Assembly (NCBI GenBank): GCA_039679645.1
Contig: JBDKUO010000004.1
Coordinates: 1 to 64,000 of the forward strand
DNA length: 64,000 nucleotides
Reading direction: 5' to 3'
From: Armatimonadota bacterium
GTDB lineage: Bacteria > Armatimonadota > UBA5829
Under the pieces are notes generated by a model. It had not been told where the DNA came from. It did no database searches and saw only the letters and a program-made list of their open reading frames with translations. Both the position numbers and the translations under genes were made by a program. Of this stretch, positions 1 to 64,000 are shown piece by piece; position 1 is the first letter of the stretch, and every line of letters starts with the position of its first letter.

Positions 1-128
1 CGCATCGGTGTTTTGGTCAAGGCCGTGGATTGCCTTACATTCTGCGACTGATCGAGTCCGTGTGTGGCTGTAACTCAGCCAGTGCCCCGTTGAAATGTTT
101 GGGTTTATCCCGGAAAGAAGGCAAGCAC

Positions 129-422
129 TTGGCCAACAAATCACTTTACGTAGGCAACATGCCCTACAGCGCCAGCGAGGATGACATACGTGAGCTGTTC
201 GAGCCGTTTGGCCCGATAGGCGAGATCAGAGTCATCGGTGACAAGGGATTCGGGTTTGTCGACATTCCCGAAGAGAACGTTGCGGCGGCGATTGAAGCAG
301 TCAATGGCAAGGAACTTGGCGGACGTACTTTGACCGTCAACGAAGCTCGCCCTCGAACCGAGCGCAGTGGCGGACGCGGCGGCGGTCGAGGAGGATTTGG
401 AGGCGGCGGACGCCGCTGGTAG
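129..422 (+). CDS. RRM-domain RNA-binding protein, glycine-rich tail
   Basis: A 97-residue single RNA recognition motif protein of the bacterial cold-inducible Rbp type. RNP2 (LYVGNM) and RNP1 (KGFGFVDI) are both present in the right order, followed by a Gly/Arg-rich tail rich in RGG. Such proteins bind single-stranded RNA and often act as RNA chaperones; that role is family knowledge, not shown here. I place the start at a TTG (129) because a purine-rich ribosome site (112-121) sits 7 nt upstream and the fold begins at once. An in-frame ATG at 30 would add 33 residues with no resemblance to the family. The gene is monocistronic, with a terminator just downstream. Confidence 0.9.
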   Translation: MANKSLYVGNMPYSASEDDIRELFEPFGPIGEIRVIGDKGFGFVDIPEENVAAAIEAVNGKELGGRTLTVNEARPRTERSGGRGGGRGGFGGGGRRW

Positions 423-448
423 ATCAGAATAAAAATAGAATATGAATT

Positions 449-482
449 AAAAGCGCCCGCATTTTATTGCCGGGCGCTTTTT
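449..482. terminator. Bidirectional intrinsic terminator
   Basis: A perfect stem (GCGCCCG pairing with CGGGCGC, extended by flanking A/T pairs) encloses an 11-nt loop, with an A-run on the left and a T-run on the right. It sits between two convergent genes and would work as a rho-independent terminator on both strands. Confidence 0.85.
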
Positions 483-485
483 GAT

Positions 486-1136
486 TTAATCTTCATTGGG
501 CATGTGTTGATTGAGCCCATTGAGAGCACGCTCGAGATCGAGCAGAACACTATGCAGGCGCTGTAACTTCTCACTGATATCCTTAAATCCGGTGTGTGCA
601 TCAGTTTCATGACGAGAAACCAGTCCGGCTCTCTCGACCAGCCCTTTCACCACGGATACCTGATATCGATCATACGGGTTTTCGTATACTACATCAAAGA
701 AGCCGCTCACTTTGAATGGAAGCGGATATCCGTCGATTCCGCATAGCTCAATGAAACCATAGCCGTCTCCGCCTTCAGGCGCTGGTGGGATCGCTCTGAA
801 GGGTATTTCATAATCCGTTACCGGCACTTCGACTTCCTCTATCACAGTTTCAAGCGTTTTGGCCTGAAGGAAATAGTCCTTTATTTGATCCACTTCTTCG
901 CGTGTAAAGAGTTGATCAACGTATGCCCGCAGGCGCTGCGCATATTCAGGATTGCGTTCGGACGGTTCGTCGGAAGCGTGCATATCGTACCAGCCAGGGA
1001 TGGCTTTATTGTAAGGAAAAGCCGGGGATTCGCGCTGGTCATGAAACCAGTGTACGCAGACTTCCGTCTTCACCTCTCCAAATGGCGTGAATGCAGTCAT
1101 CTGCCCCGTGGTCTTTATCCTATACAACTTTTCCAC
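486..1136 (-). CDS. Hypothetical protein, 216 aa
   Basis: I do not recognise this protein. It has no signal peptide or membrane segment and looks soluble and cytoplasmic. The N-terminal third is rich in aromatic residues and resembles a small beta domain; residues 70-100 are acidic and helical; the last 45 residues form an amphipathic, Leu-rich helix (KLQRLHSVLLDLERALNGL) that could be a coiled coil for oligomerisation. It has its own unit, convergent with the RRM gene. A shorter open frame on the opposite strand is treated as a shadow. Confidence 0.65.
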   Translation of the reverse strand: MEKLYRIKTTGQMTAFTPFGEVKTEVCVHWFHDQRESPAFPYNKAIPGWYDMHASDEPSERNPEYAQRLRAYVDQLFTREEVDQIKDYFLQAKTLETVIEEVEVPVTDYEIPFRAIPPAPEGGDGYGFIELCGIDGYPLPFKVSGFFDVVYENPYDRYQVSVVKGLVERAGLVSRHETDAHTGFKDISEKLQRLHSVLLDLERALNGLNQHMPNED

Positions 1137-1315
1137 TGTGTCTGCTCCCTCAACAGTATTCTTGATACACCTCTATACCCACAATTACTTATTCCGAGGT
1201 GCCCGCAAAGAAAGTGCTGGTAAAATTACGGGGCTTTGAGTTAATATAGGCAGCATGCTTGAAAAAGGCTATACTATACCAGATCACATATCGTACCGAG
1301 CAAGAGGAGATTAAA

Positions 1316-2899
1316 GTGAAAACATATCACCTGCTGTCGTTGGAAAATGTTGCCGCCGATGAGTGGCCGATAGCGGTCAGCTTGCAGGGTCTTGTAAATC
1401 GCGAGAGCCACAATATCTATCTGCTCCCCAGCTCAAAAGGCATGGAGAAGCACTGGGTTGAATGGTACAAGCAGTATGGCTACGAGCCTGTCGAAACAAA
1501 TCTGGACGAGCTGCTGGGCAAATACGTTGATCTGCTGAAAGGCTATATTGTGTTTGATCCATCAGTACCGGACACTATTAACGTGGCGGCCTCACTGGCT
1601 GGAGTAATGGACGCACTGATATGTCCTCCTTCTGTAGCGGATCGAATAAACTCACTTGGCTTAAAATGTCTGCTGGATATGCGCGGGCGTTTTGAGGGAC
1701 GAGTCGAGCCGTATCACTGGCTTGTTAATGAACACCTGAAGGATTTTGATCTGCGTGTAATGGCAAATTACGATCAGAAGGAGACCGCTGCCGTCCAGCC
1801 GGACATGGACTATCTTATCGCTCACCGTGGATTCTGCATGGGCTTGAGCATAAATGCCGCTGACTTCCCCGAAGAGGCGGCAGTCTGGGAGCAGGTCCAG
1901 ACGGCTGCGCCTAGTCACGCTATGATGCTCGGCTGGCACACTCCTCGTGACAGCGAAGCGACGCATGTATACTTCGCAAGCCGGCACAGCGTTTGGGTCT
2001 ACTGCGGCTACGCAAGAAACACTTCATTCCACCAGCACATCAAGGCGTCCGCTGAATATTCTCAGGACCACTGTCATTCAGCCGAGTGTGATCCCAACGG
2101 CAAATACGCTGCGATCACGCTCTCAGACGGAGACTCATGGCACTCGATGTGCGATGTCCAGAAGAAATTCTGGCTGCATCCACGCAGAGGCGAGGTTCCT
2201 CTTGGCTGGGAAGTAGCACCGATATTCGAAAAGGTCGGCCCGGCTGTGCTCGAGTATTATTTTAAGACCAAGTCAGATAATGACTATATAGTCAGTGGAC
2301 CTTCAGGAATCGCATATAACTACCCGAGCGGGTTTGCCGATCTGCCTGGGTATCTGAAAATCAGTGCTGACGCTATGAAGAAAACTTCTCTCAAGTCAAT
2401 CTGGGCAATCAACAGGATCGTGCGGCATCTTCCCGGCAGGAAGATTGAGCATAAGCTCAAAAACGAGACGGTCGTCTACACCCGCGAGCAGATGGAGGAG
2501 TTCGGCGGTCCCAAGGACCAGAAAGGCGCCGACTTTGTGGATGACGAGGTTATCGCAAAGTATATGGAAGCTATGCCGGATGCTCTTGGTTTCTTCCAGG
2601 GTTGGGAGAGAATACCGGGTGAAGAGCCGCACTGGTGCGACGGCAGGCTTTGGAGCCCGGGCAGCGCTCTGGTCCGCAAGGACGTTGACGGTGCCATCCG
2701 TGAGTTTGAGGAATCGGCTGCCAGGCAATCGGGACCAGTGTTTGTATGTGCTCATGTAAACTGCTATGACGCCGATATGGATGCGATTATTGAGACTGTC
2801 CGGCGTCTTGAAGACAAAGGGTTCACTGTGGTTCGACCGGATGTGTATCTGCGGCTTGCGCAGGATGCTTATGCCAGAGGGCTGGTTGGAAAGCACTAA
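1316..2899 (+). CDS. GxGYxYP-domain putative glycoside hydrolase
   Basis: A protein of about 527 residues containing the GxGYxYP signature (GPSGIAYNYPSGF, near residues 328-340) that names a two-domain family proposed, on fold grounds, to be glycoside hydrolases. The N-terminal part (NVAADEWPIAVSLQGLVNRE) fits the family's N-terminal domain. No signal peptide is visible, so it may act on imported or intracellular glycans. A GTG start at 1316 is preferred: AGAGGA lies 7 nt upstream, while the in-frame TTG at 1259 has no ribosome site. The substrate is unknown. An R-M cassette follows directly. Confidence 0.8.
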   Translation: MKTYHLLSLENVAADEWPIAVSLQGLVNRESHNIYLLPSSKGMEKHWVEWYKQYGYEPVETNLDELLGKYVDLLKGYIVFDPSVPDTINVAASLAGVMDALICPPSVADRINSLGLKCLLDMRGRFEGRVEPYHWLVNEHLKDFDLRVMANYDQKETAAVQPDMDYLIAHRGFCMGLSINAADFPEEAAVWEQVQTAAPSHAMMLGWHTPRDSEATHVYFASRHSVWVYCGYARNTSFHQHIKASAEYSQDHCHSAECDPNGKYAAITLSDGDSWHSMCDVQKKFWLHPRRGEVPLGWEVAPIFEKVGPAVLEYYFKTKSDNDYIVSGPSGIAYNYPSGFADLPGYLKISADAMKKTSLKSIWAINRIVRHLPGRKIEHKLKNETVVYTREQMEEFGGPKDQKGADFVDDEVIAKYMEAMPDALGFFQGWERIPGEEPHWCDGRLWSPGSALVRKDVDGAIREFEESAARQSGPVFVCAHVNCYDADMDAIIETVRRLEDKGFTVVRPDVYLRLAQDAYARGLVGKH

Positions 2900-3021
2900 A
2901 ATTACAAGTCAGTCGGAGTATGTTGCTCCGGCTGTTATGCTCTTTTATTCACGTCATTGGGATGTTATCGCATTTATCCGGCATTATTGTGCCGAGCAAA
3001 TGCTTTGTTCCGAATCATACA

Positions 3022-3050
3022 TTGAGGAACCCTCATATTTGTCGTATAAT
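3022..3050 (+). promoter_or_regulatory. Sigma-70-type promoter of the R-M cluster
   Basis: TTGAGG and TATAAT are separated by exactly 17 nt. The predicted transcript start is about 35 nt before the methyltransferase ATG at 3091, which also argues against any start further upstream. Confidence 0.6.
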
Positions 3051-3090
3051 GCATCGGAAACCACGTTTTAAGCGGAGTTCTACAACTTCA

Positions 3091-4185
3091 ATGGACAGAG
3101 TAATCAAAATTATCGATACTTTCGCCGGTGCAGGCGGCATGACGCTTGGATTCACCCATTCGTCGGTCGGGCGGTTCCAACCTGTCTGGGCAAATGACTT
3201 CAATGATTATGCTGTAGAGACTTACAACACCAATTTTGGCAATCACTGCATTGCTGGAGATATTGTTGACATTCTTAACGACCCGACCGTCATAATTCCC
3301 CAAGCTGATGTGGTTATAGGCGGTCCTCCATGTCAAGGATTCAGCTTACTCAATAGGGATAGGAACGGAGATGCGCGAAGGCTGCTTTGGCGTCAATATC
3401 TGGAGGTGGTTAGCCGTTCTAACGCATCAATTTTTGTAATGGAAAACGTGCCTCAATTGCTTGGGTCTTTTGAGCATGGGGAAATCATCGGTGCCGTAGA
3501 ACAATTGGGATTTAAGCTCCATTGGGGCAAATTGTGTGCAGCAGATTATGGTGTGGCGCAAATCAGACAGAGAGCAATCATCATAGGCTGCAAGTTTGCT
3601 GATCCAAAAGATTACTTTCCGCCACTCAGAACACACTACAATCCTCGCAATGGCTCCATTGACCCAAAGATGTATGTTGTAAATCCGAAACCATGGAAAA
3701 CTGTGAGAGAAGCTATCGGCGATTTACCGTCTCCACAAGGCACGAATATTAGAGATGAACCGCCACCGCTAAACTTGCATTTTGGCCGTACACCTACGGC
3801 TACAAGCATTGCAAGATATAAAGCTATTCCCGAAGAAGGGATGAACCGCTTTGATCTGCAGAAGAATGCGCCTGAGCTTACCCCTAAGTGTTGGATTCGG
3901 AAGAAATCGGGGGGTACGGATTTGTTCGGTCGGTTGTGGTGGGATAGACAAGCCTTTACTATACGAACCGAGTTTTATAAGCCGGAAAAGGGCAGATACC
4001 TACATCCCGAACAACACCGGCCGATAACTCATCGTGAGGCTGCACGATTTCAGTCATTTCCGGATGATTTCATCTTCTGTGGCTCAAAGATCGAGATTGC
4101 AAGGCAGATAGGCAATGCCGTACCTCCAAAACTGGCGAATGCAATTGCTGAAATGATATACAGTATGTTTGCAGATGCGCGGTAA
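3091..4185 (+). CDS. DNA (cytosine-5)-methyltransferase
   Basis: A 364-residue C5 methyltransferase with the ordered motifs of the family: motif I (DTFAGAGGMTLGF, residues 9-21, SAM binding), motif IV (GGPPCQGFS with the catalytic Cys near residue 81), motif VI (ENV near 117), motif VIII (QIRQR) and motif X (RQIGNAVPPKLANAI near the C-terminus). The variable stretch between VIII and X is the target-recognition region, and the target is not predictable by eye. It methylates cytosine to protect host DNA from the nuclease encoded two genes downstream. ATG 3091 starts just before motif I and follows a good promoter; a longer frame from 2920 lacks family similarity. Confidence 0.93.
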   Translation: MDRVIKIIDTFAGAGGMTLGFTHSSVGRFQPVWANDFNDYAVETYNTNFGNHCIAGDIVDILNDPTVIIPQADVVIGGPPCQGFSLLNRDRNGDARRLLWRQYLEVVSRSNASIFVMENVPQLLGSFEHGEIIGAVEQLGFKLHWGKLCAADYGVAQIRQRAIIIGCKFADPKDYFPPLRTHYNPRNGSIDPKMYVVNPKPWKTVREAIGDLPSPQGTNIRDEPPPLNLHFGRTPTATSIARYKAIPEEGMNRFDLQKNAPELTPKCWIRKKSGGTDLFGRLWWDRQAFTIRTEFYKPEKGRYLHPEQHRPITHREAARFQSFPDDFIFCGSKIEIARQIGNAVPPKLANAIAEMIYSMFADAR

Positions 4186-4193
4186 CAGATGCT

Positions 4194-4607
4194 ATGTCCG
4201 ATAGATTTACACCGGAAAAGCGCAGTTGGATCATGGGGCGCGTCAAAAGCTGCAACACCAAACCGGAAATGCTTGTGCGGTCAATGATACACAGTATGGG
4301 TTTCCGCTTTCGATTGCATAAGAAGGAGTTACCGGGCAACCCTGATATAGTTCTACCTAAGCATAAGAAGATTGTTTTTGTTCACGGTTGTTTTTGGCAT
4401 GGGCACGAAGGATGCCCGCGTTCAAAGCGGCCTGCTACTAACATTAAGTTCTGGAATAAGAAGTTAGATCAGAATATGGAGCGGGACAAGCGATTTCAAC
4501 GCTTGTTGAAAGAAGCTGGGTGGGACGTGCTGGTTGTCTGGCAATGCGAAACGAACAAACCGGATGAACTGCTCAGAAAACTGGAAAGGTTCCTATATGA
4601 ACGATAG
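4194..4607 (+). CDS. vsr: Very short patch repair endonuclease Vsr
   Basis: A 137-residue Vsr endonuclease of normal family length. It nicks beside T:G mismatches that arise when methylated cytosine deaminates, starting short-patch repair. The N-terminal SRNMxRVK-like block (KRSWIMGRVKSCNTKPE) and the core GNPDIVLPKHKKIVFVHGCF with the following WHGHEGC, which supplies the catalytic Asp and the zinc-site Cys/His residues, are all visible. It starts 8 nt after the methyltransferase and overlaps the HNH gene by 11 nt. A Vsr next to a C5 methyltransferase is the expected pairing and indicates that the methylated base sits where deamination is a hazard. Confidence 0.94.
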   Translation: MSDRFTPEKRSWIMGRVKSCNTKPEMLVRSMIHSMGFRFRLHKKELPGNPDIVLPKHKKIVFVHGCFWHGHEGCPRSKRPATNIKFWNKKLDQNMERDKRFQRLLKEAGWDVLVVWQCETNKPDELLRKLERFLYER

Positions 4608-5532
4608 CGGTAAACATACTGTAACGGATTCAGAGGCAATCCGCCGCAAGGTTGCGGAGTTGATTGCATCCTTTGAATCCGATCTCAAGGGGGATGACCT
4701 CCGTACGAAAGTCCTAGCCCTTGTTCCGGTATTCGGCAAGCTCAGAGATTTGGGGAAATCGCTTCTACCCACCGATATTACATCCGCCAGAAACCGCATT
4801 ATCTATTATTTCTGCAAGTATCCAAACGTAGTCATAAGCGGTAATGAGCTGTTGGTTGTTTCCGGTATTCAAGACTACCCGCGTAGGATACGCGAACTTC
4901 GTGTGCAGTTCGGATGGTCCATTGCAAGCGGAATTACAATGAAAGAGATGCTGGAAGCCGAAGACAGCGAAATCCCCGACGAATACAGGAACATGAAACC
5001 GGATGAATATGTCTTATTGAGCGCTGAGCAGGACAGAGATGCAGCTCATCGCTGGAATATTGCCAACTCCATTCGCAGGCAGAAGAAATCCGTACAAAGC
5101 AAGATTTTGGAGTTCTTGAGAGCAAATGTCGAGCGTGGTGTCACAGGCGAAGAGCTGAGATATGTAGCAAACAATAAGACGGAGTGGGCTCGACGAGTTC
5201 GTGAACTTCGCACAGAACAGGGTTGGCCGGTAGCAACAAAATCTACCGGGCGACCGGATTTATCGGTCGGTATATATGTACTACAGGCTGACAGACAAGG
5301 CTATGAGCATGACCGACACATTCCTGACGAAGTCCGAAGAGCGGTATTGAGGCGTGACAAATACACGTGCCAAGTATGCTGTTGGACACATGACCTGTGG
5401 AATCCCTCAGACCCACGGCATTTGGAATTACACCACCTTAAACACCACGTCAAGGGTGGAGACAACTCAGAGGGGAATCTTCAAACGATGTGCAACATTT
5501 GTCATGATGTAAAACACCGCAAAGAAAGCTGA
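4597..5532 (+). CDS. HNH restriction endonuclease with duplicated N-terminal domain
   Basis: A 311-residue protein, very likely the restriction nuclease of the cassette. The C-terminal 65 residues form an HNH domain: a CQVC zinc knuckle, LELHHLKHHVKGGDNS with the catalytic His pair, then an Asn-rich stretch and CNICH. The preceding part holds two copies of one domain (about residues 60-120 and 165-225), each ending in a similar RRIRELRVQFGW or RRVRELRTEQGW segment. These probably read DNA as a pair, which would suit a two-part or palindromic site. The ATG at 4597 overlaps vsr and has GGAAAGG 7 nt upstream. Specificity is unknown. Confidence 0.85.
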   Translation: MNDSGKHTVTDSEAIRRKVAELIASFESDLKGDDLRTKVLALVPVFGKLRDLGKSLLPTDITSARNRIIYYFCKYPNVVISGNELLVVSGIQDYPRRIRELRVQFGWSIASGITMKEMLEAEDSEIPDEYRNMKPDEYVLLSAEQDRDAAHRWNIANSIRRQKKSVQSKILEFLRANVERGVTGEELRYVANNKTEWARRVRELRTEQGWPVATKSTGRPDLSVGIYVLQADRQGYEHDRHIPDEVRRAVLRRDKYTCQVCCWTHDLWNPSDPRHLELHHLKHHVKGGDNSEGNLQTMCNICHDVKHRKES

Positions 5533-5542
5533 TATAGTCTTT

Positions 5543-6442
5543 ATGAACGCACAAACACTCGATTGGCTGCTCGGTGAAGACAATCCGGGAGTCCGCGTGC
5601 GCACATTGATCGGTTTATGCGGTCTGCCGAACGATGATTCGCAAGTAATCACGGCACGCAGCCTGGTAACGCGAACGCTCGATGTGGCAAGTGATCTTTC
5701 ATGGATAGAGAATGACAGCGTAAAGATAGTTCAAAATGTGGTTGCGCTCGCTGAATCGGGACTGACGCGTAATGACGTATTTATAGACCCATTGATGAGC
5801 CGCTGGTTGGACGGCGGGTTCGACGCCAACTGCTTCGACTATCTTATAATGCGGCTTTTCTTAATGCTGGGATATGGCGATGATGATCGAATTAAGAGCC
5901 GACTAGCCCAAATGGCCGAGTCGCAGTTGCCTGATGGTGGATGGATATGCCTGCATCGTCTCAACAAAATGAAGAGAGTGCCTAAGAGCTGCATAAAGGC
6001 GAATATGCATGCTCTTCTTCTGCTGGCGGAGATGAAACAACGTGGTGTTGCGTTTGCAGGGACCGATGAGCTGATACAGTATTTTCTCAGGCGCCGCCTT
6101 TTCTATAGAATGGACTCACCCACACGTCTTGTGATAGAGCACAGTCCAGGTCTGCGCATGATCGATGCATTTTTCCCACTGGAAGGGATGCGCGTCGGGC
6201 TCCCGATGCTGCTTTATGCGTTGAGCGTGCTTGGGGCAGGGCGAGCGCCGGAACTGCAGGAAGCATGGAATATGCTGGAGGCAAAGCGTGATGAGATGGG
6301 TCGTGTGAAGCATGAGGGGAATGTTATTACATCCTCACTGCCGAAAGAGCGGGTAGGTCGGCCCGGCAAATGGGTGACTCTGTACGCTTGTTTAGCCCAG
6401 AAAGCTCTTAATCTGGAGGGAAGCCATGCGCAAATGGTATAA
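5543..6442 (+). CDS. Alpha/alpha-toroid (prenyltransferase/squalene-cyclase-like) protein
   Basis: A 299-residue all-helical protein. It contains one QxxDGGW-type motif (QLPDGGWICLH, about residues 130-140), the repeat signature of prenyltransferase and squalene-cyclase toroids, and a helical-pair pattern throughout. It lacks the acidic DxDD motif of a cyclase, so I would not assign an enzymatic activity; many such proteins are uncharacterised. It starts 11 nt after the HNH gene but need not belong to the R-M system. The next gene overlaps its 3' end by 17 nt, so the two are probably cotranslated. Confidence 0.6.
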   Translation: MNAQTLDWLLGEDNPGVRVRTLIGLCGLPNDDSQVITARSLVTRTLDVASDLSWIENDSVKIVQNVVALAESGLTRNDVFIDPLMSRWLDGGFDANCFDYLIMRLFLMLGYGDDDRIKSRLAQMAESQLPDGGWICLHRLNKMKRVPKSCIKANMHALLLLAEMKQRGVAFAGTDELIQYFLRRRLFYRMDSPTRLVIEHSPGLRMIDAFFPLEGMRVGLPMLLYALSVLGAGRAPELQEAWNMLEAKRDEMGRVKHEGNVITSSLPKERVGRPGKWVTLYACLAQKALNLEGSHAQMV

Positions 6443-6731
6443 AGAAGACTGGAAGTTCACGATCACAGTGCTCAAAGTCGGCGATGACAACCGAGCAGAG
6501 AGATGCAGGCTGGGCTTCGAGCCGGGAGATGCGTTCACATCTACTTACGAGTGTCCTGCGCATTTTTGCCCCAAGAGCATGATGATCGCATACCCATTGA
6601 TGACAGCAGTAAGAAGCGGCGGCGACCTGCGAGAACTTGGCGGCAAAACCGCTGACAGTATTGACTTCCCATGTCCTGATGGAGTCGTTCATTTTAGGCT
6701 GGACACTGAGAAGATACAAACAGGCATATAA
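6426..6731 (+). CDS. TIGR04076-like small protein
   Basis: A 101-residue protein with the layout of the TIGR04076 family of unknown function: an N-terminal beta strand (FTITVLKV), a central Cys-containing segment (YECPAHFCPKSMMIAYPLM) and a Gly-rich turn leading to a C-terminal strand with CPDGVVHFRL. The Cys pairs may bind metal. It overlaps the upstream toroid gene, which suggests coexpression. The function is unknown. Confidence 0.6.
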   Translation: MRKWYKEDWKFTITVLKVGDDNRAERCRLGFEPGDAFTSTYECPAHFCPKSMMIAYPLMTAVRSGGDLRELGGKTADSIDFPCPDGVVHFRLDTEKIQTGI

Positions 6732-6889
6732 CTCTCAAATGTGAAGCTGTTCAGTTTAGCGGGAATAAATATAGCTCGGCGGAAGCCTCGCCCTCCCGGC
6801 ACGCTCGTCATTAGGAGGAAGAAACTCCTGCTGAGCCCAAAAAGAGTGAAAACTCCAGAGAACTGAATCCCTTCAGACAATCTTGGACG

Positions 6890-6918
6890 TTGGCACAAAG
6901 GCTAATAAGTAATATAAT
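6890..6918 (+). promoter_or_regulatory. Sigma-70-type promoter of prfB
   Basis: TTGGCA, a 17-nt spacer and a perfect TATAAT. The predicted start lies near 6925, giving a leader of roughly 55 nt that contains the hairpin at 6933-6956. Confidence 0.7.
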
Positions 6919-6932
6919 GATATATAGAGCAT

Positions 6933-6956
6933 GGGCGGGATGAGATCGTCCCGCCC
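6933..6956 (+). other. Perfect hairpin in the prfB leader
   Basis: GGGCGGGA, an 8-nt loop, then TCCCGCCC: an 8-bp perfect GC-rich stem between the prfB promoter and its ribosome site, with no T-run after it. It ends 22 nt before the start codon. It may affect translation or mRNA stability; no known leader family is recognised. Confidence 0.5.
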
Positions 6957-6978
6957 ACTGAATACTGGAGAATAGATA

Positions 6979-8071
6979 TTGAACGTTGAAATAGAAAAAG
7001 CCGCTGCGCTGCAGCGAGACCTCGAAGAGCTGGGAGGTCATCTTTGACGTCCCTAGAGTTCAGGAAGAAATAGATCGTCTGGAAGAGCTCTCCGGACGTC
7101 CCGGTTTTTGGGACGACGCCTCGGAGGCACAAAAGACACTCAAAAAGCTCAGTGACCTTAAAGGAAAGATCGATCCCCTGCTGGAACTGCAATCACGCTT
7201 AAGCGACCTTATAGAGCTGGCACAAATGGTTGATGACGACACCAGTCCCGAAGCGGATGAACTCCGGCATGAGCTGGTTTCAATCGAGAAGGCTCATGAG
7301 CAGCTCGAACTTCAGACTCTTTTATCCGGCGAGCACGACTCGGCCAATGCCATAATGGAGATCAATGCCGGAGCGGGCGGCACTGAGGCTTGCGACTGGG
7401 CGAATATGCTGCTGCGCATGTATTTGCGATGGGCAGAGCGCGGCGGCTATAAGACCGAAATCCTCAATACTGTCGAAGGCGATGTGGCTGGGGTCAAGAA
7501 CGTCACGGTCCTCTTTGAGGGCCGCAATGCCTATGGCTATCTCAAGAACGAGCGCGGCGTGCATCGTCTGGTAAGAATTTCCCCATTTGATGCGAACAAG
7601 CGCAGGCATACGTCATTTGCGGCTGTCGATGTCATTCCTCAGATCGAAGAAGATACCGAGGTCAATATCAATCCTGACGAAATCAGGGTCGACACATATC
7701 GATCCAGCGGCGCAGGCGGCCAGCATGTCAATAAGACTGATTCGGCTATCCGTATCACACATATTCCAACCGGCATCGTAGTCACATGTCAGAACGAGCG
7801 CTCTCAACATAAGAACAAAGATTCGGCAATGAAGGTTCTTGCGGCCAAGCTTGGGCAGTTGCAAAACGAAGAGAACGAGCAGCGCATAGCCGAACTGCGG
7901 GGCGACCTCCGTGCCATAGAATGGGGCAACCAGATGCGCTCATACGTCTTCCAGCCGTATACGATGGTCAAGGACCACAGGAATAATCACGAGACGGGCG
8001 ACGTAATGCGAGTCATGGACGGAGATATCGACGACTTTATTCAGGCCGCGTTGAAGAGCACGAAGGCTTAA
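6979..8071 (+). CDS. prfB: Peptide chain release factor 2 (programmed +1 frameshift)
   Basis: Release factor 2 reads UAA and UGA and triggers peptide release. The protein is built from two frames. A TTG start at 6979 (GGAG 8 nt upstream) reads 22 codons to an in-frame TGA at 7045-7047; a +1 shift then continues from GAC at 7046 to the stop at 8071, giving about 363 residues, the normal family length. The recognition tripeptide SPF (in RISPFDANKRRH) and the catalytic GGQ (SSGAGGQHVNKTDSAIR) are intact. When RF2 is scarce the TGA is read slowly and frameshifting rises, so the gene regulates itself. Confidence 0.95.
7032..7048 (+). promoter_or_regulatory. prfB programmed frameshift site
   Basis: An internal Shine-Dalgarno-like GGGAGGT lies 3 nt before CTT TGA C, the canonical slippery codon, stop and context of bacterial prfB frameshifting. 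Here the SD-like element differs slightly from the common AGGGGGT. Confidence 0.93.
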
Positions 8072-8098
8072 TGCGGCTGCACTTAAAGGAATGCAAAT

Positions 8099-9166
8099 AT
8101 GGTATTGTCATATCGCGATTTTGTGTTTGCTGTAGTCATGGCTTTTATTGTCTGCTGTCCATCAATCGGCAGTCAGGGTCCAAAACAGAAAAGGTTGAGT
8201 ATCATGAGAGTAAGCGGAGAGAGTATGGTTCTGGCAGAGCGAACTCCGGGGATGCTCTGTTTCGATAACGTCGTCCCCGGCACTGTTGTAGTGCGCAGCA
8301 CATATCTGCCGGATCAAAAGGATACGATTATCTACAAGCAGGGTCGCGATTATGTGTTAAATTACACCCTCGGGACTATTGCCCGCTCACCAATATCGCG
8401 CATTCCCGACTACGCCGCCAATATCCTATACGGCAAGAAAGCCTTCGATCACACAAAATATCCCGGTTACGGCAACCATGCATTCTTTGTCTGGGTCGAT
8501 TATGAAACAAAAAACGGCCACCCAGTTGCCGTTAAGACAGATCAGTCTGCTCTACTCCAAAAGAGCCTGGCAAAGCTGAATGCAGGTGGTCCATTTAAGA
8601 TCATCGTCTTTGGGGACAGCATCTCCACCGGTTGCGAGGCTTCCGCAGAAGCTCTTCGTTATCCAAACCTTTACGCGCAATCTCTGCAGACGCGCTTCCC
8701 GAAAGCGCAGATAACTCTGGAAAATGGAGCAAAAGGAGGCGACACATCAGTTCAGGGTATTGCCAGGCTGGAAGATAAGGTGCTTTCACGCAACCCTGAC
8801 CTTGTGCTTCTTGCATTCGGCATGAACGATCATAACAAAGGCAGTGTGCCCCTGGATACTTTTGAGAAGAATCTTGAGAGCATGGTCCAAAAGATACGCG
8901 AACGCACCGGCGCCGAGGTAATTATCCTCTCTACGTTCCCGCCAAATCCCGACTGGGCATTCGGCTCACATCAGATGGAAAAATATGCGCAAACTACGCA
9001 GAATGCAGCCAAAAAACTGAAGTGCGCCTACGCAGATGTTTATTCGGTATGGGCGAAAGTTCTTGAGCGAAAAGACTGGCCCAGTCTGCTCGGCAATAAT
9101 ATCAACCACCCAAACAATTTCGGACACTGGTTATATCTTCAGGCGTTGGAAGCGGTTGGGTTTTAG
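8099..9166 (+). CDS. Secreted SGNH/GDSL-family hydrolase
   Basis: A 355-residue protein with an N-terminal hydrophobic signal segment, a small beta-rich N-terminal part, and a C-terminal SGNH hydrolase domain. Block I is FGDSISTG (nucleophile Ser near residue 174), the Gly block is GAKGGDTS, block III is AFGMNDH, and block V is NINHPNNFGH. The last places Asn where the usual DxxH catalytic Asp would be; this variant occurs in some carbohydrate-esterase-like SGNH proteins, so activity is not excluded. It probably removes acyl groups from extracytoplasmic carbohydrate. It is unrelated to prfB, 27 nt upstream. Confidence 0.82.
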   Translation: MVLSYRDFVFAVVMAFIVCCPSIGSQGPKQKRLSIMRVSGESMVLAERTPGMLCFDNVVPGTVVVRSTYLPDQKDTIIYKQGRDYVLNYTLGTIARSPISRIPDYAANILYGKKAFDHTKYPGYGNHAFFVWVDYETKNGHPVAVKTDQSALLQKSLAKLNAGGPFKIIVFGDSISTGCEASAEALRYPNLYAQSLQTRFPKAQITLENGAKGGDTSVQGIARLEDKVLSRNPDLVLLAFGMNDHNKGSVPLDTFEKNLESMVQKIRERTGAEVIILSTFPPNPDWAFGSHQMEKYAQTTQNAAKKLKCAYADVYSVWAKVLERKDWPSLLGNNINHPNNFGHWLYLQALEAVGF

Positions 9167-9344
9167 TTATAGTGGCAGAACAGAGCGAAATGCCGATTGT
9201 TCGGTCTTAACAAAGCGCTGCAATTTCATTGTTTGCATACTTGGGCTGGTGGGTATAGAACAGGTGCGAACGTCTGGGTGGGAGCCGCGAAAAAAAAGAA
9301 GCGGCGACAACGGGATCAGGCGGTCGTGAACGGTTTCCCCCAGC

Positions 9345-9414
9345 GATCCGTGCTGTGGTGCACGCGAAATAATGCGCAAGCGGGCCGAGGATGATTCCGA
9401 CTGCAGCACGGATC
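9345..9414. other. Structured intergenic element between convergent genes
   Basis: GATCCGTGCTG (9345-9355) and CAGCACGGATC (9404-9414) form a perfect 11-bp stem around a 48-nt GC-rich interior that can fold further. It lies between the ends of the SGNH gene and panC. A short GCCGC/GCGGC hairpin around an A8 run lies at about 9285-9310. I match neither to a known RNA family. The first could be a terminator stem, a small RNA or a repeat element. Confidence 0.45.
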
Positions 9415-9429
9415 AGTTCAGAACTTAGA

Positions 9430-10272
9430 TCAACCTAATACCACGTTATCTATCAGCCTTGTTGAGCCTACCCTGACAGCCAGCAGGACCACTGCCGAAC
9501 GCTCTATTGTCTCTATTGAAGCGAGAGTCTCGGCATCCGCGACGGCAACATAATCCACTTTTGCAAGCGGTTCAGCAGCGATATGGTTCCAGACACGGGT
9601 TTGAATAGCTTTTGCATTTCTCTCGCCTTTTTCAAATGCCTGCTTAGCCATCTCCAGTGATCTGCTCAAAACCAGTGCGGCCTCATGCTCGCGCGAATCC
9701 AGGTATGAATTGCGGGAAGATATAGCCAGACCATCGCGCTCACGAACTGTGTCTATGGGCACTATCTCAACATTCATATTGAGGTCGCTGACAATTTTTT
9801 TGATTATAACAAGCTGCTGATAGTCTTTTTTTCCGAAGTAAGCGCGGTCGGCATCGGTTATATTGAAAAGCTTGGTGCATACCGTGGCGACTCCCCGGAA
9901 ATGCCCTGGGCGGCTCTGGCCCTCCAATACTTCGGCTGGTCCTTTGACATCTATCCATGTATCGAAGCCGCCCGGATACATGTCCACCGCCAGCGGTGCA
10001 AATACTGCATCCGCCTCCGCACTCTCGCATTTGCGACAATCGGCTTCAAGGGTTCTGGGATATTTTTGAAAATCCTCATTCGGCCCGAACTGAGTGGGAT
10101 TTACGAACACACTTACTACAACAAACCCGCAGTCCTGCTTTGCGTGAGACACGAGCGTGAGGTGGCCGACATGCAGCGCACCCATTGTCGGGACGAGGCC
10201 GATGGTCTTGCCTTCCGCACGAGCGTTTTCGACAAGCGAGCGCATCTCATCTATTGAATGTACAATCTGCAT
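9430..10272 (-). CDS. panC: Pantoate--beta-alanine ligase
   Basis: A 280-residue enzyme that condenses pantoate and beta-alanine with ATP to form pantothenate, the precursor of CoA, in the cytoplasm. The family's ATP-site motif (VPTMGALHVGHLTLV, with HVGH as the nucleotidyltransferase HIGH-type signature), the FVNPTQFGPNEDF stretch, YFGKKDYQQL and the KMSKS-like RERDGLAISSRNSYL are all in place. The length is normal. The next gene on the same strand encodes an unrelated lipoprotein, so panC is probably not in a pan operon here. Confidence 0.95.
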   Translation of the reverse strand: MQIVHSIDEMRSLVENARAEGKTIGLVPTMGALHVGHLTLVSHAKQDCGFVVVSVFVNPTQFGPNEDFQKYPRTLEADCRKCESAEADAVFAPLAVDMYPGGFDTWIDVKGPAEVLEGQSRPGHFRGVATVCTKLFNITDADRAYFGKKDYQQLVIIKKIVSDLNMNVEIVPIDTVRERDGLAISSRNSYLDSREHEAALVLSRSLEMAKQAFEKGERNAKAIQTRVWNHIAAEPLAKVDYVAVADAETLASIETIERSAVVLLAVRVGSTRLIDNVVLG

Positions 10273-10313
10273 GCAAACTTCCCTTCACCTTCACAAGCTG
10301 CCCGATGCCACAC

Positions 10314-11768
10314 TTATTTAATCTTATCCAGTTTAGCAATAATATCCTTCTCAGGCGGAATGCCGAGCATAGTCTCTTGGACAACGCCGGACTTGTCTAT
10401 CAGGAAGATGGTGGGAAGCACCTGAACGTGATACTTGGTTCTAAGGATATTCGCGATGTCTTTATTGGCATATACCACCGGAAAATCAAGTGACTTTTTA
10501 GCAAGATACTGCTTTACCTTTTGGATGTCTGTATTAACACATATCGAGACTATTTGGACTGAATCCTTATGCTTTTCATAGATTTTCTGCAATACAGGCA
10601 GGTGCTGCTCACACATCGGCAGCGCCCAGCAGTCCAGTATAACGGCTTTACCCTGAAAATCAGAGATGCTCTTCTTATTTCCATCGATCCAAGTGAACGA
10701 AAGCTCCGGGGCATGTTTGGCATGCAGATAGTCTCTGGTCAGGTCTTCGGCAGACTTCGCGCCTGCCGGGGCGTTGAATACAAAATTGGAATCCGGAATA
10801 TTGGAATCCAGAGCGCATTTTGTTACAACAACGTTAATTGTGGACTCAAGCAGTTTCGGCGCTTTACCTTTGTAGCCTTTGGGCAGATTGGGCCTGCCCT
10901 TTTCGACCAACTGATTTCTATAGATCACGAAGTCCTTCTTGCCGACCCAAAGCGTCTGGACGGCGTTCGTTCCTTTGGGGCACCCCATACCTTCTTTGAT
11001 ACGCATTGAAAGCACAAAAGTGTCTCTGCCGCCAACTTTGAAATCTTTAAGCAGTTTCATGGAAGACATCATGGGACCGTAATCCATGCCCAGCAATAGA
11101 CCAAGGCTGCGCACTCCCATTTGTGAGCCTATCATTTCTCTGAGGAGGAGGCGTTCCTTGTCTTTATCGAGTTTGGATTTGACGAAGCGCTTCGTGCCCT
11201 TAAAGTATCTGACGACAACCTTGCCGTTGCTTACGAGCCGCTCACTAGATCCGGTGACATTAAACTTATCCGGTCGCTTGAACATGAAGCCCGATTGGGT
11301 GTCGGAGGTCTTATTTACAACTTTACCGTCAGCCTCAACAACAGCGCTGGTTGTGCCGGTTGTTTTGATGGTTTTGACAGATCGATAGCGCATCTGCACG
11401 AGTGCAAGAAGCTGGTCGGGCTTTGGCCTGACGGATTTAGGGAGCGCTGCAGGCGCTGATGCTGCCGGCATGGTGGTCGGCACGTTAAGGCTTCCCGGAG
11501 CGCCGGAGCCGCTTTGACCATTCCTGCCATTATTGCTCAGCGCGCCAAGAGGATTAAGCGCTTGATCGAGCGTCGAAGGCTGAGTATTAAGCGGCAGCCC
11601 GGAACTTGGTTGATCATTTGTCGCCTGAGGTTTATCGGAAGAGCTTGTACTCTTCGAAACAGTTTGGCGGCCAGGCTTTTGGACGTATTTTACCGAAGCG
11701 TTTTTTTGGCCGCAGCCCGCCAGCACGAGCGTGCAAACCAAAATCACAAAAATAACTCTATATTTCAT
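10314..11768 (-). CDS. Lipoprotein with LolA-like and degenerate thioredoxin-like domains
   Basis: A 484-residue lipoprotein: signal peptide with lipobox (LVLAGC, Cys19), a Ser/Pro/Asn-rich linker, a LolA/DUF2092-like beta domain (about residues 110-330) and a C-terminal TlpA/AhpC-type thioredoxin fold (about 360-484). The active-site region reads DCWALPMCEQHLP where TlpA proteins have WATWCPPC. The first Cys of CxxC and the residue before it are lost, so ordinary disulfide reductase chemistry is unlikely unless the upstream Cys substitutes. The ATG at 11768 has GGAGGGG 6 nt upstream and begins the signal peptide. It may bind rather than reduce partners in the cell envelope. Confidence 0.75.
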   Translation of the reverse strand: MKYRVIFVILVCTLVLAGCGQKNASVKYVQKPGRQTVSKSTSSSDKPQATNDQPSSGLPLNTQPSTLDQALNPLGALSNNGRNGQSGSGAPGSLNVPTTMPAASAPAALPKSVRPKPDQLLALVQMRYRSVKTIKTTGTTSAVVEADGKVVNKTSDTQSGFMFKRPDKFNVTGSSERLVSNGKVVVRYFKGTKRFVKSKLDKDKERLLLREMIGSQMGVRSLGLLLGMDYGPMMSSMKLLKDFKVGGRDTFVLSMRIKEGMGCPKGTNAVQTLWVGKKDFVIYRNQLVEKGRPNLPKGYKGKAPKLLESTINVVVTKCALDSNIPDSNFVFNAPAGAKSAEDLTRDYLHAKHAPELSFTWIDGNKKSISDFQGKAVILDCWALPMCEQHLPVLQKIYEKHKDSVQIVSICVNTDIQKVKQYLAKKSLDFPVVYANKDIANILRTKYHVQVLPTIFLIDKSGVVQETMLGIPPEKDIIAKLDKIK

Positions 11769-11841
11769 TGAATCCCCTCCGCTTCGGAAGCTATCGTCCC
11801 GAGGCATACTTTATGTATCGTTCCACGAAAACGGCCGCGTC

Positions 11842-13563
11842 CTAATTTCCATTAGGAACTGATATTTCGCTGGTCAAATCGCCTACCGCCGCCTTTATGA
11901 TCCGCTTCTCGGTTATGTCCCACACAACGTCTGTCGAATATGTGCCGTTATTATCAGTCTTCCCGGCACTGCTGCTCGCGATTCCGCCCGTGACCGTCAA
12001 AGCAAGATCAATATTCGCAAGGAAGTTGCCGTTCAGATCGGACACAGTGATTTTGACCTTAGTCCGCCGTGGATCAAGTTTGTCATTCACTGCGGCGACA
12101 TCAATTTTTGCCGGCGGCCCGCCGACAACCATGACCGGAATGCTAGCTTTTTGAGAACCGTAAAATGCGTCGATTGTTCCGGTGCGCATCCTGATCGGAT
12201 TAAAGAAGCCTTTTTGATCAATGAAGCCTATTCCTTTTGTGCTCCCCCACACCACTCGGGAAAGCTGTTCTTCCGTAAGCATCTGATCATCGTCGCCCCA
12301 GGTCAAGTAGAGCTGTGTTTTCTCGCCTGATGTTATTTCTTTTCCAATCCCGCTGATCTTCAGCTTGAGAAGCTCAGGCGGAGCGGTCTTTTTATCGACA
12401 TTCACCAACAGCATATCGGCGACAGACCGCTCACTACCTTCATATGGATTGCCGGCGACAGCGCCGCCGGACGGGCTGTTGACTACAGTCCCGCGTATCG
12501 AAAGTGTGGTCGAGCCTCCACCGTCCAGGTTGATCGCCTGGCATGCGCCAAGTATCTTCATCGCTTCAGCAAGCTTTTGCAGTGGTAGCCCAGTGCTCAA
12601 CGATTGTCTTCCGTCGACCGTCACCAGTAAGAGTTTGTTGTCTGCGGTCACTCCGATCGCCGTGCGCGGATGGGTTGTTCTGGCAAAATCAGGCTTGAAA
12701 TCTTCCGCTCTGTAATCCAAATATACATTGCCGTCCTTAACCAGCCACGGCCCTCCGCCTACTGCCTGATCCACCTGCATCCAATCGACACCACAGGCGC
12801 TTTTAATATTGAAGACTATTCGGAGCTTATCACCCACAGCCACATTGCTTGCCAAAAACGAAGCCGCCGGTCCGCCTGCCGATAGAACTACACCGTTTTT
12901 TGGAATTTTTGTGTCCAGGGCATCTGTTTTAATCTCGGTCACAGTCAGGTTTAGGGTGCAGCCGGCACGCACCGGCAATTCGTCAGTTGTAGCGACTACA
13001 TCCGTGCCTTTGTACTTGGACAGGGTGCTTTCGCCGTATGTAGGTGTATAGACTACCAACTGGTTTGTCTCTCTGGCGCGGTTGATGCCGTCTATCTGCC
13101 TGCTTACACCGCTGGAAAAAGTGAGAGTTGCATCGAAGCTGGGAATATCGAAGACCGCATGTCCATCTCTAAGTATGCCGAAAGCTGCCCTGCCTTTTGC
13201 GGGTTCGCTGATAAGCTCGCCGTCGGATATGCATATTCCATTTGGGTCTCCGGTAAATGGAAAGAAATCGGCGTTGATCCCGACAACTGCTCCCTTGCGT
13301 GCAGTTATCGAGCTTACTATCTCGCGGCCTTTATTCGGGGAAGTATCCATAACTACATCCTTGCCTATTGCCGCTTTGACATGGACTGCCGGGTTTGCAA
13401 GGTCTACTTTGACCACATTTGTAATATGCGGTTCCGGCTGTGTGGTAATGTCCTGGTAGAGCGTGACTCCGTCCGCGACATCTTTGACTACCGGCTCGGA
13501 GATCGCTGCAGTGCCAAGCGCAAGAATCGCGAGAATTATAAACCCGATCTTTTTATATTGCAT
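11842..13563 (-). CDS. Secreted phosphodiester glycosidase (NAGPA) family protein with Ig-like domain
   Basis: A 573-residue secreted protein. After the signal peptide comes a domain of the phosphodiester glycosidase family (the domain of human NAGPA and bacterial exopolysaccharide proteins), with NADFFPF, the conserved NLDGGGSTTL and a following Arg-Ser-containing RSVADMLLV. The last 100 residues resemble a Big-type Ig-like adhesion domain (KVKITVSDLNGNFL). It probably trims phosphodiester-linked sugars at the cell surface; the substrate is unknown. ATG 13563 is favoured over the ATG 12 nt upstream because GGAG lies 6 nt before it. It shares a minus-strand run with two other envelope genes. 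Confidence 0.78.
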   Translation of the reverse strand: MQYKKIGFIILAILALGTAAISEPVVKDVADGVTLYQDITTQPEPHITNVVKVDLANPAVHVKAAIGKDVVMDTSPNKGREIVSSITARKGAVVGINADFFPFTGDPNGICISDGELISEPAKGRAAFGILRDGHAVFDIPSFDATLTFSSGVSRQIDGINRARETNQLVVYTPTYGESTLSKYKGTDVVATTDELPVRAGCTLNLTVTEIKTDALDTKIPKNGVVLSAGGPAASFLASNVAVGDKLRIVFNIKSACGVDWMQVDQAVGGGPWLVKDGNVYLDYRAEDFKPDFARTTHPRTAIGVTADNKLLLVTVDGRQSLSTGLPLQKLAEAMKILGACQAINLDGGGSTTLSIRGTVVNSPSGGAVAGNPYEGSERSVADMLLVNVDKKTAPPELLKLKISGIGKEITSGEKTQLYLTWGDDDQMLTEEQLSRVVWGSTKGIGFIDQKGFFNPIRMRTGTIDAFYGSQKASIPVMVVGGPPAKIDVAAVNDKLDPRRTKVKITVSDLNGNFLANIDLALTVTGGIASSSAGKTDNNGTYSTDVVWDITEKRIIKAAVGDLTSEISVPNGN

Positions 13564-13665
13564 TCCAAACTCCATCTAAACTAGCTACGCACGAAGGCTA
13601 TCCGGCGTTCCTGCTGATTTTACTTACCGACCATGTTACTCCAAAATGGTCTCTGCCATGAGCGT

Positions 13666-15318
13666 TTATTTAGTCATCAATTTAATCGATTTCCAAAGTC
13701 CTCCCGCAAGCGCACGGTTAAGAACTTCTACTGCAACGACATTTTCCTGGTTCGGCTTTAACTGGGAAGTAACATCAAATGCAAACGGCACATCCCAACC
13801 CTCGTCGGGATCGATATCATGCGCTCCAATAAACTTTCCGTTCAACCATATCCACGCCGACTCATCGGCTGCACCGACTACAAGAAATACCCGTTTGCCT
13901 TTTTCAACCGAAGGAGCAGTGAACTTGATCCTGTACCACGCGGCTCCCTGATAGTCAGTATCCTCTTCATGCCAGAATTTGCCTATGCTGATTGTTCTCC
14001 AGGATGAATCATCCAAATCAGGAGCGTACCACCCGTCCTTTTTTCCGACCTTATTATCATCATGCTTAAACCGCCAGCCGGCTTTCGGAAAATCGAACAC
14101 TTCAGTCATTGTTGATTTGAACTTTGCAAAGGTTGTATTGTCATCATAGCCGGGCAAATCACATGCACGCACAGGTTTTGTTGCAAGTCGGTCGGGAAAC
14201 TTGCCGGGCGCAGGCCCTGATTTGGCAAGGGAAAGGACATTTATGTAAGCCTTTTGTGCATTGGCAGGGATATTATTTGTGCCCCACCATCTGAGCCGCT
14301 CTGAGTAGACCCAGACATATTTGTCGGAATACTTCATTGCATTCGCCAGTGACGTCCTGAACGCATCTGGAGAATACGCGTTTCTTGTATAATCGTCCGC
14401 ATACCACTTACGGTCGTTGGCCCCTGTCCCGGTTGCATAGTCGGGAAATGCTGCAAAACCGACGCGCATATGCTTTGCATAAGCATCAGGCACTGCCGTC
14501 TCTTTCATCTTCACATTAGATTTCAGGTTCTGTCTTGCTTTGCTGAAGACGTCTGCGGCGATGTGGCCGTAAGTGTTTTCGCAGCCGTCGATTATGATTG
14601 TACCGGGAGAAGCGGCCTCGCACATGCCGTCAAAAAAAGCGGGCAGCAGGACATATCCCCTTTTGTCTACGTGAGAGAAGCTGTATGCAAACAGAGACAG
14701 TATGGTTATATCAGGGTATTCCTTATTGATCGCTCTGATAAATTCTCTTCCGCGCTGCCTGACCATTGCTTTATATTCATCGATAGTATGCAATTTTTGT
14801 TTTGCGTCATCGTATTTCCAGATGTCCATTGTGCCGCCATAGTGCTCGCAGTCGAGCATGATGCCTTTGCATCCGCCCTGCTTTGCCACCTTTGCCAGGC
14901 ATGCAGCGTTATATGCGACAGTTGACCAGTTGGGATCATACCAGTCTACATATGGGAATGACGCAAATACCTGAATGAAGTTGTCTGTAAAACGCTTGAA
15001 GTTTGTCGCTTTGAGATCGTTTATTGCATGGTTATATTCTTCGGGTTTGAATTTCTTTGTTGTCCAGACATTTCCGGTTATCATACATCCCTGCAGGTCT
15101 CTGACTGAGATTACCAGACCGTCGAACGGAACTTTTTCCATTTCACTGATATTTTTGTTCACGAAAACAGTGTCCGGCACATCCCAGCCGTATTCGATCA
15201 GCTTTTTCCCTGCATAAGGATTCTGAGCCGACCATAAGAACGTGGCGCATGCGCCAAAAGCAATACAGAGGACTGTCGTGACCGATAATTTGCGCAACAT
15301 AAGAAATAACCTCTTCAC
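13666..15318 (-). CDS. Secreted TIM-barrel glycosidase-like protein with jelly-roll domain
   Basis: A 550-residue protein with an N-terminal signal segment. Residues 35-380 look like a TIM barrel: repeated beta-alpha units, with KGIMLDCEHYGG where a catalytic acid pair would sit at the end of strand four, as in hypothetical glycosidases of Armatimonadota and Planctomycetes. Residues 415-550 form a galactose-binding-like jelly roll (DDSSWRTISIGKFW, AWYRIKF, ADESAWIWLNGKFIG) like the sugar-binding domain of GH2 enzymes. It probably acts on extracellular polysaccharide; the substrate is not assignable. It is divergent from the transglutaminase-like gene. Confidence 0.7.
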   Translation of the reverse strand: MKRLFLMLRKLSVTTVLCIAFGACATFLWSAQNPYAGKKLIEYGWDVPDTVFVNKNISEMEKVPFDGLVISVRDLQGCMITGNVWTTKKFKPEEYNHAINDLKATNFKRFTDNFIQVFASFPYVDWYDPNWSTVAYNAACLAKVAKQGGCKGIMLDCEHYGGTMDIWKYDDAKQKLHTIDEYKAMVRQRGREFIRAINKEYPDITILSLFAYSFSHVDKRGYVLLPAFFDGMCEAASPGTIIIDGCENTYGHIAADVFSKARQNLKSNVKMKETAVPDAYAKHMRVGFAAFPDYATGTGANDRKWYADDYTRNAYSPDAFRTSLANAMKYSDKYVWVYSERLRWWGTNNIPANAQKAYINVLSLAKSGPAPGKFPDRLATKPVRACDLPGYDDNTTFAKFKSTMTEVFDFPKAGWRFKHDDNKVGKKDGWYAPDLDDSSWRTISIGKFWHEEDTDYQGAAWYRIKFTAPSVEKGKRVFLVVGAADESAWIWLNGKFIGAHDIDPDEGWDVPFAFDVTSQLKPNQENVVAVEVLNRALAGGLWKSIKLMTK

Positions 15319-15565
15319 CCGTGTCTTTCCAATATTTTAAGTACGGCCTGCCTACATCCCTTCCTGCTATGCATCAACATCTCACTAATGAACTGAGCAT
15401 GCTGAGTTATACGGTTTCTCTCACCAGGGTGATCGCATCTTGATTTATATCACGAAAACAGGGAATAGAAGGTATCATTCTTAATTTCTGCTCCATACCC
15501 ACCCCATAGTTTCTTTCGTGCTTTCTCCCTTACGTGTTTTCGTGATGAGAAAATTACCTCAGCGC

Positions 15566-15594
15566 TTGCCAACTTCTAAAAAACATGGCATTAT
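15566..15594 (+). promoter_or_regulatory. Possible sigma-70-type promoter
   Basis: TTGCCA, a 17-nt spacer and CATTAT, upstream of the gene at 15643. It lies in the 324-nt gap between divergent genes (15319-15642), in which I see no other feature apart from AT-rich stretches. Confidence 0.4.
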
Positions 15595-15642
15595 GGGATC
15601 GGCTATTATTGAGCCTGTAATTCACACGGAGAATGAGAGGGC

Positions 15643-16911
15643 ATGAGCACAAGAAATATACGAGTGATTGCTTTCTCGATTTGCCTGGCGGCGCTGTTTT
15701 GCGCAATATGTGCTGATGCATTTTGCGCTGAGTCCCGCTTTGGTCAGATCGATGAATATGTAGCTCGAACTCCTGCCAGTGCGAAAAAGTCGATAAACAG
15801 CCTTGCTGATTATCTTATAAAGCCGGCCGGCAGCGACGTTGAAAAGGCTCGGGCGATTTTTTCGTGGATCACCCACAATATAAACTTCGACATGGATGCT
15901 TATGACTCAGGCATTTATGGCGATCAGAGCCCTGCAACAGTGCTGAAGACACGAACGGCAGTCTGCGACGGATATTCAAATCTCTTCAATGCGCTCGCGA
16001 AAAGAGCAGGCGTTGAGTCTGTAACGATAGACGGTTGCTCTCGAGGCAGAGACTACCAAGTAGGTTCGACATTCACCAGGAACGACCACAGTTGGAATGC
16101 TGTAAAGATAGATGGGTCATGGCGCTTGCTTGATTGCATCTGGGGCGCGGGATATATCGACGGTGATCGCAAATTTGTTCGTAAGCCAAGGGATTACTAC
16201 TTCCTTACCGATCCTACAGCATTCGTATATGACCATTTTCCTCAAAACCCGTCATGGCAGCTCCTGGATAAGCCGATCACCAAGTCCGAGTTTGAGAGCC
16301 TGGTATATATAAGGCCAGCGTTTTTTAGTTACAATCTCAAGCTTGCCAGTAATTTACAAGGGACCATAAATTGCGGCAACTCCTGCTCGGTGGAATTGGT
16401 ATCTCCGGATGATGTGCTGCTTGCGGCGGAGGTAAAGCGGGGAGAGGTAAATGCCCCAGGCGCATCCGTCTTTGTGCAGCGAGACAGCAGTCGTGTTTGC
16501 GTAAACGCAATTTTTCCGACAGCAGGTGAATATATTCTACGCCTATATGCCAAGCGTGCTGATGCTCCGGGCAATTATGATTGGGCAGCGGACTACTGCG
16601 TAAAGGCAAATCCTCAGACGAGTGACAATGATGCATTCCCGACTGCGTTTGAGACATTCCATCAGAAAAATGCTCATCTTTACGAGCCTATGCGCGGCTG
16701 TCTGAAGTCAGGCTCCACCCAGACGTTTAGGATAACCGCACCCGAAGCCCTGGCGGTGGCTGTGATCATTGACGGCAAATGGGTGAATCTGCAAAAGACC
16801 GGCAGCTTATTTGAAGGTCAAGCGCTCATTAGAGGCAATGATGTTCAGGTTGCGGCTATGTTCCCGGGAAACCGGAATTACCTGGTATTGCTAAAATACA
16901 CTGTGACATGA
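15643..16911 (+). CDS. Secreted transglutaminase-like protein (kyphoscoliosis-peptidase type)
   Basis: A 422-residue protein with a signal peptide and a transglutaminase-core domain (about residues 50-180). The catalytic triad is visible: Cys107 in AVCDGYSNLF, His near 149 in NDHSWNAVKI, and Asp near 164 in RLLDCIWGAG. The N-terminal helix (EKARAIFSWITHNINFD) is typical of this family. The C-terminal half is beta-rich and similar to the domains that follow the core in eukaryotic KY-type proteins. It probably acts as a cysteine protease or cross-linker in the envelope. It overlaps comF by 4 nt, but a shared function is unlikely. Confidence 0.82.
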   Translation: MSTRNIRVIAFSICLAALFCAICADAFCAESRFGQIDEYVARTPASAKKSINSLADYLIKPAGSDVEKARAIFSWITHNINFDMDAYDSGIYGDQSPATVLKTRTAVCDGYSNLFNALAKRAGVESVTIDGCSRGRDYQVGSTFTRNDHSWNAVKIDGSWRLLDCIWGAGYIDGDRKFVRKPRDYYFLTDPTAFVYDHFPQNPSWQLLDKPITKSEFESLVYIRPAFFSYNLKLASNLQGTINCGNSCSVELVSPDDVLLAAEVKRGEVNAPGASVFVQRDSSRVCVNAIFPTAGEYILRLYAKRADAPGNYDWAADYCVKANPQTSDNDAFPTAFETFHQKNAHLYEPMRGCLKSGSTQTFRITAPEALAVAVIIDGKWVNLQKTGSLFEGQALIRGNDVQVAAMFPGNRNYLVLLKYTVT

Positions 16912-17615
16912 AAGCTTTGGCAAGCAATCTCTTCTCCGGCATGCTTGATCTGGTCTATCCGTCATATTGCCTTGCGTGCGGCAGGGCGGATGACGATTAT
17001 CTGTGTGCAGAGTGCATAGAGATGATCGATGTCGTCGGCGATATGTACTGCCACAAGTGCGCAATGCCGTGCGAGGCCAATATCTGCGCAGACTGCCAAA
17101 ATCGAGAATTTTCATTTGACTTCGCCGGCAGCGCCGGTCTATATGAAGGCGTTTTGCGTAAAGCGATCCATGCCCTCAAGTACGATATGCACCTTGCCAT
17201 AGTCGAGCAGTTGGCTGATCTTATGATCCGCTGCTACCCTCACCGGCAGCTAAACGGCAATGTCGATATGGTCGTCCCGATACCCATTCACCGCAATCGA
17301 CTGGTAGAGCGCGGGTTCAATCAGTCGGAGGAACTTGGCCGACTGCTTTGTAAGCGTATATCCGTGCCGCTGGAGATCAACGCACTCTACAGAATAAAGA
17401 ACACACGCCACCAAGTCAGTCTGCCTCAGGATGAACGCATGCTCAATATCAAAGGCGCGTTTGCGGTGCAGCGGCCCGATCTGATCACAGGCAAACGCGT
17501 GCTGCTGGTCGATGACGTATTTACAACCGGCAGCACGCTCAATGAAGCTGCTAAAATGCTCAAGGAAGCAGGGGCTCAGTCAGTCTTTGTCTACACTCTT
17601 GCCAGAAGCTTCTAG
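16908..17615 (+). CDS. comF: ComF family protein (phosphoribosyltransferase fold)
   Basis: A 235-residue ComF protein. The N-terminal zinc-finger segment has four CxxC-type pairs (CLACG, CAEC, CHKC, CADC), followed by a phosphoribosyltransferase domain with the PRPP loop VLLVDDVFTTGSTL. In competent bacteria ComF helps single-stranded DNA reach the cytoplasm; in others the role is unclear. It starts within the stop of the transglutaminase-like gene (ATGA). Its stop shares the tetranucleotide CTAG with the stop of the convergent GH2 gene. Confidence 0.9.
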   Translation: MKALASNLFSGMLDLVYPSYCLACGRADDDYLCAECIEMIDVVGDMYCHKCAMPCEANICADCQNREFSFDFAGSAGLYEGVLRKAIHALKYDMHLAIVEQLADLMIRCYPHRQLNGNVDMVVPIPIHRNRLVERGFNQSEELGRLLCKRISVPLEINALYRIKNTRHQVSLPQDERMLNIKGAFAVQRPDLITGKRVLLVDDVFTTGSTLNEAAKMLKEAGAQSVFVYTLARSF

Positions 17616-19555
17616 TCTGCCCTGAATATCTCTCCAAGACCTAGCGCGGCAGGCTTCGGATTGCCGTCGACATCTATTATGGATGTATTTGCATTGCACG
17701 GGTAGCAGTCGTGCCCCATCCAGATTATGATACCTCCGCAGCGCGGGAACCTGTCCTTGCAAGCCTTTGCCACCGTCATAAGAGCCTGCTTCTGGCGCTC
17801 CTGGCTCCAGGCTACATATTCTTCCAGATCATTCGGCTCCCTATTATGCTCAGCTTTAAACTGATCGGCCTCAATCCACCAAAGTGAGGTTCTTCTCCAT
17901 AAAGGGTTATCGATTGATACCGGCCATGCGTCGAGATTACCCTGAGATCGGCGGATAATTTCAACTGGGCTTGCGCTGGGCGAGCCGGTCTCCGATCGAA
18001 AGAAAGCATCATCGTTTTTCCACATCGGGTCCCAGCTCTCGCTAAGATTTCCTTCACATTTCCATGGTCCATGAACATCCCAGTGCTGCCCTACACCAAA
18101 TTTTGCGGGGTCGGCCCACTCAACAGGCCCGCTTGCCGATGTCGGCAGCATTCGCCTTGTCGGGTCCTGGGCTTCAACCACCTCTTTATATCGCTTTATC
18201 AAAGGATGAGTAAACTCTACTGGTTTTGCAGTGCCTTTATACATCAGCTCATTGCCGCCGCACCACAGCAGAAGTGATACATGATGCTGCCTGCGCGCTA
18301 TATATGACCGTGCGATGATCTCATGATCAGCGATACTCTTTTCATCCTCAGGCGGGTAGTTGTCGCAGCCCGAAGACGAAAGTGGAAACTCCTGCCACAC
18401 GAAAATTCCCAGCTCATCACACAAGTCGTAGAACCATTTTCTCTCGAGTATGGCCCCACCCCACACGCGCATTATGTTGAAACCAAGGTTTTTGTAGACT
18501 GCCAGACGTTTGCGATAGTCTTCATATGTAGTGTCGGCAAAGTTGGGGTGAATCGGGGTCCAGTTGGCTCCCTGCAGAAAAATGGGTTTGCCATTGACAA
18601 CACAAATCCATGGATCGGCTTCAGCAGGCGCGCCTTCGCATGGCTGCCATGTCACTTCCTTGAACCCTACTCGCCGTGTAATGGCGTCCTGTTCCGATCC
18701 ACTTGAATCCAGCAGCTTGGTCGTGAGATCGTAAAGTGGCTGGCTACCATGCCCGTTGGGCCACCACAGCTCCACAGGTATATCGTTCAGATCGATGCCG
18801 TTTTTATTAAACTCAGCCGCAGGTAAGCTTCTTTCGCAGAGTTCATTTCCGTTATATGAAAGAGTAACCTGCACGGACCCTCCGCTGCCGGTCGCCCCAC
18901 CCTTTATCTTTATTGACCCGAGTGACTTTGCCGAATCAGCTTGAGCATAACACCGCAGTTCAGATATTTCTGCGCCGTCCACTGATTCCAGGCAGATCCT
19001 GTCCCATATGCCGATCTGGACGAGCCTGACGACCCAGTCCCATGTGTAATTGAACCGGGCCTTCCACTCCGTCATCTCAGATGTGAAGCCTATCTGCCCG
19101 AGCCATCTGGGCGGCATGTCAAACACTATCTGGAGAATATTGCCGGATTCCTTAACAGCCGGCGTAATGTCGAATGTATGCGGCACATAAGTGCCTTCAA
19201 ACCGATCTATCTCCTGGCCGTTGAGATAGACCCATCCGGAGTAGTCGAGTCCGTTGCATCTCAGGCGATATGTTTTGCCGCTTTCGATCATTTCATCCGG
19301 AAGGATTGCTTTATACACCCAGTGCCGGTTTTCAACCCACTCGCATGCTCTCGCGTTGAGCCCTTCGTTCCAGTCGGGTATGATGCCCGCATCTCGCAGC
19401 GCGCCCTGCACCGATCCGGGCACTTTCGCCGAAATCGGACATACATCGGCCTCAGGCGTTGCGCCGACCTCCATTGACTTAGTCAGCCACCATACATACG
19501 GTGTGTAACCGGAAAGCTTCCAGTCGAGTTTTGACAGGTCGTAAATCTTTTTCAT
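17612..19555 (-). CDS. GH2-family glycosidase, beta-mannosidase-like
   Basis: A 647-residue GH2 enzyme: an N-terminal sugar-binding jelly roll (with GLDYSGWVYLNGQEIDRFEG), an Ig-like beta sandwich and a TIM barrel. The barrel carries NIMRVWGG, the acid/base Glu in LLWCGGNE (near residue 433) and the nucleophile Glu in SETGS (near 523), the layout of beta-mannosidases and related exo-glycosidases. It is shorter than most beta-mannosidases because the C-terminal beta domains are missing. No signal peptide is seen, so it probably works on imported oligosaccharides. The ATG at 19555 has AGAGGAG just upstream; a start 27 nt earlier lacks a site. Confidence 0.85.
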   Translation of the reverse strand: MKKIYDLSKLDWKLSGYTPYVWWLTKSMEVGATPEADVCPISAKVPGSVQGALRDAGIIPDWNEGLNARACEWVENRHWVYKAILPDEMIESGKTYRLRCNGLDYSGWVYLNGQEIDRFEGTYVPHTFDITPAVKESGNILQIVFDMPPRWLGQIGFTSEMTEWKARFNYTWDWVVRLVQIGIWDRICLESVDGAEISELRCYAQADSAKSLGSIKIKGGATGSGGSVQVTLSYNGNELCERSLPAAEFNKNGIDLNDIPVELWWPNGHGSQPLYDLTTKLLDSSGSEQDAITRRVGFKEVTWQPCEGAPAEADPWICVVNGKPIFLQGANWTPIHPNFADTTYEDYRKRLAVYKNLGFNIMRVWGGAILERKWFYDLCDELGIFVWQEFPLSSSGCDNYPPEDEKSIADHEIIARSYIARRQHHVSLLLWCGGNELMYKGTAKPVEFTHPLIKRYKEVVEAQDPTRRMLPTSASGPVEWADPAKFGVGQHWDVHGPWKCEGNLSESWDPMWKNDDAFFRSETGSPSASPVEIIRRSQGNLDAWPVSIDNPLWRRTSLWWIEADQFKAEHNREPNDLEEYVAWSQERQKQALMTVAKACKDRFPRCGGIIIWMGHDCYPCNANTSIIDVDGNPKPAALGLGEIFRAD

Positions 19556-19648
19556 CGAACTCCTCTTGCTTATTGCTTTCAACCAATTACCTCTTTAATT
19601 AACGCGCGACATTCCCCTTCACTTCTTGCAAACTGATATAATTTATCT

Positions 19649-21100
19649 ATGAGACACGTTTGGGCGAGCATAATCCTATTCGTCTTCGCGAGTATCTGCT
19701 GCCATGCATCCGAAACGGATTTTCCCACAGACGAAATATACAGGATCCGTATACTAAACCAAGTCGGCGGGCTTGTGCAGGTAAGCCTGGATGGTGGGCG
19801 CAATTACAGCACGGTCGGTCGTGTGAAGGTTGCCGCCAATGCCCGGATAACAGGCTTCGGCGCTTCATCGTATACTCCACATGGCGCGGTTGCTGCTACG
19901 GCTGTCCACGGGATCAGGATCAAGACAGGGCAGGCGGCGATGGGTGTGGGCAAAGCGCAGATGCCGCTTATGTTCAGCATATCACCGTGCGAGTTTTCGT
20001 CTATCCCCAACGGATACGGAGGCCACATCCCGCGTTCTTCAGCGATCCAGTTGGATATTCATACAGGCGAGTCTATATTTCGTGACTTTTCGCCTTATGT
20101 CGGCAACAGTGTATTTGTCGAAAGATACCACAATCTGCTGCCTCTGCCGGAAGACTACATGCCGCTGACAGGTGAGACTTTCGTAATAGTGGTCAAACGT
20201 CCGACTCGTATGCCGCAAGAGATAGACTTTGAAAACCGAGCTGGCGGGGATGTTACGGTAGTATACCCCGACGGAATCTGCGAACAGATCGCTAAGGTAG
20301 ACAGCCCCGTCCTCGGCGTCGGCAGATATGACGCTACTACATTCACGGGAGTCGGGGCAGTGAACACCAATCACGGAGGCGTGCTCACAATATCGACTGC
20401 ACCTGTCTGCCCCTGGGCCACGCAGGAGGGCGATGCTGTAGAGACTCGAGGCGGGTTTATGGTCCAGCCATATTATCACGCGCACGATCAGGGCGTAAAC
20501 CAGCCTCAAGTGATGATTATCGGGCCGAAAGAATCGGCTAAGCCGGTTCTGGAGGGAACACCGCCGCTTTTTTACGGCTACATAAACCTTGCCTGGCAAC
20601 CAAGTAGGCCGAATCAGTCATATAGAGCGCAGGTACGCATAGACGACGGCGAGTGGGAAGATGTGCCGAGCATGGTCGGCAAAATTGATAATGCATTTGC
20701 AACGGAGTATCTCACCAACTATTTCGATAAGCTTGGCAAGCCGCGTAAAGTGGAGAAGGGAGTCACAGCCATTCGACTGCTCTTCCCTTCATTTGACCCC
20801 AAGTATGCCGCCCAAGAACTGACCGGCGCCGCTATGGATTACTGCTTAAAATCAATAAAGTCGAGGATCTATCCGGTGCGCGGGACAGTCGATATAAAAT
20901 CTGAGCGCCAAGCTGCCGGTTCGATAACCACTTTTTATGTTGACGGCCGCGCAGTCTATACGACCAGCGACAGCGAAGCCGCATACGGCTGGGACACAAC
21001 CAAATTCGCCAACGGCTTTCACGAGATAGTAGTCGAATCCGGGTCTAGTTCAGATCAGCCGACAGATCAGAGACGTTTTGTGCCGGTATTGAACAAATAG
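19649..21100 (+). CDS. Secreted protein of unknown function, 483 aa
   Basis: I do not recognise a family. A clear signal peptide (IILFVFASICCHA) is followed by a beta-rich protein of which about the first 250 residues (RIRILNQVGGLVQVSLDGGR) read like one large sandwich domain. A later segment (QRRFVPVLNK at the end, with TSDSEAAYGWDTTKFANGFH before it) resembles the Ig-like module seen in bacterial surface proteins that describe a gain or change of structure. No anchor is visible. It is divergent from the GH2 gene and convergent with the UroD-like gene, so context gives little help. Confidence 0.6.
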   Translation: MRHVWASIILFVFASICCHASETDFPTDEIYRIRILNQVGGLVQVSLDGGRNYSTVGRVKVAANARITGFGASSYTPHGAVAATAVHGIRIKTGQAAMGVGKAQMPLMFSISPCEFSSIPNGYGGHIPRSSAIQLDIHTGESIFRDFSPYVGNSVFVERYHNLLPLPEDYMPLTGETFVIVVKRPTRMPQEIDFENRAGGDVTVVYPDGICEQIAKVDSPVLGVGRYDATTFTGVGAVNTNHGGVLTISTAPVCPWATQEGDAVETRGGFMVQPYYHAHDQGVNQPQVMIIGPKESAKPVLEGTPPLFYGYINLAWQPSRPNQSYRAQVRIDDGEWEDVPSMVGKIDNAFATEYLTNYFDKLGKPRKVEKGVTAIRLLFPSFDPKYAAQELTGAAMDYCLKSIKSRIYPVRGTVDIKSERQAAGSITTFYVDGRAVYTTSDSEAAYGWDTTKFANGFHEIVVESGSSSDQPTDQRRFVPVLNK

Positions 21101-21103
21101 TTC

Positions 21104-22237
21104 TCAGTCGTACCGTCCGTAGCTCTTGCAGACCTCTACCAGCTTAAAGATATTCTCGTCTGGTGTATCCCTGCCGCACTGGTCTCCCGTCGAAAGGATG
21201 AAGCCGCCCCCTTCCGCTGCGTCATCAATACACTTCCTGGCAACTCTCTCGACGTCTTCCACACTGCCGTTGAGCATAACGTCGGTGGTGTGAATATTGC
21301 CCATCAGCGCAAACCTGTGCCCGAAGTCGCGCTTGATCTCGGCAAGCTCACAGTCACCCATTGGCGGTATCTCCAGAGGGTTCACACAGTTGAGGTCGGA
21401 TTCCTCGGCGAGTATCTCTATAAGCACCCTCTCCTTGCCGCAACTGTGGATCATAGTCGGGATTCCGGCCTGCTTTGCCATTGCAGTCATCTTCTTGATC
21501 GTCGGCACGCACAGCTCCCTAAAGATAGTCGGAGACTGCAAAGTGATACTTCCGCTGCCCGCCAGCAGTATAAAATCGGGTTTAGCATCCAGCGCCAGCT
21601 CCATCATGCGCAATGACCGCTTCTCTTCCATTACCCGCCACTCCTCGATAAGATCGGGATGATCCATGTAAGCATACGTAAGACCCTCCAGACCGCTCTG
21701 GACCAGAGTAAACCATATCTGAAAGCCCGGGTATGAGATAGGCACGCCGAGTGCGCCAAGATCGCCGAGTTCGGCGCGCATCTCCTCCAGCCGTGTCGTA
21801 TCCGAGTCAAGAATGTCAGGATAGAGGTATCTGAGCTTGTCGAAATCCTGCTTAATATCCTTAATCGGCTTTTCGGTGGGAGATGCGGAATCGGCCACAA
21901 AGAATGTGGTCTCGGAGGTCAAGACGCCTGCCGGAGTCTCGCACTTATATGCCGTCACTATCCGCTCGTTGTCCCGGCTGACCACTTTCTGCTCGTACTT
22001 GTTCTTGTCGTCGCATCTGAGGCTGAGATCACCATATGTGAACCAGCCGTCTATCCCGAAGTATTTGATGGCCTCGACATATGCTTTCCAGAGCGGAGGG
22101 TTCCACTCCATCTCGGTCTCCCAGAACGGCTTGCCGAGCAGGCGCATAGGGATCATGGTCGATATGTCAGGCGCGCAAGGTACGTGGTCCGGCTTGCCGT
22201 TTTGCATTGCAATGAGCATCCGCTCTTTAGGTGTCAT
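21104..22237 (-). CDS. Uroporphyrinogen decarboxylase (UroD)-like protein
   Basis: A 377-residue protein of the UroD/MtaA superfamily (PKERMLIAMQNGKPDHVPC at the N-terminus, IHSCGKERVLIEILAEESD in the middle, GGFILSTGDQCG near the end). The superfamily includes haem-pathway UroD and corrinoid methyltransferases such as MtaA. The His-x-Cys-like centre (IHSCG) with His and Cys as candidate metal ligands is closer to the methyltransferase side than to true HemE, but the substrate is unknown. The ATG at 22237 has GGGAG upstream; a longer frame adds an unrelated stretch. No cobalamin protein is encoded nearby. Confidence 0.75.
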   Translation of the reverse strand: MTPKERMLIAMQNGKPDHVPCAPDISTMIPMRLLGKPFWETEMEWNPPLWKAYVEAIKYFGIDGWFTYGDLSLRCDDKNKYEQKVVSRDNERIVTAYKCETPAGVLTSETTFFVADSASPTEKPIKDIKQDFDKLRYLYPDILDSDTTRLEEMRAELGDLGALGVPISYPGFQIWFTLVQSGLEGLTYAYMDHPDLIEEWRVMEEKRSLRMMELALDAKPDFILLAGSGSITLQSPTIFRELCVPTIKKMTAMAKQAGIPTMIHSCGKERVLIEILAEESDLNCVNPLEIPPMGDCELAEIKRDFGHRFALMGNIHTTDVMLNGSVEDVERVARKCIDDAAEGGGFILSTGDQCGRDTPDENIFKLVEVCKSYGRYD

Positions 22238-22548
22238 AACATCTCCCTTGAAAATAGCTGAGAGTGGAGAGTCCAGACCAGTTGCCGCCACGTCAGCTTA
22301 TTTTAGTTTAATAGTGGCGAGCCGATAGGCTCATGATATGATTCTAAGTGATTGTTTTTAGTAGGAGTTAGACGATAGCGGCAGTATACCTTCTGCTTAT
22401 TTATCCATTTATAGCAAATTGCGAATTTCTTGCTCTCACTCTTGTCGCGAGAGGCTATAAGTGAGGGATAAACTAACAACATGGGCTGCATTAATCATCG
22501 GTGGCCATTCCGGACTCTCAGCTCTCCACTCACCACTCTCAACTTGTG
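22238..22548. other. Intergenic region without a recognised gene
   Basis: AT-rich spacer between the UroD-like gene and the site-2 protease gene, both on the minus strand. It contains two loosely similar CTCTCA/CTCCACTC stretches at its ends. I see no tRNA, no convincing open frame and no clear terminator. Confidence 0.6.
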
Positions 22549-23670
22549 TCACATCCCCAGCCTGAGCTTAGTCTGAATGAGCCTGAAGACAGAGTCGCGC
22601 CCGACAGTGCCCTTTAGGTGATCGCCTTCTACCACCATCAGTCTGCAGACATTTTCAGTGCTTAACCTGGTCAGCGCAACCCATGCATCGTCTTCGGAGG
22701 TCACTTCATATTCGCCGTCAATGCGGTGCATGATGTCGCCCACCCTGGTCATATTCCACAGGTTGGACGGCACAGTCCGCACCTCTTCCGCTCCTATCAC
22801 ACCTACGACCTTTTCATCCGCCATAACCGGATAACACGAATACTCATGCCGCAGAAGCTGCTCGTCTACAAACTGTCTCACGCTCAAACCGGCCGGTATC
22901 TCCGGGACGTCTGTTGTCATTACCTGATCTATTCGCACGCCCGAGAGCGCCCGCCGTATGAGAAGCTGCTCATAACTTTGCCTGGCCGCGCCGGTGAGAA
23001 ACCAGCCTATGAAGATCAACCACAGCCCGCCTATCAGGTTGCCGCCCAGGATCATAAAGAATCCAAAGGCCATCATCGCATAACCGAATCCCTGACCGGA
23101 ATATGACGCCCACTGCGTCGCCTTGGTAAGGTCGTTTGTAGCGCCCCATATGATCGAGCGCAGCACACGCCCGCCGTCAAGAGGAAATCCAGGGACGAGG
23201 TTAAAGGCACCCAGCAGGAGATTAATGAATGCCAGATAACCCAGCACTGCGACTATAGGCATGGGCCATTCTGACCCTTCGCCTATCCCGCCCAGCAGGT
23301 AAAAGAACACTGCCAGCGCAAAGCTCGTCATGGGACCGACTATCGCCATCCAGAATTCTTCCCGAGCTGATTTGGGCTCATCGCTCATCTGCGATACTCC
23401 ACCGAATAAAAAGAGCGTAATTCCCTTAACCGGAGTGCCGTATTTTCTTGAGACCACGCTGTGGCTGAGTTCGTGCACCAGCACAGACGCAAAAAGCAGC
23501 AGAGCCGCCAGCACTCCCATCCCCCAACTGGTGGCGACATCGAGGTCCGGGTAGAAGTGCGGAAAGTATCCGCTTGCCAGAGTGTAGACGACCAGAAAGA
23601 AGATCAGCAGCCATGACCAGTCTATGCTTATCTCAAAGCCGAACAGCCGGCCTAATTTCACCCCGCCCAT
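22549..23670 (-). CDS. Site-2 protease (M50) zinc metalloprotease with CBS domains
   Basis: A 373-residue membrane protease. The zinc site HELSH lies at residues 66-70 in a transmembrane helix, and the partner NLVPGFPLDGGRVL supplies the third ligand (Asp) near 165. About six membrane helices precede a cytoplasmic C-terminal pair of CBS domains (IDQVMTTDVPEI; TRVGDIMHRI), which often bind adenine nucleotides and tune activity. It cleaves other membrane proteins inside the bilayer, commonly anti-sigma factors or transporters; the substrate here is unknown. GGAGGT lies 6 nt before the ATG. It is downstream of the MFS gene on the same strand. Confidence 0.9.
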   Translation of the reverse strand: MGGVKLGRLFGFEISIDWSWLLIFFLVVYTLASGYFPHFYPDLDVATSWGMGVLAALLLFASVLVHELSHSVVSRKYGTPVKGITLFLFGGVSQMSDEPKSAREEFWMAIVGPMTSFALAVFFYLLGGIGEGSEWPMPIVAVLGYLAFINLLLGAFNLVPGFPLDGGRVLRSIIWGATNDLTKATQWASYSGQGFGYAMMAFGFFMILGGNLIGGLWLIFIGWFLTGAARQSYEQLLIRRALSGVRIDQVMTTDVPEIPAGLSVRQFVDEQLLRHEYSCYPVMADEKVVGVIGAEEVRTVPSNLWNMTRVGDIMHRIDGEYEVTSEDDAWVALTRLSTENVCRLMVVEGDHLKGTVGRDSVFRLIQTKLRLGM

Positions 23671-23751
23671 ATGTGACCTCCAAATCCAAGAGGGAGTATT
23701 TGGATTATGTCACTATGGCTTTACCCAATCCGGAGAGAGTAACAAACTCAG

Positions 23752-24936
23752 CTAGCCGTTGAGTTTGATGGCCGATCTCCACCTGTCCACTAGCCATTTG
23801 AAGACAGCTGCGCCGATCATCAGGCAGGCTCCGGTAGCAAGGAAAATTGAACGAAGACCGAATATGCCGCCGATCTTACCCGCGGCAAGCGGGGCGAGTA
23901 GAGCGCCCAGTGTACCTGCCGACTGCTGAATACCATACGCTCTTCCACGAAAGCTCTCGTCGACTTTTGTACATGTGAGCGCAGCCGTACTGGGCTGGAC
24001 CGCAGCCACCCATAGTCCACTCATGAAATATACAAGTCCAAACATCCACACATTCGGCATTATTGTCAGCATGGCTGTGAATATTCCGCCGCCTACAAGC
24101 CCAATGATTATCACCCTCTCAAAGCCGATGCGTTCTCCAAGCATGGTCCATCTATGGGCGACAAGTATGAACGCCACCGCAGGCAGCGAGAACACGATTC
24201 CCACTAGCCATTCTTTTACGCCTAGATTGCCCAAATGAAGCGGTAGATACGGATTGATCGCATTACCGAAAACCCATGCCAGAAAAACTGCGAACAAGAT
24301 TGCGACTTGTACCGGTGATTTGAACGCAGTTTCGAAGTCCTGTAACAGGCTCGTCTTTTCGAGGGCAACCGGCTTCTTGGGCTCCTGGACCAGCCGCCAA
24401 ACAAGCAGTGTAGCAATCAAATCAACTATCCCCGATATCTGCATAGCGCCGCGGTAACCCACTGCAGCGGCAAGCAGCCCACCAATTGCCGGACCGATTA
24501 TCAAGCCTGCAGCGGAAGCAGTCTGGGCAGTCGCAACAGAACGCGGAGCGTATTCTTCGGGTGTGTTTGTAGCTATCAGAGTAATGGAGCCGGGAATGAA
24601 ACCTGTCAGAGCACCGTTCAGGAACCTGCAGAGAGCCAGATGCCAGGGAACTGTGGATATGCTCATGCCGAAATAGACTGCAGACAGGCAAAAACCTGCC
24701 CGTATAACCATTGTTTTTCGGCCGTAACTGTCTCCCAGCTTGCCCCAGAAGGGAAGAGCGATAATTGCCGCGATTGACTGCGCTGCAAATACGATGCCGA
24801 CCCATGCAAGCAGGTTATGGCCCACTTTCATTTGCTTGAGGAAGAGTGGCAAAAACGGCACTATCTGATTCCAACTTGCCGCTGCGAGAAAAATAGTAAT
24901 TGAGAGGACATATAAATTGCGTCGATAATAAGGCAT
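23752..24936 (-). CDS. MFS family transporter
   Basis: A 394-residue permease with twelve predicted membrane helices. The loop after helix two has the MFS motif A (FWGKLGDSYGRKTMV). The N-terminal half shows the pattern of drug/H+ antiporters of the DHA1 type, with FIPGSITLIATNTPEEYAPR like multidrug efflux members, but the substrate cannot be inferred. It lies in the inner membrane and is followed 81 nt later by the site-2 protease gene. Confidence 0.88.
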   Translation of the reverse strand: MPYYRRNLYVLSITIFLAAASWNQIVPFLPLFLKQMKVGHNLLAWVGIVFAAQSIAAIIALPFWGKLGDSYGRKTMVIRAGFCLSAVYFGMSISTVPWHLALCRFLNGALTGFIPGSITLIATNTPEEYAPRSVATAQTASAAGLIIGPAIGGLLAAAVGYRGAMQISGIVDLIATLLVWRLVQEPKKPVALEKTSLLQDFETAFKSPVQVAILFAVFLAWVFGNAINPYLPLHLGNLGVKEWLVGIVFSLPAVAFILVAHRWTMLGERIGFERVIIIGLVGGGIFTAMLTIMPNVWMFGLVYFMSGLWVAAVQPSTAALTCTKVDESFRGRAYGIQQSAGTLGALLAPLAAGKIGGIFGLRSIFLATGACLMIGAAVFKWLVDRWRSAIKLNG

Positions 24937-24980
24937 TGCAAAAACGCTTCTCCAAAGCTATAACCAGTCTATCATGACTG

Positions 24981-26861
24981 TCAAGCCGGATGATGCGAAT
25001 ATTTGCCTGGATACCCACGATTTCGCTCTATAATTAATATAGCAACATCGTCTAGAAGCTTTCCTCCTGCCCAATGGCGAGCTGTGCTATAGAGCGCTTC
25101 GGCCAGTTCGTTAGGTTCCTTATGTCCGTGCTGCCTGAGAGCAGTTTCTATCCCTTCCAAATCGAGCAGTTCAGTCTCCCGCCTAGCCTCTAGAATTCCA
25201 TCTGTATAGAGCACCATCTTATCTCCAGGTTCAAGGCAGGATCCGCCGCACTCAAAGTCCTGCTTTTCGAATAGGCCAAGCGGCGGATTGTGCACGGGAA
25301 GAAATTCTACTGATCCATCTTTATGCCAAATAGCTGCTGGTGGGTGGCCTGCGCTTGCATATGAGAAACATCCGCTTTTGGGATTAAGTAAGACCAACAG
25401 TGCAGTGATAAACCTTGTCGTTTTGGAGTGCTGTGAATATAGTACTGTGTTACTGCGGCTCAATGCCGTGTCTGGCGACTGTAAGTCAAACGTAAAGGCG
25501 CGGATTGTACTGCGTGCAGCCGCTGCCAGAGCGGCAGCTTCGATACCCTTGCCCGATACATCGCCGATAAACGCTCCTATTACTTCATCACCTGTGTCGA
25601 ACACATCGTAGAAGTCACCGCCTACATCTTGTCCCGGGAATGCGGCCTGATATATTGCCGCCACTTTGCAGCATTCAATTACAGTGGGAAGTGGAGGCAC
25701 CAGGGCCTGCTGCAGAAGAGTAACCTGGTTTTCGAGCTGTCTGCGAAGGGCGATCAGTTCGGTGACATCGCGCGCGATAGTCGATGCGCCGATGATATTG
25801 CCAAGCTCATCCTTTATTGGTGAAACAGTGAGTGATACGTCGATGAGCTTGCCGTCTTTTCTCATACGAACGCTTTCTCGATTTACAATCCGTTCACCAC
25901 TTGCGAGTGCACTCAGGATTTCTTGCAAATCATCTATCGCATCAGACGGCAATAAAATGGAAATCGGTTTACCGATTGCTTCTTCGGCAGTATAACCATA
26001 TATCGCTGCCGCACCCGAGTTCCATGATAGGATCGTTCCGTCCAGAGATTTGCCGATGATAGCGTCTGATGATGAATCGACAATGCTCGCCAACCGCGTC
26101 TTTGCCGACTCAGCCAGTTTCCGATCGGTTATATCACGTATAATGTTCAGCAAGATCAGATCATCGCTGACAAATGCAATTCGTGAACTGACTTCGACAG
26201 GGAAAGAGCTGCCGTCTTTTCGTCTGTGTATCGTCTCAAAAATGACTCCACGTTCCTCCTCTTCATTTGCCAGTGTGCTAATAATCGGTTCGATTCCCGG
26301 GGCGCGTATATCATTGACTCGCATATTGAGCAGTTCTTCCCTGCTGTAACCGTAGTTTTCGACGGCGGCGGCATTGGCTTCCATAATTTGTCCGTCTTCG
26401 CAGCGGCTGAAGAGGATTATGTCTTTTGCGTGCCTGACGAGAAGCTCATATTTTTGCAGTAAGTCTGCCAGATGTTGAATACGAGCCCGAGCAGCCCTTG
26501 CATAAAGCGCCGCTGCGCTTACCAGCAGCATTCCCAGCAAGTATCCCACAATTCCTGCCCACCCACGCGGCGTATCTGCAAGGGGCCAAAATTTGTTATA
26601 GGCGGCGGAGAAATAGTATTCAAACAAAATTAAACCCAGTGCCGCGCCGGTAATTGCCGGGCCTGTGCCAAAGAGGTAAGCCATAATCATAACGATTACT
26701 ACATATAAAATGGGATAACGCCCGAGAGGAAAAATGGGTTCAAGCCAGTCCAGCAGCATTGTCAAGCTTATTAAAAGAGCGACAACCAGCACGTAGCCGA
26801 TCCACACAAATTTTCGGCTTCGAGGCGCAACTGGGCATTCTTGTCTACCATTGTTCGACAA
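24981..26861 (-). CDS. Membrane-bound PAS-PAS PP2C (SpoIIE-type) phosphatase
   Basis: A 626-residue signalling protein. About four helices in the first 110 residues form a DUF4118/KdpD-like membrane region, followed by two PAS domains (about 130-250 and 255-375), a coiled linker and a C-terminal SpoIIE-like serine phosphatase (about 390-620) with VGGDFYDVF, GDVSGKGIEAA and DDVAILI. Such proteins sense a ligand or redox state through PAS and dephosphorylate anti-sigma-factor antagonists, releasing a sigma factor. No partner (anti-sigma factor or antagonist) is encoded next to it, so its regulon is unknown. The start is a TTG with GGGAG upstream. Confidence 0.9.
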   Translation of the reverse strand: MSNNGRQECPVAPRSRKFVWIGYVLVVALLISLTMLLDWLEPIFPLGRYPILYVVIVMIMAYLFGTGPAITGAALGLILFEYYFSAAYNKFWPLADTPRGWAGIVGYLLGMLLVSAAALYARAARARIQHLADLLQKYELLVRHAKDIILFSRCEDGQIMEANAAAVENYGYSREELLNMRVNDIRAPGIEPIISTLANEEEERGVIFETIHRRKDGSSFPVEVSSRIAFVSDDLILLNIIRDITDRKLAESAKTRLASIVDSSSDAIIGKSLDGTILSWNSGAAAIYGYTAEEAIGKPISILLPSDAIDDLQEILSALASGERIVNRESVRMRKDGKLIDVSLTVSPIKDELGNIIGASTIARDVTELIALRRQLENQVTLLQQALVPPLPTVIECCKVAAIYQAAFPGQDVGGDFYDVFDTGDEVIGAFIGDVSGKGIEAAALAAAARSTIRAFTFDLQSPDTALSRSNTVLYSQHSKTTRFITALLVLLNPKSGCFSYASAGHPPAAIWHKDGSVEFLPVHNPPLGLFEKQDFECGGSCLEPGDKMVLYTDGILEARRETELLDLEGIETALRQHGHKEPNELAEALYSTARHWAGGKLLDDVAILIIERNRGYPGKYSHHPA

Positions 26862-26981
26862 TTAATATCTCCCGCGACAGACGATAGATGTACTTACTGC
26901 GCTACGTACTTATTTCCACTTTGGGTACGGATAAATGCTTTGTGGAAGCCAAATTGTTACGATAGTCTCAAGCCTGAGGAA

Positions 26982-29900
26982 TTACGCTACCTTTACAGTC
27001 GAGCTACCCAAGACTCTCTCAACTTCTTCTACAAAACGTGTTGTAGCCATTACCTTATATGAAGTTGCAATCTTCTGGCGGGTACCGCAGTGAAACATCC
27101 AGAAATAGACCGGGCTATCGCCGGGGTTGGCTTCGAGTATGTGCTTTAGTATATCGAGACGGATATTAGGAGTGCCGTTGATCTTGATGTGGACCTTTCG
27201 GTGTCCGTTGCCGTTAGCCCTGCCGTTACTGTGTGCCAGCGGCGTGACCGACTCTCCCCTTATCTCGACTTCAACAGTGTTGTCCTCTTCATCACCTGCA
27301 AGCCGCTCCCTGTGGCTTGCCTTGCCTTTGATGAGCACAACCCTGTCTTTAATGAGCTGGCTCTCACAATTTTTGAAGTCGCGTGGAAAGAACGTGACAT
27401 TGATCGACCCGTAGAGGTCTTCGATCTTTGCGAAGCCCATCTTGTCGTTTCTGCGGGTGATCTTGATGCGCACATCAGTAATGATCCCGCCTATCACACA
27501 CTCCTGGTCGTTGTCGAGTTCTTTGTAGTTCGATGCATTTGCCGAGCAGCTTTTTTCGAGCTGAGCGCGCATATTATCCAGCGGATGGCCCGACAGATAC
27601 AGCCCCACCAGGTCCTTCTCCATCGTATATATCTGATCCAGAGGATATTCACCGAGATGTGCATATTTGCCAGCGTCGAACCCACTGACAATTTCGTCCA
27701 TGTCCGAACCGAAGAGGCCCGTCTGCCCGTTTTTCTGATCTTTGAGCCTGGATGCAGCCGCACTCATGGCGTCCGGCATCATCTCCATAAGCTGCGCGCG
27801 GTTAGGCAGAACCGATGAAAATGCCCCCACCTTGATCAGGCACTCCAAGCTGCTCTTATTCATAGCGGCTTCGGCCTGCACTCTCTCGCAGAAGTCGAAG
27901 AGGTCTTTGAACTTGCCACCGGCGTTCCTCGCAGCCACCATTCCTTCAATCACGCCTTTGCTGCAGCCCTTCACGGCTCCGAGTCCGAATCTGATTCCGC
28001 CGTCTTCCACTTCAAAGTCCGCGCCGCTCGCATTAACATCCGGCGGCAAGATAGGTATATTGAACCGCTTACAGTCATCTATATAGATAGAGAGCTTTTC
28101 TTTGTCGTCCATATTAGCCGAAATGAGCGCTGCATAGTACTCTGCGGGATAGGTGGCCTTCATATAAGCAGTGCGATACGCCACAAACGCGTAACAGACC
28201 GCATGCGCTTTGTTAAAAGCATAACCCGCAAAAGGTTCCACCTGCTCATATATCTTAGTCGCAATTTTTTCGGAGACGCCGTTTACCTTTGCGCCCTCAA
28301 GGAATTTCTCCTTCTGCTTGTCCATAATCTCTTTGTTTTTAGAGGACATAGCTTTTCGGAGAACGTCAGCCTGGCCCATAGTGAATCCGCCGATAGACTG
28401 CGCAATACGCAGCACCTGTTCCTGATAGCAGATAACGCCGTAAGTTTCCTTGAGAATAGGTTCGAGTGATGGATGCAGATATGTAATAGGCTCCTGACCG
28501 AACTTGGAGCGCACAAACTTCGGAATAAACGCCATCGGCCCCGGTCTATATAGGGCGACAATAGCCGCAAGCTCCCTGACCGAGTTTGGCTTAAGCTCGA
28601 TAACGTTTCGTCGCATACCCGCGCCTTCGAGCTGGAACACACCGTTTGTGTCGCCCCGGCCCAACATTTCGTACGTCTTTTTGTCGTCCAGGGGGATGTT
28701 CATGATGTCGATATCGATCCCCTGACTCTTCTTTACATTTTTGATCGAGTTCGCAAGGATCGTAAGGTTCGCCAGACCCAGGAAGTCCATCTTGAGCAGT
28801 CCGACCTTCGCGATGTCCTTCTTCGCCATCTGTGCGACAAACTCGCCCTTGCCCCCCTGCTGCACCGGCACATGATCGGTCAGCGGGTCATAGGATATCA
28901 GCACGCCCGCCGCATGCACTCCCACATTTCGATTGATCCCCTCAAGACTCTTGGCTGTATCTATCAGCTTCCTGACGGAATGGCTGCTGTCATACGCGTT
29001 TTTGAGGTCGACATTTACTTCCATCGCCTGATCGATAGTCATACCTATCGGCATAGATGGGATCATCTTGCATATCCTATCGACCTCCGGCAGATCCATT
29101 CCCAATACACGTCCGCAGTCACGCACCGCTGCGCGCGCCTTCATAGACCCGAAAGTCGCGATCTGACCTACGCGGTCCCGGCCATATTTCTTGCAGACGT
29201 ATTGTATAAGCTCCTCACGCCGGTCGTCCTGAATATCCAGGTCGACATCAGGCATCTCCACACGTTCCGGGTTCAGGAATCGCTCAAAGGCAAGGCCATA
29301 TTCTATAGGATCGACATCAGTAATCCCAAGTCCGTATCCCACCAGACTCGACGCAGCCGAACCTCTCGCGCCTACATACATCCCGGCATTACGCGCGAAG
29401 TCCGTAAAGTCGCGCACTATGAGCATATACAGGGGAAAGCCGCAGTCGTTGATGATCTTGCACTCATACTCAAACTGTTTCCTATAATCATCAGGCGGCT
29501 CCTTGCCCAAGCGCCTCTTGAGACCTTCCCAGGCCTCATTGTGCATGTAGTTATCAGGGGTTATATTTTCCGGCACACCCGGGTCAGGGAGCTTGGATCG
29601 TCCGAAGTCGAACTCAATATTGCACCTCTCGGCAATCTCGAGGGTGTTTTCCAGCGCCTGAGGTATTTCCGGGAAGAGCTTGGCCATTTCTTCCTGGCTC
29701 TTCATATAGAACTGATCAGAGCCAAAGCGAAATCTGTTGGGATCGTCCAGTGTCGATCCAGTTTGTATGCAAAGCAGCACATCGTGCGCTTCGGCATCTT
29801 TTTTATTTGTGTAGTGGATATCGTTAGTGGCTACCAGCCTCAGACCCATACGCTTCGAGATATCCAGCAAGGCCTCGTTTACAGGCTTTTGTTCACGCAG

Positions 29901-30443
29901 GCCATGGTCCTGGAGTTCAAGATAGAAATTGTCTTTGCCAAAGATATCGATATATTCGCCCAGAGACCTGTCGACCCTCTCGAAGTCGTTTTTCATGATC
30001 AGATTGGGGATCTCTCCGCCAAGGCATGCCGTAAGCGCGATCAGCTCGTCGCTGTATTCGGCCAGCAGTTCTTTATCTACTCTGGGCTTATAGTAGAAAC
30101 CTTCGGAGAATGCAGTGCTTACAAGTTTTATGAGGTTCTTGTAGCCCTTTTCGCTCTTTGCCAGCAGCACCAGGTGATACTGCTCTTTATCGAGTCTGGG
30201 ATCCCTGAGTGTACGGTGGCGCGGAGCAACATACACCTCACACCCCATAATCGGCTTGATCCCGGCTGACTTGGCCTCGCTGTAGAACATGAGGTTGCCG
30301 TACATAACACCGTGATCGGTGATGGCAACCGAGGGCATCTCATACTTGACGGCTGTCTTAATGATGTCCTTGATCCGGCTCGCGCCGTCTAGAATGCTAT
30401 ATTCGGTGTGAGTATGAAGATGAACGAATCCTGGCGCGCCCAT
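26982..30443 (-). CDS. dnaE: DNA polymerase III subunit alpha
   Basis: A 1153-residue replicative polymerase, the expected length. The N-terminal PHP domain (VHLHTHTEYSILDGASR), the polymerase core with MPDVDLDIQDDRRE (catalytic Asp residues), VGARGSAASSLVGY, the thumb and fingers region, a helix-hairpin-helix and a C-terminal OB fold are all present. It makes DNA on both strands as part of the replisome. A 465-codon open frame on the opposite strand is a shadow. Just downstream of its start, on the upstream side, the chromosome meets the mosaic block (about 30.64 kb). Confidence 0.97.
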   Translation of the reverse strand: MGAPGFVHLHTHTEYSILDGASRIKDIIKTAVKYEMPSVAITDHGVMYGNLMFYSEAKSAGIKPIMGCEVYVAPRHRTLRDPRLDKEQYHLVLLAKSEKGYKNLIKLVSTAFSEGFYYKPRVDKELLAEYSDELIALTACLGGEIPNLIMKNDFERVDRSLGEYIDIFGKDNFYLELQDHGLREQKPVNEALLDISKRMGLRLVATNDIHYTNKKDAEAHDVLLCIQTGSTLDDPNRFRFGSDQFYMKSQEEMAKLFPEIPQALENTLEIAERCNIEFDFGRSKLPDPGVPENITPDNYMHNEAWEGLKRRLGKEPPDDYRKQFEYECKIINDCGFPLYMLIVRDFTDFARNAGMYVGARGSAASSLVGYGLGITDVDPIEYGLAFERFLNPERVEMPDVDLDIQDDRREELIQYVCKKYGRDRVGQIATFGSMKARAAVRDCGRVLGMDLPEVDRICKMIPSMPIGMTIDQAMEVNVDLKNAYDSSHSVRKLIDTAKSLEGINRNVGVHAAGVLISYDPLTDHVPVQQGGKGEFVAQMAKKDIAKVGLLKMDFLGLANLTILANSIKNVKKSQGIDIDIMNIPLDDKKTYEMLGRGDTNGVFQLEGAGMRRNVIELKPNSVRELAAIVALYRPGPMAFIPKFVRSKFGQEPITYLHPSLEPILKETYGVICYQEQVLRIAQSIGGFTMGQADVLRKAMSSKNKEIMDKQKEKFLEGAKVNGVSEKIATKIYEQVEPFAGYAFNKAHAVCYAFVAYRTAYMKATYPAEYYAALISANMDDKEKLSIYIDDCKRFNIPILPPDVNASGADFEVEDGGIRFGLGAVKGCSKGVIEGMVAARNAGGKFKDLFDFCERVQAEAAMNKSSLECLIKVGAFSSVLPNRAQLMEMMPDAMSAAASRLKDQKNGQTGLFGSDMDEIVSGFDAGKYAHLGEYPLDQIYTMEKDLVGLYLSGHPLDNMRAQLEKSCSANASNYKELDNDQECVIGGIITDVRIKITRRNDKMGFAKIEDLYGSINVTFFPRDFKNCESQLIKDRVVLIKGKASHRERLAGDEEDNTVEVEIRGESVTPLAHSNGRANGNGHRKVHIKINGTPNIRLDILKHILEANPGDSPVYFWMFHCGTRQKIATSYKVMATTRFVEEVERVLGSSTVKVA

Positions 30444-30623
30444 GGAACTTCCTTGTGATGAAATTAGCTGTCAGACACCATTTTACCACAGCCGAGCCTT
30501 TTCGCAGCGCTTAATAGAAGATATTTCCACGGAGATATAAGCAGTGACTTATCCCTCGACAATAATACGAACTCTTTGTTGCCTATATCCGCAAAATCCA
30601 TAGATGCATCAGCTTCGATATCT

Positions 30624-31181
30624 CTATCCCATAGCTTGCAAAGCTCCGTACCAGGCCTTGTTGACCTGGTCGCGGGTCCGTGCTCTGAGCTTCTCAAGCC
30701 GGGCTATGAAGTCGTCGCTAAGCGGCTTGGTATACTGGCGCATCCGCTGTTCGCTCACACCCAGCGCCGCGATGATCAGCGGCTCGTATTTGTAGAACGT
30801 CTTTGCAAGGTTGGTGAGCGCCTTGCCGCCAAACTCCTCGGTTCCGACATGGATGTGGAGGCCACACTTCTCATCGACCTGGGCTCCGCACCTGCGGACC
30901 GCCCGGACCACTTCCTGCAGGTCCGCGATGTCCTCGTAGCACAGGACCGGGCTAACTATCTCGGCGCGCAAGTGGGCAGCGACACTGGCGAGTGAGGAGT
31001 CCGCCACCACTTTCCACACGCGATTCTTGTCATCTCTCACTTCCCAGGGATCATAAGAGGAGGATCCAGCCACATGGCTTACCTCGCCACCGACCACGCT
31101 CTGGATGGCTCTGGCGACTGTTCCCCGCTCTCGTTTTATGGTCTCTATCTCTATTCCGAACCTGAGTTCCTGTAGCTTCAA
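30624..31181 (-). pseudogene. Truncated amidoligase-family gene
   Basis: The 185-residue product begins like an amidoligase (ATP-grasp-like enzymes that form amide bonds in peptides): FGIEIETIKRERGT with the conserved Glu pair, DSSLASVAAHLRAEIVSP and CGLHIHVG. The last part stops at VNKAWYGALQAMG, whereas family members continue for about 100 residues with a conserved catalytic region. The coding similarity ends at about 30.65 kb, next to the dnaE side. It has a normal TTG start and ribosome site (GGAGGT), so it was once a real gene, now broken at the edge of the mosaic block. Confidence 0.7.
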
Positions 31182-31339
31182 TTGGCGCTACCTCCGTTAG
31201 TTGCTGAACAGAACAGATGTTCTGCGCGCAACCAATTGGTGCCTCAAACGCGGCAGTGAAGTCAAGAGAAACATCGCGAATCCGAACAGAAACCGTGTTC
31301 TTACGTGGTAGTGGCGGAGTGGGCCTGATCCGGGTGGGT

Positions 31340-31792
31340 AATGGCCACTCCTGCAAGCAGCATCGCCGATACCGAAAACCCTTATCGCATCCGAGAGAGA
31401 CCATATACAAGCAGCATAGACAAAGCCGCTCCCGCGAACGCGAGCAGCGAAGCGCCGGACATTCCGATCACTGTGAACGCCAAGCCCAGCCGGGTCTGCA
31501 GAGCCGCGCCGAACGACGCACCGCTCGCGACTCCTAACGTAGACTCGGTCGCAAGAGGGTTCCTGAACATGGCCTGGAAGACCATTCCGCTGACAGCTAG
31601 AGCTGACCCAGCGAGAAATGCCGTGAGCGTTCGTGGGAGTCTCAGCGACCAGAAGATCGACGACTCGATGTCCGACGGGTCGGGATGTATCACTGCGCTT
31701 ATTCCCGTGACCATGGTTCCCACCAGTGGCATAATGACCAGACACGCTGCCGCAAGCACTGCGAAAAATATGAGTATAGAGACCCTCTTCAA
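31340..31792 (-). pseudogene. btuC: Broken cobalamin ABC transporter permease (btuC/FecCD family)
   Basis: The first 136 codons encode the N-terminal half of a FecCD-type permease: a hydrophobic first helix, then [20 protein letters not shown] and [20 protein letters not shown], the classic FecCD signature. A TAA follows at 31382, and the same frame then reads GFSVSAMLLAGVAI, the expected continuation, before similarity ends at about 31340. So there is one nonsense codon and the remaining 160 or so residues are deleted. The TTG start overlaps the btuD stop (TTGA), with GGAGG upstream. Without it, BtuD and BtuF have no permease encoded here. Confidence 0.8.
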
Positions 31793-32577
31793 CGGCCACC
31801 TCCAGACGGCGCAAGCATTAGCAGATCCGAACACTCGGCTGAATATGCCGTGAACCGCGTCTCGTAAATGGCTTCGAGTATACCGTCCGATATGAGCTTA
31901 TTAGAATCTCCGTCAAAACAGATAGAGCCGTGTTTCAACGCCAACACGCGATTGCTGAGAGCTATCGCCTGATTGATGTCGTGAGTCACGGCGATGACTG
32001 TGACGCCGCGATCCTTATGCATTCGTTTCAGAAGCTCTGAGCATTCCACATGGTGCTTATAATCTAGGAAAGCAGTCGGCTCGTCGAGCAGGAGCAGCTT
32101 TGCGCCCTGGACAAGCGCGGCGGCGACGAACGCCATCTGCTTCTCACCACCGCTCAAGCTGTCGATGTCTCTAGTAGCAAACTGATCGATTCCCACTTCG
32201 CGAAGAGTCTTCTCAACGATGGTCCTGTCTTCTCGAGAAATCAAAGTGAACGGGCTCAGATATGGGTAGCGTCCCATCAGCACAAACTCCTCGACTGTGA
32301 ACGGGAGCGAGCGTCCGCCGGGCTGTGGGACATAGCCAATGAGTGTGGCGAGCCTGCGCTGGCTAAGCTTGTACACTGGCGCACCGAAGAGGGTGATCTC
32401 GCCTGTCCACCCGGTAAGCACTCTGTTCAGACATTTGATGAGCGTGGACTTACCTGCACCGTTGGGGCCGATGATCGAAACGAATTCGCCCTCGTCCACT
32501 CTGAAAGACACATCCGCAAGTATGGGATTCTTGTCGTAGGCAAACCCCAGGTCGCGGACATCCAGCACACAACTCAT
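31789..32577 (-). CDS. btuD: Cobalamin/iron-chelate ABC transporter ATP-binding protein
   Basis: A 262-residue ATPase of the FecE/BtuD family: Walker [11 protein letters not shown]-loop with [12 protein letters not shown], signature LSGGEKQ and Walker [10 protein letters not shown]. It would hydrolyse ATP to drive import of cobalamin through a BtuC dimer in the inner membrane. The start is taken at 32577, where ATG overlaps the BtuF stop (TAATG); an in-frame ATG 15 nt earlier is also possible. The final codons overlap the btuC start. It belongs to a riboswitch-controlled B12 operon. Confidence 0.9.
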
Positions 32578-33485
32578 TATTTGCGGCTCCATTCGATCTC
32601 GGGGTGAATTGCTCTGGCAATGTCTTCCAGGGTCTCGATGAACCTAGGACCGGGCACGACGACGTAGTCACTTGTAAGCGTATAAACCCTGTTGTTCTTC
32701 ACGGCCGATACGTGGGACAGCGTGTTCCATTCGCCGACAGACTTCTCGATCCGGTTCTTCCCCTTGCCCGGGGCGAGATCGATAATGATGTCCGGGTTGA
32801 GCCTGGTTATTCCTTCTCCTGAAAGCGCGGGGGTCTTAGCGATGTTGCTATCGTAGGCGTTTCTGCCTCCGGCAATACCGATGATCTCATCGTAGAAGTT
32901 GTTCTTGCCGGCAACGTATATCTCGCTGACTCCTCCGCCCATTGACCGTCCGATGGAGATCAGCACGCTCGGTCGGTTCAAGCCCTTGGTCCGCCTCTTT
33001 ACTTCATCGATTCTGCCCTGAATGCCTGAGACCAGTTTGTTAGCTCTATCATCAGCGCCAATGGTGTGCCCAATCTTTGTGATGGAGGCGATGATGCCGG
33101 GAATAGTGTTCTGGTTCACCGTGAGCACGCGCAGACCAAGATCAGTGAGCTTCTTCGCTGATTCCTTGTTTTCCACCGTGACTATAACGAGATCCGGCTT
33201 GAGCCTTACGATGGCCTCGAAGTTGGGGTCGATGTATCCGCCGATCTTAGCGATCTTCTTCGCCTCCGGCGGATAGCAGCAATAACGTGTCACTCCTACC
33301 AGCCTATCACCGGCCCCGAGAGCGAACACCGTCTCAGTTATGCTGGGAGCAAGTGAGACGATCCGATTTACGGCTGCGGCCTGACGAGTGAGGTGATGGC
33401 CGAAATCAACCTGCGCCTGCCTGGCGGCGTACATTCCGACGCAGACCAGCACAATAACAAGCAATATTGGAAGGAGCTTTCTCAT
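32577..33485 (-). CDS. btuF: Cobalamin-binding periplasmic protein
   Basis: A 302-residue substrate-binding protein: an N-terminal signal segment (LLPILLVIVLVCVGMYAA), then two lobes of the BtuF/helical-backbone type with RIVSLAPSITETVFALGAGD at the beginning and EIIGIAGGRNAY in the middle. Tyr/Trp-rich positions such as VGVTRYCCYPPEA fit a corrinoid pocket. It captures B12 in the periplasm and delivers it to BtuCD. It starts just after cobO (3-nt gap), and its stop overlaps the btuD start by 1 nt. Iron-siderophore binding is the usual alternative, but riboswitch and cobO context favour B12. Confidence 0.9.
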   Translation of the reverse strand: MRKLLPILLVIVLVCVGMYAARQAQVDFGHHLTRQAAAVNRIVSLAPSITETVFALGAGDRLVGVTRYCCYPPEAKKIAKIGGYIDPNFEAIVRLKPDLVIVTVENKESAKKLTDLGLRVLTVNQNTIPGIIASITKIGHTIGADDRANKLVSGIQGRIDEVKRRTKGLNRPSVLISIGRSMGGGVSEIYVAGKNNFYDEIIGIAGGRNAYDSNIAKTPALSGEGITRLNPDIIIDLAPGKGKNRIEKSVGEWNTLSHVSAVKNNRVYTLTSDYVVVPGPRFIETLEDIARAIHPEIEWSRK

Positions 33486-33488
33486 AGC

Positions 33489-34007
33489 CTAGCTCTCGAT
33501 TCCGGCTCGCGCGAGCACACCTTGAGTATAATAGTGCTTCACCTCACGCATTTCCGTGACGAGATCAGCACGCTCGACGATGCGATCATCGACATACCTG
33601 CCGGTGATTACCAGCTCAACATGCTCCGGCTTCGTATCGATGATCTCCAGCAGTTCGTCAACGCTGAATAGGTTGTAGTAGGTGGCAATATTGGCTTCGT
33701 CCATGATGACAAGCCCATATTCGCCCGATGCAACTGCACGACGCACTTCGTCCAGCCCCTGTCTGGCGACAAGCACATCATCCATCTCCGGTTCATTGCG
33801 AATGAAGCAGCGTCTCCCGAACTGCTTCAGTGTGATCTGGTCCGACAGCTTAGCGAATGAATGCAGCTCGCTGTAATCCATGCCTTTCACGAACTGACCG
33901 ATGAACACTCTCATGCCCGCGCCTGCAGCCCGCATTGCGAGCCCTAGCGCGGCTGTCGTCTTGCCCTTACCGTTGCCGGTATATACTTGAACATATCCCT
34001 TGCTCAT
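33489..34007 (-). CDS. cobO: Corrinoid adenosyltransferase
   Basis: A 172-residue enzyme of the CobO/BtuR/CobA type that adds the 5'-deoxyadenosyl group of ATP to cobalt(I) corrinoids, making the active coenzyme from imported vitamin. The P-loop GNGKGKTTAALG sits at residues 11-22, followed by FVKGMDYSELHSFAKL, VIMDEANIATYY (Walker B) and VELVITGRYVDDRIVE. It acts in the cytoplasm. The start ATG overlaps the end of the DUF71 gene by 4 nt. It fits salvage of imported B12 in the same operon. Confidence 0.95.
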   Translation of the reverse strand: MSKGYVQVYTGNGKGKTTAALGLAMRAAGAGMRVFIGQFVKGMDYSELHSFAKLSDQITLKQFGRRCFIRNEPEMDDVLVARQGLDEVRRAVASGEYGLVIMDEANIATYYNLFSVDELLEIIDTKPEHVELVITGRYVDDRIVERADLVTEMREVKHYYTQGVLARAGIES

Positions 34008-34702
34008 CTCACGACCTCCATTTCGTTTTCGGTGATGATAGGCAGCACCGAGTGGTTATCTATCTCAAAGATACTGCCGGTCTGAAACCGCACCGGCTCC
34101 TTGAACAGCGGTCCATCGTAGACGAATGTGTGGAACTCGCCATTCTCTCCGCAGGCGTCAACGTCTATTGCCTCAAGCTCGCCGATTAATCCGTCCTCGA
34201 TCTCACGACCAAGAAACCCGGCAGGCATGCGATCCGTATCGACCACGACAATGATAGCCTTGAACCCGGCCTCAATGAACTCGCGCACGAGTTCTCTTCG
34301 TGAAGCTTGCCACAACGGTTCGTGAGCAGTCAGACCGGACTCGCCGCAGACCCGCTCAACCCATTCCCGGTGAGGCTCAAGGTCGATATCGCCGAACACG
34401 CCGTGCAGGACTCCCTGCGACTTGAATGTCTCGGCGTTTTTCTTGAACTGCTCCTCGTAGCCCTTCCACGACGAGCGGGTCATGAGGATTGGCAGTTCCA
34501 TTGCTCACGCTTGCGCACGAAGGGAGTTCGGGTATAACCCGTGGGAGCGTGAGTGCGTCCCGGTCTCATCGATCATCGTGAAGAGCGACGCGCACGTGTG
34601 GCCCGCTTGGGTCATGCGATAAAGTGCCAGGCAGGAGTCTTTGCCTCCGCTCCACGATGCGAAGAAGTCGAAGCGTTCGCACGCTTGGTTGTCTTGGTTC
34701 AA
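34004..34702 (-). pseudogene. DUF71 (COG2102) ATP-PPase, B12-salvage type, with in-frame TGA
   Basis: The frame reads as one protein of about 231 residues, the normal family length, interrupted once by TGA (34505-34507). N-terminal part: FASWSGGKDSCLALYRM (ATP-PPase P-loop SGGKDS) and ETGTHSRSHGL; then RAQA-stop-AMELPILMTRSSW; then GVFGDIDLEPHREWVERVC and EPLWQASRRELVREFIEAGF. Published comparative genomics split DUF71 into a diphthamide group and a group predicted in B12 salvage, and the position here next to cobO and btuF fits the latter. The TGA may be a nonsense mutation (CGA to TGA is one transition). The TTG start has GGAGG upstream. The second half could restart at ATG 34501. Confidence 0.8.
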
Positions 34703-34768
34703 TGCTTGTAACCTCCGATTGTCAATGCATTCACCTCGCGGTATCATGACCGCGGGTGGACTTGAAGA

Positions 34769-34798
34769 CCGAAGGACTGGAGGCACCCGGTCCTTCGG
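34769..34798 (-). other. Intraoperonic hairpin
   Basis: CCGAAGGAC (34769-34777) pairs perfectly with GTCCTTCGG (34790-34798) around a 12-nt loop. On the minus strand it is followed by TCTTC rather than a T-run, so it is a weak terminator at best. It lies between the last PEP-CTERM gene and the DUF71 gene and may set the ratio of surface proteins to salvage proteins. Confidence 0.55.
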
Positions 34799-34813
34799 AA
34801 GTGGATGAGTTAT

Positions 34814-35473
34814 TTAGCTTACGCGTCTGCGCATAACAAGTCCACCCATACCTATCAGGCCGCTGACCATTGCTATTAGCGAACCTGGCTCCGGCACGGC
34901 AACAAAAGGAACATTCAACGGATACACGTTGGGGTCCCCGCTGAACCACTGAATTGCGTTGATGCCTTCAAGCTGACCATTTGCAAGCAATTCTTGGTTA
35001 TAACCGGCCATATTGGCGTTCCAGTCACCCAGCTTGGTCCAGTCAGAGCTCATGGCGCCCCATTTGGCATAGGGATCTGAGGTGCTGGCGAGATTCCAGC
35101 TTCCCAGTTCGTCGGCGTGCGTATGGTGATCTACACCGTCGTTGTAGACGATGTCTTCGAGGAATGCTCCACCATACCCGGAGGTCACGGTGAACACTCC
35201 GGCATTGTTGAGTGCATTGAGCATATCCGATTCGTACGCAGTACCGTCCCAGCGGAAGCCAAACGCGTGCGATTCGGTCTGATACGGACCTCCCATGATG
35301 TTCCAGTCCACAACGAGAATCGATTCGTTTGCTCCACTGCCTGCCCAGGCATCTACATCTATCCAAGCGGTTTTACCAGAGACCGAATTGAATTCATAAG
35401 GTGTCGCTGACGCTGCAGTGGCACCTAGAATCATCACTGCAACTGCAATTTTGAGAACCCTCGTAAGTTTCAT
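34814..35473 (-). CDS. PEP-CTERM surface protein, family B
   Basis: A 219-residue secreted protein: signal peptide (VAVMILGATAASA), one beta domain and a C-terminal PEP-CTERM anchor (VPEPGS, hydrophobic helix, RRR), which directs exosortase-type sorting to the outer surface. The domain carries IDVDAWAGSGANESILVVDW and AFGFRWDG, shared with the gene at 36403, so the two are paralogs. It lies in the cobalamin-riboswitch operon. I infer B12 or corrinoid handling at the cell surface; no biochemical evidence is visible. AAGGAG precedes the ATG. Confidence 0.85.
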   Translation of the reverse strand: MKLTRVLKIAVAVMILGATAASATPYEFNSVSGKTAWIDVDAWAGSGANESILVVDWNIMGGPYQTESHAFGFRWDGTAYESDMLNALNNAGVFTVTSGYGGAFLEDIVYNDGVDHHTHADELGSWNLASTSDPYAKWGAMSSDWTKLGDWNANMAGYNQELLANGQLEGINAIQWFSGDPNVYPLNVPFVAVPEPGSLIAMVSGLIGMGGLVMRRRVS

Positions 35474-35496
35474 TGTTTTGCTCCTTTGTATTAGTC

Positions 35497-36375
35497 TTAT
35501 GATCTTCTGCGTCTAGTCCCAAAGCCGATCAGACCGACGGCTCCGGTTACAAGCGCAAGCAGACTTGAGGGCTCGGGAACTGCGGCAACATCAGAGAATC
35601 CGTCGATCTCGCCACCGCTGAACCCCGAGACTCCCTCGACTTTAATATATTGAATCCAGCCAAAGCCCGATTCGGCCAGATCGAAGCCGGTGCCACCGGC
35701 GGAACCATCGAAGAGAGCAATCGCCTGAGCACCGGTCTTGCCCGCGAAATCCGCGCTGGTCAGACTGGGGTTGACCGGCTTGGTAAAGTCAGCTTGCGTA
35801 TTCGTCCAACAGGCGTTGGCGCTGTCCCAAAGATAGGCATTCGTTGGGAACATGGCGTCGGCGTAGGGGCCGTTGTTGTAGGTGTACCAGTCGGTGCCGT
35901 CCTGGCTGACCGAGACTTTCATGTTCTCCGCGAATATGCTGCCGTTAGTTAGCTTGTAGGTGTTCATATTGGTCGTGTCGGAGACGGTTCCGCTGCCGAC
36001 AAAGAACGAGTTACCGAAGACCAGGAAGTCGATACCGTAGGGGTTCAGCGGATCGTCCATTACCTGGTGGTCGAATTTCACCTCCATCCATTGGCCGGTG
36101 TTGAGGGTCGTAATGAGCTTCTCTCCGCTCGGGCCGACATTGTACGCGGGCTCGACAAGCTTTACCCGATGATTGCTGGTGTCGCCCCAGGTGTTCTTGA
36201 ACCATGTACTGGGCTGCCCAATGACTGCGTTGGGATCATTGTAGAGAGACGAACCGGTCAGATCGGATGAATAGCCGATAAGCGTCGTGGCATATGGGCT
36301 GAATGCGAACGCCGCGGCGCTCAACGCCATAAGCCCTGCTGTAAAGAGTGTAGTGATTGTTCTTTTGAGTTTCAT
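35497..36375 (-). CDS. PEP-CTERM surface protein, family A
   Basis: A 292-residue secreted protein with a signal peptide (LFTAGLMALSAAAFA), one large beta domain and a PEP-CTERM tail (VPEPSSLLAL then RRRR). The domain shares with the larger protein at 37271 the blocks DPNAVIGQPSTW, VKFDHQVMDDP with GNSFFVGSG, VSVSQDGTDWYTYNNGPY and AQAIALFDGSAGGTGFDLAE. This block order resembles a carbohydrate- or ligand-binding beta sandwich. It is 23 nt from its downstream neighbour and in the B12 operon. The function is inferred from context only. Confidence 0.85.
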   Translation of the reverse strand: MKLKRTITTLFTAGLMALSAAAFAFSPYATTLIGYSSDLTGSSLYNDPNAVIGQPSTWFKNTWGDTSNHRVKLVEPAYNVGPSGEKLITTLNTGQWMEVKFDHQVMDDPLNPYGIDFLVFGNSFFVGSGTVSDTTNMNTYKLTNGSIFAENMKVSVSQDGTDWYTYNNGPYADAMFPTNAYLWDSANACWTNTQADFTKPVNPSLTSADFAGKTGAQAIALFDGSAGGTGFDLAESGFGWIQYIKVEGVSGFSGGEIDGFSDVAAVPEPSSLLALVTGAVGLIGFGTRRRRS

Positions 36376-36402
36376 TGTGTTTTCCTCCTTATGGGTTCTG
36401 GG

Positions 36403-37254
36403 TTATATTCTGCGCCTCGCCGCGAAGCCGATCAGCCCGATTGCTCCGCTTATGAGGGCCAGAATGCTTGGGGGTTCGGGAACAGTTGAGATTGTCGATA
36501 CATCCGGCGCGTGCTTATGTTCGTACCATGCCGCTGAACCTGCTGAGGTAGGGTCTGAAAAGTCCAGTCCGCCTGCCGCAATCGACCAGCCGACCCACGT
36601 GCCGTTTTGAATATTCACCGAACTTATTCCGACCTGCGAAAACGTCCAGCCGCCGTCGGTGCCGCCCCAGCCATCGGTTGTTGTCCAGTATTGGCCTGGG
36701 CCTCGATTTGGAGCCATGCTGGAGTTTGTGGTACTCTGCCAAAGCTCCCAGTTCGGCCCGTACCAGCCGCCCCAGTAGAGATCGGCTGGATCAGTGGAGT
36801 TGAAGTAATCCGGGTCGGAGTAGCTACCCGCCACAATTCCGCCCTTGAAGTCGGACTTCGAGTAGGTTGTTGAGCCGTCGGTCAGGCCATACTGACCATT
36901 ATGGTCCAGATCATAGCCAAGGCCGAAGACCGCCGCGCCATACTGCGTATTGCCACTGGTCAGGGCAAATACGCCGACATTCGCGCCTAGAATGGCATTG
37001 AACATAGCCGCGCCGGTCGTTGTCCCGTTGAAACGATATCCGAACGCCATGCATTTCTGAGTGACGGGTAGGTTCACGTTGCTCAGGTTTGGGTCGATTA
37101 CCTGAGGGGTGCTCCACTCGATCACCATTGCGGCTTGGTTGCTACCACTGCCGGTCCACTGTTGGACGTCATTAAATGAGAATGCGCTCGCGGATGAACC
37201 GACGAGCATTGCTGCCGACACAATCAGCAGCATGAGAGTGATGATTCTTTTCAT
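36403..37254 (-). CDS. PEP-CTERM surface protein, family B (longer paralog)
   Basis: A 283-residue secreted protein. The start is set at ATG 37254, where GGAGG lies upstream and a signal peptide begins (MKRIITLMLLIVSAAML). It has NDVQQWTGSGSNQAAMVIEW and AFGYRFNG in common with the 219-residue paralog, plus a longer middle part with NGQYG and Gly/Trp-rich loops. The C-terminal PEP-CTERM motif is VPEPPSILALI followed by a basic tail. It lies 16 nt from its upstream neighbour in the same operon. Confidence 0.85.
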   Translation of the reverse strand: MKRIITLMLLIVSAAMLVGSSASAFSFNDVQQWTGSGSNQAAMVIEWSTPQVIDPNLSNVNLPVTQKCMAFGYRFNGTTTGAAMFNAILGANVGVFALTSGNTQYGAAVFGLGYDLDHNGQYGLTDGSTTYSKSDFKGGIVAGSYSDPDYFNSTDPADLYWGGWYGPNWELWQSTTNSSMAPNRGPGQYWTTTDGWGGTDGGWTFSQVGISSVNIQNGTWVGWSIAAGGLDFSDPTSAGSAAWYEHKHAPDVSTISTVPEPPSILALISGAIGLIGFAARRRI

Positions 37255-37270
37255 TGCGTCCTTTCCTCCT

Positions 37271-38797
37271 TCATTGCAAATCGTTTCCGTCTCTGAGCCT
37301 GACAACCGGCACGAATCCGCCCTGTTCATCGGACTCAACCGAACTGATGCCGGTGACTGTTACGAACTGATCCTTGGCGGGCGGAGTAAAGTCTGACTTA
37401 GCCGTTACTCCCCAGTTGGGGTCACCAGGGTTGGGAGCGTCGCTTTCCGATGGTGCGGTCCTGGGAGCGATGCACTTGATCTTCCGCCCGGAGCCATCGT
37501 CGACCACGAACGATTTCGTATCGACATCGACCGATGTCACTTTGCCCCAGGTCCTCACCAGCAGATCCTTGGTACTCAAGCCATTTCCAGCGACAGCCTT
37601 GTTAGGCATTCCTAGTGGCTTTACATCTATAGTGACATCTTGACCCTGTTCGTCCTTTTCGGTGAGGACTGATGTCGCCAGGATCACCTTCTCACCGTTG
37701 ATCGTGTCCATGTCACCATAGACTCTGAGCTTTTGGCCTCTGACGAACACTCTGCCCATCAGCTTGATGCCGCTGGATCGGTTCGACTGTTGAATATAGC
37801 AGAACCGGCCTGTTGAGTAAGTCTCGCCGGACACGACTACATCGTTCAAGACGACATGTGTCCCATCATCGAGCTTCTTTGCCTCACCGATTGACGTTGG
37901 TGCGATCTGGTGGCTCACACGAGTGAATGCATCGACTTCTCCGCCAGTCCCATCGACCTTGATATACTGAATCCACTTCCGTCCGTTGGCGTCTTTTGGC
38001 CATGTGTCAGGTATCTCGGCGAGATCGAATGCCGTTCCACCGCCGGAGCCTTCATACATATCGATTGCCTGGGCGCAGCTCTTGTAGTTGTAGTCTGCGG
38101 GTTGCCATGCAGGATCGACCGGGCGAGTGAAGTCGAGTTCCACCTCCTTGCCGGAGCTATTCAAGAGCCAGTGGTTTTCCACCCAGTCCCACGCGAATGC
38201 TTGAGTCGGGGCATAATCATCATCGTAGGGGCCGTTTGAATATGTATACCAGGTCACACCATCCTGGCTGACGCTAACGGGCGACGGCTCGATGAAGATA
38301 GCGTCTCCGCCATAGGCAGAGAATATCATCTGCTCCATGTTCGATGCCGCGTATACATACGAACCGCCCAGCACGAAGAATGCGTTTCCGTAGACCTCGA
38401 AGTCCTTGCCATACCAGTTGTCCGGATCGTCGTAGATAGGCGTGGCGAACTTCACTGTGATATAGCCTGCCGGATTGCCGCGTCCTGCAGGCATGATCGA
38501 AGTGATCAGCTTTTCCCCATTGCCGTGGATTCCATCGTTAGGAGCGACGTTCCATGCCGGGCAGACCATTGATACAGCACAGATGCCTGGGTCGTTGGGT
38601 GCGCCTGAACCCCACATCCAGGTCGATGGTTTTCCAAGGACAGCGTTGGGGTCGGCATACGGATTATTCGCGCCTCCCTGACCAAGACGCGAATAACCTA
38701 CCACCTCAGACGCCCACCAGTCGGTGGCCATCGCAGCGCCGCACAGGCTCAACCCGAGCAGCAATACGATGGCCGAAGTTACAGACCGATACCTCAT
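37271..38797 (-). CDS. Secreted protein, family A domain plus OB-fold-like domain
   Basis: A 508-residue secreted protein without a PEP-CTERM tail. Residues 1-25 are a signal peptide. Residues 30-330 repeat the family A domain (DPNAVLGKPSTW, YGNAFFVLGG, VSVSQDGVTWYTYSNGPY, AQAIDMYEGSGGGTAFDLAE). The rest looks like one or two small OB-like beta barrels (FCYIQQSNRSSGIKLMGRV and RTWGKVTSVDVDTKSFVVDD), a module seen in secreted proteins of this phylum. The ATG at 38797 has GGGAGGA upstream. It may be the core of the surface complex, with the anchored paralog beside it. Confidence 0.8.
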   Translation of the reverse strand: MRYRSVTSAIVLLLGLSLCGAAMATDWWASEVVGYSRLGQGGANNPYADPNAVLGKPSTWMWGSGAPNDPGICAVSMVCPAWNVAPNDGIHGNGEKLITSIMPAGRGNPAGYITVKFATPIYDDPDNWYGKDFEVYGNAFFVLGGSYVYAASNMEQMIFSAYGGDAIFIEPSPVSVSQDGVTWYTYSNGPYDDDYAPTQAFAWDWVENHWLLNSSGKEVELDFTRPVDPAWQPADYNYKSCAQAIDMYEGSGGGTAFDLAEIPDTWPKDANGRKWIQYIKVDGTGGEVDAFTRVSHQIAPTSIGEAKKLDDGTHVVLNDVVVSGETYSTGRFCYIQQSNRSSGIKLMGRVFVRGQKLRVYGDMDTINGEKVILATSVLTEKDEQGQDVTIDVKPLGMPNKAVAGNGLSTKDLLVRTWGKVTSVDVDTKSFVVDDGSGRKIKCIAPRTAPSESDAPNPGDPNWGVTAKSDFTPPAKDQFVTVTGISSVESDEQGGFVPVVRLRDGNDLQ

Positions 38798-38813
38798 TTT
38801 TGTTTTCCTCCCT

Positions 38814-38902
38814 CGGAAATGGCGTCTCTTGCCATTTCCGTCTCTCTCGTGGCGAATACGGCAGCATTCCATGCAAGGAAATGCGAGAGTGTTTCTGCCA
38901 CG
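38814..38902 (-). other. Structured intergenic RNA region inside the operon
   Basis: Two stems: CGGAAATGGC (38814-38823) with GCCATTTCCG (38831-38840), perfect 10 bp, next to the ribosome site of the 508-residue gene; and CGTGGC (38848-38853) with GCCACG (38897-38902) enclosing a smaller GCATTCC/GGAAATGC stem. Such structure between two genes of one operon suggests RNA processing or a pause, not a promoter. Confidence 0.55.
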
Positions 38903-38914
38903 ACATTTGTTGTT

Positions 38915-39757
38915 CTAGTCCAGATCATAGGCCGAGTCGTCCAGCGACAGACCGCCGGTATCGGGCGGGCAGTCGTACGATTTCTTGCCGAGTGGGAGCC
39001 AGGGTACATCGGTGTAGTGTGTATACTTCTTCCGAACAGCAGCCACGTGGCCGTCTGCATACGCGACTGTTGCTGCTCCATTGTGGCGAAAGTGAACGGT
39101 TCCCCATCTGAAAAGCAGTTCACTTGGAGCACGGAGGTAGTTCTGGGCAGACTCGCCATGAGGCCCGTATGCGCCCTCGGCGAAAACAGCAGTAGCTGAC
39201 GGATGCCTTATTCGCCCCAATAACGCTATTGTGTGAGGACGGCCGGAGTATTGATCGATCCAGACCTCGTTGAACTGGTCGACCTCTCCGCCGATGTAGC
39301 TCATATTGTATGCATAGCCGGAATAAGGACGATCATGCTTGCCGCCGTAGAAAGAAGGGCAGCTCTTGATCTCGCCATTTCTGCAATATGGACTCAGCAA
39401 GCCATATTTCCAGATGGTCTTGTCCCCCACGTCTTTGAGATCGAAGTCCCACGCGTGAGTCCAGCCGTCATTTGTGTAGTAAAGTGAGGGGCATGCCCAG
39501 CCGTTGTTGTCATCGGCATACATCAGCCATGCCTTGCTGATCTGGCTCAGGTTCGAAATGCACTTTGCCTGCCGAGCCTGCTCCTTGGCGGATATGAACA
39601 CGGGAAAAAGCATCGCCGTGAGGATGGCGATGACAGCTATTACCACCAATAGCTCTATGAGTGAAAAACCATATTTACCAAAACGGGCTCCTCGCCCATT
39701 TCGGATGATTTGGACGGGAGCCCGTAATACGCCTGACGCGCAATTAGCTTCCAACAT
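38915..39757 (-). CDS. Prepilin-like protein with H-X9-DG motif
   Basis: A 280-residue type IV pilin/pseudopilin-like protein, first gene behind the cobalamin riboswitch. After a basic leader comes the prepilin cleavage motif (YGFSLIELLVVIAVIAILTA, Gly before Phe) and then the mature domain with KCISNLSQISKAWLMYADDN and, near the end, HFRHNGAATVAYADGHVAAV, the H-X9-DG-type C-terminal signature seen in DUF1559-like proteins of Armatimonadota and Planctomycetes. It has two Cys pairs. It would be cleaved by a prepilin peptidase and may assemble a pseudopilus or anchor other proteins. GGAGG lies 5 nt before ATG 39757. Confidence 0.88.
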   Translation of the reverse strand: MLEANCASGVLRAPVQIIRNGRGARFGKYGFSLIELLVVIAVIAILTAMLFPVFISAKEQARQAKCISNLSQISKAWLMYADDNNGWACPSLYYTNDGWTHAWDFDLKDVGDKTIWKYGLLSPYCRNGEIKSCPSFYGGKHDRPYSGYAYNMSYIGGEVDQFNEVWIDQYSGRPHTIALLGRIRHPSATAVFAEGAYGPHGESAQNYLRAPSELLFRWGTVHFRHNGAATVAYADGHVAAVRKKYTHYTDVPWLPLGKKSYDCPPDTGGLSLDDSAYDLD

Positions 39758-39790
39758 CTCAGCCTCCGAAGATGTAGAATAGGATCGCAG

Positions 39791-39972
39791 ATCAGGCAGG
39801 TCTTCTGGCTCTCGGATCGCTCTACTCCCGATGTCTTCCCGCAGTGTCCTGTGAGTTTGCTGACACTGCAGTGACTTGATATCGGTTTCGTCCCCGATTA
39901 CAGCGGCGGGCCCGCGACGGATTTACACCGTCTTCCCTCTTGGTCCCGGAAATATCCCGGGAAACCTGACCG
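39791..39972 (-). promoter_or_regulatory. Cobalamin riboswitch
   Basis: On the minus strand the aptamer reads in order: AGGGAAGACGGTGTAAATCC (the L2-J2/3 core), GCCGCTGTAATCGGGG, CACTGC with an internal kissing-loop arm, GGGAAGAC, and the B12 box GAGCCAGAAGACCTGCC at its 3' end. P1 can close by CAGGT (about 39963-39967) with ACCTG (39797-39801). It binds adenosylcobalamin or another corrinoid and turns the operon off. The first start codon is only 33 nt beyond the aptamer with no terminator stem between them, so control is probably at translation initiation. Confidence 0.96.
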
Positions 39973-39999
39973 CGCATGGTATTCAGTTTTACTGGAAAC

Positions 40000-40028
40000 A
40001 TTATCAAGCAAACGGAAAGAGAAGTCAA
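40000..40028 (-). promoter_or_regulatory. Promoter of the B12-regulated operon
   Basis: TTGACT (40023-40028) and GATAAT (40000-40005) on the minus strand, separated by exactly 17 nt. The transcript would start about 20 nt before the riboswitch P1 stem. Confidence 0.75.
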
Positions 40029-40335
40029 TCAGTTTGCTTGGTAAAATCGTATCATAAAATGCTACGAAACTACAAAAGATGTCACAAGAGTGGTGGCTGT
40101 AGTATATATATAGTGTAGCTCTGCTATCAAGCATTTACAGACTAGCACTCTGCAACTTGATGCGCTTGTGAACTACAGGATTGCGGATAATGCCTTGGTA
40201 ACGGGAGAGCAAAAGGATCACGCGCAAGACTAGACGCGAGAAACATCAATTGATTGGAGGTGAGACCGAGGAATCCGCATAGAGGAGACTGAACGCCACA
40301 CCAGATTGCATGCAAGACGTCGATTTTTGTCAGGA
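40029..40335. other. Intergenic region without a recognised gene
   Basis: This lies upstream of the riboswitch promoter and downstream of the Mrr remnant. It is partly AT-rich, with a GGAGGTGAGACC stretch at about 40256 that resembles a ribosome site but leads into no frame. I see no gene. Confidence 0.55.
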
Positions 40336-40515
40336 CTACTGGGTAAATGCATCATCTATTTCGAACAGATCTGGTGTAGAGCGAGTAACCCCGATACCAT
40401 GCTCCATTAGAAGCAATACAAGCTGTTCGCCATTCATCAAGGCAATCGGTGTCTTGTTCGACTGTGCGGCTTCTTTGACAGCACCGGAAGTCTTCAGCCA
40501 CGGAACGACTTTTCA
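40336..40515 (-). pseudogene. C-terminal remnant of an Mrr-type restriction endonuclease
   Basis: The minus-strand frame reads about 55 residues ending at TAG (40336-40338): AAQSNKTPIALMNGEQLVLL then MEHGIGVTRSTPDLFEIDD. This is the end of an Mrr catalytic domain (NGEQL, EHGIGV). The frame is closed upstream by a TGA at about 40516, and the PD-(D/E)xK core is missing. Mrr enzymes cut methylated DNA. This is a relic. Confidence 0.65.
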
Positions 40516-40625
40516 TGAGATTGTGCAACTGACCAAATATCACAAATAGCAGAGTGTTCCGATTACCGACAGAAGATGCAGCCATCGTTAGAGCATTCTT
40601 GCTATTATCCGTTGAATAACTTCGG

Positions 40626-41036
40626 TTATTCGAAAATGCCTTCCAGTCGTGCAAGCATAGAGTCAAGTACCATTTCTTCAGCAAGTGCAAAGCCCAGCGC
40701 ACTTGTATCGATAGACAAGTGATATAACTGCGCATCCGCCCAATCACTACCTATAACATTGCGGAGGTAACGTTGTCGATCTTGATCGCTTGCTTCAATT
40801 AGCTTTACGGCTGCTTCAGCAGACATGTTATAGATTTCTTGAATACGCTTGGAGCGAAAATCCGTATTCGCATATATGAAAACGGCAAGATGTCTCGGAT
40901 TTTCCCGCAGTAGATGATAGCCACCTCGGCCCACTATCACCGAATGCCAGTTCTCAGCAATCTGCGTGACAATTGAAGACTCGACGACGTGAAACTCATT
41001 GTCCAGCGGCGGTACCGGAAGCGAGATGATAAGCAC
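40626..41036 (-). pseudogene. Fragment of a cytidylate kinase-like protein
   Basis: A 136-residue frame. SVIVGRGGYHLL and LAVFIYANTDFRSKRI are diagnostic of the cytidylate kinase-like family, which normally starts with an ITISRQFGSGG P-loop that is absent here. The first 20 residues (LIISLPVPPLD) instead continue the membrane segment of the frame at 41040-41231, which ends in TAA just before. So two unrelated genes seem fused here by a deletion, with a later nonsense codon. A UUCG-loop hairpin (40614-40631) follows the stop. Confidence 0.6.
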
Positions 41037-41039
41037 GTA

Positions 41040-41231
41040 TTACTGGAAGAAACTGGAAATACTTGCCACCGTTGAGAAATACGCCTGCGAGATGTGGTCA
41101 TATTCCGCCAGTAGGAATGCTTCAAACTTGGTGCGGCCGTCAGCAACCATAGGAGGCTCTTCTGGTTGCTCCGCGCTCGACGATTGAAGAAGACGCCCAA
41201 TAGCGTTGATCATCCTTGTCGGGTCAAACAA
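41040..41231 (-). pseudogene. N-terminal fragment of a small membrane protein
   Basis: The 63-residue frame (FEAFLLAEYDHISQAYFSTV then ASISSFFQ) runs up to a TAA. Beyond it the same frame continues as YVLIISLPV, a likely start of a membrane helix, so TAC to TAA is a plausible nonsense change. An amphipathic helix followed by FFQYY-type sequence resembles SLATT-like or similar small membrane effectors, but this is a weak match. A TTG start at 41231 is possible. Confidence 0.45.
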
Positions 41232-41310
41232 AATCGTACCTCCCAGTGTGGTGGAACGGCGCTTGCCAAGCCAGAATAACAGTGCCGGTATATCACGAGC
41301 CTACCACGTG

Positions 41311-42645
41311 TCATGCCTTTGGATGGTAATGGGCAAGTAGGTGGGAGAACTCTGTTCCATCAACGTCCACTTCCCGTCCGCTGGATACCCTCAAGAACTC
41401 GGCTCGCTGGCTTTCACTCAATGCCTGGAACGCGTTCCGCCACTCGCATGCACCGTTGTTCTCGTGCTTTCTCCTATTGATGATGTACTCCTCCGGCATC
41501 ATCGCAATCTCAATAAACTCCTCGGGCGTCCGCCCGAACGCTGCTTCAAAGAAATCGAGATGAGTGCCGACCTTGCCCTTTGTAGCCAAAAGAATGCACT
41601 GCACCCTCTAAGCAGGCGACGATTCCAGTGCTCGCCCACGTGAGTGCGGTCCTTCGCATCAAGGGGGATATACTTCATCGGGAATGAATATATCTGAGTA
41701 CCCAGTTCCTGGTTAAGCTCAACGTTTATGCGCAGGCGCTCGTAGAAATCCTGCGGAGTGTCAGTGTAGTTGAATAGCACGTAGTTAGATAGGTGAGTAA
41801 TCCCGCAATCGACCGCTAGCCTGACTCGGTCGACATAGTCATCCTTGAGAGCAATGTGGTCGAAAGCCAATCTGAGCGGCCTAAGTGCTGTCTTTGCCAG
41901 CAATTCCATCTTGTCACGTGTCAGCCGCCGCAAGTCAATCCCCTGGTTGAAGTCCACGTGCCGAAATCTCTTGTTGAGCCTGGCACCCCTTTCGAACCCT
42001 AGCTCCAAGATGTCCCCGATGATCTCCTCGAACTGGTCGGATGCCAGTACGTTATTGTCAAGCAACACCAGATTTTGCTTAGCTCCGTATATAGACTCTA
42101 TGGAACGCACCTGCTTCTTCAGAGGCAGGTAGTCACAAAACGTGGGCTCAATGCGGCTGACTGCGCAAAAGCCGCACCGATTAGGGCAGCCCCTGGTGGC
42201 ATAGCCAATATATGCCGTTCAGTCCGTAGTCATAGTCAATCTGCTCGAGCATACAGTAGTCAGGAATCAGAGTATCAACTCGATGCTTGTCGCCGGGGTC
42301 AAGCATGCCAGGCTTGTCCAGAAGCCCGGGTATAACCGTTGCACCCGTTTGCTGATGCAACTCGTCGCCCAATAAGGTCGCCATGACGCCGCCCACAATG
42401 ATGTCTTCAGGAGACGCGACAGCCCGGCGGTAATAGTCGATGGTATCGGCGGTTGTCTTCCACATGAACGTGAAGAGAGTACTGACGTAGACCCGGTCCC
42501 ACTGCTGCTGCCGAAACTGGGGCACGCAACCCTTGACGAACTGCACGAAATCGCCTTTCAGCTTGTGGTACGTGGATATTTTCATCAAGCCTAAAGGCGG
42601 ATACTTATTCCTGTATGCTGGTTCAACTAAAAGAATGCGTCTCAT
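41311..42645 (-). pseudogene. B12-binding-domain radical SAM protein, two frameshifts
   Basis: Three frames join into one protein of about 440 residues. The N-terminal part (LVEPAYRNKYPPLGLMKIST and IIVGGVMATLLGDEL) is a Rossmann, cobalamin-binding-like domain. After a frameshift near 42200 the frame reads GYATRGCPNRCGFCAV (the CxxxCxxC 4Fe-4S motif), then NLVLLDNNVLAS and LRLAFDHIALKDDYVDRV. A second frameshift near 41615 leads to QCILLATKGKVGTHLDFFE and IINRRKHENNG. The ATG at 42645 overlaps the upstream Dnd-associated gene (ATGA), so it was coexpressed with the Dnd-type cluster. The cobalamin domain may be degenerate. Confidence 0.7.
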
Positions 42646-43112
42646 AAACTGCTGTTATCGATATCAGTATCGATCTGCTCAAAAACGAAGTGCAAGAATT
42701 GCTTGGGCAATTCTTTGCTGCACCCTGGGTCGAGCTGTGGTTCTCCTCCATTTGTGATCGTGTAGTCACCAAGAAAATCCTGCATGAGGATATCTATGCC
42801 AGCGTTAGCGTATTCCTCGATCTTGGCTATCACGGACTTATCATCCTGAATGGCAAGGAAGTCCATGCCGTTTTGCTCAAGCAACATCGCATAGTAGCAG
42901 GCCCATTCGCGCGGGTTTATTGTACTAGAGTAGAATCTGTCCCTGTCATCGCGCGACCCACCAAGGGGTTTGCTCCTCTGGTTCTTATATCCGAGGCACG
43001 CGCACACGAAGAAGAGCTCGTGGGAATCACCTACAACGACGTTCTTGAGGTCGTTGTATAGTCGCTTATAGCGTCCCTCTGTCTTAACGCGAATCTCCCT
43101 ATCCATTTTCAT
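42642..43112 (-). CDS. Dnd-system-associated protein (type 4-like)
   Basis: A 156-residue protein resembling dnd system-associated protein 4: VKTEGRYKRLYNDLKNVV at the start, then ELFFVCACLGYKNQR, NPREWACYYAMLLEQNGMDF and EEYANAGIDILMQDFLGDY. Such proteins are found next to DNA phosphorothioation or restriction genes, and their role is unclear. ATG 43112 overlaps the stop of the DndD-like gene by 1 nt (TGATG), so the longer frame running into that gene is discarded. The gene itself looks intact, unlike its neighbours. Confidence 0.7.
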   Translation of the reverse strand: MKMDREIRVKTEGRYKRLYNDLKNVVVGDSHELFFVCACLGYKNQRSKPLGGSRDDRDRFYSSTINPREWACYYAMLLEQNGMDFLAIQDDKSVIAKIEEYANAGIDILMQDFLGDYTITNGGEPQLDPGCSKELPKQFLHFVFEQIDTDIDNSSL

Positions 43113-45150
43113 CAGGAGTTTTCTCCCTCTCTCAGTATCGCCTGAGCGGTATCTATATCCCGCTCCTCGATCCTCGTGTTGCCGTCGTCTGCTGCTCTTA
43201 GCATGAAGAACTTGCCCCATCTTTCACCAGTCCGCAGAAGCCTGGCTTCCTGCTTTCGGAACTCGGTATCCGTGGCCAGCAGTATCCACTGCGACGAGAA
43301 GTCAGGTACCCGGCGAATCAAGTTCTGGCGGTGCTCATAGGAGAGTCTGCCGAAAGGAGTATCCATGAACAACGGCATCTCCAAGAGAGTGTCGTTTGAC
43401 GCCGCCTGTGCCAGAGCCGCAATAAACGAGATCGACATGATCTGTCGTTGTCCGGCAGAGATGTTTGCAAGAAATGGCTTATTCCATCGGTCAAGAACCT
43501 GGAGCGAATAGTCGCTGTTTACAACAACAGTACGCAGGTTCTCACTCCCCTCCGAATCAAGCAGTTCACGGAACAGGTCGGTCGCCTTCTTTCCAATAAG
43601 GGTCTTTATCTCTCTCGTGAAATCATCGTAGACCGCGTTCAGAGCATCGCGAGTGGCACGCGCCAAGGTAGCACGGCGGGAAAGCTCGTCGTGCCGGCCT
43701 TGCTTCAGTTTCTCCTCATCAAGCTGAGCAATGAGCTGTCCATGCTCACGTTCAAGGTCGGTTACCGATGCCTGTAGCACTTGACTCTCAGCTTCCAGCT
43801 TTACCAGTTTCATTTCGAGTTGCTTCCGGTGTTCATCTAGCTTCGTCGCGTCTTGCCGCTCTGAGGATCCGATCTCCTGCCTAAGGGCCTCAAGCTTGAT
43901 GCGTAATGCCTGGATCTCGTTGCGAATATTGCCGTAAACCACGAGGCGATTCTCAACCTGGCTGGCATCATCGCCGAAGCGCCCCTGCACATCGCTCAAG
44001 TGACGCCAGAGGTTCAGGGCCGCGTCTTGGATGGTCACATCACTCGTTCTGTCTTTCCACTCCAGGATGCGCGCATGCGATTCGGTCCCCTCGCAAATCT
44101 CGTTACCGCAGATGCACCGTTTCTCTGACAGAATCCTCTCGATCAGGTCCTTTCGTATCTCCGATGGGATCTCTCCCTTCTGTTTCTGCTGCTCTATGTT
44201 CTCGAAAACCCGCATCACTGTAGGCGCAACAAGCAATGACGATGCTTTCGCCGTCAGATCCCTCATCCCGGACAGGTGTTCTTTCGCTGCTGTTCCAGAC
44301 CCTGCAGGTTCTGCTCCAGTGTCTTGCGCCTCTCAAACTGGTCTCGTATTTCGTTGAACGCCTCAAGCTCTTTGTCGACCTTGGATATTTCGGCTCTTGC
44401 CCTTGTTGCTTCTTCGCCGATCTCGTCCAAGCGTTGCTTCTTGTCCTTTTGGTCCTGCTCATTATCGCCTAGGCGTTTCAGCAACCTCGCAAGCTCGGGC
44501 GACGCGTTCTTCCGAAGCTCATCTTCCAACTCCCTGGTCAGCCTATCCGTTGCCTTCCTTGCTGTCTCTAGTGCATCGACGTTCAACAGATTGCGGATAC
44601 CTTTACCGATCTCACGTCTCTGCTCAACGCTGGCGCGAGTAAGGCGCTCGATCTTCTCACCGTCGAACAGGAAGTAGTCCTTGACGCGCCGGTCCAGGAT
44701 TGAGCTGACGAGTCTGTCCACCTCGGCTGGCTCTACCACTTTCGAGTTGCCGTCAGGTGTGGTCTCCACAAGACGGACCTCATCTAGCTCTTCAAGTATC
44801 CGATCGTTATTCCGCATTCCCAGAATAGCGCGTTTCAGGCAATACCGTCGCTCTCTGTGGACAAACTGCAGTTCCACGAATGTCTCGACCGGTTTGCCTT
44901 CGCTCTGCTCCAAAGCTGAAGTATTCACCAACTGCAATTCCGAATCCGGCACGTCACCATCCTGTGATAGTCGACGCTCTCCGAAGAGACAGAACACTAT
45001 GGCTCTGAAGACACCGGTCTTGCCGCGGCCATTCTCCCCGAACACAACAGTAACGTTCCGGCTGTCTTCCCCATTTCCAGAGGCGAATTCAATGTGCTGA
45101 ACGCCTTTGAACTGACGGAAATTGGCCATTGTCAATTTCTGCAGTATCAA
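43112..45150 (-). pseudogene. dndD: DndD-like SMC/Rad50-type ATPase, one frameshift
   Basis: Two frames joined by a 1-nt loss in an A-run at about 44281-44284 give a protein of about 680 residues. N-terminal: FRQFKGVQHIEFA and the P-loop GENGRGKTGVFRAIVF. Centre: coiled coil with a zinc-hook-like KRCICGNEICEG. C-terminal: the ABC signature-like ISAGQRQIMSISFIAALAQ and Walker B LFMDTPFGRLS. DndD is the ATPase of the DNA phosphorothioation machinery, thought to open or nick DNA for the sulfur transfer. The ATG at 45150 overlaps the small protein stop. Restart at ATG 44266 would give only the C-terminal half. Confidence 0.78.
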
Positions 45151-45347
45151 GACTGACCTCCAGTCTTTCGCGCAGCGTCGCGAATCAAGCCCTGCAATGC
45201 CTCAAATACCGTTGCCTCGGGCAGATCCTCGGAAAGCTGGATCGCCTTAATGGCCAACTCGGATACAGCCTCGGGATACGACCGCAGTTTCTCTATGATC
45301 AGTTGGTTCACATCGGGCAGAAGTGCTGGATCAGCTTTGCTCATCAT
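45147..45347 (-). CDS. Small protein of a DNA modification system
   Basis: A 66-residue protein. LLPDVNQLIIEKLRSYPEAV and LPEATVFEALQGLIRDAARK suggest a helical bundle, similar to the small proteins annotated as associated with DNA modification systems. It overlaps the helicase frame at its start and dndD by 4 nt at its end, so translation is coupled. It may act as an adaptor between the helicase and DndD. Confidence 0.6.
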   Translation of the reverse strand: MMSKADPALLPDVNQLIIEKLRSYPEAVSELAIKAIQLSEDLPEATVFEALQGLIRDAARKTGGQS

Positions 45348-45955
45348 TTCCCCAGTCCCATTGTCTCAGATTGTGGTAGACGTCCCAAGGTTTTTCATCA
45401 AGCAGGTTTAGCATCTCATAGTGATCGAGGATATCTCGCACAGCAGACCGCGCCTGGAACTCGTTTAGTGCAGAGAACGCAAATTCCGCAAACCTTGGCA
45501 TCTCCCTCTTAAGGATACTCACATCTACATCTTCTTTCAATGACAGGCGCTCGTAGGGTGGCACGACGATGTAGTCATATATGACTGCCTCAGACTTGCC
45601 TCTGGCAGTCCGTAGTATTCTGCCGCGCCTCTGTACAAACTCACGTGGATTTGTGCTGCTTGCGAGCACGAACGCAATTCGCGTAGATGGCACATCAACA
45701 CCTTCGTCTAGGCACTTGATAGCCACAAGAACCTGGATGTCTCCATCCGCAAACTGCTCAAGCAACTTCTCTCGATCAGGCAAGCTTACGTCATGGACAA
45801 ACTCATGACAACGCAAGCCCAGATCAGCAACCGCCTGGAGTACATCACGATGGCCGCCCGGCGCGCAGTATATCAGGATGTCTCGCGTTTCCCGACCATT
45901 CCGCCTGTCGTCATCAACCAGACCTTTGAGGAGGGTAAGCCGAGCTGTGCGAGAC
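45331..45955 (-). pseudogene. C-terminal half of a Dnd-type DEAD/DEAH-box helicase
   Basis: Only helicase domain 2 remains. The frame runs from about 45955: GRETRDILIYCAPGGHRDVL, then VLVAIKCLDEGVDVPSTRIA (motif V region) and FVQRRGRILRTARGK (motif VI with the arginine finger), followed by a C-terminal helical part. Motifs I to III are missing because the frame meets an opposite-strand ParB/RepB-like gene piece at about 45.96 kb. Helicases like this serve as the restriction part of phosphorothioation systems. Confidence 0.72.
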
Positions 45956-46094
45956 GAGGCTCTTCTTCGTAGTTAACGCAATGAAGATGCTCTTCAGAGA
46001 CGAGAACTTCATGAACCTGCTCAGGGCCGAGGGCCTGGAGAGCCTGCCGGAGTTCTTGGCTCAAAAGATAAAGGAGGGAGAAGTCAATGGATAA
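45956..46094 (+). pseudogene. C-terminal remnant of a ParB/RepB-like protein
   Basis: The plus-strand frame reads ETRLFFVVNAMKMLFRDENF and AEGLESLPEFLAQKIKEGEV up to TAA (46092-46094). This is the end of the first of two tandem RepB-like partition proteins; the rest has been lost at the junction with the helicase half. It overlaps the start of the second gene by 8 nt. Confidence 0.5.
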
Positions 46095-46752
46095 TGTGTT
46101 TGGCGATAGCATCGGTGCCCTGAAGATCGGGTTCGAGATGAACGGCAAGACTCTGCGGCTTGCCGACATTCTGCCTTCGCGAAAGCCCGATGAGAAGCTG
46201 CAGGCCAGCCGCAAGTTCGCGACGGTCGTGGCGTCCATCCGCGAAGTAGGGATAATCGAGCCGCCGATAGTCCATCCCATGGGCAACGGACCGGATGCGA
46301 AATACCTGCTACTTGATGGGCATATGCGTATCGAAGCGCTCAAAGAGATTGGCTGCGACACAGTGTTTTGCCTAATATCTACAGACGATGAGTCCTACAC
46401 TTACAACAACAAGGTGAACCAAGTGACTGCGATCCAAGAACACTTCATGATTCTGAAGGCCATTGAGCGTGGGGTTAGCGAGGACAGAATAGCGAGCGCC
46501 CTCAAGGTCGATGTGAGTTTTATCCGGCAGAAGCGGAACCTGCTGCAAGGCATCTGTCCTGAAGCGGTTGACCTGCTCAAGGATGTGGCAGCCGGGGCAG
46601 TAACCATTCGCAAGCTCAAGAAGGTCAAACCCTCCAGGCAGGTGGAGATAGTTGAGATGATGTTGATGGTTCATAACTTCAGTTCTGTATACTGCGAAGC
46701 ACTGATATACTGCGCGTACTTTGCCGACTTCTCAAACAGATCAGAGATGTAG
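46087..46752 (+). pseudogene. RepB/ParB-like partition protein, truncated
   Basis: A 221-residue frame starting at ATG 46087 (GGAGGGAG upstream). The N-terminal part is a ParB-like nuclease/CTPase fold: RKFATVVASIREVGIIEPPI, then LLLDGHMRIEALKEIG, followed by a helix-turn-helix (SEDRIASALKVDVSFIRQKR). The C-terminal end departs from family-like sequence after about residue 205, where DUF6884-like sequence on the other strand begins, so its last domain is missing. Such tandem pairs occur on integrative elements near recombinases. It probably bound DNA of its former element. Confidence 0.65.
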
Positions 46753-46820
46753 AGGCTCCCGGCCGGATGTGAACCATCGCGCTTTTTGGACGCGCAGGCG
46801 ACCAGGCAGATAGTGCTCAT
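46671..46820 (-). pseudogene. N-terminal fragment of a DUF6884-like protein
   Basis: MSTICLVACASKKR and GSLYISDLFEKSAKYAQ are typical of the start of DUF6884 proteins, then the frame ends after 49 residues in the ParB-like sequence. The ATG at 46820 overlaps the McrC fragment stop (ATGA), so this is a piece of one former operon, McrC followed by DUF6884. Confidence 0.6.
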
Positions 46821-47390
46821 CGCTGCTCCTCACTACCAGCCGCGAGGCTCAAAATGGTGCGAGAAAGACTAGAAGCGAGCGCCCTCTCCAAGGACGTTAT
46901 GAGCCCCAGTTCGCCTGTAGAGTGCCCATCCGCGTCAGCCAGCGGTTCAACAGGGATCCCAAGGAATGAGAGCGTCCTGTTCGCTGAGGAGTTCAGTATC
47001 CAGGGTTTCTCACCTACTGATGGTCCTATCCAGTCTTGCCCCACAGGGTATGCGAGGAACCCGGCAACCGGTGAGTGAGTGGGACCCAAAGCTGATAGGT
47101 AAGCCGCCATCTGGTAGAGGTCTTCGCGCAGAACACCGCTTGGCACCTCCCTGGAAGGTGTTGCGTTCTTATACTTAGCATCGAGAACGCCTACTACCAT
47201 CTTGGTGAACGGATCTAGGAGCAGGATGTCAGGTCTTACCCTCTGCAGCGAAGTTCCGCGCGCACCTCGGAGCAAGAACCTTGCGTTCTCTTCCTCCCTT
47301 GTGCCGTGGACCACATCATAGGAGTGCATCCCATCGCGAATGACGTTGAAGAGATAGATCTCCCATATCTCAGCTATATCGAGCAGGACT
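46817..47390 (-). pseudogene. mcrC: C-terminal fragment of McrC
   Basis: The frame reads LDIAEIWEIYLFNVIRDG, then RVRPDILLLDPF and MVVGVLDAKYKNA (the PD-(D/E)xK core, with Asp and DAKYK), then DLYQMAAYLSAL. This is the nuclease end of McrC, the subunit that cuts methylated DNA together with the GTPase McrB. The N-terminal half and mcrB are missing; the frame meets the phage tail piece at about 47388. The C-terminus is complete and coupled to the DUF6884 piece. Confidence 0.75.
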
Positions 47391-47805
47391 CACGAAGGCT
47401 CAGCACCCATTTCTCCCGTTCGGCGGTCGGCTCGCCTGTAGCGGGATTGATGAGCCCCGAATCCTGGTTATGCGTGTAGTTATACTTCAGAAGCTCGACA
47501 TAGACGTAGTCCACGCCGCTCGTCTTTGCTGGGTCGTAAGCAAGTGTCGCACCGGACACCTGTTCGACGTGGCCGTCTATGTATACGACTCCCGGCGAGA
47601 GTGTCAAGACATTGCCAGCAACCTGCGGTACAAGCCCACCAAGGATAGCGCCGTCCCTGTAGAGCAGGTCCGCGAGCTTTTTTTGCTCATTGATGGCGAT
47701 GTCCTGGACCTCGTTTAGTTCCGAGTCCAGCAGGTCTCTATCCTGATGGAATCTTACCCGCTTGTAGTTCTTGGCGGGGTCGAAGGTGTTCCTTGATATG
47801 GACAT
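47374..47805 (-). pseudogene. Phage tail protein fragment (DUF4815-like)
   Basis: The 143-residue frame starts like a phage baseplate or tail-fibre protein: KNYKRVRFHQDRDLLDSELN, then ALPYDPAK-type beta repeats and GEPTAEREKWVLSLRE, after which it runs into the McrC piece and stops 5 codons later. The start is intact (ATG with GGAGAC upstream). It lies 9 nt after the preceding phage gene piece, so the two came together. Confidence 0.6.
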
Positions 47806-47814
47806 GGCGTCTCC

Positions 47815-48235
47815 TTATATCTTGATGACCCCGACAAGCTCGACGCGCGTGTCGGACGTCTTGTTGAAATCAGGGATGTTCTTCACTTCATACAGATAGC
47901 CCGGGCTTTTCACCTGTCCGGATGGATTGCTGGACTGGTTAAACACGCCGCCCTCGGCATAGTCGGAACTAACGCTTGGGACATACTCGACATTGCCTCC
48001 AAAGAAGCCATACTCCCGAATAGTGATCCCGTTTGCCTCGGCTTCCTCGAACCGGAAGAAGACACCGATGATTTGCGTTTCCAGTCCGGTCTCTGAGTAG
48101 TGGACACCGTTCACCTCAAGTGTCCCTTGCGGGTCTTCTGCAAGAAATGCAATCTTGTAGTAGCGCTTCCTGGAGCGCTCGTGGATGAGCGCGATCTGAT
48201 CGACGCTCACATCGGGCGGGTTCATCGGGTCAGTG
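47815..48235 (-). pseudogene. Phage-derived protein fragment
   Basis: A tail-associated protein lacking its N-terminus. It reads SVDQIALIHERSRKRYYKIA, GTLEVNGVHYSETG and ITIREYGFFGGNVEYV, as in proteins encoded just upstream of DUF4815 genes. The frame can be extended to 48291 but only through the opposite-strand recombinase, so I place the boundary at about 48.23 kb. Confidence 0.55.
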
Positions 48236-49543
48236 AACGTGGTGTTCAATAGCCTCGATGCCCAGCGGGAGTCCAGCGAAGCATATATCACGAGCCAGAA
48301 GCATGAGGGCTGGACGGCGCTGCCGGATATCTACTCAGACGGAGGTTTCACTGGAGCTAACACCGAAAGGCCCGGTCTGCAGCGACTTCTCGACGACATC
48401 CGCGCAGGCAAGATAGACGCGGTAGTCACCTACAAGGTTGACAGGCTCTCCAGGTCGCTCCTCGACTTCGCCCGGCTGATGGAGCTTTTCGAAGAGCACG
48501 ATGTCTCATTCGTGAGTGTCACGCAGAACTTTTCGACTACGACTGCCATAGGGAAATTGACGCTCAATATTTTGATGAGTTTCGCCGAGTTTGAGCGCGC
48601 CATCATAGCCGAGAGGGTGCGCGACAAGGTGGCGGCGTCGAAGCGCAAGGGCAAGTTCATGGGCGGCACACCCTTGCTGGGTTACGATATCTGCCCGACG
48701 ACGCATAAACTCCTGATAAACCCTGGAGAAGCCCGAACGGTGCGCCACATCTTCAAACGCTTTGCTGAAGTAGGCTCAGGGCTTACCACAGCAAAGGAAC
48801 TGAATGCAAAAGGCGTTACGACCAAATCATGGACCACCAGAGACGGTAAATATAGAGAAGGTAAGCCTTGGAACGCCTCCCTCATCTACCGCATGCTTTC
48901 AAACCGCACTTATCTCGGCGAAACCGTTCACAAAGACGATTGCTACCCTGGAGAACACGACGCAATCATCTCTAAAAGCCAGTGGGACGCGGCACAGGCG
49001 ATGATCCATGCAAACCCGAGGAAGACCCAAAGAAGCCACGAATCGGTCCCTGCGCTGCTCGGTGGTATCATCCGCTGCAGGCACTGCGACCGAGCGATGA
49101 TCAGCACATACACCCGGAAGGCCGGCAGGACTTACCGCTACTATGTCTGCACCAAAGCCAGCAAGAGTGGCTATGACTGCTGCCCGGTAAAAACAGTCGC
49201 GGCAGGCGATATGGAGCAGGCGGTGATTGGTCAGATCCGCGCGCTCTTCCATTCCCCAGAGATGATAGCACAGACATATCTTGCGGCTAAGCAGCTCGCC
49301 AGCGAGGAAGGACCCGACATCACGCCCACTCAGTGGGAAGTGATCGATGCCCTGAAGGACTTCGACGCCGTCTGGGAAGAGCTTAACCCTGCGGAGCAGC
49401 GGCGAATAGTCGGATGTCTTGTCGAGCGTGTGACTGTGAGCGTTGACGGTCTGAATGTGCGGCTTCGAACCGATGGTATTCACTCCCTCCTGTCATCTCT
49501 GGACAATACACACGATGAAAATGAAAGGACAAACGAGCGATGA
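48233..49543 (+). pseudogene. Serine recombinase lacking the catalytic N-terminus
   Basis: A 436-codon frame with most of a large serine recombinase. FNSLDAQRESSEAYITSQKH and DRLSRSLLDFARLMELFEEH belong to the resolvase fold, the Recombinase domain follows (FMGGTPLLGYDI), then the zinc ribbon (CRHCDRAMIS, YVCTKA) and a C-terminal coiled coil. The usual first 20 or so residues, with the catalytic serine after the first beta strand, are missing, so the protein should be inactive. The boundary coincides with the phage tail piece at about 48.23 kb. Its stop overlaps the next gene by 4 nt. Confidence 0.78.
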
Positions 49544-49944
49544 GCGGTATATCACTTGTCGAGGACGCAGGCGGAATAAGCGTGCGTATTCCGATGAAAA
49601 TTAAGAAGCGCGGAGGGCGGAAAAAGATTACTGTGCCGACTGGTCTCGACGGGGCGATGGAGAACGGTTGCGACAACGCCTTTGCTATAGCTATCGGTCG
49701 AGCTTACTGCTGGCTAGAGATGCTGGAGTCCGGCAAGTATCGCTCGATGCGAGAGATGGCTGAAGCTCTAGGCATTTGTGTTACGTATATGCCCCGGCTT
49801 CTCCGGTTTACGTTGCTGGCTCCAGATATAGTGGAGGCAATCTTGGACGGCAATGAACCGGACGGCTTCAGCCAAAACAAGCTGATTGGAAGAATTCCTG
49901 CTGACTGGGAGGAGCAACGGAGGAAGTGGGGATTCACGCGATAA
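49540..49944 (+). CDS. Recombinase-associated HTH-like protein
   Basis: A 134-residue protein coupled to the recombinase gene by an ATGA overlap. SMREMAEALGICVTYMPRLL is a clear helix-turn-helix, followed by APDIVEAILDGNEP and RIPADWEEQRRKWGF, a common C-terminal pattern in proteins encoded next to serine recombinases. It may act as a recombination directionality factor or regulator. It appears intact but has lost its partner's function. Confidence 0.7.
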   Translation: MSGISLVEDAGGISVRIPMKIKKRGGRKKITVPTGLDGAMENGCDNAFAIAIGRAYCWLEMLESGKYRSMREMAEALGICVTYMPRLLRFTLLAPDIVEAILDGNEPDGFSQNKLIGRIPADWEEQRRKWGFTR

Positions 49945-49956
49945 ACAACTCTGCTA

Positions 49957-51129
49957 TTAGTCTGACCACCAAGCCGCCGACAGACATCCCGGCCCGCTGT
50001 CGAATATCATCTTTCCGATGCGAGCATGCGGCATGTCGAATGTCCAGAATTGAAACTGGTCGCTTCGATTGTCGACAACCGCTTCGCCTCCCCAGGTGAC
50101 CTGTCCTCGAAGCACCACCTTGGATGGATTTTTCAGCCAGCCAACCGCTTCCATGAATATTATCGAGCCGCCATCGGGCTGGATACTCAGATATGAAGAC
50201 TGCCATTTGGCGATACGCCGAAACGCGCAACCATCGGATTTTAATGCATATAGGGCTTCGTCGGTGTTGACATGCGGCTCACCGTATGAGTATGATGCGA
50301 GCGCAGCCATCCATGAGCCTTTCGATTGAGACAGCAAAGTGATTCCCCATGGGTCGTTGTGCGAACGGTGAATTGGCAGCCTTTTGGTTCTGCCGTTGGA
50401 TTTGTATAAGAAGACTCCTATGCCATCACACAGCGCATAGCCGGTGCCATCTCCAAGCTCGGCTACGGCATCGATAGTGTCACGCCACCTGAACAGAACT
50501 CTCCGGCGTCCAGTTACAGGCTGAGCATATATGGTCGAGCCTTTCTTTGTCGACGATACCACCAAGATTAACTCGTTGCGTTTTGCAGACCATGCCGCGC
50601 ATGTGAACCCACCGTATCCCGAATAAGCTTTCATGCGTCCGAGGTAAGCGTCATAGATACGAACCGGACCATCGGAATAGGGGTCCACGATTGCGAGATA
50701 CCGACCGGAGCCTGACCACAGCAACTGCTCATTGGTGTATCCCGGATATATGGTTCTGACCCGCCTGGTCTTTCTATCCCACAGCCGAAGGCCGCTCGGC
50801 GTCAGCTTGATATCAGCATCACTTATGGCTGCGATGGTCGGACTCTGGCCGATGGCGACGTAGCCGCCATTACACGAAACTGCTATGCTCGAACCTGCGA
50901 AGTCTTGATAGGCCCCGTTGTAGAAGCCGTTTATGAGGGTTGACCGCTTACCTGATCGCAGGTCAGATTCCATAACGTCGATGCGGCCTGACGTCGGAGC
51001 ATTGGCTCCGTTATCGCTGCTCTTCGCAAGTTCAGCGGAATACAGATAGACCACTCGTCCGTGGTCAGCTCGAACAGTCGAAACCGACACAACCGCAAGC
51101 ACAAGGCATATCAGCATAAGGTTTCGCAT
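49957..51129 (-). CDS. Secreted beta-propeller-like protein
   Basis: A 390-residue protein with a signal peptide (LICLVLAVVSVSTVRA) and repeated beta units of about 45 residues (LRLWDRKTRRVRTIYPG, QLLWSGSGRYLAIVDPY, AAWSAKRNELILVVSS), like a TolB or WD40-type propeller. It is probably a surface or periplasmic protein. ATG 51129 is favoured because GAGGAG precedes it; an upstream ATG (51153) overlaps a TATAAT box (51152-51157) with no clear -35. It is intact among broken genes and may be a chromosomal gene on the far side of the mosaic. Confidence 0.7.
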   Translation of the reverse strand: MRNLMLICLVLAVVSVSTVRADHGRVVYLYSAELAKSSDNGANAPTSGRIDVMESDLRSGKRSTLINGFYNGAYQDFAGSSIAVSCNGGYVAIGQSPTIAAISDADIKLTPSGLRLWDRKTRRVRTIYPGYTNEQLLWSGSGRYLAIVDPYSDGPVRIYDAYLGRMKAYSGYGGFTCAAWSAKRNELILVVSSTKKGSTIYAQPVTGRRRVLFRWRDTIDAVAELGDGTGYALCDGIGVFLYKSNGRTKRLPIHRSHNDPWGITLLSQSKGSWMAALASYSYGEPHVNTDEALYALKSDGCAFRRIAKWQSSYLSIQPDGGSIIFMEAVGWLKNPSKVVLRGQVTWGGEAVVDNRSDQFQFWTFDMPHARIGKMIFDSGPGCLSAAWWSD

Positions 51130-51157
51130 AGTCAGCACACTCCTCGCAGCCATTATA

Positions 51158-51435
51158 CATGATAACAAGACGGGCAATAAGGCACTGAATTGCGCGTGTT
51201 CATCCCAGCGGATTTTCTCTGTCCGATGCCAGGGTTTCGAACTCGCCCCGAATGTAGATTCGAACTTGAGCTCAAAAATCTTGAAATCGAACCCCCTCAA
51301 GTGTTCAAGATTCAGAGAACACAGCCAAAATCCCGGCAAAACAGGGCAAATTCGCGAGGAGTTCGATTTCAAGTGAGTGCTCAAGAATTAGGTCAGGTAG
51401 GGACTGTTTGGGGGTGTCTCACGCTCAGTTTTACG
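51158..51435. other. Intergenic region without a recognised gene
   Basis: This lies upstream of the propeller gene. It contains scattered TCGAAC and CAAG stretches that look partly like eroded coding or recombination-junction sequence, but I cannot name anything in it. Confidence 0.45.
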
Positions 51436-51454
51436 CTCAAAACGGCGTTTTGAG
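51436..51454. repeat. Inverted repeat, 8-bp stem
   Basis: CTCAAAAC, a 3-nt loop, GTTTTGAG. It lies just before a second hairpin at 51471-51501 and could be part of a composite terminator. Confidence 0.5.
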
Positions 51455-51470
51455 TCCAGATAAGCAAAAA

Positions 51471-51501
51471 GCGAGAAACCATCACAGAGACGGTTTCTCG
51501 C
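51471..51501. terminator. Hairpin with flanking A/T runs
   Basis: GCGAGAAACC and GGTTTCTCGC form a perfect 10-bp stem with an 11-nt loop; the left side has an A-run and the right side TTCACTTTT. It fits a terminator in either direction, most likely for an element that once ended here. Confidence 0.55.
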
Positions 51502-51506
51502 TTCAC

Positions 51507-51540
51507 TTTTGGTAGCCCCGATGGAATACCGGAACATGAC
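51507..51540 (-). other. Possible tRNA 3'-end relic (attachment-site-like)
   Basis: On the minus strand the sequence ends in CCATCGGGGCTACCA, the usual acceptor and CCA end of a tRNA, preceded by a GTTCCGGTATT stretch where a T-loop should be. There is no D-arm or anticodon arm upstream, so it is not a tRNA gene. Integrases often leave such a copy when they use a tRNA as attachment site. Confidence 0.3.
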
Positions 51541-51622
51541 CAAACGTTCAGATTGAGCTGGAGAAACAGGGTTTTTGAGCGTGAATTGGTTGAGGTTTGA
51601 GGGGTCATGTATAGCCTACTAA

Positions 51623-51778
51623 TTAGTGGCAGGCTATGTTATCGGCTATCATGCATCTGCATTGCATGATACCTGAGATACAGCGTTTCAGCCTACCCGA
51701 ACCATGCGTGGCTGCGAACGCAGCAAACTCATCGTAGGTAAACACCGGGTGGGTGGTGAAGAATGTTGTAGTCTTCAT
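51623..51778 (-). pseudogene. N-terminal fragment of an AbiEi-type antitoxin
   Basis: A 51-residue minus-strand frame: TTTFFTTHPVFTYDEFAAFA and GSGRLKRCISGI, similar to the winged-helix start of AbiEi antitoxins. The rest is missing, and the end coincides with a palindrome (51639-51680). It is opposite in orientation to the AbiE pieces at 51965-52356, so an inversion or two separate events are needed. Confidence 0.55.
51641..51680. repeat. Palindromic repeat, copy 1
   Basis: TATCATGCA and TGCATGATA form a perfect 9-bp stem around a 7-nt loop, with flanking GG/CC pairs. The left part, ATCGGCTATCATGCAT (51641-51656), occurs unchanged at 60084-60099. It is a member of a dispersed palindrome family. 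Confidence 0.65.
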
Positions 51779-51964
51779 CTGTGGCCTGCCTGATGCTGCG
51801 TATCAACGCCCGTAGTTGGTAATGACCAGCAATACCATTACAAATGGTAATGGTATTGAGCTGTTTTGTCAACTCGCATGGTACCCTGCTGGGGACAGGC
51901 GAAACAAGCAGCTTTCGCCCGAGGAAACTGTTCATAGCTGTTGCGTATCATCAAGGAACCAGGC

Positions 51965-52159
51965 ATGTTTGCCAAGCTGGCCGAAGCAGCGATGCAGGAA
52001 CCGCCGCGAGTGCGAGCCATGCTCGGGGCGTTGGGACAGGAGGCAAGGATCAGAAAACCAGAACTTGTGAAGCTAAGATCGTCATTGAACCCGCTGTCCA
52101 GGTACGACTTCGGGCGACTGCGATGCATGAAATATGCTAAGGAGTGGCTAGCGAAATGA
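51965..52159 (+). CDS. AbiEi-like antitoxin C-terminal protein (64 aa)
   Basis: A 64-residue frame with its own AAGGA site. PPRVRAMLGALGQEARIRKP and RSSLNPLSRYDFGRLRCM resemble the C-terminal part of AbiEi antitoxins. It may be the remains of a full gene or a short stand-alone protein, and it ends in an ATGA overlap with the AbiEii fragment. It would neutralise the toxin if active; with the toxin truncated it has no target here. Confidence 0.5.
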   Translation: MFAKLAEAAMQEPPRVRAMLGALGQEARIRKPELVKLRSSLNPLSRYDFGRLRCMKYAKEWLAK

Positions 52160-52356
52160 AACTTTTTGAGCACGAGGACTTTGGTCCGATTCTCACCGAG
52201 ACGACCGCCTGGTTAAAAGAGCAGCGTGGCATGGAACGCATCAGCGCCCAGATCGTAGAGAAGGACTATTATGTCACTCAAGTCTTGCGTGCTATCGCAA
52301 CAAACTTCAGCGGCACAGTCCTGTTCAAAGGCTGGCATCCGTGTCAGTGTCAGTAG
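52156..52356 (+). pseudogene. N-terminal fragment of an AbiEii-type toxin
   Basis: The 66-codon frame has EKDYYVTQVLRAIATNFSG then TVLFKG, the start of the nucleotidyltransferase domain of AbiEii toxins, and then breaks at the FKGG active-site turn into unrelated residues and a stop. A GTCGGTA/TACCGAC hairpin (52363-52388) follows. The remaining 200 residues are absent. Confidence 0.65.
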
Positions 52357-52485
52357 CTATTCGTCGGTATATATCGATAACTACCGACACTTTGTACAAG
52401 GAAAGATGAGCGATGTCGGAACTCCCTACCAATGAATTGGTGGTTGTCTCCAATAGCTGTAACATCATCCATTACTTAGCTGATC

Positions 52486-54296
52486 TTATTCTGGAATTGG
52501 ATGAGCAGGCAAAAAGCGATACGCGGTCAATTTCACAATAATGAACAGCAACGATGCCGCGTTCCGCCAGTTGAACTTCTCAGGTTTTGCTATTCCGTGG
52601 GCAGCTTCATTCCGCAGATTGTCTCCTAACTTGTCGGCAAGAAGAAGCCTGATCAGCCATACGAAGTCCGAATCAAAGCCTTCAATATCCGCTAAGATGT
52701 CGAGTATCCGGTTTAGCGTCTGGGCCTCCCAGTCGCCAAGGCCGAGGAAATTCGTCTTTGGCATTCCCAAGCATCCCAAGAAGTCCCTCAACGCTCCCTC
52801 AATTTGCGGGAGAAGAATGTGTATACAAGCGATATGGTCATCGCGGTTGAATGCTTCCAGACCAGCTGTGATCAAGGCCAATCGGCATTCGTCTATGATG
52901 TCGGACTCAGCTATGTGCTGGCGGACTACACCGAGGTAATCCGGATCATTGCTCTTGAGGAGCTCAAACAGATGAGGAATGAAGAAAGTTGCGGCGAAGA
53001 GATAGCGCATTCTGAAGTTGCGAGCCGCGCCATAGGCAAGTTTTCCATCTTCATCATCAATCCTCTTGACGGTCATCTCATCTGTTTGAATGCGAACCGG
53101 GGCAATGTTCAGAAAGACAAACTGCTTCGCTTCGTCGACAGCCTGAGCATAGGCGGCATCATAGGATGGCAGTATATTAGGGTCAGAACTTAGCAGCAGC
53201 AGACATTCCCGTATGGGCAGGGCGCGATATGGGTCCAGCCACTGATTGATCACCTCGTGTGGTATCTCAATCTTGGTCTCTACCGACCGATATTCCTCCT
53301 GCGCCAACTTGTGCTCTCGTTCTATCGCAGCCTTCAGTTCCGCTACTTTCTCTGGCGCGTTGCCCAGTTCCACATAGGCCTGAAGTGCTTTCTCAATACC
53401 ACAATGGAAATGAGATGGCTCCCACTCTTCAATGCAGCTTCGTCTTCGTGTGACGCAGCTACACGTGATCTTGTATCGAGGACTTGGTCATCATTCCCCT
53501 CCAGTTTCCAGAGATCAGCGATCACCTCAAGGAAGCTCCGCTGGATCGGGTGACTATCAGGGATATTAGCAGCATAGTGTTCAACGGCATTTTCAGCGAG
53601 TGCCCGTAGTCGAGATAGATCAACAGAATCTTTCAGTTTCTCCCGGTCGGCAATGGACCTTAGGATATCAAGCGTCCACCGATACTGCCGGGCGGCAGCC
53701 AGCTTGTCCATTATTTCCAGATCCTTGGTCAGGGCACACTCAACTAACTCAGTGTTGTTGAGCTGGAGTGATAAGGAAAGTGCCCGCGTAAGTGCATCAG
53801 CAAGCTCGATTCCCCAATGGTCGCCTGATACCATGTTGCTTAGGTATACATCTGCGCATTCTATATAGGATTCGGTGGCGAGCAGTGCCTGCCTGTAGTT
53901 GCCGGAAGGTCGCATATCCCAGACGACATCCGCGTAGCGTGCCTTGAGTATAGGATTGGTAGTCTCAACGGACCGGAGCTTGTAGTATTCAATGCATTCA
54001 TCGGAGAAATGCTTGCTCCGGTCAGGATACTGGATCTCTTCGCCGTTCTCATAGGTCATACCAAACTGACAACCGAACCTGTAGCCTTGGTTCTTATGTG
54101 GACTGAGATCGAATGCCAACGCCTCATACACCATCTTCTGATAGCTCTCTTGGTCACCGGCCTCCTGATATTTGTCTGCCGCTGCTTTGTAGATGTCACT
54201 CCGGTTGTGCCGGAAGTCATCCTGCGTCGATTCTGACAGGGAAATCAACTGCTCTGGCGACATCTCCTGCCACTCAGGCCTAATCGGTCTACTCAT
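52486..54296 (-). pseudogene. DUF4209/HEPN-like protein, one frameshift
   Basis: Two frames join near 53430 into a protein of about 600 residues. The N-terminal part is a TPR-like helical repeat region (YKAAADKYQEAGDQESYQKM). The second frame carries IEEWEPSHFHCGIEKALQAY and, near its end, LGDNLRNEAAHGIAKPEKFN, the hallmark of DUF4209; RNEAAH fits the R-x4-6-H motif of HEPN ribonucleases. The ATG at 54296 overlaps the PIN gene stop (ATGA). It was probably an RNA-cutting effector. It may be dead, or the shift may be recent or a sequencing error. Confidence 0.65.
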
Positions 54297-55585
54297 TCCT
54301 TCTGATCATCCCCTCTATCCGGTAGGCTCAGAACCCTTTCAATCTTTACGTTGAGCTTGGCCTTGATCTCCGATGGCACATTTCCCACCGTAATCACACA
54401 TCCGATCTGGAAGTTGCTCGCTGACTCAACAGAAGCAAACTCCAAATATAACGGTCCCAGTGGCTCGTCAAGGTTGTGCTTCACACGCTTCACATGGTAG
54501 TGGACCTCTATCGGGCCATCTTTATAGATGATTGGACGCTCAACATTCTGTGAACTCGAGTTCTTTAGGTCGCGGATAGCCCTAACAATATACACCTCCG
54601 GTGGGGTTATCGAGGCAAGCATGGCTAAGGAATCTGACATGCTCCTGGGCCTAGGCGGTTCTGGTTCATCCGGCAAATCAGGAAGAGAAGATACATCGTA
54701 GGCTGCAATGACGTTGTCCGGCATGGTCAGCATTATATCCACGTCGTGCGCAGGGTAATTGCCACTATTCCGTATAATAATATCCATTGGCGCTATCCTG
54801 TGCCAGAATGCCAGGTTCTCATTCAAATAGGCTCTATACTCTTCGTGAAACTGCTCCATATCGGAATTATGCGATCTAACTAAGCTCGGCTGCAGAATCC
54901 CCATTGCTGAATGGCTTGATATCTTCGAGAACTGCTGCATGGCTGAATGCATTTGCCTGTCGATCTCGCCCTGAAGCATATCCGAGCTGGATAGAATCCG
55001 CACTTCAGCGTGCTTCATGCGATTGCCAAAGCAGATATCGACCTTCGGGATGCGATCTGTCAACTTCCGATTCTCCTGCTCCAGTTCCCGGATACGCTTT
55101 TCTGATTCATCAGGCTCCACTGGCAGCAATAATTCGTTTGGAAGATCGAATACCTGAATGCCACGGAGCAATGCCTTCGCCTGCACTGCTGAGTCGTGCG
55201 AAACAATCACAACATCGCCGCCGGGTTGTTCCGCCAGGTATTCCAACACGTGAGCAAGCAACCTGTCATCCATCCATTTGAAATCCAGCCCATCTGTCTG
55301 GAATTCTTGACTCGGTTCGCTACGTAGGAACCTGATGGTAACGCTTGCGCGGATGGTCCCGCCATTTCGGAGCAGATCCAGAAGCTTCTTCGTGGCACAG
55401 GCAGCACGTTCTTTGATTCGCTTCTTTTGGTGGCTCTCTTTGTGCTTATCAAGTTCGCGGAATATGACAGGTGCTATCACCAGTTCGACATGCTCGGTAC
55501 CCAATACCTTGGGCCAGTCGATCTGGTCGATCCACTGGTAGTGCAATAGAGTCATTGTGTCTAAAAATGCTATTTTGATGGACAT
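54293..55585 (-). CDS. PIN-domain protein with C-terminal beta domain
   Basis: A 430-residue protein. The first 150 residues are a PIN nuclease: FLDTMTLLHY (first Asp), FRELDKHK (Glu), WMDDRLLAHVLEYLAEQ (second Asp cluster) and VIVSHDSAVQAKAL (last Asp). A coiled segment (RIRELEQENRKLTDR) and a beta-rich C-terminal half follow, the latter perhaps an Ig-like or target-binding domain (MDIIIRNSGNYPAHDVDIML). PIN domains of this type cut RNA, often tRNA or mRNA. The gene is translationally coupled to the DUF4209/HEPN gene downstream, suggesting a two-nuclease defence pair. Confidence 0.75.
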   Translation of the reverse strand: MSIKIAFLDTMTLLHYQWIDQIDWPKVLGTEHVELVIAPVIFRELDKHKESHQKKRIKERAACATKKLLDLLRNGGTIRASVTIRFLRSEPSQEFQTDGLDFKWMDDRLLAHVLEYLAEQPGGDVVIVSHDSAVQAKALLRGIQVFDLPNELLLPVEPDESEKRIRELEQENRKLTDRIPKVDICFGNRMKHAEVRILSSSDMLQGEIDRQMHSAMQQFSKISSHSAMGILQPSLVRSHNSDMEQFHEEYRAYLNENLAFWHRIAPMDIIIRNSGNYPAHDVDIMLTMPDNVIAAYDVSSLPDLPDEPEPPRPRSMSDSLAMLASITPPEVYIVRAIRDLKNSSSQNVERPIIYKDGPIEVHYHVKRVKHNLDEPLGPLYLEFASVESASNFQIGCVITVGNVPSEIKAKLNVKIERVLSLPDRGDDQKE

Positions 55586-55915
55586 TGTAAAGAACCTGCC
55601 TGACTCGCCAAAGCGCGGTCACAATGAGAATATATAAACCACCAAGTGTGGGTTCAGCAGAATGGTCGCAAGAACCTTCTCCGACGGAAATTCCAGGAAG
55701 CGTACGAGATGGAAATGAACATCATAATCTAACTTTGGAAACTCTGCGCCCTAGAATGCTCCCCGTTTAGGTTCGCCTAAGTGATAGTTTATGTGTTGAA
55801 CGAATCGAATATGGCCTGCGAGCATATTTTCACTGTTGTTTCTTTTGAGGGATGGTGGCTAACCACTATAAAACAGTCTGGTGAAAGTGGATTTACGCTA
55901 TAATAGTTCCAGATC
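55586..55915. other. Divergent intergenic region
   Basis: This lies between the PIN gene and the STAND gene. A TATAAT at 55899-55904 sits 11 nt before the STAND ATG, so a transcript would be nearly leaderless; no clear -35 (55876-55881 reads GTCTGG) and no ribosome site are seen. No gene is present. Confidence 0.45.
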
Positions 55916-58900
55916 ATGAAGAACACGAATGTAAATAACCACATATCGACACAGCTGGATGCTCTGGTCAGAGCTCGCTACCATGGTGCGGCAAATATAT
56001 CTGGGATTAGGTATCAAGTCTTGTACTCCACGCTCAGGGTGCTGGATCTGTGCGATGACAACTCACACGTGCACACGGTCATGTTGGAGTGCATCGAGGA
56101 CCTCGACATAGCGAGGATACGGGTCGGATCTACATGTGTCCAGGTCAAGAGTTCAGCTAACCCCTGGTCATGGTCAAGACTCCGCGAGCCGTTGGAGCAT
56201 TTTGTTGAAGTTATGCGTATTGACCCTGATGCCCGCTTCGAACTCGTTGTAGACTTTGCGCTTCGTGACAGCCTTTCGCGATTAGCCCGGATACATGTGC
56301 TGTCAAGGAAAGATAAAGCACAGATTCAAAGGATGCTGCGAAACCTCTGTAAAAAAGCAAGTATATCGTCTTCTGAAGCAGATCAATTAGTAAACAGGCT
56401 AACAATAACATCGCTTCCGGAGGAAAAGGTATGGCAGTCGTTGCGCAGGGCGGCATCAAAGGCTTTCCGTCTCAACAGCGATGCCGTAGAGATTCATATC
56501 CGTGTGCTGTTAGCGCATGTGCTGGACTGGGCAGCGAATCGCAAACATGTTGTTCGTGCTGATATTGATCGGGTATACGTGGATACCAACGAGAACTTGG
56601 CAAGGCAGAGTGATTTCGATGCTTATGGCGCAGGACTTGTCACACGTATATCTTGGGATAAGGATTCTAGTCCCTTTGATTTCTTCGAGGGAAAAGGAAC
56701 TCGTCCTGGACATATCGCAGCCGGTGTGGATGTTCTCCGACCCGAATGGATGGAACGGATTGATGAAGCACTCGCGATGAGTAGTGTCTGCGTGATTCGT
56801 TCTGCCAGCGGGCAGGGCAAATCCGCACTAGCTTATCGGTATGCTCGTACATACTGGGCAGCCGAGAACACTTTTCTTATTCGTGTAGCTCAAGAGCCAG
56901 AGCAAGTAGAGCGTATTCTGAACTATATCGACTTTCAACGTAGCTTGGGCTTACCGATCTTGGTGCTTATAGATGGGGCTGACTGGCGCACTAGTCTATG
57001 GTCTATCATTGCTCAGACTGCTATGTCAAAAGGTGCCCGTGTCCTTGTTACAATACGGATGGAAGACTGGCATCGCTTCTCTCGCCAAAGCAGCTTGACC
57101 TACAGGCTGATAGAACCATATCTCAGCATAGAGGAAGCAAAGAAGATATTCCAGTCATTCAAGGCGCAAGGCAAGGTACATCCGTCGGTAGACTCTGCGG
57201 AATGGGCATATGAGAAGGTTGGCGAAACGCACTTGCTTATGGAATACGTTTACCTTATTACCCATGGTCAGATGTTGCAGGAGCGGCTGAGTGATCAGAT
57301 AAAAGCTTTTGACATGCTGAGCGAAGACAGTGCGAAGATCGAGATTCTCAGGTGTGTCACGCTCGCTGATTTCCTTGGTGTTTCTGTAGACATCAGAAAA
57401 TTAATGCAAACAATTCATCTTACCAAAGATCCCCAACAAGTGCTCGCATCACTGATAGGAGAATACGTTACCTCCGAAGATGGACAATTCCGTGGCCTTC
57501 ATCAAGTCAGATCTGAGCATTTGGTGGAGTTGCTTCACGATGATTACCCATCGCCAACCAACACAGCCTTGAAGGTGATAGACGCCATACCTCTGGATGG
57601 TCTTGCCACATTTACGGCGAATGCCCTCTGCTGGAATAGACTTGAGCACAAGTCATTCTTGTCAGCATTGGCGCAAAGAGCCTTGGAATCAGAGGTCGCG
57701 ACCACTCTGGCGATACTGCAAGGTCTCTTCCAGGGCGGAGAGGCTCGCGCAGTGCGGATGAACCAGGATTTGTTTGATGCCGCTTTCAATCTAGCGGGGC
57801 CCGGGGGACCATTCCTTCTCGGTGTGAGCTTTTCGCCAACAGTTAGAGTCAATACGATCAATGAAATGCTTGAGATTTTTGGCGACTCTCCTGAAAAAGT
57901 CGGCGCTTTTCCAGCACTTAAAGATCTGTCGCTCAAGTTCCATACAGGCGAGCGTGGTCTAAATATGTGCAAGCAATTCCTTGAAGAAGTCTGTCTTCGT
58001 ATTCCAGGGACTGCCCTCATATCGGATGTCAAAAGCCTTGGGGACTTCCTAGACTGGTGCGCTATATCTGGAGTCGACATAGCGGTATGGCCGTCCATTC
58101 GTGATGATGTAATTGAAGAACCATCTGTTTTTGATCTAGAGCTGACAGCCTTTTGCAGATTTGCTATAGGGTTGTACCGATATGACGAGCCACTATATCT
58201 GAATTGGTTCGATAGGAACCGTAGTCAAATTGTCGGTTACCTGAAAGTCCAGACGGATAGTGTTACCATCGATCTCACAGAAACTGATATCTACGTTGAG
58301 TTCTTTATAGATCATGCAGGCGACGATACACCAAACGCCCAAGCAGTATCCAGGCTCGAGGTTTTTCGCTCCGTATTCCCGTTTTGTCAGTGCTACAAAT
58401 CCCAAGGATTATGGCTGCTGCCTGCTGGTATGATGCCTCTGGTAGATGAGACATATAAGGAGATTCCCCGCGAAAATCTGCATCTGAGATCAGACGTTGA
58501 GAAGAACGTAGTCTGGAAAGACCTCATTGGCGTACGATACACCTCAGATAGCTACTACAGCTATCAGAAACTGTGGTATGGCATTCGCTGTGATGCTCTC
58601 TCCTTTGTTCATGCACTCGAAAAGATGGCTCAGCGTACAATCGCCGGCAAACGCTACGATCTTAATCGCGCTCTCGATAATGGTAAGCTAACAGTCCGTT
58701 TGTTTGAGTCTATGCAAAAGGCTGTAGATCCACCCAAGCAGGCACCCCAAAAAATAGAATCTGCACTCAGGAGCGCTGTAAGCGGATTCTCAAGCCATCT
58801 GCAAAACTTTGTACAGCAACTTATGGAATACTACGAGGAAAAAGATCATCACACAGGCCGACTATGCATCATCAACTTCAAGGATGTGGTCGCACTATTA

Positions 58901-59848
58901 CCAAACCTTCATGCTGCATTTGATGACCTGTTTCGGATTTCGTCAGACTACTTCTATGCATCGAGCTTGGATGCAGAAGAGACCACTGTCTATAAGCAGC
59001 TAGATGAACTGCTTGAAGTCTGGGTTCTAGACCCACCGGCCTTGCCGCAAGCGGATCCACTAAATTATGTCAGGACTAAGCGAGAAGCTCATGCAAATGC
59101 TTTACTTAACAAAGCTAGAGAATTACTTGCCAATGTCAGTAGCGACCAAGCGGGCATCATCTTGCCCAATAAAATATATACTGATGGCAAGTTCACATAT
59201 ATCCCTATAGCCTACTCGGTTGAGAATATATATCAGCTTGATAGATCGTTCGTTCCACTGGCATCGGCACTGATTGGATTACAAGATGCTGCTGACTTTT
59301 TCTATTTCATACCTATTCGTGAAGGGAAGCGGCTTATAGACAAGGCGTACAGAGTTGCTTCGCATAATTTGGAAGAGATTGCAGATGGCCATATAGAAAT
59401 GCTCCACACATTCATCATAGTGGATGTCCCCGAAGATATAATAACACTACTGCCTCATATGGACGTAGAGACGCCTCTAGAACTCCAAGCCTACCTGGGA
59501 ATAGCTGGTATTCTACTGGCTCTACAGCCGATGATAGAACTCATGGGCATTCTGCATACTTTCCTGCTTTCAGAAGAATCTTGGGACCATGTGCTTTATG
59601 AGCGGCATAAGGACAAGCTTTCCCAGTTTTTCGATGACATAGTAAGAGCTGCTGCGAAGACACTTGATCTTGTGAAGAAGGTTTTCCCTGCCCATGAAGA
59701 TGATCCACACTATCTTCTCCTATCACGGTTTCTCAATGGACTGAGATTGATGCTCGGACAGGATTCCGAGGAAGTGACTATATTTGATGATTATGAACTT
59801 GAGGATCTGGAAATGGCTATCAACCATCTATTCCGAGTTGATTCTTGA
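55916..59848 (+). CDS. STAND NTPase with N-terminal DUF4297/Cap4-like nuclease domain
   Basis: A 1310-residue protein, probably an Avs-like antiphage effector. Residues 24-220 look like a DUF4297/Cap4-type PD-(D/E)xK nuclease: GIRYQVLYSTLRVL, E58/E61-D62/D64 in LECIEDLD and Q76-V-K78 in CVQVKSS. Residues 285-500 form a STAND ATPase with Walker A RSASGQGKSALAY (near 297-303) and Walker B LPILVLIDGADW (near 346). The long C-terminal part is helical (TPR- or HEAT-like) and would sense a phage protein, as in Avs proteins. Binding would trigger oligomerisation and DNA cutting. It has no coupled partner gene and seems intact. Confidence 0.78.
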   Translation: MKNTNVNNHISTQLDALVRARYHGAANISGIRYQVLYSTLRVLDLCDDNSHVHTVMLECIEDLDIARIRVGSTCVQVKSSANPWSWSRLREPLEHFVEVMRIDPDARFELVVDFALRDSLSRLARIHVLSRKDKAQIQRMLRNLCKKASISSSEADQLVNRLTITSLPEEKVWQSLRRAASKAFRLNSDAVEIHIRVLLAHVLDWAANRKHVVRADIDRVYVDTNENLARQSDFDAYGAGLVTRISWDKDSSPFDFFEGKGTRPGHIAAGVDVLRPEWMERIDEALAMSSVCVIRSASGQGKSALAYRYARTYWAAENTFLIRVAQEPEQVERILNYIDFQRSLGLPILVLIDGADWRTSLWSIIAQTAMSKGARVLVTIRMEDWHRFSRQSSLTYRLIEPYLSIEEAKKIFQSFKAQGKVHPSVDSAEWAYEKVGETHLLMEYVYLITHGQMLQERLSDQIKAFDMLSEDSAKIEILRCVTLADFLGVSVDIRKLMQTIHLTKDPQQVLASLIGEYVTSEDGQFRGLHQVRSEHLVELLHDDYPSPTNTALKVIDAIPLDGLATFTANALCWNRLEHKSFLSALAQRALESEVATTLAILQGLFQGGEARAVRMNQDLFDAAFNLAGPGGPFLLGVSFSPTVRVNTINEMLEIFGDSPEKVGAFPALKDLSLKFHTGERGLNMCKQFLEEVCLRIPGTALISDVKSLGDFLDWCAISGVDIAVWPSIRDDVIEEPSVFDLELTAFCRFAIGLYRYDEPLYLNWFDRNRSQIVGYLKVQTDSVTIDLTETDIYVEFFIDHAGDDTPNAQAVSRLEVFRSVFPFCQCYKSQGLWLLPAGMMPLVDETYKEIPRENLHLRSDVEKNVVWKDLIGVRYTSDSYYSYQKLWYGIRCDALSFVHALEKMAQRTIAGKRYDLNRALDNGKLTVRLFESMQKAVDPPKQAPQKIESALRSAVSGFSSHLQNFVQQLMEYYEEKDHHTGRLCIINFKDVVALLPNLHAAFDDLFRISSDYFYASSLDAEETTVYKQLDELLEVWVLDPPALPQADPLNYVRTKREAHANALLNKARELLANVSSDQAGIILPNKIYTDGKFTYIPIAYSVENIYQLDRSFVPLASALIGLQDAADFFYFIPIREGKRLIDKAYRVASHNLEEIADGHIEMLHTFIIVDVPEDIITLLPHMDVETPLELQAYLGIAGILLALQPMIELMGILHTFLLSEESWDHVLYERHKDKLSQFFDDIVRAAAKTLDLVKKVFPAHEDDPHYLLLSRFLNGLRLMLGQDSEEVTIFDDYELEDLEMAINHLFRVDS

Positions 59849-60148
59849 GAGCATCTTCAATCCGATACCTTGTGGGACATTCCAACTAGATCTGCCACAT
59901 GTTGCGGAGTAATTGCCGATGCTAAAGCCAGTTCTTTTACTATTGGCCGCCACACTGCCGGATCACGGTTGTGGTTTCACCCTCACTCTAGCCCTCTCTC
60001 CGTCAAGGGAGAGGAAATTTACTATAAACGTGGCGTGCACCCGGCATTGGTCCAAGCAGTTGGCGAGACGCAGCACATCGTATATCGGCTATCATGCATT
60101 GGTATTGCATAATAACCGATAACGGGCAACAATCGAGGCCATTTTGTA
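59849..60148. other. Intergenic region between convergent genes
   Basis: Apart from the palindrome at 60083-60121, it contains a CCCTCTCTCC/AAGGGAGAGG hairpin at about 59990-60012, of the type found as a dispersed intergenic repeat in many bacteria and also able to terminate transcription. No gene is seen. Confidence 0.5.
60083..60121. repeat. Palindromic repeat, copy 2
   Basis: TATCGGCTATCATGCA and TGCATAATAACCGATA pair over 14 of 16 positions around a 7-nt loop; both mismatches are C opposite A, which become G-U pairs in RNA of the minus strand. It shares a 16-nt block with copy 1 at 51641-51656. Confidence 0.7.
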
Positions 60149-62617
60149 TCAGGTTGACTTCACTTCAGAGAAGATGTAGCCAATCGCTCTGTATCCTCTG
60201 AGTCGCTTCTCATGCATTCTGGCTAGCATTGGCACATTCAGGTCTGCGTAGTCATATATGCGGACCTCGTTCTTGGCTGCGTGAAGCCTGTGCAGTCGTC
60301 CTGCATATTGGGCGAGGGTGCCTTTCCAGGAGATCGGCATTGTGAGAAAAAGAGTGTCGAGTCGGGCGTCGTCAAACCCTTCGCCGAGATAACGACCGGT
60401 CGCAATTATCACCCGTTCTTCTGTATCCGGTATCGCAGCCAGTTCCTCAGCCACGGCCCTTCTCTGGCGCGTACCCATGCCACCTTTGAGCACAATTACA
60501 TTTTTAATGGCTTTATTGAGCTCAGTGGCAAGGAATTCCAAATGTTCCTTGCGCTCGGTTATAACGACCGGCGAACGCCCCTGTTCGATAGCACTGATGA
60601 CATCGTCAAGGATCATGTCATTACGGCGTGTGTCCGCAACGATGGCGGAATAGATGTCCTGGATTGGCGGCTTCTCCTGAACGGAGAGCTCCAGCGGCAA
60701 TCTGAAGTCAGTTCTACGCACGATGAGCCTGTGTTCAAATGGGCGCAACTCCGCTTGATCCCTGGCGTTGTCTCTGTACCGGACAGGACCACACTGCATG
60801 AAGATGATAGGATGATGCCCGTCTTTTCGAGCGGGTGTTGCCGACAGCCCAAGCACATACTTCGCCTTACATGCGCGCGTTACTTGTTCGAAGCTGCTCG
60901 CGGATATATGATGACACTCATCGACAACCAGATGCCCATAGTTGGCGACGATATCATCCACCACGCCTTTCCTGCACAGGCTCTGGAGAAGCGCAACATC
61001 TATGATACCTGTAGGCTTATGCTTACCGCCGCCAATTCTGCCGATCTGCTTGGGATCAATATTAAGGAATGTCGAGAGACGGGTCACCCACTGATCCAGC
61101 AGTTGCTGCCGGTGGACGAGCACCAGTGTGTTGACTCCTCGCTGCGTAACCGCATTGATGGCTATTATGGTCTTTCCAAACGCCGTGCTTGCGGCAAGGA
61201 CTCCGGTATCTTGTGAGAGCAATGCTGATGCCGCGTTTGCCTGATCAAGAGTTAATTCACCTTGGAACTCAAAGTGAAGAGGCGTGCCAGGATATCGCTC
61301 ATCCTGCAATTTAACTCCAACGCCCTGGCAGCGCAGCAACTCGACGATTTCATCCAGACATCCACGCGGCAGTGCGATGTGCTTTGGAAAGTCCTCAGCG
61401 CACGAGATGATTCTCGGCTTGCCGAATGTCGGCAGTCGCATCGCCTGCGCCTTGTAGAACTCTGGATTCTGAAATGCAGCCAGCCGGATCAAGCGGTTTC
61501 TGAGCTCAGCCGGAAGTTCAGCTTTCTCCACATAAACCTGATTGCCCAGCACAAGATTCACACTTTCCGGGAGCGGACCTTGTATGGGAATATCGCTCAA
61601 CTTGCGGGACGGGGAAGCAGCCCAGGGTTCATCATCATATTCATCAGTCACGACCATCCGCACACCGGTTATCTGGCCGTTCTTTTGAGCCTGCTCGACG
61701 ATACTTATGAGATGAGACAAGCCTATCGGCCGCAGCGATGACAGAAACGCCCACTGATCGGGGTAAGGAACGAAGTGTTTGTCGAGGAACAAAGTATTGC
61801 CCTGCTTGCGAACTGCACCCTGGAACGGCAGCGCGATGAGGTTACCAAAGCCACCTTTGGGCAGGGTGTCCTGATTAGGGAAGAATCGATCATAGGAATC
61901 AAACCCGATCTCCGGTCTGCGCCTCATGGCGTCGGTCATTAAGAATGCTCCGAGTTGACGCGCGAGGCTCGCAGGAACGGGTTCAGCAAAGAATATCCAG
62001 ACGTGACCTCCATTGCCCGAGCGTGAGCGCTCCAGCCCGGCGGGGACGTTGTGAATGGCGCACGTATCCATAAATGCCAGTGCATCTTCTTGCCATGTTG
62101 CCTTATCAAAATCTGCCGCAAGGAACCAGCAGGTTTCATCATTGAGCATTGGATAGATGCCAATGACGAAATGGTATGAGCTATCAGCGCCGTTTCGCTC
62201 GTGGCCTGCAACGTGATTGCGAACAACTGCATCGGTGAGAGGAAGAAACTCGCGATGTGGACAGTCCGCGCATTTCACGCGGCGCTTATCACACAGTCCA
62301 TTTACCCACTCATTATGACAGGCCGGTTGGTAACCTGACTTGCCGGTCTTGGGACTTTCCCATCGGCGGGCATATACATCATCGCGTCCGCGAAAGAGCT
62401 TGCGGATGAGAGCGATCTTCTCCTCGGCATGTGAGCTGTTGGTGATTGGCGCATCTGGAAACGATGATATCGAACAAACTCGCTCCTTCTCCAGTGCGAC
62501 TTGGTCTCGGAGTTCATTCAACTCACGGGTTAACTCGGTACGCTCTGCATCGAGCGCTCCCAGTCGCTGCTCAATCTCAATCATTCTGCTTTCGATATCA
62601 GTTATACGGCTGTTCAT
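60149..62617 (-). CDS. TOTE-type archaeo-eukaryotic primase/helicase protein
   Basis: An 822-residue fusion. Residues 1-50 are a coiled coil; residues 75-330 form the TOTE-family AEP primase domain, with a Cys-rich segment (RRVKCADCPHREFLPLTD), FLAADFDKATWQ with catalytic DxD near 167 and GGHVWIFFAEP near 205. Residues 440-822 form a superfamily II helicase: TAFGKTIIAI (motif I), VVDECHHISA (motif II), LSATPARKDG (motif III) and QYAGRLHRLH (motif VI). TOTE systems are proposed conflict systems against invasive DNA. It lies 30 nt downstream of the AbiE pair on the same strand. Confidence 0.85.
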   Translation of the reverse strand: MNSRITDIESRMIEIEQRLGALDAERTELTRELNELRDQVALEKERVCSISSFPDAPITNSSHAEEKIALIRKLFRGRDDVYARRWESPKTGKSGYQPACHNEWVNGLCDKRRVKCADCPHREFLPLTDAVVRNHVAGHERNGADSSYHFVIGIYPMLNDETCWFLAADFDKATWQEDALAFMDTCAIHNVPAGLERSRSGNGGHVWIFFAEPVPASLARQLGAFLMTDAMRRRPEIGFDSYDRFFPNQDTLPKGGFGNLIALPFQGAVRKQGNTLFLDKHFVPYPDQWAFLSSLRPIGLSHLISIVEQAQKNGQITGVRMVVTDEYDDEPWAASPSRKLSDIPIQGPLPESVNLVLGNQVYVEKAELPAELRNRLIRLAAFQNPEFYKAQAMRLPTFGKPRIISCAEDFPKHIALPRGCLDEIVELLRCQGVGVKLQDERYPGTPLHFEFQGELTLDQANAASALLSQDTGVLAASTAFGKTIIAINAVTQRGVNTLVLVHRQQLLDQWVTRLSTFLNIDPKQIGRIGGGKHKPTGIIDVALLQSLCRKGVVDDIVANYGHLVVDECHHISASSFEQVTRACKAKYVLGLSATPARKDGHHPIIFMQCGPVRYRDNARDQAELRPFEHRLIVRRTDFRLPLELSVQEKPPIQDIYSAIVADTRRNDMILDDVISAIEQGRSPVVITERKEHLEFLATELNKAIKNVIVLKGGMGTRQRRAVAEELAAIPDTEERVIIATGRYLGEGFDDARLDTLFLTMPISWKGTLAQYAGRLHRLHAAKNEVRIYDYADLNVPMLARMHEKRLRGYRAIGYIFSEVKST

Positions 62618-62647
62618 GCTTGGCCAAATCCGTGTTAGCGAGCCTTT

Positions 62648-63559
62648 TCACTGTACCCACGGTCCCGGGGCAATCCAGCTTGAAGCGAATGCTTCGCCGG
62701 AATGTAGTGCCGTTGCTACTGGAGCAAGAAAGTCTCTCACTACCGATGCGATCTCGCTAAACTCGACCGGCAAATCATCAACCCGAAGTCGTTTTCGAAA
62801 AGCCGTCCATTGTACTTGCTTCTCGGAAGCGAACTCTTCGGAAAAAGCCACGATTTCTTCAGTCAATTCCATATTTCGATTGCTGAATGTCCGCCTGATA
62901 GCTTCAGAAAGCACTGCACCATCATAATCGAATTGGCGAGACAGCAACCAGATATCGTGGAAGTCCTTCATCCGACTGTTCAACTCGCGCAGCTTTACCA
63001 TCGCCTCGAACTTCTCTGCGATAGCACTCTCGCGACTGTAGCACAGCAATCGCGGTACCGGAGAATCCAGAATGGTTGGTAGTTCAGAAGTCTCCGGCTT
63101 GGGATACACAACATCTCCAAATCCGATATCGATTTGCATGTTAACTCTAGCCGAGTCCAGCAGTCCTTGAAAGCGCACCCGTATTCCTTTATAATCTGCG
63201 TCTTCCGTGATTCGCTCAGTCTGAATTGTCCGGGTGTCAAAGATGAGCCCGTCCGGCTCAATGTCTGTTTGAAGCGCATCTTGGAACTGAGCAATGATAT
63301 CCGATTCGCTGTTACTGGTTCTGCCAAGCATGTCAATATCCATTGTTGGGCGAGTTGCGGGAGAGTTCCAGACGCGCAGCAGCAGAGCACCCTTTAGGAC
63401 AAACCTGTTCGCATGCTGAGACTGCGATAAGCGATACAGAAAGCGTTCCATCGCGTAATACTGCAGCAGTTCGGCGAATGGCCGGTTATCAGCCTTGGCC
63501 TTATTGAGAAGGCGCTGTCGGATTGAAGCGGGAAGATTCTTGATGGGTCTAGTATTCAC
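62648..63559 (-). CDS. AbiEii-type nucleotidyltransferase toxin
   Basis: A 303-residue type IV toxin-antitoxin toxin. FVLKGALLLRVW and RPTMDIDMLGRT (metal-binding DxD) and later ESAIAEKFEAMVKLRELN and RMKDFHDIWLLS are the family blocks. Such toxins transfer a nucleotide to tRNA and stop growth of phage-infected cells. The GTG start at 63559 overlaps the antitoxin stop (GTGA), which I prefer over a start 45 nt earlier. It precedes the TOTE gene. Confidence 0.9.
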   Translation of the reverse strand: MNTRPIKNLPASIRQRLLNKAKADNRPFAELLQYYAMERFLYRLSQSQHANRFVLKGALLLRVWNSPATRPTMDIDMLGRTSNSESDIIAQFQDALQTDIEPDGLIFDTRTIQTERITEDADYKGIRVRFQGLLDSARVNMQIDIGFGDVVYPKPETSELPTILDSPVPRLLCYSRESAIAEKFEAMVKLRELNSRMKDFHDIWLLSRQFDYDGAVLSEAIRRTFSNRNMELTEEIVAFSEEFASEKQVQWTAFRKRLRVDDLPVEFSEIASVVRDFLAPVATALHSGEAFASSWIAPGPWVQ

Positions 63560-64000
63560 AGCATTGCCTCGATATAAGGCTTCATAACATTTTCGATCCT
63601 GCATATTCTGGCATACTTAAGTAGCTCGCCGATATCGAATGTTTTCCTTGCCTTATAAAGCCTAAGTGCCTCCAGAACGACATCCATTCCGAGCTTGTTT
63701 CTGAACCTGAAACAATCCGCCAGCGTTTTCTCCGGACTGTATACCCGCACCACGACATCATCTACTTTATGCTCTTGAATTCCCTGAGTGAGGGTATCGC
63801 CAGAGAAGCGATGAACGGTGATGGGCGGATAGTCCAACCGCGGCGTCTCGGCACCTTTTTCGAGTGCAATGGAGACGGTGTGAGGAACCTGCGTTGTAAT
63901 ATCGTGGAAAGCCAGAGCCGAAACAAGACAGATGACTGCCCTGGGAATGCGCGCCGCTACAGTCACAACATCAATGTTCGATACTGGCTGCTGATCTGCC
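63556..64000 (-). CDS. AbiEi-type antitoxin (partial, runs off the window)
   Basis: The window holds the C-terminal part of the gene, 147 codons plus the stop, and the frame stays open to base 64000. RAVICLVSALAFHDITTQVP, SIALEKGAETPRLDYPPI and RVYSPEKTLADCFRFRNKLG are typical of the DUF4095-like C-terminal domain of AbiEi antitoxins. The N-terminal winged-helix domain lies outside. It should repress its own promoter and neutralise AbiEii, with which it is coupled. Confidence 0.85.
   Translation of the reverse strand, partial: ADQQPVSNIDVVTVAARIPRAVICLVSALAFHDITTQVPHTVSIALEKGAETPRLDYPPITVHRFSGDTLTQGIQEHKVDDVVVRVYSPEKTLADCFRFRNKLGMDVVLEALRLYKARKTFDIGELLKYARICRIENVMKPYIEAML

Follow-up and report, generated by a model that had tools for sequence, protein, structure and literature searches.

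The window, a stretch of 64,000 nucleotides of Armatimonadota DNA, contains a cobalamin riboswitch aptamer (RF00174, 122.3 bits, E 3.4e-30) at 39778-39984 on the minus strand. The aptamer heads a unit of minus-strand genes encoding, in order from the riboswitch, a pseudopilin, the proteins A1, B1, A2 and B2, a split PP-loop protein, CobA, BtuF, BtuD and a broken BtuC. The pseudopilin (38915-39757), 20 bases from the aptamer, is of the DUF1559 type with a prepilin methylation motif and a match to the H-X9-DG domain just under its cut-off; the gene sits between the riboswitch and A1 and was absent from the first-pass annotation. A1 (37271-38797) is predicted to comprise a BtuH-type domain at approximately residues 25-298 and two OB-fold-like domains at approximately residues 300-508, without a PEP-CTERM tail. 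B1 (36403-37254) has a predicted transcobalamin beta-domain-like fold at approximately residues 36-229 followed by a PEP-CTERM tail. A2 (35497-36375) combines a predicted BtuH-type domain at approximately residues 25-264 with a PEP-CTERM tail and is without the OB part, and B2 (34814-35473) is a divergent member of family B with a PEP-CTERM tail. The four reading frames are intact, with intergenic gaps of only 16-27 bases, and each has a strong ribosome-binding site, a Shine-Dalgarno sequence a few bases 5' of its ATG. All four frames and the motif blocks quoted in the first-pass annotation were found in the sequence, and its designation of the locus as a B12 operon agrees with the riboswitch and with the CobA/BtuR, BtuF and BtuD genes downstream.

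The downstream part of the unit begins with a PP-loop ATPase of the Diphthami_syn_2 type (34004-34786), split in two frames at 34505-34786 and 34004-34501. It is followed by a CobA/BtuR corrinoid adenosyltransferase (33489-34007; PF02572, E 1e-62), a BtuF-like periplasmic binding protein (32577-33485; PF01497, E 2e-37) and a BtuD-like ABC ATPase (31789-32592) identified by reading the sequence for the Walker motif, the signature and LLLDEP. The BtuC-like permease fragment (31337-31834, in an interrupted stretch at 31182-31834) contains an in-frame TAA and is missing its C-terminal half, the FecCD match covering positions 4-140 of 311. The broken BtuC and the PP-loop gene spread over two frames could indicate that the operon is decaying and that the A and B duplicates are relics, a reading judged very improbable since none of A1, B1, A2 and B2 is interrupted and each has a good ribosome-binding site, and since the same genome contains elsewhere an intact second riboswitch-A-B module and, on another contig (G000:C45:35978-36955), a full-length FecCD permease. 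The breaks in BtuC and the PP-loop gene could also be assembly errors.

The surroundings of the unit were read as well. The next reading frame after the broken BtuC resembles an amidoligase fragment. Two minus-strand frames at 41499-42645, between the riboswitch unit and a group of ATPase genes, look like pieces of a radical-SAM protein whose start is B12-binding-like, with no Pfam match at 0.001. The ATPase genes (43112-45816, minus strand) consist of an AAA_23/SMC-type ATPase over two frames and then a helicase C-terminal fragment, together resembling a frame-broken operon for DNA repair or phage defence.

Pairwise alignment bore out the earlier proposal that the four proteins fall into two families of two members each, arranged as A1-B1-A2-B2. 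A1 and A2 are 42% identical across the whole domain (E 1e-57, shuffle z 66). The relation between B1 and B2 is weak (26% identity; z 11.4 outside the signal and PEP-CTERM segments), yet far above that of shuffled sequence. A and B are unrelated, with no resemblance outside the PEP-CTERM tail (z -0.3 to 2.8).

No Pfam domain covers family A. A profile built from the window copies and their relatives found the BtuH2 (7BIZ) and BtuG1 (8BLW) structures as its two best PDB matches, and a cleaner profile of distant Armatimonadota members returned these as the only matches at E up to 0.1 (8BLW, 6.7e-12; 7BIZ, 2.5e-8). Antibody light chains in the first search were judged to be compositional noise, as they disappeared with the cleaner profile. 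The AlphaFold model of A2 (mean pLDDT 88.5) had 8BLW as the sole Foldseek match below 0.001, and superposition gave Z 13.5 with BtuH2 and 13.2 with the BtuG1 H-domain (rmsd 2.6-2.8 over 139-146 residues); discoidin/CBM32 structures were next, at Z 10.8 or less. Contacts of BtuH2 with B12 include Asn399, to the B12 phosphate, and Gln333 (PMC8941943). Asn399 aligned with an invariant Asn of family A; in the 7BIZ chain Asn399 is position 299, and this offset of 100 yields the correct residue type at each of the eight contacts named in that paper. Gln333 is kept in distant family A members and not in A2, and the loop contacts His476, Tyr510, Trp511 and Trp577 could not be aligned reliably to family A. 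The C-terminal extension of A1 forms two OB-like domains, with profile matches to RPA14 (1.5e-4) and YgiW (0.014). This extension is common to most relatives in the class; in more distant relatives (family group f16), A ends soon after the BtuH-type domain with neither extension nor PEP-CTERM tail. Profile and predicted fold together indicate that family A contains a BtuH-type domain and suggest that it binds cobalamin.

Apart from the PEP-CTERM tail, no meaningful Pfam or PDB sequence match was found for family B. The model of B1 is moderate (pLDDT 66.6), with core strands at 80-90. Foldseek E-values with this model were weak, and the best target-normalised scores were those of DUF4430 and transcobalamin beta-domain chains. 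Structural alignment separated these from everything else, five transcobalamin entries scoring Z 9.3-9.8 and DUF4430 (3U7Z) Z 8.9, with the next fold at Z 3.2. For the six entries the rmsd was 2.1-2.6 across 94-101 residues; the superposition on the transcobalamin beta domain at Z 9.8 took in 101 of 105 residues. Identity with DUF4430 by sequence was rejected, there being no match to PF14478 in 61 Armatimonadota and 14 other-lineage genomes, and none to it in a Pfam search of B even at E 10. Neither is B a whole transcobalamin or intrinsic factor; it is without the alpha/alpha barrel domain and was not filed as transcobalamin because it consists of one beta-type domain and PEP-CTERM only. By the moderate model, the beta domain of transcobalamin and intrinsic factor is what family B resembles in its predicted fold; B is an unannotated bacterial family with a putative B12-carrier fold and no match to the DUF4430 profile. 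The blocks shared within each family extend to a common fold, that of BtuH for A and, as modelled, a transcobalamin beta-like one for B. Family B most likely also contacts cobalamin, alone or with A.

With the PEP-CTERM profile (TIGR02595, cut-off 16), A2, B1 and B2 scored 24.6, 16.4 and 21.4 bits, all at or above the cut-off, and no such signal was found in A1. The genome of the window encodes two exosortases. PEP-CTERM proteins are often linked to extracellular polymers, and the A fold is also discoidin/CBM32-like (Z up to about 10); A and B might on these grounds be surface proteins that serve adhesion or carbohydrate binding and respond to B12 status, for instance to attach to B12-producing neighbours, and not B12 binders. 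This is considered improbable, since the nearest structures to A by both profile and Z are two B12-binding BtuH domains, the phosphate-contacting Asn is invariant, B matches a B12-carrier fold in its model, and CobA and BtuF are in the same operon. The riboswitch, folds, pairing, neighbours and conserved Asn, all of them computed, favour cobamide capture.

The history of the ABAB arrangement differs from that first proposed, namely a duplication of an A-B pair in which one A copy gained the OB part and lost its anchor. A1 and A2 fell in separate, well supported clades; B2 was sister to B of genome G011, and B1 grouped with sequences of family group f16. Sister relations were rejected for A1 and A2 (AU p 2e-72) and for B1 and B2 (p 1e-18), and with them a recent duplication of the pair. 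Deeper unions, corresponding to an ancient duplication of the A-B pair, were not rejected (p 0.32 and 0.21). The polarity of the supposed gain and loss is reversed, as the usual A in the class of the window is OB-bearing and anchorless, and it is A2 with its PEP-CTERM anchor that departs from the rule. The paralog order also varies among relatives, most having A-B and two congeners A-B-A with the second B missing; in genome G004 an IS1595-type transposase lies within the A-B-A arrangement, and G011 has an A1-type A together with a B2-type B. Because the sister relations were rejected and relatives have the A-B or A-B-A order, ABAB was probably assembled piece by piece; an ancient duplication of the A-B pair is possible.

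The module is closely linked to cobalamin riboswitches. The genome of the window has only two, and each drives a pseudopilin-A-B module. A cobalamin riboswitch was found beside 32 of 34 B loci, 29 above the Rfam gathering score and three weaker ones immediately upstream of the pseudopilin gene; contig ends cut the other two loci. Outside the Armatimonadota, 12 of the 15 A loci scanned have one. Two further features were seen near such loci. A PdxA-family gene adjoins the riboswitch-B module at three loci of the genus of the window (L056 3880-4881, L048 2862-3887 and L192 3018-4055), and in a congener two tandem c-di-GMP-I riboswitches lie near the A2 gene (L046 15715-16017, minus strand). A literature search on cobalamin riboswitches with PEP-CTERM proteins found nothing relevant.

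Among 291 Armatimonadota genomes, family B is present in 37, family A in 54 and both in 26 (Fisher p 5e-14, kinship ignored). Of the 26 genomes that have both, 24 have the two genes next to each other. In two genomes A and B form one reading frame (L188 4612-6084 and L190 4041-5513), in which they are separated by an internal PEP-CTERM-like segment and a second signal-like segment, resembling a single polyprotein. The adjacency and the single frames indicate that a joint function is likely. The pairing on which the first-pass annotation had based a two-protein complex is conserved, and A and B may be in direct contact. In a variant of the cobamide-capture explanation, A and B are independent cobamide binders that form no complex and share an operon because they are redundant or take different cobamides. 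BtuG, BtuH, BtuJ and BtuK coexist in Bacteroides, and B is missing from 28 of the 54 genomes with A, as is A from 11 of the 37 with B; the conserved adjacency and the single frames argue the other way, and the variant is given slightly less than an even chance.

The pseudopilin is conserved beside A, B or both throughout the phylum and beyond. Planctomycetota, Hydrogenedentota and a few others have A after the riboswitch, often with a beta-propeller gene in between, and the pseudopilin after A; the pseudopilin is beside or fused to A in 67 of 77 named loci. At eight loci, mostly on Hydrogenedentota contigs, a BtuH-type domain shares one reading frame with a full prepilin of TLIELL-type motif that is DUF1559-like (L101, L104, L109, L111, L116, L117, L127 and L129). 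A secreted beta-propeller gene lies between riboswitch and A at L072, L073, L078, L082, L099, L103 and L121 and is apparently fused to A in L076, recalling BtuG-BtuH of Bacteroides. BtuG was rejected as the identity of the Planctomycetota gene, its profile finding other beta-propellers and not BtuG, and only the designation beta-propeller is claimed. In most relatives the BtuFCD genes are not adjacent to the module. TonB-receptor plug domains are present in the genome of the window, and none were found in G011 and G021, both of which carry A and B, indicating that the module is independent of detectable TonB receptors.

The best reading of these results is a Btu-like cobamide capture system with two predicted B12-binding folds and a DUF1559 pseudopilin, and we consider it likely that all four proteins capture cobamides (B12) outside the cytoplasm and belong to an acquisition operon under riboswitch control. 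Low cobamide would permit expression of the operon through the riboswitch, and A, B and the pseudopilin would be exported, the PEP-CTERM copies A2, B1 and B2 being sorted by exosortase. The BtuH-type jellyroll of family A would bind cobalamin, and scarce cobamides captured by A and B would be handed to BtuF and an ABC transporter of the BtuCD type, with CobA adenosylating them; the pseudopilin may display or export the binders. Cobalamin binding, contact between A and B, surface location and the order of hand-over are proposed here by analogy with known Btu systems (PMC8941943, PMC10404256, PMC12751083). To be weighed against this reading, the likeness of B to transcobalamin is structural, comes from a moderate model and is detected by no sequence profile; Gln333 is not kept in A2; the BtuC of the operon is broken, though a full-length FecCD is present elsewhere; and most relatives have their BtuFCD genes apart from the module. 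A bolder arrangement, which we put forward tentatively and think rather unlikely, is that A and B close as a two-lobed clamp around cobalamin, with B acting like the transcobalamin beta domain and the A jellyroll replacing the alpha domain, shown at the cell surface by exosortase sorting and the dedicated pseudopilin. Such a clamp would be a bacterial counterpart of animal B12 carriers built from two separate proteins. The fold predicted for family B is that of half of human transcobalamin, and its genomic context points to B12. Under the preferred reading of cobamide capture, families A and B are directly testable candidates for new B12-binding proteins. The BtuH domain is now placed under the control of B12 riboswitches in mostly uncultured bacteria of the Armatimonadota, Planctomycetota and Hydrogenedentota, and the question is raised why the module almost always includes a pseudopilin.

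BtuH has been described from gut Bacteroidetes together with three homologs from gut Firmicutes (PMC8941943). Family A shares with the Bacteroides proteins (BtuH2, 7BIZ; BtuG1 H domain, 8BLW) the predicted fold and a detectable sequence relation, and shares with their systems the B12-riboswitch operon with Btu genes, the extracytoplasmic location and the paralogous copies. It differs in phylum and in identity, which is 20-24% in structural alignment, and the window copies are without an N-terminal PKD or propeller domain and have no visible lipoprotein anchor. The tandem OB folds of A1, the PEP-CTERM tail of A2 and the B and pseudopilin partners are not features of Bacteroides BtuH. Family A adds a distant member to the BtuH kind, one whose phyla and architecture are both new. 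It also weakly matches NCBIfam NF033170 (LIC_13355 family lipoprotein) in 16 of 20 members (best E 4.3e-7), far under the cut-off of 120 bits (A2 21, A1 11); those lipoproteins may carry a BtuH-type domain too. The BtuJ/DUF4465 jellyroll is likewise secreted, sometimes C-terminally sorted, cobalamin-binding and riboswitch-linked (PMC12751083, PMC13398666), and it was rejected as the identity of A or B since neither matches PF14717, for which this genome has no match at all. Family B resembles the transcobalamin beta domain (5NO0, 4ZRP, 8IXT) and DUF4430 (3U7Z) in its predicted fold of approximately 100 residues (Z 8.9-9.8) and differs from them, beyond the missing PF14478 match and barrel domain, in its loop insertions, its PEP-CTERM anchor and its bacterial riboswitch operon. 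Read in this way, the whole system is a variant, not seen before, of riboswitch-controlled surface capture of cobamides.
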